Part shown: piece by piece, positions 1 through 37,094 of the stretch
Numbering within the stretch: position 1 is the stretch's first letter
Layout of the letters: each line of letters begins with the position of its first letter
Source: Methanosarcinales archaeon
GTDB lineage: Archaea; Halobacteriota; Methanosarcinia; Methanosarcinales; Methanogasteraceae
DNA length: 37,094 nt
Assembly: GCA_030625165.1 (NCBI GenBank)
Contig: DAOURL010000006.1
Span: 1-37,094, forward strand
Direction: 5' to 3'
Notes under the pieces: model-generated
Database searches by the model: none
Told to the model about the DNA's origin: nothing
The model's input: the letters and a program-made list of their open reading frames with translations, nothing else
Made by a program: the position numbers and the translations under genes

Positions 1-1288
1 CGCCTGCAAGCACGTCACCGGTTCCGCCAACAGTCATCCCGGGATTTCCGGTCTGGTTGATTCTTACCGCTCTTCCGTCTGATATAACATCAATATCCCC
101 TTTAAGCAGCGTAACAACATGGTTTCTCGCAGAAAAATCCATGACCAGTTCGCAGCGCTCATCAAGATCCGCTGACACTTCTCCGCCAAGCATCCGGAAC
201 TCGCCAGCATGTGGCGTTATGATCGGTGGCGTCCCCTCCTGCATCGGTGTCTGAAGCGCATGGAGCGCATCTGCATCGATCACGAACCGCGCATCAGGAT
301 TTGACCCGATGATCTCGGAAACTGCCTCCGCGGTCTCGCTCTCGCGTCCAACCCCCATCCCAATAACGGTCACGTCGTGCTTCCGGATCAAAGCGTTGAT
401 CGTATCGATGTCGTCGCGGGCAAGATACCTGCCAGATAACGGATGAACGATCAGGTCAGGCGAGAAACCTGCGATCGTCCCTGCAACGCTATGCGGTGCA
501 GCTACTGTCACCCAGTCAGCACCTGCCCGGAGTGCGGCAAGCGCGGCAAGCGCAGGCGCTCCTGTAAACGCGCCGCCCCCGATCACAAGCACCCTGCCGT
601 TATCGCCTTTGTGCGATCTCACATTCCTTGCTGGCGGCAGGTCTCCGGTCCCGACGATCAGGGTAGCCCGCGTAGGAATGCCGATGTCAGCAACCTCGAT
701 CTCACCAGTAATCTCAGGATGTCCGGAAAGCCCCTCTTTCATCCGGTGATTCGTGATTGTCAGGTCTGCATGGACTGCATTATCGAAATTATCAGGATTG
801 AATCCGGACGGGACGTCTATTGAGAGAACAAACGCGGAAGAAGCGTTTATGATGTCGATTGCGCTTGCCACCGGCTCACGGACGCTCCCGCGCACGCCTG
901 TGCCGAGCATGGCATCGATCACGATGTCAGCATCCAGTTCCGAGAGTTCTGACGAATCCCTGATCTCCCTGAGATCTGCGCTGAGATTCTCCAGTATCTC
1001 CCAGTTCCGGCGGGATTCCTCGGTTGCAATGTCGCGGGCGCGTCCGAGCAGCAGTATCACAGGATTATAGTCCAGAAGGTGCCGTGCAGCGACAAACCCG
1101 TCGCCGCCGTTGTTGCCGCTGCCTGCGAGGACTACGATACTGATCTCTGTGCCCTCTGGAAACCGTGCGCGAATCGCGCGTGCAACAGATGCGCCAGCGT
1201 TCTCCATCAGCTGGAGCGGAAGTAGACCGAGGTCACTACAGTTGGCATCGACCCTGCGCATCTCGGATGCAGTGATCTCGGTGTTCAT
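1..1288 (-). CDS. nnr: Bifunctional NAD(P)H-hydrate epimerase / ADP-dependent NAD(P)H-hydrate dehydratase, 3' end cut by window
   Basis: Repairs hydrated NAD(P)H (NADHX/NADPHX): the N-terminal domain epimerises the R form and the C-terminal kinase-fold domain dehydrates the S form using ADP. The reverse strand reads MNTEITASEMRRVDANC from the ATG at 1288, then the YjeF-N glycine motif GSGNNGGDGFVAARHL. The C-terminal domain shows KGDNGRVLVIGGGAFTGAP, a DADAL segment, ITPHAGEF, LLKGD and NQTGNPGMTVGGTGDVLAG, which holds the catalytic Asp of the GTGD motif. Roughly the last 50-70 residues lie beyond the window. The start lies 6 bases after the rpoK stop, so the two are probably co-transcribed. 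The fused two-domain layout is the common prokaryotic form. I see no damage in the visible part. Confidence 0.95.
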   Translation of the reverse strand, partial: MNTEITASEMRRVDANCSDLGLLPLQLMENAGASVARAIRARFPEGTEISIVVLAGSGNNGGDGFVAARHLLDYNPVILLLGRARDIATEESRRNWEILENLSADLREIRDSSELSELDADIVIDAMLGTGVRGSVREPVASAIDIINASSAFVLSIDVPSGFNPDNFDNAVHADLTITNHRMKEGLSGHPEITGEIEVADIGIPTRATLIVGTGDLPPARNVRSHKGDNGRVLVIGGGAFTGAPALAALAALRAGADWVTVAAPHSVAGTIAGFSPDLIVHPLSGRYLARDDIDTINALIRKHDVTVIGMGVGRESETAEAVSEIIGSNPDARFVIDADALHALQTPMQEGTPPIITPHAGEFRMLGGEVSADLDERCELVMDFSARNHVVTLLKGDIDVISDGRAVRINQTGNPGMTVGGTGDVLAG

Positions 1289-1294
1289 CTCCAG

Positions 1295-1459
1295 CTATCT
1301 CTTTACGGTGATTGGAAGCACGCCCTCTTCCAGTTCCCGCATCGCTATCTCGATCGGGTCTCCGGTGTCGGGTCTGATCAGTACCGGTGCTCCAAGCGAG
1401 ATCTGGAGCGCTCGTGCGCCGATGATGCGGGCGCGTTCATATCGTGTGTATCGTTCCAA
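1295..1459 (-). CDS. rpoK: DNA-directed RNA polymerase subunit K (Rpb6/omega homologue), TTG start
   Basis: Small RNA polymerase core subunit that helps assemble and hold the large subunits. The 54-residue product reads [19 protein letters not shown], then a GAPVLI segment, and ends GVLPITVKR, which fits archaeal RpoK, a family usually 50-60 residues long. No ATG or GTG lies in frame between an upstream in-frame stop (about 1490) and the conserved region. The start is therefore most likely the TTG at 1457-1459, which has a strong AGGAGG ribosome site about 11 bases upstream. It lies directly upstream of nnr. A possible TATA-like AAATATATGA sits at 1523-1532 inside the end of the S-layer gene. 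Confidence 0.9.
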
Positions 1460-1521
1460 TGTGGTTACATCCTCCTGTTCTTGTGTATGGGCTTATTTGG
1501 GATAAGTACCTTCGCACTTTG

Positions 1522-3477
1522 TCATATATTTCCGACCGCGGCTTGCAGGATCATGAGAGCGTCTACGGATGTGAGTCTGCCGTCTCCGTTCATGTCGCCC
1601 AGCATTCGTCCCTTGCCATCCGAATCGGTCCAATAACCAGCAGGGGTATCTGGCTCTTTGTCCCATGCATAAGGTACGCCGTCGCTATCAAAGTCCGTGA
1701 CTGGAACGGTCATATCTAGCGGTGCTCCGCCGAATGGGTAGAATCGGAGAGTAGTATCATTATCCGCAATCGTGAAGTATATATTGCCCATGATGTGCTT
1801 CTCATCATCCTTGTCAAGATCGATGGGGCAGTCGTTTCTGAGAATGACGTGTGAGGAACTTGCAGTCTTCACTTCCATCGCGCCATACGTCTTGCCAGTG
1901 TTGATACCCAGAACCTTGTTGTCGATCAGGAAGACGTACTTGATCTGCACGATGCCATGCTCTTTGAAGATTCCATCCACGTAGCAGGAGAAGACCTGGA
2001 CATCATATTCTCCCCCGATATTTGGGGTGTAGGTGTATACTTCACCTGATGAGACAACTCCATAATCGAGTCCCTCTCCATCTTTGCTCAACTGGAACCA
2101 TACCTTCTTTCCCTCATAATCGATCTGTGCTTCAAGTGCAAATCCACCGCCCATCTCCCAAGCCTCGCCAACGTCCAGTGTCTTCTTCTCATCGTCTTCA
2201 AACTCTACGAGCAGTTTGCAGAGTTTATTAGCTCTGTTATTGATCGCCACATACGCATCTCCAGTCCATCCTTCAAGATAGTATCCTGTGTGTCCATCAA
2301 CGGTCAAGCCCTCATTTTCATAGAGTTCGTACTCCTGATAGACAGGGGAGGTCTGGTATGTCAGGCAATCCTCATCGATGGTTCGGTCGGTATCAGGTCC
2401 AGTCAGTGTGCTGGCAGCAAGCGTCAGCGTCTCGGTCATCTGATCGCCATCCAGATCATACCATAATGCAGCAAAGTTGTATGCATCCCATGTTATGTCT
2501 GTAGGTTGCGCACCGACCAGATTCTGAACCATTCCACGGATCTCGCATCTCTCTGTATTGGTGCGCTCAACGAATGGGTGAAACCTGATCGCAGTGCCAT
2601 CATCCGCCGCTTTGAAATACATGTTTCCCATGATCCTCTTGGTGGAACCCAAATCCAGATAGACCGGATTATAGTTTCTAAAAGTAACCTGCAAGGGACT
2701 TACACTCACCACACTCATAACATCATACCAGTGATGCGAGTAACCAACATAGATATCCAGCACATCATCATTGATCAGGAAGACATACTTGATCTGCACG
2801 ATGTTGGCGTCTCTACCTCTGAACATATCGTCCACATAGCACGAGAAGATTGGAACATCTTCACCGTCTCCGATATCTGTGGTGTATGTGTATACTTCGC
2901 CGACTGAAACGACTTCAGTATCGAGCCCTACTTCATCTTTGCTCAAACTAAACCATACCTCTCCTCCTTCAAGATCGATCTGAGATGCAGTAAGACTGAA
3001 TCCTCTACCAAGATTCCATTCCTCACCAGTCGCCAATGTCTTCCTATCACCATCCTCAAACTCTACCAAGAGTTCACAGATTTCATCTGCAGTGCCATCG
3101 ATTGCCACATATCGTTCTCCTGCCCATCCCTCAAGATAGTATCCGGCATCTCCACCAACGGTTAATCCCTTGTTTTCATAGAGTTTGTACTCTTGATAAA
3201 CAGGAGATGTCTGGTACGTCAGGCAATCCTCATCGATGGTCCGGTCAGCATTTGGTCCGGTCAGTGTGTTGGCAGCAAGCGTCAACATCTCACCCATCTG
3301 ATCATCATCCGGACCATACCAGAATGCAGCGAAGTTGCCTGCATCCCATGTTATCGCGGAAGGTTGTGCACCGATTAGCTGCGCAACCTCACCGCGGATC
3401 TCAATCGTCTCAGCGCTTGCAGGCATGACAGAGATCACAGCCACAATCGCGATCAAGATAACTTTTTGTTTATTCAT
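1522..3477 (-). CDS. Secreted protein with two tandem Methanosarcinales-type S-layer domains and a C-terminal dockerin-like motif
   Basis: Probable cell-surface protein. The start at 3477 is chosen because AAGGAGTGAT lies just upstream and the protein then opens with a signal peptide (MNKQKVILIAIVAVISVMPASA, residues 1-22). An upstream in-frame ATG at 3516 has neither. Two homologous copies of about 280 residues follow (about 23-305 and 312-587). They share motifs such as IRGxVxxLxGAQP, ITWDAxNFAA, RTIDEDCLTYQTSPVYQEY and GYYLEGW, the pattern of the S-layer duplication domain family (Pfam PF07752). The C-terminus has Asp-rich calcium-type repeats (DFDSDGV, DSDGKG), then one dockerin-like EF-hand half, GDMNGDGRLTSVDALMILQA. 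No C-terminal membrane anchor is visible, unlike canonical S-layer proteins of this family, so it may be a non-lattice surface protein. Surface location and function are inferred. Confidence 0.85.
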   Translation of the reverse strand: MNKQKVILIAIVAVISVMPASAETIEIRGEVAQLIGAQPSAITWDAGNFAAFWYGPDDDQMGEMLTLAANTLTGPNADRTIDEDCLTYQTSPVYQEYKLYENKGLTVGGDAGYYLEGWAGERYVAIDGTADEICELLVEFEDGDRKTLATGEEWNLGRGFSLTASQIDLEGGEVWFSLSKDEVGLDTEVVSVGEVYTYTTDIGDGEDVPIFSCYVDDMFRGRDANIVQIKYVFLINDDVLDIYVGYSHHWYDVMSVVSVSPLQVTFRNYNPVYLDLGSTKRIMGNMYFKAADDGTAIRFHPFVERTNTERCEIRGMVQNLVGAQPTDITWDAYNFAALWYDLDGDQMTETLTLAASTLTGPDTDRTIDEDCLTYQTSPVYQEYELYENEGLTVDGHTGYYLEGWTGDAYVAINNRANKLCKLLVEFEDDEKKTLDVGEAWEMGGGFALEAQIDYEGKKVWFQLSKDGEGLDYGVVSSGEVYTYTPNIGGEYDVQVFSCYVDGIFKEHGIVQIKYVFLIDNKVLGINTGKTYGAMEVKTASSSHVILRNDCPIDLDKDDEKHIMGNIYFTIADNDTTLRFYPFGGAPLDMTVPVTDFDSDGVPYAWDKEPDTPAGYWTDSDGKGRMLGDMNGDGRLTSVDALMILQAAVGNI

Positions 3478-3532
3478 ATCTATCACTCCTTGTGCAAACA
3501 TTAAATCTACATCCATTTCATGTGTTCACACA

Positions 3533-3546
3533 CATAAGTTTACCCT
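3533..3546 (-). promoter_or_regulatory. Possible promoter of the S-layer-domain gene
   Basis: The 143-bp gap 3478-3620 holds no gene. Reading the minus strand, GGTAAACTTATGTG resembles an archaeal TATA region and lies about 60 bases before the chosen ATG, followed by a TGTGTGAACACA near-palindrome. Assignment is by eye only. Confidence 0.35.
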
Positions 3547-3620
3547 CGCAACTGGGTTATCAAACCGATGGATCTGGAGAAAGATACACAATCTCGCGGT
3601 CATGAGACCCTACAAAAGCA

Positions 3621-4331
3621 TCAACCCACCATTCCCAACCTGAAATAAATCCTTCTATTATTCTTCCCCTTATTTTCCGCCTTCACGACTTCAATCCTCC
3701 CGATCTCGCCGGTATTCCGCACATGCGTGCCGCCACATGCCTGCGCATCAAAGCCCACGATGTCGATGATGCGTATCTCCTCCATCTCAGGCAGATCCAT
3801 CTTCAATTTCACAATTGACGGAATCTTAAGCGCCTCTTTTGCAGGAAGAATCTTTATCTCCACCGGAATCTCCTGATCGATGATCTCGTTTGTCTTCTCT
3901 TCAAATGACTTGATCTGCGACCTGTCAAAGTCCTTAAGACTGAAATCCACCCGGGTCTTTGCCTCCCCGATCTGGTTCCCTGTGATGAGCGCACCGGTCT
4001 CCTTGTTAATCACAGCGGAGAGGACGTGACATGCAGTATGCGACCGCATGAAGAGATGCCTTCGATCCCAGTCGATCCGTCCAGTGACCTGATCGCCCAC
4101 CATAAGCCCGGGATCTGCGATCTCGTGGCTGATCAGGTCATCCGTCTTCCGCACATAAACTACCGGATATTCGCTTCCATCCCGGACCAGGACACCGAGA
4201 TCGTTCGGCTGTCCGCCAGCATTGGGATAGAATGCGGTCCTGTCGAGGATCACGAACCGATCATCGGTAACATCCTCGACCGTCGCTTCAAATTCCTTCA
4301 AATAACAATCCTTCAGGTACAGTGCATCCAT
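3621..4331 (-). CDS. alaX: Alanyl-tRNA editing protein AlaX (AlaX-M type)
   Basis: Free-standing hydrolase that clears Ser-tRNA(Ala) or Gly-tRNA(Ala) made by AlaRS mistakes. It matches the AlaRS editing domain. An N-terminal beta domain carries DRTAFYPNAGGQPNDLG. The metal-binding HxxxH appears as SHTACHVLSA near residues 97-101, and the CxxxH motif as ACGGTHVRNTGEIG near residues 197-201, so all four zinc ligands are present. At 236 residues it is the medium form (AlaX-M), whose N-terminal region with a GG motif is generally linked to serine specificity. It starts 6 bases after the recJ-like stop, is preceded by GGAG, and is the last gene of the prs-secF-secD-recJ-like operon. Confidence 0.95.
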   Translation of the reverse strand: MDALYLKDCYLKEFEATVEDVTDDRFVILDRTAFYPNAGGQPNDLGVLVRDGSEYPVVYVRKTDDLISHEIADPGLMVGDQVTGRIDWDRRHLFMRSHTACHVLSAVINKETGALITGNQIGEAKTRVDFSLKDFDRSQIKSFEEKTNEIIDQEIPVEIKILPAKEALKIPSIVKLKMDLPEMEEIRIIDIVGFDAQACGGTHVRNTGEIGRIEVVKAENKGKNNRRIYFRLGMVG

Positions 4332-4337
4332 TTTGCA

Positions 4338-5732
4338 TCACTCCGCCGGAGCGACTTGCTCTCCGACCATCGCATCCATCAATTCAAGAAACTCATCCTT
4401 TGCGCCATCCGGGATGGTCGCGCCTGCTGCGATGTTGTGCCCGCCGCCCATGCCGCCGACCTTTGCTGCACAGGCTTCGAGCGCATCTGCAAGGTTAAGC
4501 CCCCGCCGTACAAGGTCCTGCGTACCGCGTGCAGAGACCTTGGCGCCTCCGTCGCTGTCTGCGAATGCGAGCATCGGCATATCCCGCTTTCTGCGGTTTG
4601 TCAGACTCATGCCTGCAACGATGCCGACGATCGTGTCCTTGATCGAACTGCCTGCATCGAAGTACTGGATGTGATCCAGTTCGGTTATGCCCTGTTCCTT
4701 GACGAGATTGAGTCCGTCCACAAGGTTCTTTCGATGCCCTGCAAGCAGTTCTTTTGCTCTTGCAAGTTCCTTGTCACGATCGCCGAGACAGACCGCAAGA
4801 CCGATATCTGCGAAGCCGTATCTGCCTGTGGCGTTTAACAGGGTGGAGTATTCGGACGCATCCCGCATCTCGGTGCCTTCCTGTTCACGGGCAAGCGTAT
4901 AGACCTCTGTGACCAGCCGCTGGATGTGGTACGACGACATCCGCTTCGAGATGCAGTACTGGACCAGCGATGAGACGACCTTCTGCCTCTCGCCTTTGTC
5001 GAGGTCGATCCACCGCTTCCACCGCTCGCCAGATGAGTTTATGCCGACTTTCTTCAAAAACACGATGCTTGCGCTCTCGTTTCCTGTAAGACCTGGCAGA
5101 TACGGATCAGAGGAATACTGGAGCAGTTTGAACATCTGGCGGGTCTGCTTCCCAAAGAGCGAAAGACCCTTTCCGTAACTGATGACTCCGTGATCCGCAC
5201 CTGCCCGGAGGATCGCCCGGTTGCATCCGACCAGTCTCCCGGATTTCCTTGCCTGCAAGTCCCCAACAGCACCCACGATCGCGAGATCAGCGAGATCACG
5301 GTTCTCGCCAAGCGACTGCGCAAGTATGTACGCACAACCCGCACCGCTAAGCTCAGTCGAGCCATCGATGCCAAAGAGATGCGGATTTAGGTGATGTAGG
5401 TTCTGGTGATCGACCTGACGGCGGTCGATCTGGTGATGGTCAACAACAACTATCTCGATATCAAGCGGCATCTCTGATAGCATTCCGCTCCCGAGATCCG
5501 TAAAGATCGTCGGGACGTTCGCATCAGCAACCTCTCCGAGAACCATTCTGTCCAGTTGCTTCACACACCTGACATCATGCTCGATGCCGCACCGGTCGAG
5601 GGCGCGGGACATGATCGCGGCAGCAGTCAAGCCATCGGCATCGAGGTGGGATACGACCTGCACTCGATCGTGCCTCTTGATTGCGGCAGCGCAGGCGCAA
5701 GCCCGCTCTTTCATCGAAGGGTAATCACTCAT
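4338..5732 (-). CDS. Archaeal RecJ-like DHH-family phosphoesterase/exonuclease (GAN-like)
   Basis: DHH-superfamily nuclease related to bacterial RecJ and eukaryotic Cdc45. Archaeal members act as single-strand exonucleases and some bind GINS at the replication fork. The 464-residue protein shows motif I HLDADGLTAAAI (about residue 29), FTDLGSG, the DHH signature VVDHHQ (about 95-100), and HHLNPHLFGIDGSTELSGAG. At the C-terminus is a DHHA1 domain with GGMGGGHNIAAGATIP (about 430-445). All catalytic motifs look intact, unlike Cdc45. It follows secD by 19 bases and precedes alaX by 6. Whether it is the GINS-associated nuclease or another of the archaeal RecJ paralogues cannot be told here. Confidence 0.9.
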   Translation of the reverse strand: MSDYPSMKERACACAAAIKRHDRVQVVSHLDADGLTAAAIMSRALDRCGIEHDVRCVKQLDRMVLGEVADANVPTIFTDLGSGMLSEMPLDIEIVVVDHHQIDRRQVDHQNLHHLNPHLFGIDGSTELSGAGCAYILAQSLGENRDLADLAIVGAVGDLQARKSGRLVGCNRAILRAGADHGVISYGKGLSLFGKQTRQMFKLLQYSSDPYLPGLTGNESASIVFLKKVGINSSGERWKRWIDLDKGERQKVVSSLVQYCISKRMSSYHIQRLVTEVYTLAREQEGTEMRDASEYSTLLNATGRYGFADIGLAVCLGDRDKELARAKELLAGHRKNLVDGLNLVKEQGITELDHIQYFDAGSSIKDTIVGIVAGMSLTNRRKRDMPMLAFADSDGGAKVSARGTQDLVRRGLNLADALEACAAKVGGMGGGHNIAAGATIPDGAKDEFLELMDAMVGEQVAPAE

Positions 5733-5751
5733 GTTACTCGTCCGCTATCTC

Positions 5752-7419
5752 TCACTCCAGCATATCCCTGATCACCCTTCCATAAACAGGTCTTGCAATC
5801 AGAACGCCGATCAGAACGCCTACGATCGTGGTGATGGCAAACCCTTTCAGTGCGCCGAATCCTAATCCCACAAACACATCAAGAAATCCCGCAAGTGGTA
5901 ACATCGCGACGATGGTGGTTGCCGCGGCAGCGAATATGATCGCAAACGCCTTGGATATGCGGGATAGGTACACCTTTAGGGATGGTATTTTCCCCTCGTA
6001 AAGCACTTCATCAGTAATGATTACCAGGTGGTCGATTCCAGTTCCGATAACAGCGATAATTCCTGCTATAGCTGGCAGATTGAGTTGCCACCCCACCATC
6101 GGAAGCGCAGCAAAACCAAGAATCATGAAGACCTCGCTTAACGATGTTGCAAGCATCGGGATCAAGATATTCTTCTGCCGGTATCTTAAGAATATGACGA
6201 GAGCAACGGTTAGCAGTGCAAACAGACCCGCGATCAGTGCCTGCTCCTTGAACTGGGCACCGAGTGATGCCGGGACCTGCTCCGAACCGATCACAGTCAC
6301 TTGCACCGGAAGCGCTCCTGCACTGAGATGCACCCGAAGTTGCCTCGCCTCAATCTCTCCTTCATCGCCAGAGCCGGTGTTCGCAATCAGATCTTGAGGG
6401 TGCCAATCGCCGTCCTCACCATATATGTCATACAGCCCTTTGAGATTGCTTGCCAGAGTAGGGTTTAGTGGTGCCGAATAGATCTCCTCATCATCGAGCA
6501 GCATGAGTAGTTCATGCGCATCCGGGTTGTCAGTGGCACCATATTTGACCGCTGCGACTCCGAATTCTCCAGATCCTTTGCTGTTCAGCTTGAAATTGAC
6601 GCCCCATGAACCTTCCCGCATCTCCGGGATGCCCACTGCGGTGATGCAGTCACCCCACAGCACATGCTCTGATGTGTTGTTCGTTGTCTGGATGCGGATC
6701 TCGAACTTTCCAGGCGTTGTAACGATATCCCGCGCTGTACTAAGATCGGTTCCGGCAAGGTCAACCATAAGAATATTTGATCCGACAGGGGTGATCTCAA
6801 TCTCCTTAAGACCCCAGATGTTTAATTTCTCGTTTAATACATCCTTCGTCAGCTCCTGGGTCTCTTTTGTCACCTCCTCCTTAAATTCGGGCTTGCCCTG
6901 TATGTCCTTCTTGATCGATCCGCCGACACCGGCGAGCAGATCTGATAATTCGCTATCGGCAACCTTTGACCTGATCTCATACGTATCGCTGCCGAGATAG
7001 ATCACTTCGCAAGTCAGATGCTTTGAGAGGTACGTCCGGATCACGTACGGCTTGTTTATGGTGAGTGTGACCTCGTTACCCCTTATGCGCCCATTTCCGT
7101 AACCAACCGCATTTATCGCATCCTCAACAGGTGGTTCTGTCATCCTGAATGTGATCTCGGTATCTGAGTGGTCAACGATCTCAACATCTCCAAACGTATC
7201 AGAAAACTCACTCTTGATGATCTGCACCGGATCGGCATCGATGCCTGCGATCACTCCATCCAACTGAAGTATCAGGGATGTCCCGCCATCGAGATCGAGC
7301 CCGTATTGCAGATTGGATGTGAAACCCTCCTCAGAGTTATAACTCGGGTGAATCGCTAGAAGCGCGATTAGCATGGCGAGAACAAATACGATTATCCTGA
7401 AGTCCTTGTACAATTTCAT
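5752..7419 (-). CDS. secD: Protein export membrane protein SecD
   Basis: Accessory subunit that, with SecF, aids protein translocation through SecY using the ion gradient. The start is the ATG at 7419: it overlaps the secF stop as ATGA and has AAGGAGG/GGAG upstream. The longer frame from 7452 would lie inside secF. The 555-residue product opens with one membrane span (FRIIVFVLAMLIALLAIHPS), then the YGLDLDGGTSLILQLDG motif typical of SecD. A large extracytoplasmic domain follows, and the last five spans (about residues 390-555) carry the RND-type core with GTGIDHLVIITDE. It is encoded in the order secF-secD, as in many archaea. Confidence 0.95.
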   Translation of the reverse strand: MKLYKDFRIIVFVLAMLIALLAIHPSYNSEEGFTSNLQYGLDLDGGTSLILQLDGVIAGIDADPVQIIKSEFSDTFGDVEIVDHSDTEITFRMTEPPVEDAINAVGYGNGRIRGNEVTLTINKPYVIRTYLSKHLTCEVIYLGSDTYEIRSKVADSELSDLLAGVGGSIKKDIQGKPEFKEEVTKETQELTKDVLNEKLNIWGLKEIEITPVGSNILMVDLAGTDLSTARDIVTTPGKFEIRIQTTNNTSEHVLWGDCITAVGIPEMREGSWGVNFKLNSKGSGEFGVAAVKYGATDNPDAHELLMLLDDEEIYSAPLNPTLASNLKGLYDIYGEDGDWHPQDLIANTGSGDEGEIEARQLRVHLSAGALPVQVTVIGSEQVPASLGAQFKEQALIAGLFALLTVALVIFLRYRQKNILIPMLATSLSEVFMILGFAALPMVGWQLNLPAIAGIIAVIGTGIDHLVIITDEVLYEGKIPSLKVYLSRISKAFAIIFAAAATTIVAMLPLAGFLDVFVGLGFGALKGFAITTIVGVLIGVLIARPVYGRVIRDMLE

Positions 7420-8372
7420 GCTCTCCGCCTCCTTGGTCTCTGTAGATGCCATTTCAGTATTCCGGTATTAAGCATCCATGTATTCATCAAATCGGCTAAT
7501 AGACCGAATATTAGCACGATCGAGATGTCGCTTATGATGCTGATCTGTGGCAACGATGGTATGATGAGGTGCGAGTACGTGGCAATAAGATACATGACTA
7601 TGATTGCGGCAAGCGTTGTACCTGTCATCGTAAGTCCTGTCGTCATCGCATTCGTAACCTTGTCATCGAGATTACCACGCCGTTTGAAAAGCCGTGTCGT
7701 TAAAAGGATGTCGCTGTCCACCGAATATCCGATCAGCATCAGGAGGGCTGCGACTGTTCCGAGCGATAGTTCGATGCCTGCAACAGCTATGAATGCGGCT
7801 GCGATCGCGATATCTGAGAATGCGGAGAGCACGACCGCAACAGAAGGCACGAATGTCCGGAATATCAAAAAGACGATCACCGCCATCAGGCAGAACGATA
7901 CCACGATCGCCTTGAGTGCCTGCGACTGTAGCGATTTCCCATATAGTGCGCCTGCCTGCTTGATCTCAGGAGCTGCGTACCCATAATCAGTATTAACCAT
8001 CTCCGTCAGCGAATCCTGTTTATCCTCGCTCATCGGACCGAACTTGATCATCCTGCGGCTGCCTGAATCCCGCACATAGATCACCGGATAATCCGCGAAT
8101 TTCTGTTGCAACATATCATGCGAATCTGTGGTGGCAAGGGTGATGATCGTGCCGCCCTCGAACTCAAATCCGAGACGCACTGGTGAACCTGTAGTCACAT
8201 ACATCCCGCCAAGAACGATCAATGCTATTACAAGCATGATCAGCGGTGGAATTACCAGTTGCACCGGTTTGTGAGTTCTTATGTACGAATCGAACCTTGA
8301 TATGATATCTGTTAACGCCTTCGGCGTCGACGCCTCCCTCTTTTCCGATCTTGAGTGCGTTATCTGTTTCAT
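7416..8372 (-). CDS. secF: Protein export membrane protein SecF
   Basis: Partner of SecD in the Sec translocon-associated complex. The 318-residue product has an N-terminal cytoplasmic tail, a first span (LVIPPLIMLVIALIVLGGMYV), the SecF motif LGFEFEGGTIITL, an extracytoplasmic domain, and five C-terminal spans including GYSVDSDILLTTRLFKRRGN. The start overlaps the prs stop as ATGA (8369-8372), and the end overlaps secD in the same way, so translation is probably coupled. The N-terminal tail EASTPKALT (residues 13-21) is encoded by a short palindromic element that also occurs in trmG10 (see findings). The tail is longer than the minimum needed before the first span. Confidence 0.95.
   Translation of the reverse strand: MKQITHSRSEKREASTPKALTDIISRFDSYIRTHKPVQLVIPPLIMLVIALIVLGGMYVTTGSPVRLGFEFEGGTIITLATTDSHDMLQQKFADYPVIYVRDSGSRRMIKFGPMSEDKQDSLTEMVNTDYGYAAPEIKQAGALYGKSLQSQALKAIVVSFCLMAVIVFLIFRTFVPSVAVVLSAFSDIAIAAAFIAVAGIELSLGTVAALLMLIGYSVDSDILLTTRLFKRRGNLDDKVTNAMTTGLTMTGTTLAAIIVMYLIATYSHLIIPSLPQISIISDISIVLIFGLLADLMNTWMLNTGILKWHLQRPRRRRA
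8311..8337 (-). repeat. Short palindromic element inside secF (copy 1)
   Basis: On the minus strand the stretch encodes EASTPKALT of SecF. Its core GCGTCGACGCC plus AGGCGTTA is shared with the element in trmG10 (30830-30898), 19 of 21 bases, in the same reading frame. It contains the perfect palindrome GGCGTCGACGCC and the hairpin arms ACGCC/GGCGT around a GAA loop. Confidence 0.55.
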
Positions 8373-9244
8373 TGTTTTATTGTTTCTCCTTCGAATATAT
8401 TCGCGATCAGTTGCGCCACAGTGACTACGCTTACGCTTCTGTCAAGCGTATCGGTTGCTATGATCCCTTCCACGCCCGCGGCAAATATGCGCAGTACGGC
8501 ATTTCGGACAAGCACCGGATGGATACATGCCGCAAATACCCTCTTTGCACCGTTCTCCTTTAACAAACGAGTTGTCTCCACGATCGTGCCCCCGGTTGAG
8601 ATGATATCATCCAGTATAACGACATCCCTTCCCGAAACGTCCGGTTCCTTCGTCTTTATCGAGACCTCCTCCCCGCTTATGCGCGTCTTCTCCATGTAAT
8701 CGAAGCCGACGCCGAGATTCTCAGATGTGGACCGTGCGAGATCGATAGCACCCTCGTCCGGTGCAATAATCATCGGATCGTTAAGTTTCATCGATGCGAT
8801 GTACTCCCCGACTGCTGGCGCGGCATTGACGCTGGTCGCAGGCGCATCAAAATACGAAAGCACGCCTGGGTTGTGGATGTTCACTGTGAATACGTGGTCC
8901 GCTGTGATCGCGTGAGCAAGTGCCCGTGCACTCACAGACTCCCCGTCCTTGAACCGTTTGTCCTGCCTTGCATACCCGAAATACGGGATGACGACGTCGA
9001 TCCGATCAGACGTGTCGCAGGCATCGATAAGTTGCAGAAGCGAGATGTAATCGGAATCGGTCGGTGTTGACTGTACGATCACGACATGATCGCAGGAATC
9101 GATGTTATGCACACGGAGGTATCGCTCGCCATCAGGAAATGTTGAAAATTCGGTGTCTGCAAGGTGGCATCCCAGCGTACGCGCAACTCTCCCTGCCAGT
9201 ACTTGGGATGAGGGTCCGGATACAATACTTATTGACGTTTTCAT
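8369..9244 (-). CDS. prs: Ribose-phosphate pyrophosphokinase (PRPP synthetase), archaeal type
   Basis: Makes PRPP from ribose 5-phosphate and ATP for nucleotide, histidine and cofactor synthesis. The 291-residue product, the usual archaeal length, begins MKTSISIVSGPSSQ. It shows FPDGERYLRV, PYFGYARQDKRF (ATP binding), the metal-binding VNIHNP and the PRPP-binding loop DVVILDDIISTGGT. The start at 9244 fits family alignments. An in-frame ATG 36 bases upstream (9280), preceded by AAAGGT, would add 12 residues and cannot be excluded. If the TATTAAT at about 9271-9278 is a TATA box, the 9244 start would be nearly leaderless. It is the first gene of the operon with secF, secD, recJ-like and alaX. 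Confidence 0.95.
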   Translation of the reverse strand: MKTSISIVSGPSSQVLAGRVARTLGCHLADTEFSTFPDGERYLRVHNIDSCDHVVIVQSTPTDSDYISLLQLIDACDTSDRIDVVIPYFGYARQDKRFKDGESVSARALAHAITADHVFTVNIHNPGVLSYFDAPATSVNAAPAVGEYIASMKLNDPMIIAPDEGAIDLARSTSENLGVGFDYMEKTRISGEEVSIKTKEPDVSGRDVVILDDIISTGGTIVETTRLLKENGAKRVFAACIHPVLVRNAVLRIFAAGVEGIIATDTLDRSVSVVTVAQLIANIFEGETIKQ

Positions 9245-9434
9245 TCCATATTCATGGAATTGTTGATCTGAGGACATTAATACCTTTCGTTTGCGAGGGG
9301 GCTGTCCTGCCTTGTGACGTTGGTGAGGGGTTGACATCAGCCGGTTGCGTACGGCGAAGGTGTTGCCGTATGCATACTGTTTTCTTTTGGATCAATGAGA
9401 TATTGTCGCTTGGTACTTGCATCCGTGGTCACGT

Positions 9435-9656
9435 TTACAATTCTACGTTCTCGACCGCCGGCTGCGGGATCATCAGCGCGCCCGGGGAGGTGACCTGTCT
9501 GTCGCCGCTCACGCCCGCGGCGGCGAGCGTTGCGCCATCATACGAGGCGGAACCGCCGGCTGCGAGCCGGAGCGCTACGCACGTGTCTGCGGGGGAGAGA
9601 GTACCGTCGCAGCCCGAGGTTGCAACGTAGTGACAAGCCACGCACAGAGGGCTCAA
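9435..9656 (-). pseudogene. Decayed C-terminal dockerin fragment
   Basis: A GC-rich block whose minus-strand frame reads DGTLSPADTCVALRLAAGG, then VSGDRQVTSPGALMIPQPA and VENVEL before the stop. This follows the dockerin type I layout of the intact S-layer protein C-terminus in this window (GDMNGDGRLTSVDALMILQA). The calcium-loop and core positions have changed, though: DG to DR, SVDAL to SPGAL, LQAA to PQPA. No promoter, signal peptide or N-terminal domain remains upstream, where the frame runs into yigT-type antitoxin sequence. I read it as the remnant of a surface-protein gene. The open frame itself is uninterrupted, so a small recoded peptide remains formally possible. Confidence 0.55.
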
Positions 9657-9928
9657 ACAGAAATGCCATGAATTGGGGCGCCATAGCTTATCCTGTATGT
9701 ATGCCCCATTATGTGCAGCCCCTCTAATGCTTCCTGATCCATTGCATGCAACTCGATATCTCTGAGCCTATCAACAACTCCTGGCGGATAATATCGCTCC
9801 CCACAGCCCACGCATACGCCTGCTACGACATTCTCCACCACAACGAAGTCATTTTCGATCCTCACTGCTTCACTGACCTCTCTTTCTTCAACTTTTCCGC
9901 CGCATATCGCGCATTTTGATACTATCAT
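9653..9928 (-). CDS. YgiT-type zinc-finger protein (antitoxin-like)
   Basis: A 91-residue protein with CAICGGKVEE near the N-terminus and CVGCGERYYPPGVVDRL in the middle. These are the two CxxC knuckles and YYPP motif of YgiT/MqsA N-terminal zinc domains, commonly found as the antitoxin-side partner of DUF4258 or MqsR-like toxins. It starts immediately after the DUF4258 stop (TAA then ATG) with GGAGG 6 bases upstream, so the two form a unit. It lacks the C-terminal DNA-binding helix-turn-helix of full MqsA. The role in toxin neutralisation is inferred from the family and the pairing. The C-terminal end is intact. Confidence 0.8.
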   Translation of the reverse strand: MIVSKCAICGGKVEEREVSEAVRIENDFVVVENVVAGVCVGCGERYYPPGVVDRLRDIELHAMDQEALEGLHIMGHTYRISYGAPIHGISV

Positions 9929-10147
9929 TTAAACCCTCCTTCTGTAATCGATCCATCTAATCACATCTGGTTCATAAGTTGTTATAATTATTGCCGCATC
10001 ATCCTCCTTTGAATACGCACAGACTACATGTATAGGTCTGTCTTCCATAGTTCTTCCGAATATGATGCAGCTTGGGAACGGCTTATCATCTGTATAGTTC
10101 TCTATTTGGAAAGGCTCAACACATCGCGTACAGTTGTGAAATTTCAA
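9929..10147 (-). CDS. DUF4258 domain protein, N-terminally shortened (toxin-like)
   Basis: The 72-residue product contains the second half of the DUF4258 fold: IENYTDDKPFPSCIIFGR, RPIHVVCAYS and IIITTYEPDVIRWID. DUF4258 proteins pair with YgiT-type zinc-finger proteins and are thought to be RelE-like toxins. The usual first 30-40 residues, which carry the basic HALERM-type helix, are missing. The first 13 residues here (MKFHNCTRCVEPF) do not resemble the family. The upstream sequence encodes an unrelated short frame, so the gene probably lost its 5' end by deletion, and toxin activity is doubtful. The partner follows with no gap. Confidence 0.65.
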   Translation of the reverse strand: MKFHNCTRCVEPFQIENYTDDKPFPSCIIFGRTMEDRPIHVVCAYSKEDDAAIIITTYEPDVIRWIDYRRRV

Positions 10148-10271
10148 GCGTAAAAACCTTGCACATCACAATTCTGCCCGTCTCCGCACCGATCACATCC
10201 CGGATCGGATCGCTCAGATAAACGAAGCATTCGTCCGGAGTCGGTTCCGTCAACTCGTTCTGCCGAATCAC
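10116..10271 (-). CDS. Possible small protein of unknown function, GTG start coupled to the Fap7-like kinase
   Basis: A 51-residue frame starts with GTG overlapping the kinase stop as GTGA. That is the same coupling style as its neighbours. It reads LTEPTPDECFVYLSDPIRDV then IGAETGRIVMCKVFTLE, which looks protein-like, then ends in 11 residues overlapping the start of the DUF4258 frame. I do not recognise the family. It may be the N-terminal part of a once longer gene fused by deletion to the DUF4258 remnant. Weak: it may also be non-coding. Confidence 0.3.
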   Translation of the reverse strand: MIRQNELTEPTPDECFVYLSDPIRDVIGAETGRIVMCKVFTLEISQLYAMC

Positions 10272-10822
10272 CGGTCATAATCGAAGTTAACCAGGCACGA
10301 GGCTTCCGATTCCAGCCAGTCGACCGATCCGGGCTCGTATCCATCGATCTTGATTCCGCGACCGATCGCATCAAGAATCCCTTGGATCGCATCAGCGACC
10401 TCCTCCACTGTCTTGCCGGTCGTATCGATCTCATACACCTTATCGCACCAGTCCAATGCCTCGACAAGGATCACATCGACCGCCTCTGCAAGTGCGTTCT
10501 CAGAGATCTTTGCCCCGGAATACCCCCGCGCCATAAGCCGCTTCTCGAGTTCATCGGGCGCGAGACGGAGCACGATCGCGGAATCGCTGACATGGTGCGA
10601 GAGATGCCCCTCGATGACGAGATTCCCATCCCGCACATCAGCAATCCCGCAGACACGATCGTACACCGCATCCATATCAGCGACCAGGGAGTCCCGCGCT
10701 TCATCGATTCCGCGATATAGCCCCCCGTCCTTGATGAGTTCATTCAGATCGAGCACGCCCCCTATAAGAGCGGATGCAGACGTCTTCCCGGTTCCGGGCG
10801 TGCCTGTAATCCCGATGATCAT
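10268..10822 (-). CDS. Fap7-like archaeal adenylate kinase / NTPase
   Basis: P-loop nucleoside kinase of the AK6/Fap7 family, which in archaea and eukaryotes combines adenylate kinase activity with a role in small-subunit ribosome maturation. Visible motifs are the Walker A GITGTPGTGKTSAS at residues 4-17, a LDLNELI segment, the VIEGHLSHH motif (about 69-77), and LRLAPDELEKRLMARGYSGAKISEN, which holds the LID-type basic residues. The length of 184 residues is typical. The start overlaps the preceding gene as ATGA (10819-10822). It is a different kinase from the classical Adk at 31970-32605. Confidence 0.88.
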   Translation of the reverse strand: MIIGITGTPGTGKTSASALIGGVLDLNELIKDGGLYRGIDEARDSLVADMDAVYDRVCGIADVRDGNLVIEGHLSHHVSDSAIVLRLAPDELEKRLMARGYSGAKISENALAEAVDVILVEALDWCDKVYEIDTTGKTVEEVADAIQGILDAIGRGIKIDGYEPGSVDWLESEASCLVNFDYDR

Positions 10823-11706
10823 GGTCGTGACCGAATCTTTCGTACCAGGTCCCGAAGCGCATCCGCGACCTCGTAGCCGGACGCGGCCCAGTGCACGACC
10901 ACGCCATCGATGCCGTTAATCTCGACGAGCCCGGACCGCTCGGACTGGCAGCACCGTGCGATGAATGGCTTTGTGATCTGGTACAGGTTTGATGTCCGCG
11001 AGCAGATGTTAGTGAATTTGTAGTCGAGGCCAGGAAAACGCTCCTCAAGGATCATCTTCGAGATGTCGCACCCGATCAGGGTGGCGGGCGCCGTTATCTC
11101 TTCGCTATCCAGGTATCTCCCGGATAGACCTGACGTGAAGCATGGGAAGACCGCATCCTCGCTTTCGAACTGCCGCAGGTCCAGGATGTTCTCGGTGAAC
11201 ACGACACCGAGTTCGCCGAGCAGACAGCTGTTGAGTTGCCCGACTATGTATGTGAGCCAGCCCGGAACAGGCGGGATCACATCGATCACATCGATCTCGA
11301 GGAGGTCGCCCGGATCGGGTCTGTGCACAAATGTGAGATGCTGGTCCACGCTTTTGAAGATGACTGTGTTTACCGCATCCGTGCAGCATCCGTGCGCTGT
11401 TTTCACAAGTTCGGTGCGGTTGTGCATATTTACCAGTTTACCGTATTGTACAACCTCTTCTCCGGATGCAATCCGGGCAAGCGATGTTACCGTCCTGAAT
11501 AACCCCTCTCCTTCGCTTGTCACACTGTAGACCGCGCAGCCGTCTGCCGCAAAGATGAGCAGGTACTCTGAGAGGAAGTATATCTCAGACTCCGCGGCCC
11601 GACTGGTCTTGCGGCGCAGAAGTTCATCTTGCGCGTCAGAGAGCGTATCATCGGTGCGGATCGCGCCCACGCATTTGTATTCGGCTGGGAAGATCATATC
11701 AGCATC
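10819..11706 (-). CDS. Conserved archaeal protein of unknown function
   Basis: I do not recognise the family with certainty. The protein (295 residues from the ATG at 11706) is acidic and soluble, with no signal peptide or long membrane span. It has several cysteines (HGCCTDAVN, FPCFTSG, ARCCQSE) and ends in a helical segment ADALRDLVRKIRS. A second ATG lies 9 bases downstream (11697). The upstream extension to 11805 is unlikely because CAAAGATTTATTGACC at 11762-11776 looks like a TATA region about 60 bases before the start. The ATGA overlap with the Fap7-like kinase indicates one operon and perhaps a linked function. Confidence 0.7.
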   Translation of the reverse strand, partial: DADMIFPAEYKCVGAIRTDDTLSDAQDELLRRKTSRAAESEIYFLSEYLLIFAADGCAVYSVTSEGEGLFRTVTSLARIASGEEVVQYGKLVNMHNRTELVKTAHGCCTDAVNTVIFKSVDQHLTFVHRPDPGDLLEIDVIDVIPPVPGWLTYIVGQLNSCLLGELGVVFTENILDLRQFESEDAVFPCFTSGLSGRYLDSEEITAPATLIGCDISKMILEERFPGLDYKFTNICSRTSNLYQITKPFIARCCQSERSGLVEINGIDGVVVHWAASGYEVADALRDLVRKIRSRP

Positions 11707-11841
11707 CATCCTTGTTGTCTGGTTCTCTACCTGCCAGATGAACAGATAACGGACGCTCTGGTCAATAAATCTTTGTGTTGGAGCCGTACATCCATATACC
11801 GGCACTGTCTAAAAATCCGAGTGTTTTCCGCCGATTTACTC

Positions 11842-11928
11842 GATTCGTGCCATTCGTCCAAACGTGACATTCGCGATAAAATCACGAATGGCAACGAATA
11901 TCGCGAATTACACGAATCTCGAAACCAC
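11842..11928. repeat. ATTCGTG-family palindromic repeat, full copy
   Basis: A left arm rich in ATTCGTG/CATTCG (11842-11878) faces a right arm rich in CACGAAT/GCGAAT (11881-11928), so the element can fold into a long imperfect hairpin. It lies between the divergent unknown gene and the EMC6-like gene. Related copies are at 21126-21161, 23431-23513 and 29715-29749. Confidence 0.75.
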
Positions 11929-11962
11929 AACATTGATAGGAGATCACGCCATCACTGATTTG

Positions 11963-12319
11963 ATGAGCAAAAAAAAGATTGCAAGACAAACTGCGGAAGA
12001 GAACGAATCCGCTGAAGCTGTCACACCGCCAATCGACCGGCATAAGCGGCACGTCGATGGCATCAAGAAGACCGTTATATCATCTATTCTCGGCATAGCA
12101 TCCGGCGTAATATGCTATCATTTCCTGGATCCACAATCGAGTAATTTCTCATACCTGATACTGCTGCTGGCATTCTACATCCAGAAGCCCATTTATATAT
12201 ACTTGGGAATGGATGCAAACCAGTTTACATGGAAAGACTGGTTCTATATAGCGTTCATGACTATGATCCTCTGGTTCGTATCGTGGACATTGCTCTTAAC
12301 TCCATGTCAGATCGGATGA
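11963..12319 (+). CDS. EMC6-like membrane protein
   Basis: A 118-residue protein with a charged N-terminal tail, then HKRHVDGIKKTVISSILGI and three predicted membrane spans (about residues 38-56, 63-80 and 93-113). The last region reads WKDWFYIAFMTMILWFVSWT. This layout and the WKDWFYIAFMT motif resemble archaeal EMC6-like proteins, relatives of an ER membrane complex subunit that cooperates with insertases. The ATG at 11963 is chosen over the frame start at 11864 because the earlier region lies in the palindromic repeat. The stop overlaps the apbE start as ATGA. Function in membrane protein insertion is inferred. Confidence 0.7.
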   Translation: MSKKKIARQTAEENESAEAVTPPIDRHKRHVDGIKKTVISSILGIASGVICYHFLDPQSSNFSYLILLLAFYIQKPIYIYLGMDANQFTWKDWFYIAFMTMILWFVSWTLLLTPCQIG

Positions 12320-13302
12320 ATAAAAGAATCCTTGCCGTTCTGCTGGTTCTTGTAGTCGCAGCATCCGGGTGCATAAACACCCACCGCATCGAGGATACCA
12401 GGGTTTCGATGAACACCGATGTGACCATCACGGTGATGCACCCTGATGTATCCGAAGCGGACCGTGCCATCGGTCGCGCGTTTGCGGAGGTCTACCGGAT
12501 CGAGCATCTGATGAGTTGTACCGAAGAAGGAAGCGAGGTTACAAGACTGAATAATAACGGGTCCCTCCCGAACGCATCTTCTGATTTGCGATATGTCGTT
12601 ACCAAATCGGTCGGGTATTCGGAATTAACAGGTGGATCGTTCGACATCACTGTTTTACCGGTTATAAATCTATGGAAAGATAGAATGCGTGCCGGATCGC
12701 CCCCGACCGATGATGAGATAAACGAGACACTGGAACTGGTGAATTATGAAAATATAACGATTAGAAACAGCAGCATCTCATTTAGTCAGGGATCGATGGG
12801 GCTCACTCTCGGCGGCATTGCAAAGGGGTACGCGATCGACCGGGCGATCGAGGTGCTAAAGGAGCATCATATAAAGCATGCGCTCGTGAATGCCGGTGGC
12901 GATATCCGGGCGATTGGTTCCAAGACGGAAGATGAGCCATGGAATGTCGCTCTCCGTAATCCGAAGAACAGAACCGAGTATATAACCGTCTTAAACCTGT
13001 GCGACATGTCTGTTGCAACGAGCGGGAATTATGAACGGTATTTCAGCGAGGAGGCGCGGGCATCGCACATCGTCGACCCGAAGACCGGATATGCAACCGA
13101 TGAACTGTTAAGCGCGACGATCATTGCAGAGAGCGCAACCGATGCCGATGCACTGGCGACTGCTGTATTCGTGCTCGGTGAGGTGGATGGCATGGAACTG
13201 ATCGAGCGTCTGGATCGGGTCGAGGGGCTTATCATCACCCGGGACCGACGTATTCTGCGATCGAGCGGGTTTGAGGAGTTTGAGGATCGCGGTATGTCGT
13301 GA
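12316..13302 (+). CDS. apbE: FAD:protein FMN transferase ApbE, lipoprotein
   Basis: Covalently attaches FMN from FAD to threonine residues of exported flavoproteins such as RnfG/NqrC subunits. The 328-residue protein opens with a lipoprotein signal, LAVLLVLVVAASGC, with the lipobox Cys at residue 19, placing it outside the membrane. Family motifs include VYRIEHLMS, the GLTLGGIAKGYAID flavin-binding segment, LVNAGGDIRAIG, SVATSGNYERYF, HIVDPKTGYA and the metal-site DADALATAVFVLG. The start at 12316 overlaps the previous gene as ATGA. No flavinylation target is visible in this window, so the substrate must be encoded elsewhere. Confidence 0.93.
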   Translation: MNKRILAVLLVLVVAASGCINTHRIEDTRVSMNTDVTITVMHPDVSEADRAIGRAFAEVYRIEHLMSCTEEGSEVTRLNNNGSLPNASSDLRYVVTKSVGYSELTGGSFDITVLPVINLWKDRMRAGSPPTDDEINETLELVNYENITIRNSSISFSQGSMGLTLGGIAKGYAIDRAIEVLKEHHIKHALVNAGGDIRAIGSKTEDEPWNVALRNPKNRTEYITVLNLCDMSVATSGNYERYFSEEARASHIVDPKTGYATDELLSATIIAESATDADALATAVFVLGEVDGMELIERLDRVEGLIITRDRRILRSSGFEEFEDRGMS

Positions 13303-13374
13303 GATCGCTTTGGGGGTGTAGTTCTTGCGGATGATTGGTGCATGAGCCGTAGAAGCGCGGATGAATTTATGTGA

Positions 13375-13406
13375 TTGCACGCGCTATAGTATGAATCATA
13401 GTGCAA
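13375..13406. promoter_or_regulatory. Inverted repeat just upstream of the PfkB-like/AAA+ gene (operator or hairpin)
   Basis: The arms TTGCAC...CTAT and ATAG...TGCAA flank a 10-base centre and lie immediately before AAAGGAGGAGAAAGT, the strong ribosome site of the gene at 13420. A TATA-like AATTTATG lies at about 13363-13371. It could be a repressor site or a leader hairpin. Confidence 0.4.
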
Positions 13407-13419
13407 AGGAGGAGAAAGT

Positions 13420-15522
13420 ATGGAGAGGAAGAGCCCCACAATCGTTGTTACTGGAGATGTCTGCATTGACTGGCTGCAATGGCCCACAAAACCGGAAGAC
13501 AAGGGGCTAAACTGGAAACTTTACGCAGGAACGCGCATGTCCGCAAAACCCGGAGGTGCGCTTCTTTTAGGAGATTTTATGCGCACTGCAACCGGCATCA
13601 CTGTGGTTTCGCCGCAGTTGAAGGATATAGGTAAAATTTCTCCGAAAGTCCTCCTTCACTCAAACGCCGAATTGGAGCTTTTCCCATATTCATCGGACCG
13701 CAGGGAGATGGACAAAGACCGGATGGTTTACCGAATCGGGCGTTGCAGAGGGTTTACAGGACCAACTGAAGACTTTCCGGTGCCGCTTTCTTTCGAAGAT
13801 GACGATCCTCGTGCGGATATGGTGGTTCTCGATGATGCAGGGAACGGATTTCGCGATGATAAAACGAGATGGCCTTTGGCGATACAGGACGAAGGGGAAA
13901 ACCCCGTCGTGATATGCAAGATGCACCGCCCTCTTGCTTCCGGTGATCTGTGGGAGCACGTCTCAAAGAATCATTCCGAAAGGCTGGTTGTGGTCGTGAC
14001 CGCGGACGATCTGCGTGCAAGCGGCATGAACATCAGTCGCTCTCTTTCATGGGAGCGGACCGCCAAGGAATTCGTCTGGCAGATGGCATACAACGCAGGA
14101 ATAGGGCTTACAGACTGTACAAATCTCGTGGTTCGCTTCGGTCTCGAAGGCGCGATCCATTATACATTGGTGGGCGACCGCGCAATATCCCGGCTGTACT
14201 TCGATCCGACCATGAGCGAGGGTGACTTTACGCACAACTACCCCGGAAAGATGCAAGGAATCTCTTCCGTATTCGTTGCCGCACTTGCAGCAAGGATTAC
14301 AGTCCAGTGTGATCAGGGGGATCCACTCTCTGATGCAGTGGGAAGGGCTGTGCGTGATGGGCTGAATGCTTCTAGAGAACTTGTCAGACGCGGTTTTGGA
14401 AAGGACGCTGAACGTGAACCTGAATATCCCTACCCCGTAGCTGGTATCTTTTTAGCCAGTGAACAGAGAGGCGATCACATCGCTGATGTGGCAATATCTG
14501 GTCAGAACACGGCAGAGGATGCGGACCCGCACTCGTGGTGCATCCTTAAAGAGATAAACGATCCCGTGCTGGAGCATATCGCTTATGGAATTGTAAAGGA
14601 AGGGGAGACTGCTGCACTTAACAACGTCCCAATAGGTAACTTCGGGAAGTTAAAGAGTGTTGACAGGAATGAGATTGAGAGCTTTCACAGTATAAAGAAC
14701 CTGATGCGGGAATATATCGAATCAGAGAGCTGTACACGCCCACTTTCAATAGCGGTCTTTGGTTCACCCGGTTCTGGCAAATCCTTTGGCATAACCGAGA
14801 TCGCAAAGAGTATCGCTTCAGGTAGGATTGAGATAGTGAAGTTCAATCTTTCCCAGTTCGATTCAAAGTCTGATCTGATCAGCGCGTTTCATAAAGTCCG
14901 CGACCTTGCACTGGAGGGGAAGATTCCGCTCGTCTTTTTTGATGAGTTCGATTCGGATTTTAATGGGAAACTTGGCTGGCTGAAATACTTTTTAGAACCG
15001 ATGCAGGACGGAAAATTCATGGAACGGGAGACGATGCATCCCATCGGCAGATCGATCTTTGTCTTTGCAGGCGGAATAAACAACACATTTGAAAGATTCT
15101 CGGGAGACGGTGTCGATGATGCCGCTACCATGGACCCTGAAGAAGAGAGGGCGTATAAAGATGCGAAAGGACCCGATTTCACAAGCCGTCTGCGCGGTTA
15201 CGTAAATATAAGGGGACCTAATCAGAGGGGGTCCGACGATACGGTATTTCTAATCAGGCGGGCGATGCTACTTCGTTCACTACTCGAACAGAAGGTAGAT
15301 AACCTCTTTGACAGCAGAAAACATCTCAGAATCGATGATGGCGTGCTGCGAGCACTGATCAACGTCAAAAGTTATAAACACGGCACACGTTCGATCGAAG
15401 CCATCATCGAGATGAGCATGTTAAACGGGCGCAGGTCATGGGAACAGGCATATCTTCCTGCAAAGGAGCAGCTCAAGCTGCATCTCGACGAAGAGTCGTT
15501 CTCGCGTCTTCTGGGTGGGTGA
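13420..15522 (+). CDS. PfkB-like (ribokinase-fold) domain fused to AAA+ ATPase
   Basis: A 700-residue soluble protein. The N-terminal part (about 5-330) begins TIVVTGDVCIDWLQWP, then PGGALLLGDF, and ends in HNYPGKMQGISSVFVAALAA, resembling a ribokinase/PfkB fold. The GAGD catalytic motif is absent (MQGISS in its place), so sugar kinase activity is unlikely and ligand sensing is plausible. A linker (330-440) leads to a AAA+ module: Walker A FGSPGSGKSFG (about 447-457), Walker B PLVFFDEFD (about 503-511), sensor-1-like FVFAGGINN, an arginine-finger-like DFTSRLRGYV (about 586) and a sensor-2-like KHGTRSIEAI. The strong ribosome site AAAGGAGGAGAAAGT supports the start. No partner gene follows except a DUF4062 fragment. 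Similar uncharacterised proteins occur in bacteria, to my recollection near RyR or DUF4062 proteins in conflict-type loci. That context is inferred, not shown. Confidence 0.75.
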   Translation: MERKSPTIVVTGDVCIDWLQWPTKPEDKGLNWKLYAGTRMSAKPGGALLLGDFMRTATGITVVSPQLKDIGKISPKVLLHSNAELELFPYSSDRREMDKDRMVYRIGRCRGFTGPTEDFPVPLSFEDDDPRADMVVLDDAGNGFRDDKTRWPLAIQDEGENPVVICKMHRPLASGDLWEHVSKNHSERLVVVVTADDLRASGMNISRSLSWERTAKEFVWQMAYNAGIGLTDCTNLVVRFGLEGAIHYTLVGDRAISRLYFDPTMSEGDFTHNYPGKMQGISSVFVAALAARITVQCDQGDPLSDAVGRAVRDGLNASRELVRRGFGKDAEREPEYPYPVAGIFLASEQRGDHIADVAISGQNTAEDADPHSWCILKEINDPVLEHIAYGIVKEGETAALNNVPIGNFGKLKSVDRNEIESFHSIKNLMREYIESESCTRPLSIAVFGSPGSGKSFGITEIAKSIASGRIEIVKFNLSQFDSKSDLISAFHKVRDLALEGKIPLVFFDEFDSDFNGKLGWLKYFLEPMQDGKFMERETMHPIGRSIFVFAGGINNTFERFSGDGVDDAATMDPEEERAYKDAKGPDFTSRLRGYVNIRGPNQRGSDDTVFLIRRAMLLRSLLEQKVDNLFDSRKHLRIDDGVLRALINVKSYKHGTRSIEAIIEMSMLNGRRSWEQAYLPAKEQLKLHLDEESFSRLLGG

Positions 15523-15552
15523 CGCGATACTTAGTGCGTCGCGGGAAACTGA

Positions 15553-15663
15553 GGTAAGACCCTGCACCACCCAGCAAAATCCACAAGAATAAAGACCGCC
15601 CGCGTCTTCGTCTCCTCGACATTCAGCGATATGCATGCGGAGCGGGACTACCTCAACCGATTC
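15553..15663 (+). pseudogene. DUF4062 N-terminal fragment (remnant)
   Basis: The frame after an in-frame stop at 15550-15552 reads GKTLHHPAKSTRI then KTARVFVSSTFSDMHAERDY, the highly characteristic opening of DUF4062 domains, which cap STAND/NACHT-type ATPases and other conflict proteins. No ATG, GTG or TTG precedes the conserved motif, and similarity stops after about residue RDYLNRF. The frame then continues to 15840 without recognisable homology. I read it as a gene lacking both its start codon and nearly its whole body, 30 bases downstream of the PfkB-like/AAA+ gene. The rest of the 314-bp gap 15523-15836 shows nothing else. Confidence 0.65.
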
Positions 15664-15836
15664 GGATGCAAGCGAGCGGTTGCCCTGATGGCAACAAAAT
15701 GCCATGATGGCTACACCCATTGTCTAAATCCCATCAACCGTGTCAACCACAGCTTATGTTCACGGCTGATCGCCCTTTCTGTATATTCCACAAGTTTGAC
15801 AAGTTCGTCTTCATCCGAATCAGTTTCATCCATTCC

Positions 15837-16064
15837 CTAAAGCAGTTCAATCAGATCATCCTTCTCAAGTCCGGTCTGTTGGAGAATGTCGAGAAGTGTG
15901 CCTTTTGCAAGTTCCCTATGCAGTGGGACAACGGTTTTATAGGTTATTCCATGGGCGACCTTTTGAAGTGACACATGGCCCCCCCTCTGCCGCACTTCGA
16001 TAAAACCAGCTCGTTTCAGTGCAGCTATAAGTTTTTTACCCGATATGATGGGGAGCTTACGCAT
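15837..16064 (-). CDS. hicA: HicA-family toxin (mRNA interferase)
   Basis: A 75-residue double-stranded-RNA-binding-fold toxin that cuts mRNA. It begins MRKLPIISGKKLIAALKRAG and shows GFIEVRQRGGHVSLQK, with the catalytic His of the G-(S/G)-H motif, then VVPLHRELAKGTLLDILQQ. Length and motifs are complete, so the toxin is probably active. The start ATG at 16064 lies inside the end of hicB (8-base overlap), the typical coupled arrangement. An upstream frame to 16118 is only hicB in another frame. Confidence 0.9.
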   Translation of the reverse strand: MRKLPIISGKKLIAALKRAGFIEVRQRGGHVSLQKVAHGITYKTVVPLHRELAKGTLLDILQQTGLEKDDLIELL

Positions 16065-16272
16065 GGGCAACTTCAACTGTGGTCCAGAACGGTGTGGATG
16101 TCCCACTGGGCAGGTCATCTACACCAAAACTCTCGATATAAAGATCTATGGCTTCCTTGATGTTCGCCTGCGCTTCTTCAATGGACTCGCCCTGAGAAGT
16201 CACACCGAGCGCGGGGCATCTCGCAATAAAGAACTTGTCTTCCTTCACGATGGATACAATGAATGTTCCCAT
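16057..16272 (-). CDS. hicB: HicB-family antitoxin
   Basis: A 71-residue partial-RNase-H-fold antitoxin. It shows FIVSIVKEDKFFIARCPALG, TSQGESIEEAQANIKEAIDL and TPFWTTVEV, the pattern of the short HicB family that binds HicA. It has no separate helix-turn-helix tail, so autoregulation may rest on the complex or be absent. GAGGTTGAT precedes the ATG at 16272. It is co-translated with hicA. The gap upstream to 16493 (221 bp) holds a frame I could not assign. Confidence 0.9.
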   Translation of the reverse strand: MGTFIVSIVKEDKFFIARCPALGVTSQGESIEEAQANIKEAIDLYIESFGVDDLPSGTSTPFWTTVEVAHA

Positions 16273-16493
16273 ATCAACCTCTGATTCTGTTATGGGGCTA
16301 TTCTGACCCCGTTATAGATTAACCTTGCTCTTCGATCTCTTATGATATCCGGGATCCGCAATTCCCATAGACACCCAACTTGTATAGAGTCAGAACCCGC
16401 AACATACCTGTCGCAGGAACATGGACCTCTGATCGCTCTTTCTTCAGTCATAAGCTGACCTTTCCATGAATACATGAATCGCTCGAGAAATCC

Positions 16494-16895
16494 TCACAGA
16501 CCATCCAGATCCCGCTTCAACACAGCAATCCACCACCATCTCGCTATATCTACAAGATCCTTACTAAACTGTCCTGATACCCGGTAGACCCCTTTCTTAT
16601 TCGTGATCATTCCGGAACCGAGCAGTTTGTTCCGCATGGCATAAAATGATGATCTGCTGACCCCTAACTCGCAGAGCAGTTCTGCCCACTCGGTCGTCCG
16701 TATCGGATTTCCGGATGCCTCCCGTTCGAGGATCATCTCAAGGAATCTCTGCCCCCTAATAGCGGTGCTCTCGTCCTGGAAGAGCCGGCGCATCAGTTCA
16801 TAGAACGGATCGCGGGATGCGGTGACTCTCGCGTTTGCGTCTGATCTGATGATAAAACTGGTCGAGGTGCGCGGAGCATCCTTCACCAGCGTCAT
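16494..16895 (-). CDS. Winged-helix-like protein co-transcribed with DUF2551 regulator
   Basis: A 133-residue protein whose middle (about 35-110) looks like a DNA-binding winged helix: FLEMILEREASGNPIRTTEW, then ELGVSRSSFYAMRNKLLGSG (the recognition-helix region) and MITNKKGVYRVSGQF. The C-terminus is a Trp-rich helix, ARWWWIAVL. I do not recognise a named family. It overlaps the DUF2551 gene as ATGA, so both are probably made together and may act together in regulation. The target is unknown. Confidence 0.65.
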   Translation of the reverse strand: MTLVKDAPRTSTSFIIRSDANARVTASRDPFYELMRRLFQDESTAIRGQRFLEMILEREASGNPIRTTEWAELLCELGVSRSSFYAMRNKLLGSGMITNKKGVYRVSGQFSKDLVDIARWWWIAVLKRDLDGL

Positions 16896-17224
16896 GTCGC
16901 AGTCTGGGTTTTTGCGTCTACAGATCTTCGCAGCACCGATCTCACAAGATCGACATACTCATCACGCAGCGTGTAGACGATATGCGTCTTGTATGACTGC
17001 TTCTGCGCATGGAGAATGCCAAGTTTGGATTGGATATATCCAACCATCGATGCAACGGTCTTGTGGGTGACCTTGAATTTCTTGGAGAGAGCGTCATGCA
17101 GAAGATCTACGGTTATCCGTTTAACCTTCAGTATGGTTTTCATAACGGCATAACGAATCCCATCGGCATCCAGCTCAAGATACCGCTCCAGTCTCCTCTT
17201 GATTTTTGTTCGAAATGAACTCAT
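16892..17224 (-). CDS. DUF2551 family archaeal winged-helix protein
   Basis: A 110-residue protein beginning MSSFRTKIKRRLERYLELDA, with GIRYAVMKTILKVKRITVDL, KTVASMVGYIQSKLGIL and a basic YTLRDEYVDLVRSVLRR. These features match the DUF2551 family of methanogen-type archaea, whose fold suggests DNA binding. The ATG at 17224 is preferred, though one at 17233 is also possible. A very AT-rich control region with TATATATA and symmetric ATATA motifs lies just upstream. Function is unknown; autoregulation is plausible. Confidence 0.75.
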   Translation of the reverse strand: MSSFRTKIKRRLERYLELDADGIRYAVMKTILKVKRITVDLLHDALSKKFKVTHKTVASMVGYIQSKLGILHAQKQSYKTHIVYTLRDEYVDLVRSVLRRSVDAKTQTAT

Positions 17225-17243
17225 GCATACCATCCCATAAATT

Positions 17244-17273
17244 ATATCTCAAATATATGGTATATATATCTTT
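17244..17273 (-). promoter_or_regulatory. Promoter region of the DUF2551 operon
   Basis: On the minus strand AAAGATATATATACC (17259-17273) is a strong archaeal TATA candidate, followed by CATATATTTGAGATATA. The repeated ATATA half-sites around it could be an operator for the encoded winged-helix proteins. It abuts the enolase stop at 17275. Confidence 0.5.
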
Positions 17274-17274
17274 C

Positions 17275-18525
17275 TCACAGTTGAGCGAATCTCGCTGCTT
17301 CGCCAAGTTCCTCTTCGATCCTTAAGAGTTGGTTGTACTTGGAGGTGCGCTCTGACCTGGCAGGTGCTCCGGTCTTTAAGAGATCCGCGCCGATTGCAAC
17401 AGCAACATCAGCGATCATCGAGTCGCAGGTCTCGGCAGACCGGTGACTCACCACAACCCGGTATCCGTTCCTGTGCGCCAGATTTGCAGCATCAAACGCC
17501 TCTGATACCGTTCCGATCTGGTTTAACTTCAGTAGCAGCGCATTCGCGGCTTTCGAATCGATCCCGCGCTGCAACCGCTCGATGTTGGTCACAAAGAGAT
17601 CGTCACCGATGATGACCCTGTCCGTTGCCGCGGTCAGTAGGGCGAAGTCCTCGAACGCCTCTTCGTGGAACGGATCCTCGATTAAGAAGATCGGATACGT
17701 CTTCAAGAGGTCAAGATAGTAATCGACCATCTCGCTGCCGTCGAGTTCTGTACCGTCGATCCGATACTTCCCGTCTTTGAAGAACTCGGATGCAGCGGCA
17801 TCGACCCCGAGTGTGATCTCTGCGGTGGTGTAACCTGCCTCTTCGATGGCGGAGGCGACCGCATCGAGCGCCTGACTGGTATGATCCATCGGCGGCGCAT
17901 ATCCGCCCTCATCGCCGACATTGCCTGCGCCTGATCCGTACTTCGCAGTCAAGATGCCTTTGAGTTCGTGATAGACCTCCGCCCCGATCCGTATCGCTTC
18001 CGCGCACGTTGATGCGCCTTTCGGCTGGATCATAAACTCCTGGATCGCAAGGTCGTTTCCGGCATGTTCGCCACCGTTTAAGACGTTCATGGTCGGGCAG
18101 GGCAGCACACACGCCCGGATGCCTCCCAGATACGCATACAATGGCAGACCCGCGGAATCCGCGGCAGTCTTTGCAGCAGCCATCGAGACGCCGAGTATGG
18201 CATTCGCGCCAAGCTTCGACTTGTTCGGCGTACCATCGAGATCGATCATCGTCTGATCGATCGCGCGCTGGTTCCGCACGTCCATGCCGATGATCTCGTT
18301 TCTGAGTGCGGTGTTCACGTTCTCCACCGCCTTCAAAACACCCTTCCCTTGATACCGATCACCGCCGTCCCTGAGTTCGAGCGCCTCGTTTGTGCCTGTT
18401 GACGCGCCCGAAGGCACGCCAGCGCGCCCAAAGCCGCTTGGCGTCTCAAGATCAACCTCGATTGTAGGATTCCCGCGTGAATCCAGTATCTCTCTTGCGT
18501 GAATATATTCGATTGTGTATGGCAA
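17275..18525 (-). CDS. eno: Enolase (phosphopyruvate hydratase), probable TTG start
   Basis: Interconverts 2-phosphoglycerate and phosphoenolpyruvate in glycolysis and gluconeogenesis. Motifs are complete: [38 protein letters not shown], the metal ligands in [14 protein letters not shown] and [10 protein letters not shown], the catalytic Lys in [10 protein letters not shown], and the signature [17 protein letters not shown]. From the TTG at 18523-18525, preceded by GGTGGT, the protein has 416 residues, the family length. The frame extends to an ATG at 18621, but those 32 extra residues do not resemble enolase and cover a TATA-like region at 18571-18580. Confidence 0.93.
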
Positions 18526-18570
18526 GAATACCACCGTTTCCACGATTGTACTTCGAGTATTTGGGTTTCT

Positions 18571-18580
18571 GGTATTTAAT
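18571..18580 (-). promoter_or_regulatory. TATA-like element before enolase
   Basis: Minus strand ATTAAATACC lies about 45-55 bases before the proposed TTG start, giving a leader of about 25 bases. The 148-bp divergent region 18526-18673 serves eno on one side and hppA on the other, where AATAATAAAATAC (about 18629-18641) is AT-rich. Confidence 0.4.
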
Positions 18581-18673
18581 GGTGACGGCTGTGAGATCGA
18601 CACATTCTTATTGCATGACATTCATCCAATAATAAAATACAAACTAAAATACAAACAGGAGAGATAGTTAGAA

Positions 18674-20716
18674 ATGGACAACACATTATATCTTGCGCCC
18701 GTGGCAGGCATTATCAGTCTGGTGTTTGCGGGCGTGTTTGCGTATCTCGTTTTGAAACAACCGACGGGTACAAAAGAGATGCAGGAGATCGCAGCGGCGA
18801 TACAGGAGGGTGCGATGGCGTATCTGAACCGCCAGTACAGAACGGTTGCAATCGTTGCGATCATACTTGCCGTCCTGATGTATGCCATGCTTGATGATGG
18901 GGCAAAGATCGCTTTCGGGTTCCTTGTCGGCGCAGTAGCATCCGCGTTGGCAGGATACATCGGCATGAATGTCTCGGTTCGCGCGAATGTGAGAACCGCA
19001 AACGCTGCAAAGGACGGTCTTGAAAAGGCACTCTCGATCGCATTCAGGGGTGGTGCGGTGACAGGGCTTGCAGTGGTTGGTCTTGCACTGCTCGGCACAA
19101 GCGGTTTTTACATACTGTACGGCGGGGTGCCGGAAAACGTCGATCTGATCGTCGGCTTTGCCTTTGGCGCAAGTCTGATCAGTCTCTTTGCGAGGGTCGG
19201 AGGCGGGATCTACACGAAAGCCGCTGATGTCGGCGCTGATCTCGTCGGCAAGGTGGAGGCAGGAATTCCGGAGGATGACCCCAGGAACGCGGCTGTGATT
19301 GCAGATAACGTCGGGGACAACGTCGGGGACTGCGCGGGTATGGGCGCGGATCTCTTCGAGACGTATGTGGTCACATCGCTTGCCGCGATGCTTCTTGGAG
19401 CGATTGTGGTCGCACAATACCCTTATGCGGTCACGTATCCACTGATTCTCGGATCGGTCGCGATTCTTGCATCGATAATTGCAATATTCTGCGTCAGACT
19501 CGACAAGAGCAAGAATATCATGCGTGCCCTTTACAAGGGTGTGGCGGCAGCGGCACTGATCTGTCTTGTGGCGTTTTATTTCGTAACCGAGTGGATGATG
19601 GGCGATATCAGATTCTGGTATGCGTCGATCGTCGGAATCGTGATCATGGTGCTGATCGTAATCATCACCGAGTATTACACAGCACTCAATTTCAGACCTG
19701 TGAAGGCGGTCGCACGCGCAGCTGAGACCGGTGCGGGCACAAATATCATATCAGGGTTAGCTATTGGTCTCGAAAGCACAGCGATGCCGGTTATCGTGAT
19801 CTGCGCAGGCATCCTGGCATCGTTTGCTGTGGTTGGCGGGATTGCAGATCCTGCGATCGGCGTGTATGGCATTGCAATAGCTGCGGCTGCGATGCTCTCC
19901 ACGACAGGGATCATCGTTGCCCTCGATTCGTACGGACCGATCACAGACAACGCAGGAGGCATCGCAGAGATGGCTTCGCTTCCAGCGAGCACGAGAGACG
20001 TGACCGATAAACTCGATGCCGTCGGAAACACCACGAAGGCGGTGACGAAAGGGTATGCGATCGGATCAGCCGCTCTTGGAGCGCTGGCGCTCTTTGCTGA
20101 TTACAGGCACAAGGTAGGGCTTGGTCCCGGCGAACTCGGTCTTGACAACCCGCTGGTACTGGTCGGGCTCTTCATTGGAGGACTCCTTCCGTTCCTGTTC
20201 AGCGCAGTTACGATGAATGCGGTCGGGAAAGCCGCTTTTAAGATCGTGGAAGAGGTAAGAAGGCAGTTTCGAGAGATCCCCGGAATCATGGAAGGGACGA
20301 CGAAGCCGGAGTACGGGAAAGCGGTTGACATCGTGACAAAAGCAGCGATCAACTCGATGGTGATCCCGGGCATCCTCGCAATCGGCGTTCCATTAATCGT
20401 CGGGATCTTGCTCGGCAAGGTTGCGCTCGGCGGTTTTCTGATCGGGATTATTGTTGTCGGGCTTTTGATGGCGCTATTTATGGCAAACAGCGGCGCTGCA
20501 TGGGATAACGCCAAGAAGTTAATCGAGGACGGTGCGCACGGCGGCAAGGGCTCTGAGGCACATAAGGCAGCGGTCGTTGGTGATACGGTCGGCGATCCGT
20601 TCAAGGACACGTCAGGACCTGCGCTAAATCCGCTCATCAAGGTGGTCAACATCATCGCGATACTCTTCGCCGCGATGTTCGGAACCGGACTTCTGTTTGG
20701 AGGAGGAATCCTCTGA
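18674..20716 (+). CDS. hppA: Membrane-bound ion-pumping pyrophosphatase, K+-independent (H+-type) signature
   Basis: Couples pyrophosphate hydrolysis to ion export across the membrane. The 680-residue polytopic protein (about 16 spans) carries the substrate motif [20 protein letters not shown], then [20 protein letters not shown]. The second Asp-rich cluster is [20 protein letters not shown] near the C-terminus. The diagnostic loop reads [20 protein letters not shown]. Lys rather than Ala after GNTT is the family mark of K+-independent enzymes, which pump protons. AGGAGAG precedes the ATG. It is divergent from enolase. An intact single gene with no partners, as expected. Confidence 0.95.
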
Positions 20717-20720
20717 ACAG

Positions 20721-20730
20721 TCTTTTTTTC
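20721..20730 (+). terminator. T-rich terminator after hppA
   Basis: A run of seven T (20723-20729) four bases or so after the hppA stop fits archaeal intrinsic termination. Confidence 0.5.
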
Positions 20731-20808
20731 TGAGCGGGAAACCGTGTCGTGGACCTCAGAAGGTTCATATACCACTCCGTAAGCGCGATTTGGAATTCTA
20801 ACATTTCA

Positions 20809-21044
20809 GGTAACTACTCAGGTATGCTGATTGGTCTCCCGATTGCGATCCTGTATTTTCTGGCAAGAAAAATAACCGCGGAGGGCGCAAAGGAACGCAG
20901 AGCATTTAACCTGTTATCCCCCCTCCGCGCCCCTCTGCGTACTCTGCGGTTATATTCCGTGTTTGGTTACAGTATGCCTATGTCCCGGGTAGTTCCTGCA
21001 TAGTGAAGTCCCCCGATAGTGGTTTAGGTACTTGAGTAGTTACC
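20809..21044. repeat. Region bounded by a 16-bp inverted repeat (MITE-like)
   Basis: GGTAACTACTCAGGTA at 20809-20824 recurs inverted at 21029-21044 as TACTTGAGTAGTTACC, 15 of 16 bases matching. The 236-bp span holds no convincing gene but contains the palindromic element at 20873-20952. No target-site duplication is obvious. It may be a non-autonomous element or debris of one. The 535-bp stretch 20717-21251 otherwise holds only the half repeat at 21126-21161. Confidence 0.45.
20873..20952. repeat. Palindromic repeat with CGCAGAG/CTCTGCG arms (copy 1)
   Basis: The left arm TAACCGCGGAGGGCGC...ACGCAGAG faces the right arm CTCTGCG...ACTCTGCGGTTA, with inner CTCCGCGCCCC matching as well. It is the same design as the element at 31825-31916, whose arms read AACCACAGAGGACGC and CTCTGTGGTT. 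Confidence 0.75.
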
Positions 21045-21125
21045 ATTTCAGAACATAGTTTTAGAGGACGGGATTGTTCATGCGAAATGATTTTATGCCT
21101 TCGTCGCTGTTCGCTACACCCACAG

Positions 21126-21161
21126 TCACGAATGCTCACGTTTAAACGAATCTCACGAATG
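21126..21161. repeat. ATTCGTG-family repeat, half copy
   Basis: TCACGAATGCTCACG followed by AAACGAATCTCACGAAT resembles one arm of the palindromic family at 11842-11928 and 23431-23513. Confidence 0.6.
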
Positions 21162-21251
21162 TAGGGGGGTTGGTTGGCTATGAATGATCCGGACCGTGTT
21201 TGATGCATAAAGCAATCAATGCGCTGCCTGCACACACAACCATTCGACGTG

Positions 21252-21606
21252 TCAATAACCAAAATCAAGAGTCGTTTCCGTTTCTTGCAAGAAATCGACC
21301 CCGAGTATCGCTTCAACACCCTCATCATCGATGTCATCCGTCCCAAACGGCTTATCCGAAACGCCAACCGTCATTATGATCTCAAACCCGCTCCACAGTT
21401 CCCTGATCGTTACATCAGCATACTTTCCTTCCAATATAGTATCAGACGCACAAATCGCCTTGAAAACTCCGTATAAGTCAGAATTAACTTTACCTGCCAA
21501 CCGTCCGCTAATCACGGTTTCCATCAGCACCGGTATCTATAATTGCGACAGTCGTGGCTTTCCGATTGCCATATTCAATCTCAACCGGTCGGTAAATCCT
21601 TCCCAT
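21252..21606 (-). pseudogene. Retropepsin-like aspartic protease, frameshifted
   Basis: Reading from the ATG at 21606: MGRIYRPVEIEYGNRKATTV, then AIIDTGAD with the catalytic DTGA motif, then a stop. The following sequence continues in the next frame as ETVISGRLAGKVNSDLYGVF and later VEAILGVDFLQETETTLDF, the usual C-terminal half of clan AA proteases. The join falls at DTGAD/ETVIS near 21516-21523. There GATGGAAACC has one G too many compared with GATGAAACC, which would restore the frame. So a single-base insertion inactivates the gene, unless it is a sequencing error or programmed frameshift. About 110 residues if repaired. Confidence 0.7.
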
Positions 21607-21808
21607 GTTTGCCACCACTCATTATCCATAATATTCTACTTCTTCTTTTGTAGTTATGCAAATCGCCCCGGACACCAACAAAATCCCCTTCTGTGAATAT
21701 ATCGAGTTGGTCTCTGTATAATTCCTTCAATCGGGATATTACACCCCCTCTTCGCTCTTTGTCCACTTCGTATTTGATCTCCTTGATCTCAATCGTTCTC
21801 ATCACCAT
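21581..21808 (-). CDS. Small protein of unknown function upstream of the protease remnant
   Basis: From the ATG at 21808 (or the one at 21802) the frame encodes about 75 residues: VMRTIEIKEIKYEVDKERRG, then ISRLKELYRDQLDIFTEGDF and GVRGDLHNY. It has a regular hydrophobic pattern and looks like a real small soluble protein. It overlaps the protease start by 26 bases, as if the two were once coupled. I do not recognise the family; an antitoxin-like or accessory role is only a guess. It is in frame with the PIN stub upstream, so it might now be read as a fusion. Confidence 0.5.
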   Translation of the reverse strand: MVMRTIEIKEIKYEVDKERRGGVISRLKELYRDQLDIFTEGDFVGVRGDLHNYKRRSRILWIMSGGKHGKDLPTG

Positions 21809-21931
21809 GGTGGTTTTTTTGTCTGTCTGGTATATGGGAGTTGCTATCTGCCCGTACATGGATCGAAGAAGATCAAGCCGCTTGATCGTTCCAAAATGGA
21901 TGAGCGGGGTGGAATCGCTTACAGTGATCAT
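21809..21931 (-). pseudogene. PIN-domain N-terminal stub
   Basis: From the ATG at 21931 the frame reads MITVSDSTPLIHFGTIKRLD, LLRSMYGQI, the characteristic first strand and helix of DUF3368-type PIN toxins with the first catalytic Asp in SDSTPLI. After about 35 residues the PIN similarity ends and the frame runs directly into the small ORF at 21808. The remaining acidic catalytic residues are missing. An internal deletion fusing two genes is the simplest reading. Confidence 0.6.
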
Positions 21932-22098
21932 CCAAGATCCTCTTCGAGTTCTTCCATTCCGTATCTCAGATACACGCACCAAGCTCCTCAAGAGTTTTTC
22001 GCATTCGTTTTCTCCTGATTCTGTATGTACAGCCCCACAACCGTCCACGCGGGCGGAAACCTGCACCATTATGTACACCTGCGCACACATAATCATCC

Positions 22099-23451
22099 AT
22101 GACCTGCCTGATCTTCGATCCATTCATGGGCGCATCCGGGGACATGATCATCGCGTCCTTAATCGATCTTGGAGCAAATCCCGTGCATATCAAAGAGATC
22201 ATGGAATCGGTGGCGCCAGTCACCGTGGATATCGAAAGGACTACGAAGAAAGGGATCTCTGCAACGCAGGTCCGCGTGTCAGAGATTGCAGACAAATCAA
22301 AAACCAGCACATATCCTGAGATCGTAGCAGATATCCGGTCGTCGGGATTACCAGATCCCATCACCAGAGACGCTCTCGCCATCTTCAGCCGCATCGCCTC
22401 GGCAGAATCGAGGGTTCACGGTGTAAGCGAGGACGAACTCCATCTCCACGAACTCGGGCAGGCAGATGCCATAGCAGATGTGGTTGGCGCATCTGCCGCG
22501 ATCCACGATCTCGCGCCTTCGAAGGTCTTCTGCGCCAGGATAGTTGCAGGCAGGGGGTTTGTGGATACTGCGCACGGGAGATGCCCGGTGCCGGCACCGG
22601 CAACGCTCGAGATCCTCGCAGGTTCCGGGCTTTCGTGGGAGTACGGGAGCATCGAGCATGAATTGCTGACCCCGACCGGTGCTGCGATACTCGCGCATCT
22701 GGCAGATCGGGCAGAACCCGGTGGCAGTGGGGGCAGTGGTGGTGGATGCGTCGCAACCGGTATCGGGTATGGGGCAGGGAAGGCGGATCTCGAGATTCCG
22801 AACGTACTGCGCGTCATCCGGTGCGAAGATGAGTGCCGGGGTCAGGGGCAGGGTCATGTCCATGGGCATATCCCTGGCAGGGGTGCGTATGCAGATATGG
22901 ATCGGGGCGGGGACGCATCCCTCGGGTGGGATGGTGTGGAGGTGCTCGAGACATCGGTCGATGACGTGACCGGTGAGGTGCTCGGCAACCTGATCGATGA
23001 ACTGATGGCGATGGGCGCTAATGATGCGATCGTGATCCCTGCGACGATGAAGAAAGGACGGAGCGGGCATCTGATCCAGGTGATCGCAAAACCCGGGGAC
23101 TCGGCACGGATCGCACGCAGGATCATCGAGGAGACCGGTTCGCTTGGCGTGCGGATCTCAGCCACCAAGCACAGGTTGATCGCAAAGCGGAGGATGGAGT
23201 CGGTCAGGATCGAGATCGATGGCGCGGAGTGGGATGCCGCGGTCAAGATAGCGACCGATGAAGACGGCTGCATCCTTTCCATATCAGCCGAGTTTGAGGA
23301 TGCGAAGACGATTGCGCAGAAGACAGGCGTGCCTGTGCGCGAGGTGATGCGCAGGATCGTGGATCTTGCATGGATCGTGAGAAAGCCCACGCCATCGGGG
23401 CGGAGTGTCACATTGCGCGGTGTTGAATCAATCACGAATGGGCACGAATAA
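22099..23451 (+). CDS. larC: LarC-like nickel pincer cofactor biosynthesis protein
   Basis: LarC is the CTP-dependent cyclometallase that inserts nickel into the pincer cofactor of lactate racemase and related enzymes. The 450-residue protein begins LIFDPFMGASGDMIIASLID and contains HLHELGQADAIADVVG, AHGRCPVPAPATLEIL, ELLTPTGAAIL, ETSVDDVTGEVLGNLIDELM and PATMKKGRSGHLIQVI. It is one continuous gene; in Lactobacillus larC is split by a frameshift. A Gly/His-rich linker (GQGHVHGHIPGRG, near residue 255) separates the halves and could bind metal. No larA, larB or larE homologue is in the window. The last residues SITNGHE and the stop are encoded by the start of a palindromic repeat, so the C-terminus may have been altered. 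Confidence 0.93.
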   Translation: MTCLIFDPFMGASGDMIIASLIDLGANPVHIKEIMESVAPVTVDIERTTKKGISATQVRVSEIADKSKTSTYPEIVADIRSSGLPDPITRDALAIFSRIASAESRVHGVSEDELHLHELGQADAIADVVGASAAIHDLAPSKVFCARIVAGRGFVDTAHGRCPVPAPATLEILAGSGLSWEYGSIEHELLTPTGAAILAHLADRAEPGGSGGSGGGCVATGIGYGAGKADLEIPNVLRVIRCEDECRGQGQGHVHGHIPGRGAYADMDRGGDASLGWDGVEVLETSVDDVTGEVLGNLIDELMAMGANDAIVIPATMKKGRSGHLIQVIAKPGDSARIARRIIEETGSLGVRISATKHRLIAKRRMESVRIEIDGAEWDAAVKIATDEDGCILSISAEFEDAKTIAQKTGVPVREVMRRIVDLAWIVRKPTPSGRSVTLRGVESITNGHE

Positions 23452-23513
23452 ACGAATGTCACGAATCGGAACTGGTAAATTCGTGTTATTCGTCAATTCG
23501 TGACATTCGTGAT
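23431..23513. repeat. ATTCGTG-family palindromic repeat, full copy
   Basis: The left arm ATCACGAATGGGCACGAAT plus AAACGAATGTCACGAAT faces the right arm ATTCGTGTTATTCGTC plus ATTCGTGACATTCGTGAT. It overlaps the last codons and stop of larC. Confidence 0.8.
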
Positions 23514-23581
23514 AAAAACTGTCATGTAAAATCTTTAAAACCGTAGTAACACCAGACGACGTGACAGTTCATGCCATCAGG

Positions 23582-23594
23582 AAACACTTAAATC
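23582..23594 (+). promoter_or_regulatory. TATA-like element of the uS15 gene
   Basis: AAACACTTAAATC lies about 30 bases before the ATG at 23620, so the transcript would have almost no leader. Confidence 0.45.
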
Positions 23595-23619
23595 AAGTAC
23601 GCTGTAACATAGAACCAAC

Positions 23620-24078
23620 ATGGCACGAATGTATTCACGACGGAAAGGAAAATCAGGATCGACGAGACCCTACCGGAAGGAAAATCCGCCATGGGTCGAC
23701 ATGGGTGCAGAGGAGCTTGAGCAGATCATCATCGACCTGTGGAAGCAGGATAAATCCACGAGCGAGATCGGGATGATTCTCCGGGACCGGTACGGCATCC
23801 CAGACGCCACATTGATCACGCAGAAGAAGATCATGCAGACGGTTTCGGATCACGACATGGCGCCGAACGTTCCTGAGGGGATGCGGAACCTCATCGTAAA
23901 AGCGCTCAGGTTACGCACGCATCTTGCAGAAAATAAGAAAGACGTTCATAACAAGCGTGCGCTGCAACTGACCGAATCCAAGATACGAAGACTTGTGAAG
24001 TACTATCGCAGAACAGGTACGCTTCCCAAGGACTGGGTGTACCGGGCAGATACCGCAGAGATGCTGATTACACGGTAA
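23620..24078 (+). CDS. rps15: Small ribosomal subunit protein uS15
   Basis: Binds 16S rRNA in the central domain. The 152-residue protein has the archaeal/eukaryotic N-terminal extension ([20 protein letters not shown], then [18 protein letters not shown]) and the conserved core [39 protein letters not shown]. Full length. Only 2 bases separate it from the DRE-TIM enzyme gene downstream, so the two are probably co-transcribed. Confidence 0.96.
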
Positions 24079-24080
24079 CG

Positions 24081-25361
24081 ATGGTAATCTACAAAAATTA
24101 CGACGATCTTCCGATGATAGAGCTTCCTCTCGGGCAGGAGGTATTCATCAGCGACAGCACGATCAGGGACGGCTCGCAGATGCCGGGCATTGTGATGAAA
24201 AGGAGGCACAAACTCAAGATCTACGAATTTTTACACGAGATCGGGATCGAGAAACTGGAGACGTTCGTTTTCCAGAAGCGGGATCGGGATGTCATCAAAG
24301 CCATGCAGGATATCGGATACGAGTGCCCTGAGATCACTGGATGGGCTCGTGCTCTGCCTTCTGATATCGATTTCGTGCTTGATGTGGACGGTATTGCCGA
24401 GGCGGGAATGCTGATGTCGGTCTCTGATTCGCACATCTTTGATAAGATGCAACTTAACAGTCGGGAGGAGGCGAGCGAACGGTATCTGGATGCACTCCAG
24501 TATGCGGTCGATCACGGGCTACGCACCCGCGCACATCTCGAGGATGTGACCCGTGCCGATATGTCAGGGTTTGTATATCCTCTGGTAAAGGAGATCATCG
24601 ATATCGATCCTGATTGCACAGTTCGAATATGCGACACTCTCGGTTTTGCGGTTCCGTTCACAGATGCGTGTGAACCATACAGCATCCCGAAGGTCGTGTC
24701 GACATTCAGGGAACTCGGCGTGAAGAACATCGAGACGCATATCCATGATGATTTTGGGCTCAGCGTCTCATCAGCGCTTGCAGGATTCTGGTATGGCGCG
24801 AACTGGTCGAGTCTGACGTTTCTCGGGATCGGGGAGCGGAGCGGAAATACGGAACTCGAGAAGATCCTACTATTCCTCGTAAGGAGGGTTGGAGGATTCG
24901 AGAAATACGACCTCTCCTGCATGGTACAGTTTGCAGAGTATATGGAACATCACGTAGGGATCAGGATACCGAGAAACAAGTCGATCGTTGGCAGGAACGT
25001 CTTCGTGCACGAGAGCGGGATACACACCGCCGGTGTAATCAAAAATCCCTTCACGTACGAACCGTATCCGCCCGAGATCATCGGTGCAGAGCGGCAACTC
25101 TTGATCGGGGACTCATCCGGCAGGGAGGTAGTCCGGCACAAGGTCGAGGAGGCGCTCCATGAACTGATGCAGGTGAAGGTCAGCATCGAGAAGAACGACC
25201 CGAGAATCGCAGAGATCCAGAAGGACATTCAACGGCTGTACGACGAGGAAGAGCGGGTTTCATGCATCTCGGATGAGGAACTGACACGGTATGTCGAGAA
25301 GTATTTCATGCTCGCCATGATCGTGGATGGCGAAGAGGTGCGCGATATCGAGGAGGAATAA
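24081..25361 (+). CDS. DRE-TIM metallolyase, isopropylmalate/homocitrate synthase family; candidate Re-citrate synthase
   Basis: Aldol-type condensing enzyme joining acetyl-CoA to a 2-oxoacid. The 426-residue protein opens FISDSTIRDGSQMPGIVMKR in place of the usual DTTLRDGEQ. It keeps the barrel motifs LEDVTRADMSGFV, VRICDTLGFAVPF, the metal ligands in THIHDDFGLSVSSALAG, the GERSGNTELEKIL signature, and HESGIHTAGVIKNPFTYEPY. The SDSTIRDGSQMPG variant and the NPFTYEPYPPE end recall the Re-face-stereospecific citrate synthase type described in Clostridium kluyveri. That match is from memory, so substrate is uncertain; homocitrate or isopropylmalate synthase remain options. No regulatory LeuA C-terminal domain is present. 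It follows uS15 by 2 bases and is followed 10 bases later by DNA polymerase IV. Confidence 0.8.
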   Translation: MVIYKNYDDLPMIELPLGQEVFISDSTIRDGSQMPGIVMKRRHKLKIYEFLHEIGIEKLETFVFQKRDRDVIKAMQDIGYECPEITGWARALPSDIDFVLDVDGIAEAGMLMSVSDSHIFDKMQLNSREEASERYLDALQYAVDHGLRTRAHLEDVTRADMSGFVYPLVKEIIDIDPDCTVRICDTLGFAVPFTDACEPYSIPKVVSTFRELGVKNIETHIHDDFGLSVSSALAGFWYGANWSSLTFLGIGERSGNTELEKILLFLVRRVGGFEKYDLSCMVQFAEYMEHHVGIRIPRNKSIVGRNVFVHESGIHTAGVIKNPFTYEPYPPEIIGAERQLLIGDSSGREVVRHKVEEALHELMQVKVSIEKNDPRIAEIQKDIQRLYDEEERVSCISDEELTRYVEKYFMLAMIVDGEEVRDIEEE

Positions 25362-25371
25362 GACCCCTGGC

Positions 25372-26496
25372 ATGGATCAGGGGACGATACTTCTCGTGGA
25401 TATGGACGGGTTCTTCTCGTCCATCGAAGTGGTCAGGCATCCCGAACTTGCAGGGCTGCCAGTGGTGGTCGGCGCGGACCCAAAAGGGGGCGCGGGCAGG
25501 GGGGTTGTTAGTACCTGTTCTTATGAGGCGCGGGAGTATGGCATCCATTCAGGAATGCCGATCTCCAGGGCATACCGGTTGTGCCCTGACGCAAGGTTTC
25601 TGCCGGTTGATATGGCTCTGTATCAGGCGGTCTCCGGACGGATCATGAAGATCCTTGCGAGCTACGCAGATACGTTTCAGAGAGTCAGCATCGATGAGGC
25701 GTTTATCCGGGTAAAAACGGATGATCCGGAAGATGCCATCGAAACGGCACAGGATATCAAAAAAGAGATACTCGCGAAGGAAAGACTGACGTGTTCCATC
25801 GGGATGGGTCCTAATAAACTTGTAGCGAAGATTGCATCCGATGTCCGGAAGCCTGATGGCTTGACCGTTGTCGCGCCTGACGAGGTATACGAGTTCCTTG
25901 ACCCGATGCCTGCAAAAAAGATTCCCGGCATCGGGAAGAAGACAGGACAAGTGCTCAAGAGTATGGGAATCGAGACGATACGTGATCTCAGGGAGTGCGA
26001 TGCCAGAAAACTTGTTTTGAGGTTTGGAAAGTGGGGGTACCGGATGCATGATCTTGCATGCGGCATCGATAGAAGCGAGGTAAAAGAAGACCACACAGTC
26101 AAATCGATAGGTAGGGAGCTGACATTCGAGGAAGACACATCCGATCCGGGGCTTATCTACGATTCGATCGATGCACTCGCCGATGCGACGCACCGCGCCC
26201 TGTCAAATGCCGGATACCTATTCCGGACCGTGTCTGTGAAGGTCAGGTTCGAGGATTTTGATACGCGTACACGATCAAGGAGCATCGGATTCCCAAGTTC
26301 CGATCCGGAACTGGTTAAAAACATCTCAAAGAACCTGATAAGCGAGTTCACAGGAGTTGCGAAGATACGGCTGATCGGAATAAGATTATCGAATCTCCGG
26401 ATGGCGGATAATGGATCGTCAGGAGCGACCCATCGGTGTCACGCCTCCCGGGCAGGCATTACGAGACAGACTTCGATATACGAGTTTATCCTGTGA
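25372..26496 (+). CDS. dinB: DNA polymerase IV (Y-family, DinB/Dpo4)
   Basis: Lesion-bypass DNA polymerase. The 374-residue protein begins with the palm motif LVDMDGFFSSIEV and shows VVVGADPKGGAGRGVVSTCS, YEAREYGIHSGMPISRAYRL, the catalytic SIDEAFIRV, SIGMGPNKLVAKIASDVRKP and the helix-hairpin-helix region KKIPGIGKKTGQVLKSMGI. A little-finger domain follows (about 235-345). The last residues QTSIYEFI fit a PCNA-interacting box (Q-x-x-I-x-x-F-I). The start at 25372 is 10 bases after the previous stop; the frame extends upstream into that gene without support. It is probably the third gene of the uS15 transcript. Confidence 0.95.
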   Translation: MDQGTILLVDMDGFFSSIEVVRHPELAGLPVVVGADPKGGAGRGVVSTCSYEAREYGIHSGMPISRAYRLCPDARFLPVDMALYQAVSGRIMKILASYADTFQRVSIDEAFIRVKTDDPEDAIETAQDIKKEILAKERLTCSIGMGPNKLVAKIASDVRKPDGLTVVAPDEVYEFLDPMPAKKIPGIGKKTGQVLKSMGIETIRDLRECDARKLVLRFGKWGYRMHDLACGIDRSEVKEDHTVKSIGRELTFEEDTSDPGLIYDSIDALADATHRALSNAGYLFRTVSVKVRFEDFDTRTRSRSIGFPSSDPELVKNISKNLISEFTGVAKIRLIGIRLSNLRMADNGSSGATHRCHASRAGITRQTSIYEFIL

Positions 26497-26567
26497 TCCG
26501 GATTTTCTGGCAAACCCGGTCCCGGAACAGGCATCCGAACGCATGCAAGAGCTCCTGGATCTCCGGA

Positions 26568-28547
26568 CTACCCCCAATCGATCCCGAGTTTCTCCACCAC
26601 CTTCTCAGGAGTGGATTCATAAGCGTGGATGATCGTTGCTATCGCCTTAAAATCATTGATCTTGTTATCGATAAGGTATTCGAGAACCTTCTGCCGGCGT
26701 ACCAGTTCCGCTTTTAATTCATTAGCGGTCCAGCCCCGCCTCGCCTCTATGTCCTTGAGCGCCTTTGACTCGCCGACACGTTCGATCACGTCATTCATAG
26801 GATTCCACACAAAGATATCGTTCGTCCTGATGTTTTTCGTGACCGGATCGATGTCAGTAATCTCCACAATCTTTGTGGACCTGCGGGTACGCTGCCCTTT
26901 CACGTATATCTGCGCCTGGATGCTTATGATATCGAGAGCCTGGATCATCGTTCTCGGTACACTGATCGGAGGATTCTCGAGACGGTGTATCGCTGATGCA
27001 ACGGAATCGGCATGCATCGTCGAGAACGTTGTGTGCCCTGTACTCATCGCCTGGAACAGTGTGAGCGCCTCCTTGCCCCTGACCTCGCCGACCAGCAGAT
27101 ACTCAGGGCGCTGCCTGAGCGCGGCTTTGAGGAGGTCGTACATATCGATCGCACCGCGCTCATCGGCGGTGAACGCATCCCTCGTCACCCCCGGAATCCA
27201 GTTCGGATGCGGGAGCTGCAGTTCCCTTGTGTCCTCGAGCGTCACGATCTTTGCCCTCTCTGGCATAAAGAGCGATACTGCGTTGAGTGATGAAGTCTTC
27301 CCGGACGCTGTTCCGCCTGCAAAGATCAAACTCTTGTTGTTCTCGATGCATACCCAGAGATAAGCCATATTTTCGGATGAAAACGTCTTCCAGTTGATCA
27401 GATCGATTGGCGTTAATGGAACGTCCTTGAACTTCCGTATCGTAAACGTGCTGCCATGTGCGGTCACTGCCGTTCCAAGCGTCATCTGGATTCTTGAGCC
27501 GTCCGGCATCGCAGCATCGACCATCGGCTCTGCTATTGAGATGTGCTTGCCGCTGCGCTGCGCAAGTCTGATGATAAACGAATCCAGTTCCTCCTCTCCG
27601 AAGACGACTGACGTAGGGATATTCAAATATTTTTTATGATATAAATAAATTGGAAGATCAAATCCGTTGCATGATACATCCTCGATGGTGCTGTCATGCA
27701 TCAGCGCATCGAGTTTTCCGAACTTGATAAAATCTCTGACGGTATAATACAGTATCTTTTCAAGCGTCGGGACATCTACATCGATCGCATAGTCGCGCAC
27801 GATCGATCTAACATTTTTAACAAGAATCTCTTCCTTATCTTCCTCTCTTTTGATATCCTCTACCAAAAGCGCATCCCTGAGTCGGGATCGGATCTCTTCG
27901 AGGAAATCCCTCTCGAATCCGCCCAGATGCGGTTCAATCACCTGGTACCACAGGTTGTCCCGCTCATTATTGTGGAGGACCACAACAAACGCATAAGGCT
28001 CATTCACCCAGTATCTATCGATCTCGTCATATCCTTCCTTCCCATCAAATAAAACGAGAGGGCCATGTTTTTCCGGATCGTATGGCTCAAATCCCACTTC
28101 TTCCTTTTTGAAAAGATTCGTAAGCCTGTCCATGATCGACGGCTTCTCCTTTTCAGAGAGATCGTCCTGTTGTTCCTTGAGTCTCTCAATATCCTCCTCG
28201 AGATGATGGATCAGTTCCTCTTTAATGATCTCTTCGGCACCACTACCTTCATCTGGCTTTGTTTCACCGGGATCTGTGTCGGGCTTGGTTGGAATCTCGA
28301 GTTCCCCCGGCATCTCCAATATCTTTTCCGACCCCTCTGCTTCTGCCATTTCAGAGGGCTCACCCTGTTGTTCCCTGAGCCTCTCAGTATCCCCCGTGAG
28401 ATGATGGATCAGGTCATCTTTAATGACCTCTCCGGCATCAGTACCGTCATCCGACTTTGTTTCACCGGGATCTGTGTCGGGCTTGGTTGAAATCTCAGAT
28501 TCCCTAGCCATCTCCAATATCTTTTTCATCCCCTCTGCTTCTGCCAT
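26568..28547 (-). CDS. Type II/IV secretion system ATPase (archaeal pilus GspE/TadA family) with duplicated acidic N-terminus
   Basis: Hexameric assembly ATPase for archaeal type IV pili or related filaments. The C-terminal half carries SLIFAGGTASGKTSSLN (Walker A, about 405-420), VTLEDTRELQLPHPNW (Asp box), LLVGEVRGKEALTLFQAMST (Walker B and His-box region) and GHTTFSTMHADS. Upstream is an N-terminal domain with EDVSCNGFDLPIYLYHK. The first 132 residues are two copies of a 66-residue acidic unit (1-66 and 67-132), each opening MAEAEG and sharing TKPDTDPGET and LIHHL. GGAGGT precedes the ATG. No TadC/FlaJ-type membrane partner or pilin lies next to it in this window. It converges with dinB. 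Confidence 0.9.
   Translation of the reverse strand: MAEAEGMKKILEMARESEISTKPDTDPGETKSDDGTDAGEVIKDDLIHHLTGDTERLREQQGEPSEMAEAEGSEKILEMPGELEIPTKPDTDPGETKPDEGSGAEEIIKEELIHHLEEDIERLKEQQDDLSEKEKPSIMDRLTNLFKKEEVGFEPYDPEKHGPLVLFDGKEGYDEIDRYWVNEPYAFVVVLHNNERDNLWYQVIEPHLGGFERDFLEEIRSRLRDALLVEDIKREEDKEEILVKNVRSIVRDYAIDVDVPTLEKILYYTVRDFIKFGKLDALMHDSTIEDVSCNGFDLPIYLYHKKYLNIPTSVVFGEEELDSFIIRLAQRSGKHISIAEPMVDAAMPDGSRIQMTLGTAVTAHGSTFTIRKFKDVPLTPIDLINWKTFSSENMAYLWVCIENNKSLIFAGGTASGKTSSLNAVSLFMPERAKIVTLEDTRELQLPHPNWIPGVTRDAFTADERGAIDMYDLLKAALRQRPEYLLVGEVRGKEALTLFQAMSTGHTTFSTMHADSVASAIHRLENPPISVPRTMIQALDIISIQAQIYVKGQRTRRSTKIVEITDIDPVTKNIRTNDIFVWNPMNDVIERVGESKALKDIEARRGWTANELKAELVRRQKVLEYLIDNKINDFKAIATIIHAYESTPEKVVEKLGIDWG
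28152..28547 (-). repeat. Direct tandem duplication of 198 bp inside the secretion ATPase gene
   Basis: Copy one spans 28350-28547 and copy two 28152-28349. Both encode the same 66-residue acidic unit with clear drift between them, so the duplication is in frame and not very recent. Confidence 0.85.
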
Positions 28548-28675
28548 ACTTAACCGACCTCCATTTAACTATTGTGTCAAGCATTCTAATAAATCTTCGG
28601 TATCTACTTTTTCGGATGCTTCTATGCTTGAGCGGTACTAAGTAGATCCAAACAGATACATTACACCAAACTATA

Positions 28676-29017
28676 ATGACCCGAAAACACCGGAAGAGAT
28701 GGATCAAGAACATTGCCGGGCAGCAGATAAAGCGGCTCTTCGAACTCGCCGAATTGGTATCAGAAGCGCGCCCGCCCATGGCTGACCGTTACGTCCACAT
28801 AGCAAGACGGATCGGGATGCGGCATCGCGTACGCATCCCCGCGCACCTGAAGCGCAGGATGTGCAAACACTGCGGAAAGTATCTTGTTCCAGGCAGAACA
28901 TGCCGGGTGCGGCTGAACGGCACCTGCGTGGTCGTGACATGTCTTGCCTGCGGAAAACAGACCAGATATCCATATCACCATGACCGCAATCATACTCCCA
29001 ACAAAGAACGAGAGTGA
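28676..29017 (+). CDS. rnp4: Ribonuclease P protein component 4 (Rpp21/Rpr2 family)
   Basis: Protein subunit of archaeal RNase P, which trims tRNA 5' leaders. The 113-residue basic protein has a helical N-terminus (IKRLFELAELVSEARPPMAD, RYVHIARRIGMRHRVRIP) and a zinc ribbon with CKHCGKYLVPGRTC (about 63-76) and CLACGKQTRYPY (about 91-102), giving the expected metal-binding cysteines. It overlaps the following glycosyltransferase start by 38 bases. Confidence 0.92.
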   Translation: MTRKHRKRWIKNIAGQQIKRLFELAELVSEARPPMADRYVHIARRIGMRHRVRIPAHLKRRMCKHCGKYLVPGRTCRVRLNGTCVVVTCLACGKQTRYPYHHDRNHTPNKERE

Positions 29018-29645
29018 ATCCATCAGGGGGACCATCGACCGCATACGAAGCGTCTGCTCTGACCGGATCGTGGTGGTCGATGGGCACTCTGCCGATGGAA
29101 CCGCCAAGATCGCAAGGCAGATGGGCGCCATAGTCATATCCGACAACGGGAAGGGGAAAGGGGATGCGCTTCGGGTTGCTTTTGAGTACGTGGACGATGA
29201 CGTCATCTTTGTGGATGTCGATGATACGTATCCGGTCGAGCGCATCCCTGAATTTATCGATGCGCTCAAAGATTACGATCTTGTGATCGGCGAGCGCACG
29301 GAATTTACCACAGGTTCGCTTCCGCTCCTGCTCAGGATCGGTGACTGGATGTCAAGGACCGCGTTTCTGGTGCTATATGGTGTGAGACTCGACAATCTCT
29401 CAGGATTCCGCGGCATTGCAAGGGATGCGATCTCGCAGATGAAACTTGAGTCTGATGGCTTCGGGATCGAGACCGAGATCACGGCAAAGTCTGTGCGGCT
29501 TGGTCTGCGGATTAGGAAGATCCCGATCGCATATTCGGTACGGGAAGGAAACTCGAAATTCAATCCGATCCGGGACGGGATTGCTGTGGTGTGCGCGATG
29601 GTGCGGTACCGGTTCTCACGGAATCTGTCGTGCCGTCAGGTTTAG
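28980..29645 (+). CDS. Glycosyltransferase family 2 (dolichyl-phosphate sugar synthase-like)
   Basis: Cytosolic-face GT-A-fold transferase. The 221-residue protein opens MTAIILPTKNESESI, then IVVVDGHSADGTAKIA, NGKGKGDALRVAF and the metal-binding VDVDDTYPVERIPEF. LVIGERTEF and FRGIARDAISQM follow, the layout of dolichyl-phosphate mannose/glucose synthases and related archaeal lipid-linked glycosylation enzymes. The C-terminus lacks a clear membrane anchor pair. The start at 28980 is chosen by the family N-terminus; the frame runs back to 28944 without support. The donor and acceptor are not known. It may supply protein glycosylation, for example of S-layer proteins. Confidence 0.85.
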   Translation: MTAIILPTKNESESIRGTIDRIRSVCSDRIVVVDGHSADGTAKIARQMGAIVISDNGKGKGDALRVAFEYVDDDVIFVDVDDTYPVERIPEFIDALKDYDLVIGERTEFTTGSLPLLLRIGDWMSRTAFLVLYGVRLDNLSGFRGIARDAISQMKLESDGFGIETEITAKSVRLGLRIRKIPIAYSVREGNSKFNPIRDGIAVVCAMVRYRFSRNLSCRQV

Positions 29646-29714
29646 GGAATCCCCAAAAATTAATATACCAATCATAGTTTATTTCAGTAGATAGTATATA
29701 AAAATCTGGTCAAA

Positions 29715-29749
29715 ATCACGAATGGCACGAATAAACGAATATCGCGAAT
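29715..29749. repeat. ATTCGTG-family repeat, half copy
   Basis: ATCACGAATGGCACGAAT followed by AAACGAATATCGCGAAT is nearly identical to the left arm of the copy at 23431-23513. It sits in the gap between the convergent glycosyltransferase and trmG10 genes. Confidence 0.75.
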
Positions 29750-29818
29750 GTTGAAACAGACCAAATTCCCGACAAACCCCCTGAACCAGAGCGGGGCGAG
29801 TTGGATAAAATGATCGCC

Positions 29819-30901
29819 TCACTTACGTAGCACCAGGATATACCGCGTCAAACTCCGGTGAACACGGTTTTTATAGAGTCCGGTCACGACAAAGCCGACC
29901 TCATCAGCCCACGGCAGTTCAAAGTCAGAGACCACCACTGCCCGCCCGCCCTTCTTCATTACGCGATATATCTCCAGAAGAGCATTCTTGTAGAGCGATT
30001 CGACGGATTCTGCCATGACAACGACAGATCGCCCATAAGGCGGGTCAGTGACCACTGCATCGATCGACCCATCCTTAAGCGGCAGATTGCAGGCATCCCC
30101 GGAAGCCAACCGGTATTCAAATCCGTGAGATCTGAGATTCGTGTCCGCTCCGCGCACCATCGATTCCTGCACATCGATCCCGAGCACCCGGGCGCGGATC
30201 ATGCCTGCTTCGAGCAGGATGCCGCCGGTTCCGCAGAACGGATCGAGGACAAGATCATCCGTGCGGATTTCGCAGAGATTTACGATTGCACGAGCTATAT
30301 CCGGAGAAATCGCTCCCGGATAAAAGAACGGCTTCTTATGTGGCTTTCGATCCCAAAACTTCCCCCGGTCTATCGATGCGAGGACTTCCCCGAAGACGCA
30401 TGAATCTTTTGTGACGATTGCACGGAACCTGTGATCCGGATTGGCTAAATCTACCTTTGCCCCAATATTTCTTTCAAAAATGACCTTGCCTATGAGCCGT
30501 TCCATGCGGGTGGACCGTATAAAGGAGCCTTTTATCTGCTTTACCCTGACGCTGAATGTTTCTCCTCTGGGTACGGTTATCTCTGCGGCTCGAACCGATT
30601 CAAGGATGCTTGACTCCAGCGGATCGGATTTCAGGATGACTGAGACGATATGATGCGTCATAGCAAGTCTCGTTGACAACATCTTTGATATCTCGCAGGG
30701 ATCGTTTCCAATATTTAAGAGCAGGCACTGTTCCCCGCTTTTCACGATGTCGTGCTCGATCTCGAGCGCACGCATACATGCGAGCACCTCACCTTCTGGC
30801 AGGGTCTCGTGCTCACCAGAGAGTTCGAACGCCAGTAACGCCTCTGGCGTCGACGCTTGCGTTAACCGCTTCGCATTCGGCGCTTGCGTCATCGTCTTCA
30901 T
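29819..30901 (-). CDS. trmG10: tRNA (guanine(10)-N2)-dimethyltransferase
   Basis: SAM-dependent enzyme that methylates G10 of tRNA. The N-terminal half is a THUMP-type RNA-binding region (IKGSFIRSTRMERLIGKVIF). The C-terminal half is a Rossmann methyltransferase with LDPFCGTGGILLEAGMI (about 218-234), VLGIDVQESMVRGADTNL and the catalytic VVTDPPYGRSVV (about 282-293). Family members usually open with AFELSGE-type sequence; here this is preceded by about 22 extra residues (MTQAPNAKRL, TQASTPEAL). These come from a tandem 27-bp element also present in secF. The real start could lie inside the element. It follows nadE by 5 bases and is probably co-transcribed. Confidence 0.93.
   Translation of the reverse strand: MKTMTQAPNAKRLTQASTPEALLAFELSGEHETLPEGEVLACMRALEIEHDIVKSGEQCLLLNIGNDPCEISKMLSTRLAMTHHIVSVILKSDPLESSILESVRAAEITVPRGETFSVRVKQIKGSFIRSTRMERLIGKVIFERNIGAKVDLANPDHRFRAIVTKDSCVFGEVLASIDRGKFWDRKPHKKPFFYPGAISPDIARAIVNLCEIRTDDLVLDPFCGTGGILLEAGMIRARVLGIDVQESMVRGADTNLRSHGFEYRLASGDACNLPLKDGSIDAVVTDPPYGRSVVVMAESVESLYKNALLEIYRVMKKGGRAVVVSDFELPWADEVGFVVTGLYKNRVHRSLTRYILVLRK
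30830..30898 (-). repeat. Short palindromic/tandem 27-bp element inside trmG10 (copy 2)
   Basis: On the minus strand two adjacent 27-base units encode TQAPNAKRL and TQASTPEAL, matching at 19 of 27 bases. The second shares GCGTCGACGCC and AGGCGTTA with secF, in the same frame. Nested hairpin arms (GCCAG/CTGGC, AACGC/GCGTT) occur. Confidence 0.55.
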
Positions 30902-30906
30902 GGCTT

Positions 30907-31680
30907 TCAGGTCTTGCCGCCTGCCCGCGGCGGAGCATGTCGCTTGTGCTCGCTTGTGCGGATCAGGTCGGTTATGTGAGAGACATCATCCTCTGGTACA
31001 CCGCGTGCCACGACCTCTTCCGCACTCAGGTTCTCATCAACAAGCATCCTTAAGATCCGGTCGATCTCCTGATACCGCATCCCGAGTTCCCCTTCATCGG
31101 TCTGCCCTGCCCAGAGTCTTGCAGACGGCGGTTTTTCGATGATCCGTTCCGGAACCCCGAGGTATCTGGCAAGTTCGAACACCTCGGTCTTGTATAGATC
31201 GCCGAGCGGCTCTATGTCCACGCCTGAATCGCCGTATTTCGTGGCGTATCCGAGAAGAAGCTCTGTCCGGTTTCCAGTTCCGATTACAAGCCGATTCAGG
31301 AGATTTGCATAATAATAGAGCACGCACATCCGGGTTCGTGCGATCAGGTTCCCGTTCGAAACGGCTGCACCCAGATCGTAGTCGGGAATAAAACCCGAAA
31401 ATGACTGCAAAACGCCGCTGATCTCGATCACCCTGTACTCGATCCCGAGCTGATCCGCAATATCGATGGCATCATCCCCATCTTGTTCTGGTGTGAGATT
31501 CCGCACAGGAAGCAGGATGCCGAGCACGTTCTCATGCCCGATCGCGCAAGCGGTTAGATATGCCGTAACCGTTGAATCGATGCCGCCGCTAAGCCCGATG
31601 ACTGCACCGCTTGCACCGGATTCTTTCAGCTGGACGCGGATGAATGAGGTGATTGCATTCTTGATGTGGTCTGGGTTCAT
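30907..31680 (-). CDS. nadE: NH3-dependent NAD+ synthetase
   Basis: Last step of NAD synthesis, amidating deamido-NAD with ATP and ammonia. The 257-residue protein shows the PP-loop VIGLSGGIDSTVTAYL (about 27-42), TRMCVLYYYANLLN, VIGTGNRTELLLGYATKYGD and IIEKPPSARLWAGQTDEGEL. There is no glutaminase domain, as expected for archaea. The short C-terminal tail (HAPPRAGGKT) is encoded by a GC-rich palindrome (CCGCC...GGCGG, about 30911-30927) and may be a late addition. Followed after 5 bases by trmG10. Confidence 0.95.
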   Translation of the reverse strand: MNPDHIKNAITSFIRVQLKESGASGAVIGLSGGIDSTVTAYLTACAIGHENVLGILLPVRNLTPEQDGDDAIDIADQLGIEYRVIEISGVLQSFSGFIPDYDLGAAVSNGNLIARTRMCVLYYYANLLNRLVIGTGNRTELLLGYATKYGDSGVDIEPLGDLYKTEVFELARYLGVPERIIEKPPSARLWAGQTDEGELGMRYQEIDRILRMLVDENLSAEEVVARGVPEDDVSHITDLIRTSEHKRHAPPRAGGKT

Positions 31681-31824
31681 GAGTGTGTGGGGATGTGTGG
31701 ATTTGCGGTGCCATGAGGCTGGACTGAAGAAGGATCGACGGTCCGTCGCTCTTAAAGTTTTTTGGGGTGTCGGGGTGGCTTTTTAATTTCTTCTGGATGG
31801 ATATCGGGTTATGGCAAAGAAGAT

Positions 31825-31916
31825 TAACCACAGAGGACGCGGTCTGCGAAGCAGCGCCGAAGGCAGGACACAGAGGGTTGCTGTTTTCTTTACGTCCTCT
31901 GTGCTCTCTGTGGTTT
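31825..31916. repeat. Palindromic repeat with CACAGAG/CTCTGTG arms (copy 2)
   Basis: Left arm TTAACCACAGAGGACGC, internal CACAGAGG, right arm GTCCTCTGTGCTCTCTGTGG. It occupies most of the 289-bp gap 31681-31969 between adk and nadE, where I see no gene. Same family as 20873-20952. Confidence 0.75.
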
Positions 31917-31969
31917 TTCCAAAACCTGATTTCAGAAGATAACAAAAAGTCTCTGTCAGGGGTGCCGCA

Positions 31970-32605
31970 TTATTGGACGTGTTCATAGATCTCGCCTGAG
32001 ATCTCTTTGATGCTGCCGCTCCCATCGATCGTCGTAAGTAGCCCCAGATTCTCATAATAATCGATAAGTGGCTGTGTCTCTCTTTTATACACCAGGAGGC
32101 GGTTCTGAACAGATTCCTCTGTATCGTCATCGCGCTGGTACAGTGCCCCGCCGCACAGGTCGCATACCCCTTTCGCCTGCGGCGGATTAAACGTCAACTG
32201 GTATGTAGCCCCGCATTCGCATACACGGCGCGCTGATAGGCGGGTGATCAACCGATCATCAGGCACATCGATGTTGATCACGAGATCGATCCGCAGGTCA
32301 AGTCCCGAAAGGATGCGGTTGAGCGCATCTGCCTGCGGGATCGTTCTCGGATAGCCATCGAGGATGCAGCCTGATGCGCAGTCTGGCTTTGCGAGCCGAT
32401 CCTCGATCATCGCGATCAGTATCGAGTCAGGGACGAGTTCGCCCCTGTTCATGTATTCAGAAGCACGGTCTCCGAGTTCTGTTTCTTTTGCTGCCCGCAG
32501 GATGTCGCCTGTGGAGATGTGCGGAACCCGGATCCGCTCGGCAAGCAACTTTGCCTGCGTGCCTTTTCCAGACCCGGGCGGTCCAAGGAGTATGATGTTT
32601 GTCAT
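31970..32605 (-). CDS. adk: Adenylate kinase, zinc-LID long form
   Basis: Interconverts ATP, AMP and ADP. The 211-residue protein has the P-loop ILLGPPGSGKGTQAK (residues 5-19), AMP-site HISTGDILR, LDGYPRTIPQADAL, and a LID domain with VCECGATY and GVCDLCGGALYQR, whose cysteines form a structural zinc site. This is the bacterial-type long form also common in Methanosarcinales. The start overlaps the secY stop as ATGA. Confidence 0.96.
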   Translation of the reverse strand: MTNIILLGPPGSGKGTQAKLLAERIRVPHISTGDILRAAKETELGDRASEYMNRGELVPDSILIAMIEDRLAKPDCASGCILDGYPRTIPQADALNRILSGLDLRIDLVINIDVPDDRLITRLSARRVCECGATYQLTFNPPQAKGVCDLCGGALYQRDDDTEESVQNRLLVYKRETQPLIDYYENLGLLTTIDGSGSIKEISGEIYEHVQ

Positions 32606-34071
32606 GTGCCACCGAAGAACTGCCGCATCATCGGATGCATCTCCATCATCTGCTCGGATGCGAGATCCTCGTACAATCGGTAGACGATGCTCACTGCGAG
32701 CAGAAGTCCGGTACCGCCTGCGCCGCCAACCGTCCCCAGCATCGATGCTACGAGCGTGAGCGCGCCGATCAATGCTCCACCGATGATCGTTACCTTTGGC
32801 ACGTACCGTTCCATGACTCGCTCGATGCTCTGCGGACTTCGTCTGAACCCGGGAATCTGCATTCCGGACTGGAACACGTTCTGCGCCACGTTCTTTGCGC
32901 CCATGCCGGTAGTCTCGATCCAGAAGAGAGCAAAGATGATGCCGCCGACGATCAGCATCGTGGCATCACAGAATACATGGAGCCCGATCTGCCAGATTTC
33001 CGGCGACGCCGCTGCAAGAGCCGGTGATGAATAATTCGCCGCGACAAGCGATGGGATCCAGTCATGCGGGCTATTGATCGGTGCGAGATAGTACATGACC
33101 CCGCCAAGCGGTGTGGTTCCGCTGAATTCCCCGAGTATCGTGATCCCTTTATTGGATAGCATCATACCGATCATCTGGACGTTTGCCTGAAGCGCCCGCA
33201 CAAGGATCATCGGAAGCACGCTTGCATATATAAGTTTTATCGGAAATCTCCCTCTTGCACCACGAACCGCGCTATGCGCAAGCGGAATCTCTATCCTGGT
33301 ACTCTCCACAAATACGACGAAGAGGAAGATGACGATGGTTGTGACCAGCGCAAGGATTCCTGTGTCGATCAGGATACTGATAAGGTCTGTTGGCAGTCCG
33401 GTCTGCGCAAGATACACCCACCGCGGAAGCAGCCCGATCGGAACATTTCCGCCCGGTTCAGCTATCCAGCTGAACAGCCCTGTTATGATCTGCTGGGAGA
33501 CGCCGGCAACGATGAAGAGCCCCACACCTGACCCAATGCCCCACTTGGAGACGATCTCGTCCATAAACAGGATCAGGACGCCGCCGGCGCATATCTGGAT
33601 CAAGAGAAGGAGTACGATTGTAGACGGGTCAACGCCAAGTTCAGCCGCAACGATGGTCGATGGTTTGATGTACCCGCCAAGCACCTGCGGAAGTGCTGTG
33701 AATAGGATCATCGCGAAGACGAGCAGCTTCTGTGCGCCCTGGAATAACGACTGATCATGCGGATCAGACATGTCGAGATTTATGACCTTTGCACCAACAA
33801 GCAGTTGCAGGATGATCGAACCCGTGACGATCGGACCGATTCCGAGAAGCATCAGTGTTCCGCCCTGCCCTGCAAAGAACGCACGGTACATGTGGAACAT
33901 ATCGACCGATTCAGACGACATGCCAAAGAGCGGGACGTTCGAGAGCGCGAAATATAAGGCGAGAATGCCTGCAGTCCATGCAAGCTTCTTCTTGAGGTGC
34001 ACATGCCCCTCAGGGCTTGTGACTGCTGGCAATCTGGCAAGGATCGGTTCGAGAGCTCCTCTGAAACTCAT
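32602..34071 (-). CDS. secY: Preprotein translocase subunit SecY
   Basis: Channel-forming subunit of the Sec translocon, 489 residues and ten membrane spans. It begins MSFRGALEPILARLPAVTSP (archaeal N-terminus) and shows the first span and plug region (ILALYFALSNVPLFGM), LVGAKVINL, GSGVGLFIVAGVSQQII and the long cytoplasmic loops with RGARGRFPIKL and GFRRSPQSIERVMERYV. The ATG at 34071 is preferred over the in-frame start at 34089, which overlaps the uL15 end region. It follows uL15, the standard archaeal order. Confidence 0.96.
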   Translation of the reverse strand: MSFRGALEPILARLPAVTSPEGHVHLKKKLAWTAGILALYFALSNVPLFGMSSESVDMFHMYRAFFAGQGGTLMLLGIGPIVTGSIILQLLVGAKVINLDMSDPHDQSLFQGAQKLLVFAMILFTALPQVLGGYIKPSTIVAAELGVDPSTIVLLLLIQICAGGVLILFMDEIVSKWGIGSGVGLFIVAGVSQQIITGLFSWIAEPGGNVPIGLLPRWVYLAQTGLPTDLISILIDTGILALVTTIVIFLFVVFVESTRIEIPLAHSAVRGARGRFPIKLIYASVLPMILVRALQANVQMIGMMLSNKGITILGEFSGTTPLGGVMYYLAPINSPHDWIPSLVAANYSSPALAAASPEIWQIGLHVFCDATMLIVGGIIFALFWIETTGMGAKNVAQNVFQSGMQIPGFRRSPQSIERVMERYVPKVTIIGGALIGALTLVASMLGTVGGAGGTGLLLAVSIVYRLYEDLASEQMMEMHPMMRQFFGGT

Positions 34072-34093
34072 TGCAACACCACTAACCACTTAA

Positions 34094-34513
34094 TTAAATC
34101 TGAATCACTGTTCCGCCTGCGTTCTCGATCTTTGTGACCGCGTTTACCGAAAACGCTGGTGCGGATACTGCCAGTGCCCTGTTCACCCTGCCAGTGCCAA
34201 GAACCTTGTCGATACCGAGTATGTTAACATCGATATGCACCGCGCCGTCCTTCTCTTCGGCAAACCCTGCGCGCAGCAGTTCAGGCACTCTTGAATCGAG
34301 TTCGCACACGTTGATAGTGTTCGTGCTGACAATGATTTTTTGGGGGCGTGTGAACCCGTGCTTCCCATACACATATCCGCGCAGCAGTGCTCGCGTCGCA
34401 TGGTGTTTGCATGCACCACACTTACCGCGTCCGCCCCGGTTTCCTGCACCGCGCCGGTTCTTGTGAGTGCCTCCGCCACATGTGCGTGACCCTCGAAATT
34501 TTTTTGTATTCAT
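34094..34513 (-). CDS. rpl15: Large ribosomal subunit protein uL15
   Basis: A 139-residue basic protein with the N-terminal glycine- and arginine-rich signature ([33 protein letters not shown]) and a C-terminal globular part ([15 protein letters not shown]-like, then [14 protein letters not shown]). It heads the uL15-secY-adk unit. The rest of the spc ribosomal cluster normally upstream (uL30, uS5, uL18) is not here; eS1 lies upstream after a 92-bp gap. Confidence 0.96.
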
Positions 34514-34550
34514 CCTTGCTTAATCTCCGTGTTTATCAAATTGTGCGCAA

Positions 34551-34565
34551 CGATAATAAATTTAT
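34551..34565 (-). promoter_or_regulatory. TATA-like element before uL15
   Basis: Minus-strand ATAAATTTATTATCG lies about 40 bases before the uL15 ATG, suggesting that uL15-secY-adk has its own promoter here. Confidence 0.45.
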
Positions 34566-34605
34566 GTAAATGTTGATTAAACCTGTTACTGAGATTCCGT
34601 ATCTA

Positions 34606-35196
34606 TCACTTCCCTACGGGAGTGCCGGTAATCTCTGTTTTCAGAATTTCAACCCTGCGCATCGGGTATATGGTTTTGATACTGCGGTAAACCTTTGCGG
34701 AAAGCTTTCCGTTCACGACCTCTTCGATTAACTTTTCGAAATCAAGTTTCCTTGCGCGATCGTAGATAAGTTCTTCTACACTCTTGCGTACCGCCTCGAT
34801 CTGGCTTGTTTTTGCACGGTGCGTCGTGAAACAGGTTGGTTTTATCCGCATCCGGTACCCATCCTTCGTATATACTTCCAGATTTGCATCGATGCGTGAC
34901 GTCTGGCGCTTGATCAACGATCCGATGTAATCGTTCGTCATCTGATGCCCGGTGAATGACGTGCCTGCCGTATCTCCACTCACCTCAGTGATCTTGAAGT
35001 GTAGTTTGGTGTTCTGTTTCGAGTAATCCTTGACCATATCGCCTACCGTGACACTGAACGTCCGTCCGATCAGTTTCTCTGGCGCATCTGCAAACGTCTC
35101 GCCTATGGCCGCCCTGCCAAAGATCTCAGGAGCTACGATCTGGTACCATTTCTTTGTCTTCCAGCGATCAGTCTTTCTTACCGTTTTTCTTGCCAA
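34606..35196 (-). CDS. rps3ae: Small ribosomal subunit protein eS1 (S3Ae), TTG start
   Basis: Archaeal/eukaryotic-type small-subunit protein of 196 residues. It shows the conserved WYQIVAPEIFGRAAIGET, KLHFKITEVSGDTAGTSFTG and FTTHRAKTSQIEAVRKSVEE. The start is TTG (35194-35196) in the context GGAGGAAAAACATTG. No ATG is in frame nearby, and the product then begins ARKTVRKTDRWK, the expected N-terminus. Confidence 0.95.
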   Translation of the reverse strand: MARKTVRKTDRWKTKKWYQIVAPEIFGRAAIGETFADAPEKLIGRTFSVTVGDMVKDYSKQNTKLHFKITEVSGDTAGTSFTGHQMTNDYIGSLIKRQTSRIDANLEVYTKDGYRMRIKPTCFTTHRAKTSQIEAVRKSVEELIYDRARKLDFEKLIEEVVNGKLSAKVYRSIKTIYPMRRVEILKTEITGTPVGK

Positions 35197-35236
35197 TGTT
35201 TTTCCTCCGGATGATGGTTATGTTGCTACTTTCGTG

Positions 35237-35250
35237 TTATAAAGATTATG
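35237..35250. promoter_or_regulatory. Divergent promoter region between eS1 and the cation exchanger
   Basis: The 77-bp gap 35197-35273 contains TTATAAAGATTATG, AT-rich on both strands. On the minus strand AATCTTTATAAC is a good TATA match about 45 bases before the eS1 start. Confidence 0.45.
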
Positions 35251-35273
35251 TACTATGAGGCCAATCTGATCTT

Positions 35274-36197
35274 ATGCTGATGGAACTCCTGATTCTCATA
35301 TCATCCGCTGTTTTCCTGGCGTATTCGAGCGACTGGTTCACTGGCGGCGCATCAAAACTCGCAAAAGCGGTCGGGGTGTCAGAGTTCCTGATCGGGGTGA
35401 CCGTGTTGGCGATCGGAACCTCGCTTCCTGAGATCGTCGTGTCCGTGTACTCAGCATTCACAGGTAATCCCGAGCTTGCCGCCGGAAACGTAGTCGGAAG
35501 CAACATCACCAACGTCGCGCTGGTGCTTGGTGTGGCATGTATAGTCAGCCCCATCGTCATCGATCGCAGTATTTATCGTGATGTGAAGATCCATGTCCTG
35601 ATACTTGCAATGGTATCGTGCTACTTCTTATATGCCGGCAGGATTTCGTGGGTGGCGGGGCTGCTGCTTGTCATGGTGTACGGGTGGTATATCTGGGACG
35701 GATACACCAGACATCGGTCTACACACCCGGTTCCTGAGATTCGCGGTAACAGAAAGGATCTTATGCGGTCTCTCGGGCAGACCATTGCAGGGGGTCTTGG
35801 CGTGTTCGTGGCATGTAATTTCCTGGTGGACGCTGCCATCGGTATCGCATCAGAACTGGGAATCTCCACAACGGTCATCGGACTGACGCTGGTAGCACTC
35901 GGCACATCGCTTCCCGAACTTGCAGTATCGATCGCAGCCGCCCGGAAACGGTGGGGTATGATGGTCATTGGAAACGTTATCGGAAGCAACATCGCAAACA
36001 TCCTGCTTGCTCTTGGAATCAGCGCGGGATTCTGCACCATTCCACTGGCAGATGCAATCGTGGACAATGTCGTCCTGATGGTCTTCCTGGCGATGGCAAT
36101 GGTGATATTCGTGAGATATCGCGGGGTATTTGATAGGAGGGTCGGCACACTGTTTGTTATGGTCTACGTGGCATTCATTGCGATGATCTTTATGTAG
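35274..36197 (+). CDS. Na+/Ca2+ exchanger family (CaCA, YrbG-like) cation antiporter
   Basis: A 307-residue polytopic protein with ten predicted spans and the two inverted alpha repeats: IGVTVLAIGTSLPEIVVSVY with GNVVGSNITNVALVLG, and IGLTLVALGTSLPELAVSIA with GNVIGSNIANILLALG. The acidic residues of GTSLPE are the ion ligands. Closest in layout to archaeal NCX-type exchangers, so calcium/sodium exchange is likely, but ion choice is inferred. An in-frame ATG two codons later (35280) is an equally possible start. It is transcribed away from eS1. Confidence 0.93.
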   Translation: MLMELLILISSAVFLAYSSDWFTGGASKLAKAVGVSEFLIGVTVLAIGTSLPEIVVSVYSAFTGNPELAAGNVVGSNITNVALVLGVACIVSPIVIDRSIYRDVKIHVLILAMVSCYFLYAGRISWVAGLLLVMVYGWYIWDGYTRHRSTHPVPEIRGNRKDLMRSLGQTIAGGLGVFVACNFLVDAAIGIASELGISTTVIGLTLVALGTSLPELAVSIAAARKRWGMMVIGNVIGSNIANILLALGISAGFCTIPLADAIVDNVVLMVFLAMAMVIFVRYRGVFDRRVGTLFVMVYVAFIAMIFM

Positions 36198-36412
36198 GTG
36201 GCGCTTCGCTTCGGAGCGGTTGGGGGATGTGGCTTATGTGGCTTACAACTGCCGATATGCCATAAAGGAAGAGAAGGTTTGCCATGGCTCTGTGGTGTTG
36301 CTGGAGATTCCACGAAGATACTCCAGGCGAATTGTGGGTGGTGCAGGTGTTTAGGTGCAAATCGGTTCGCAGTTATCAAAAAAGAGATTAGGGGTGGCGG
36401 CAATTACCTGAT

Positions 36413-37094
36413 ATGCACCCCCCCGACCCCCAGCGCCCGGACAGCGAGAGCGACGAGAAGGTGCTGATCCTTCCGCTTGGCGAGGAGTCCAAGAAGATCA
36501 CGCAGACTCTCTCAAACGACTCTGCACGGCAGGTGCTCGAATTGCTCGCTGATGAGCCGATGTCAGCATCGGATATCGCCGAAAAACTGGAGATTCCCCT
36601 CACGACCGTCAAGTACAATCTGGATGCGCTGATCGAGTCGGGGCTTATCACGATCAAACAGACAAGGTGGAGTGTCAAGGGCAGAAAGATCAAGGTATAC
36701 GCACCGATACGGAAGCTAATCGTCGTTGTTCCCGACAAAACAGACAGGAAATCGGTTGCTGATATTCTGAGGAGGTATCTCGGCGTGGTGCTCGGTGCGG
36801 CTGGCATATCCGCTATCATCGAGTGGTGGCACCAGCCATTGCTCGCTGGCACAGAGAAGGTGGTCAGGAATGTAGCAGAGGAGGCGGAATCGGGAATTCC
36901 ACCCGCAACAATACCGACGTCAACGCCTGCGCCAATGATGGTAGATGGCGCATCGCCAGCACCTGTGTATGCGCCAACACCGGTCGGTATCACCGAAAGC
37001 AAGGCAGTCGCTGGCGGGTGCGTGACCGATATGCTCTCGGATACACAGGAAGCGGCTATGGATGGAGTAGCCCCGGCATACACGCCAGCGCAGA
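36413..37094 (+). CDS. Winged-helix (ArsR-like) transcriptional regulator with C-terminal extension, truncated by window end
   Basis: The frame from ATG 36413 reads VLILPLGEESKKITQTLSND, then SARQVLELLADEPMSASDIA, EKLEIPLTTVKYNLDALIES, GLITIKQTRWSVKGRKIKVY. This is a typical winged helix with wing, about residues 28-92. A more hydrophobic segment (VADILRRYLGVVLGAAGISA, about 122-142) could be a single membrane span, followed by a Pro/Ala/Thr-rich region that runs off the window. Such archaeal regulators are often membrane-attached. The GC-rich start (MHPPDPQRPDSESDEK) is poorly conserved-looking, so a later start near VLILPLGEE is possible. The 215-bp gap before it (36198-36412) shows nothing recognisable. 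Confidence 0.75.
   Translation, partial: MHPPDPQRPDSESDEKVLILPLGEESKKITQTLSNDSARQVLELLADEPMSASDIAEKLEIPLTTVKYNLDALIESGLITIKQTRWSVKGRKIKVYAPIRKLIVVVPDKTDRKSVADILRRYLGVVLGAAGISAIIEWWHQPLLAGTEKVVRNVAEEAESGIPPATIPTSTPAPMMVDGASPAPVYAPTPVGITESKAVAGGCVTDMLSDTQEAAMDGVAPAYTPAQ

Follow-up and report, generated by a model that had tools for sequence, protein, structure and literature searches.

The stretch of DNA considered here, hereafter the window, comprises 37,094 nucleotides of contig DAOURL010000006.1 from a Methanosarcinales archaeon (genome G000; 2.3 Mb, 258 contigs, 86% complete). It contains an ORF that begins with ATG, encodes 700 residues without an internal stop and is present as a single copy in this genome (Table 1). 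All of the motifs quoted in the original prediction, in which an orphan PfkB-like/AAA+ fusion was proposed, were found in this ORF, including GDVCID (aa 12-17), PGGALLLGDF (approximately aa 44-53) and, at the GAGD position, GKMQGISSVF (aa 276-285). When the ORF was compared with Pfam and NCBIfam, AAA-type P-loop models were the sole matches (Pfam AAA: 24.1 bits; cutoff 21.2). PADLOC likewise returned AAA-type matches only, with no model matching a substantial part of the protein, while a PDB sequence search with the ORF alone was uninformative. Among the matches listed, the nearest relative in a named assembly is found in Methanosarcinales archaeon UBA203 (L009; 94% identity).

The ORF had also been placed in a pocket of accessory genes. 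There, the downstream DUF4062 remnant and hicA proved to be real, and the match of the HicB-like sequence is weak. The remnant spans profile positions 1-21 only, and the ORF itself contains no DUF4062 domain.

Table 1. Features of the window in and downstream of the PfkB-like/AAA+ ORF.
Feature	Position	Strand	Basis or remark
PfkB-like/AAA+ ORF, 700 aa; truncated member of a PfkB-like/AAA+/RyR family	13420-15522	+	ORF reading, relatives
Degenerate ribokinase (PfkB) fold, about aa 1-340	13420-14439	+	AlphaFold and Foldseek
GISS (aa 280-283), replacing catalytic GAGD	14257-14268	+	Asp in 0/68 relatives
AAA+ module, about aa 416-700, ClpB-D2/Skd3-like, without aromatic pore loop	14665-15519	+	Pfam, AlphaFold, structure match, alignment
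Walker A, GSPGSGKS (aa 448-455)	14761-14784	+	Core residues invariant
Walker B, FDEFD (aa 507-511)	14938-14952	+	D508/E509/F510/D511 invariant
SRLR (aa 589-592), arginine-finger candidate R590	15184-15195	+	Invariant
HGTRS (aa 654-658), sensor-2 candidate R657	15379-15393	+	Invariant
Frameshift near 15512 (one base more than in L009, the 94%-identical sister) and premature stop after residue 700	15505-15522	+	
Last bases homologous to intact copies, out of frame	15523-15547	+	
941-bp segment replacing the RyR-coding 3' end	15548-16488		L100 has 459 bp there (7329-7787)
DUF4062 N-terminal remnant (VFVSSTFSDMHAERDYL)	15601-15663	+	22.9 bits, just under the 24.7 cutoff
HicA toxin gene	15837-16118	-	PF07927, 6.6e-15
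HicB-like antitoxin gene	16057-16272	-	Weak Pfam matches

The N-terminal and AAA+ modules

The predicted structure of the window protein, generated with AlphaFold2 from an alignment of 68 sequences, showed a mean pLDDT of 88 and a pTM of 0.89. A Foldseek search of the PDB with this model yielded 108 matches with E<=0.001, and all 50 of those listed are ribokinase-family sugar or nucleoside kinases (HldA, PfkB, pseudouridine kinase, ribokinase and an archaeal nucleoside kinase), with a probability of 1.00, a target-normalised TM score of about 0.5 and E values down to 1.4e-8 (HldA). At the level of the model, this confirms an N-terminal ribokinase fold that is invisible to sequence searches, with no Pfam match to PF00294 (PfkB) being obtained for the window ORF or for any of the 53 relatives scanned. 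The result agrees with the fold originally predicted for this region, for which such a structural comparison had been named beforehand as a possible refutation. The further proposal that the catalytic GAGD motif was replaced, leaving a dead kinase, is borne out by the alignment. At the position of the catalytic Asp (S283 in the window protein), the 68 relatives present Ser (55), Thr (5), Ala (4), Cys (2), Leu (1) or Val (1) but never Asp, indicating that the kinase site was lost before the family diversified.

The AAA+ module, by contrast with the dead kinase, is intact, as had been predicted. G448, P450, G451, G453, K454 and S455 of Walker A, D508 and E509 of Walker B, S589-R590-L591 around the candidate arginine finger, and H654 and R657-S658 around the candidate sensor 2 are all invariant across the 68 relatives. 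In the model of a full-length relative (L010), the closest AAA+ structures are ClpB D2 and Skd3. In unfoldases of this type, an aromatic pore loop sits between a strand and Walker B. No such motif was detected in any of the 68 sequences, in which the segment from the strand to Walker B is invariantly 36 residues long, arguing for a switch over a threading machine. As such, the remodelling initially envisaged, if taken in the unfoldase sense, found no support despite the resemblance to ClpB D2 and Skd3.

Loss of the RyR-coding end

An intact copy of the gene, encoding 856 residues and including an RyR domain, is found in another member of the same genus (L100 in genome G297). The window tracks this copy at 93% identity up to position 15547, the one extra base near 15512 excepted, and homology resumes at position 16489. 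The 459 bp of L100 that are replaced correspond to most of the RyR-coding 3' end, such that the predicted retention of the ATPase and loss of a C-terminal module are both seen in this comparison. No RyR domain was found in the window ORF or downstream of it, nor elsewhere in G000, in a search that was also without matches in control genomes.

Related copies have lost the same region in other ways. In genome G296 (L101), the copy has a TAG codon in frame and its RyR deletion is a different one, with about 50 bp bridging the gap. The copy in genome G323 (L102), which belongs to the same order but not the same family, ends within the RyR region, at residue 723, and unrelated sequence follows. Together with the window copy, this gives at least three RyR losses that look independent among close relatives whose ribokinase/AAA+ part is still 89-95% identical. 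The segment carrying hicAB and the DUF4062 fragment is absent at this site in both L100 and L101. In view of this synteny, the remnant does not prove an ancestral partnership in an operon; lying in a segment that the sister genomes lack, it supports co-occurrence only.

The RyR domain and the family

Relatives of the window protein were found at 291 or more loci of GTDB genomes from many bacterial and archaeal phyla, and the best 80 of these were taken for comparison. Nearly all of the relatives in this set contain 850-1100 residues. Relatives also occur on Streptomyces and Methylobacterium plasmids, and a single one was found in IMG/VR (L089); no relative was found in phage records. Within the archaeal phylum of the window, the family is patchy, being present in 4 of 295 genomes. 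The protein is, therefore, no orphan, as at least 291 GTDB loci hold relatives, and its length of 700 residues reflects a lineage-specific truncation. No paper describing a pseudo-ribokinase/AAA+/RyR protein was found in a literature search of incomplete coverage, and the proteins constitute a widespread, unnamed bacterial and archaeal family.

A C-terminal RyR domain (PF02026) was detected in 48 of the 53 members scanned. The modelled structure of L010 matches human RyR3 Repeat12, co-crystallized with dantrolene and ADP, with a probability of 1.00, and the RyR region of the family aligns clearly in sequence to RyR1 and to a Bacteroides thetaiotaomicron RyR-like protein. The domain is not indispensable, as a few natural members (L007, L035 and L045) are without it and the 3 kb downstream of them hold no RyR either. 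According to a 2026 preprint (PMC13232231), RyR-domain proteins of phages use H75, W78, H100 and D117 to bind or hydrolyse 2'cADPR and 3'cADPR, and the conserved residues of the family RyR correspond to those for which contact with cADPR or its cleavage was reported in the phage protein RyDEP. Equivalents of H75 and W78 are present in 65 and 59 of 66 RyR blocks, respectively. In a pattern-based count, H100-like and D117-like residues were seen in 26 and 35, respectively, of the 39 copies belonging to neither Clostridia nor Chlorobiaceae, and each was seen in all 10 Chlorobiaceae copies; most Clostridial copies lack them (present in 7/17 and 6/17, respectively).

In a quick tree that includes several long branches, the window copy and L009 fall together with a solitary clade of Clostridia (SH-aLRT 99%), with the archaeal copies L024/L035, L002 and L037 being placed elsewhere. 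This scatter of archaeal copies suggests horizontal transfer. Divergent archaeal paralogues of up to 1177 residues, with extra C-terminal sequence, were noted in genomes G198 (L002/L005) and G286 (L004), with G198 encoding at least two family copies.

Genes neighbouring family members

Apart from the solitary Clostridial (18) and Chlorobiaceae (12) groups, 57 loci were available for a survey of neighbouring genes, and at least one partner lies within 2 kb in 37 of them. In overlapping sets, SLOG-like proteins (15), DUF4062 (13), RyR-containing proteins (11), the TrkA_N-RyR type (10) and TIR (9) were found within this distance. Partners numbered 28.2 per 100 kb in the nearest 2 kb, falling to 3.5 between 2 and 10 kb away, figures of which the near/far contrast but not the absolute count is meaningful, as the HMMs employed were built from these same loci. 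The Clostridial loci contained one partner (density 1.4 near, 0 far) and the Chlorobiaceae loci none (0 near and far). Since these two groups keep mostly full-length copies without partners, the partners are not obligatory. A conserved genomic site was seen in five Chlorobiaceae. No constant metabolic operon was found among the family neighbourhoods, and the proposed partners RyR (fused), DUF4062 and TIR were all encountered, in line with the conflict-type neighbourhood originally predicted for homologues.

Pfam analysis of representative neighbours identified TIR_2, DUF4062 with NACHT, WD40, TrkA_N with RyR, RelA_SpoT with LSDAT_prok (SLOG) and RyR, and SLATT_1/3. A small SLOG-like gene is often located directly downstream, starting between -3 and +22 bp from the stop of the family gene, and the SLOG-like domain is fused to the C-terminus of the family protein itself in L053, L063, L076 and L078. 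As this partner has no Pfam match and a profile search against the PDB gave nothing meaningful, the SLOG label rests on motifs and SLATT fusions. In the SLOG-like family represented by L042:3047-3592, the motif reads G[IV]TGHR...LAEGADR...GGTGEI, and SLATT 2TM domains form the C-terminus of some of its proteins. TrkA_N membrane proteins with a C-terminal RyR are recurrent neighbours (L060:4222-5991, L024:8093-9916 and L055:13149-15137) and look like candidates for nucleotide-gated channels. The L049 locus combines PfkB/AAA/RyR, SLOG-like, TrkA_N-RyR and TIR, and that of L061 includes DUF4062. Elsewhere, a RelA/SpoT, LSDAT (prokaryotic TRPM-SLOG) and RyR protein is encoded directly downstream of a family member (L026:11646-14222), a SIR2-family protein of approximately 2080 residues adjoins the Methylobacterium plasmid homologue (L008:4299-10547), and a TIR domain fused to a bacterial extracellular solute-binding protein family 5 domain lies beside another (L041:424-2733). 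PADLOC holds no model for the core protein, and its only ThsB matches, to one TIR protein among the neighbours, are weak. In the genome of the window, about 86% complete, no TIR match was obtained.

Discussion

On these comparisons, the window ORF is a recently truncated, damaged copy of a three-module pseudo-ribokinase/AAA+/RyR protein. With the RyR module lost, the copy probably either no longer functions or is left with only its ribokinase/ATPase part, and partial inactivation is the likeliest description. For this copy alone, the disruption may stem from misjoining of the MAG or from an assembly error of one base. That the gene is instead a functional RyR-less variant, rather than one in decay, is somewhat unlikely. 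Such a variant would account for 700 residues uninterrupted by a stop, has precedent in the naturally RyR-less members, and would fit a dN/dS of 0.195 relative to L009, a value near that of the adjacent ApbE gene (0.151), such that selection acted until recently or still acts. Yet dN/dS averages over the time before truncation, the frameshift and 3' replacement are lineage-specific, and the sister L101 carries its own in-frame TAG and RyR deletion. A damaged copy remains the preferred reading of the window gene. Of the original prediction as a whole, the dead ribokinase, live AAA+ module, conflict-type neighbourhood and lost module stand, the orphan status is wrong and unfoldase-style remodelling is unsupported.

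As for the full-length protein, there is an even chance that it acts as an oligomeric, ATP-driven switch reading a nucleotide derived from NAD+, and that the window copy is a damaged form of this switch. Because relatives adjoin NAD-destroying immune enzymes and membrane-pore proteins, the protein probably acts as a switch in an antiviral alarm system. In such a system, a neighbouring TIR or DUF4062 NADase would make an ADP-ribose-type nucleotide from NAD+, which the RyR domain, and perhaps also the dead ribokinase pocket, would read; ATP-dependent assembly would then control a membrane effector, namely, a SLOG-like/SLATT 2TM or TrkA_N-RyR protein, as part of a response to viruses or stress. 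The RyR module missing here may be a sensor and not the effector that had been supposed; the 2026 phage RyR work points to nucleotide binding.

Other roles for the family would account for part of these observations. The main rival holds that the protein quenches rather than relays the signal, with RyR sequestering or hydrolysing NAD-derived signals as does phage RyDEP and the ATPase recycling or releasing them, thereby limiting TIR/DUF4062 toxicity without firing an effector. In its favour, cADPR is bound or cleaved by RyDEP-type RyR domains (PMC13232231), 35/39 copies from outside the Clostridia and Chlorobiaceae and all 10 Chlorobiaceae copies retain equivalents of the catalytic dyad, and the solitary Clostridial and Chlorobiaceae copies could be free-standing detoxifiers. 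Quenching is nonetheless unlikely, as the catalytic Asp is missing from most Clostridial copies and as the SLOG-like fusions and close SLATT/TrkA_N-RyR linkage better fit a signalling receptor. It is more improbable still that the protein is a housekeeping or metabolic ATPase unrelated to conflict. While clade-wide retention in Clostridium and Chlorobiaceae, with the conserved site in the latter, would suit such a role, the patchy distribution in the phylum, the several positions of archaeal members in the tree, the enrichment of NADase, SLOG-like and RyR neighbours, the lack of a constant metabolic operon, and the lost kinase active site all speak against it. A Clp-like unfoldase with a ribokinase-fold substrate adaptor, suggested by the structural proximity of the AAA+ module to ClpB D2 and Skd3, is highly improbable given a segment before Walker B that is of fixed length and devoid of the pore loop in every sequence aligned.

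Returning to the signalling switch, it can tentatively be imagined, though it is doubtful, that the family represents immune receptors of a new class, with a pseudo-ribokinase and RyR on either side of an AAA+ switch that would read TIR/DUF4062 NAD-derived alarm nucleotides and open SLATT/TrkA_N-RyR membrane pores. Such a receptor, with RyR being repeatedly discarded in archaea, would, through the ancestry of its RyR domain, be a counterpart in prokaryotes of the calcium release channels that respond to cADPR. With 2026 preprints having assigned biochemical functions to the surrounding domains (NADase for DUF4062 and cADPR binding or cleavage for phage RyR), a protein joining RyR, an ATPase and a dead ribokinase beside genes for NADases and membrane pores is a natural candidate for the missing receptor or regulator. 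A further, long-standing question touched by the family is whether RyR Repeat12 began as a prokaryotic nucleotide-alarm sensor.

Comparison with known systems

The N-terminal 340 or so residues of the window protein share the fold, the GG switch motif and the GD..ID start motif of the PfkB/ribokinase family (PF00294), but differ in lacking a Pfam match, in lacking the GAGD Asp throughout the family and in being fused to AAA+. ClpB D2 and Skd3 are the closest structural AAA+ relatives, although the family has no pore loop and has other fusion partners. A nucleotide-centred conflict network of SLOG, SLATT, RyR and TIR was reportedly delineated by Burroughs et al. in NAR in 2015, and is said to include the partner domains encountered here, namely, SLATT, LSDAT/SLOG with RelA/SpoT and RyR, and TrkA_N-RyR. 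To our knowledge, the pseudo-ribokinase/AAA+/RyR protein was not described there. With Thoeris, which pairs TIR with a SLOG effector, the family loci share TIR and SLOG-like neighbours and the logic of an NAD-derived signal, but they contain no ThsA, are centred on the ribokinase/AAA+/RyR protein and have SLATT or TrkA_N-RyR membrane partners.

For Swarozyc, a 2026 preprint whose text makes no mention of RyR, PfkB or SLOG (PMC13174449) reports that DUF4062 acts against phages as an NADase of the TIR-like kind. DUF4062(-NACHT-WD40) genes adjoin 13 family members and a remnant lies beside the window gene; the family protein, however, is separate and devoid of DUF4062, and the remnant covers only 21 profile positions. 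Finally, the full-length relatives carry a tandem Repeat12-like module and share His/Trp and often His/Asp ligand residues with RyR Repeat12 proteins (PF02026), such as phage RyDEP and the putative ryanodine receptor of B. thetaiotaomicron. Unlike in those proteins, the RyR module, absent from the window copy, is in this family fused to a pseudo-ribokinase and an AAA+ ATPase.
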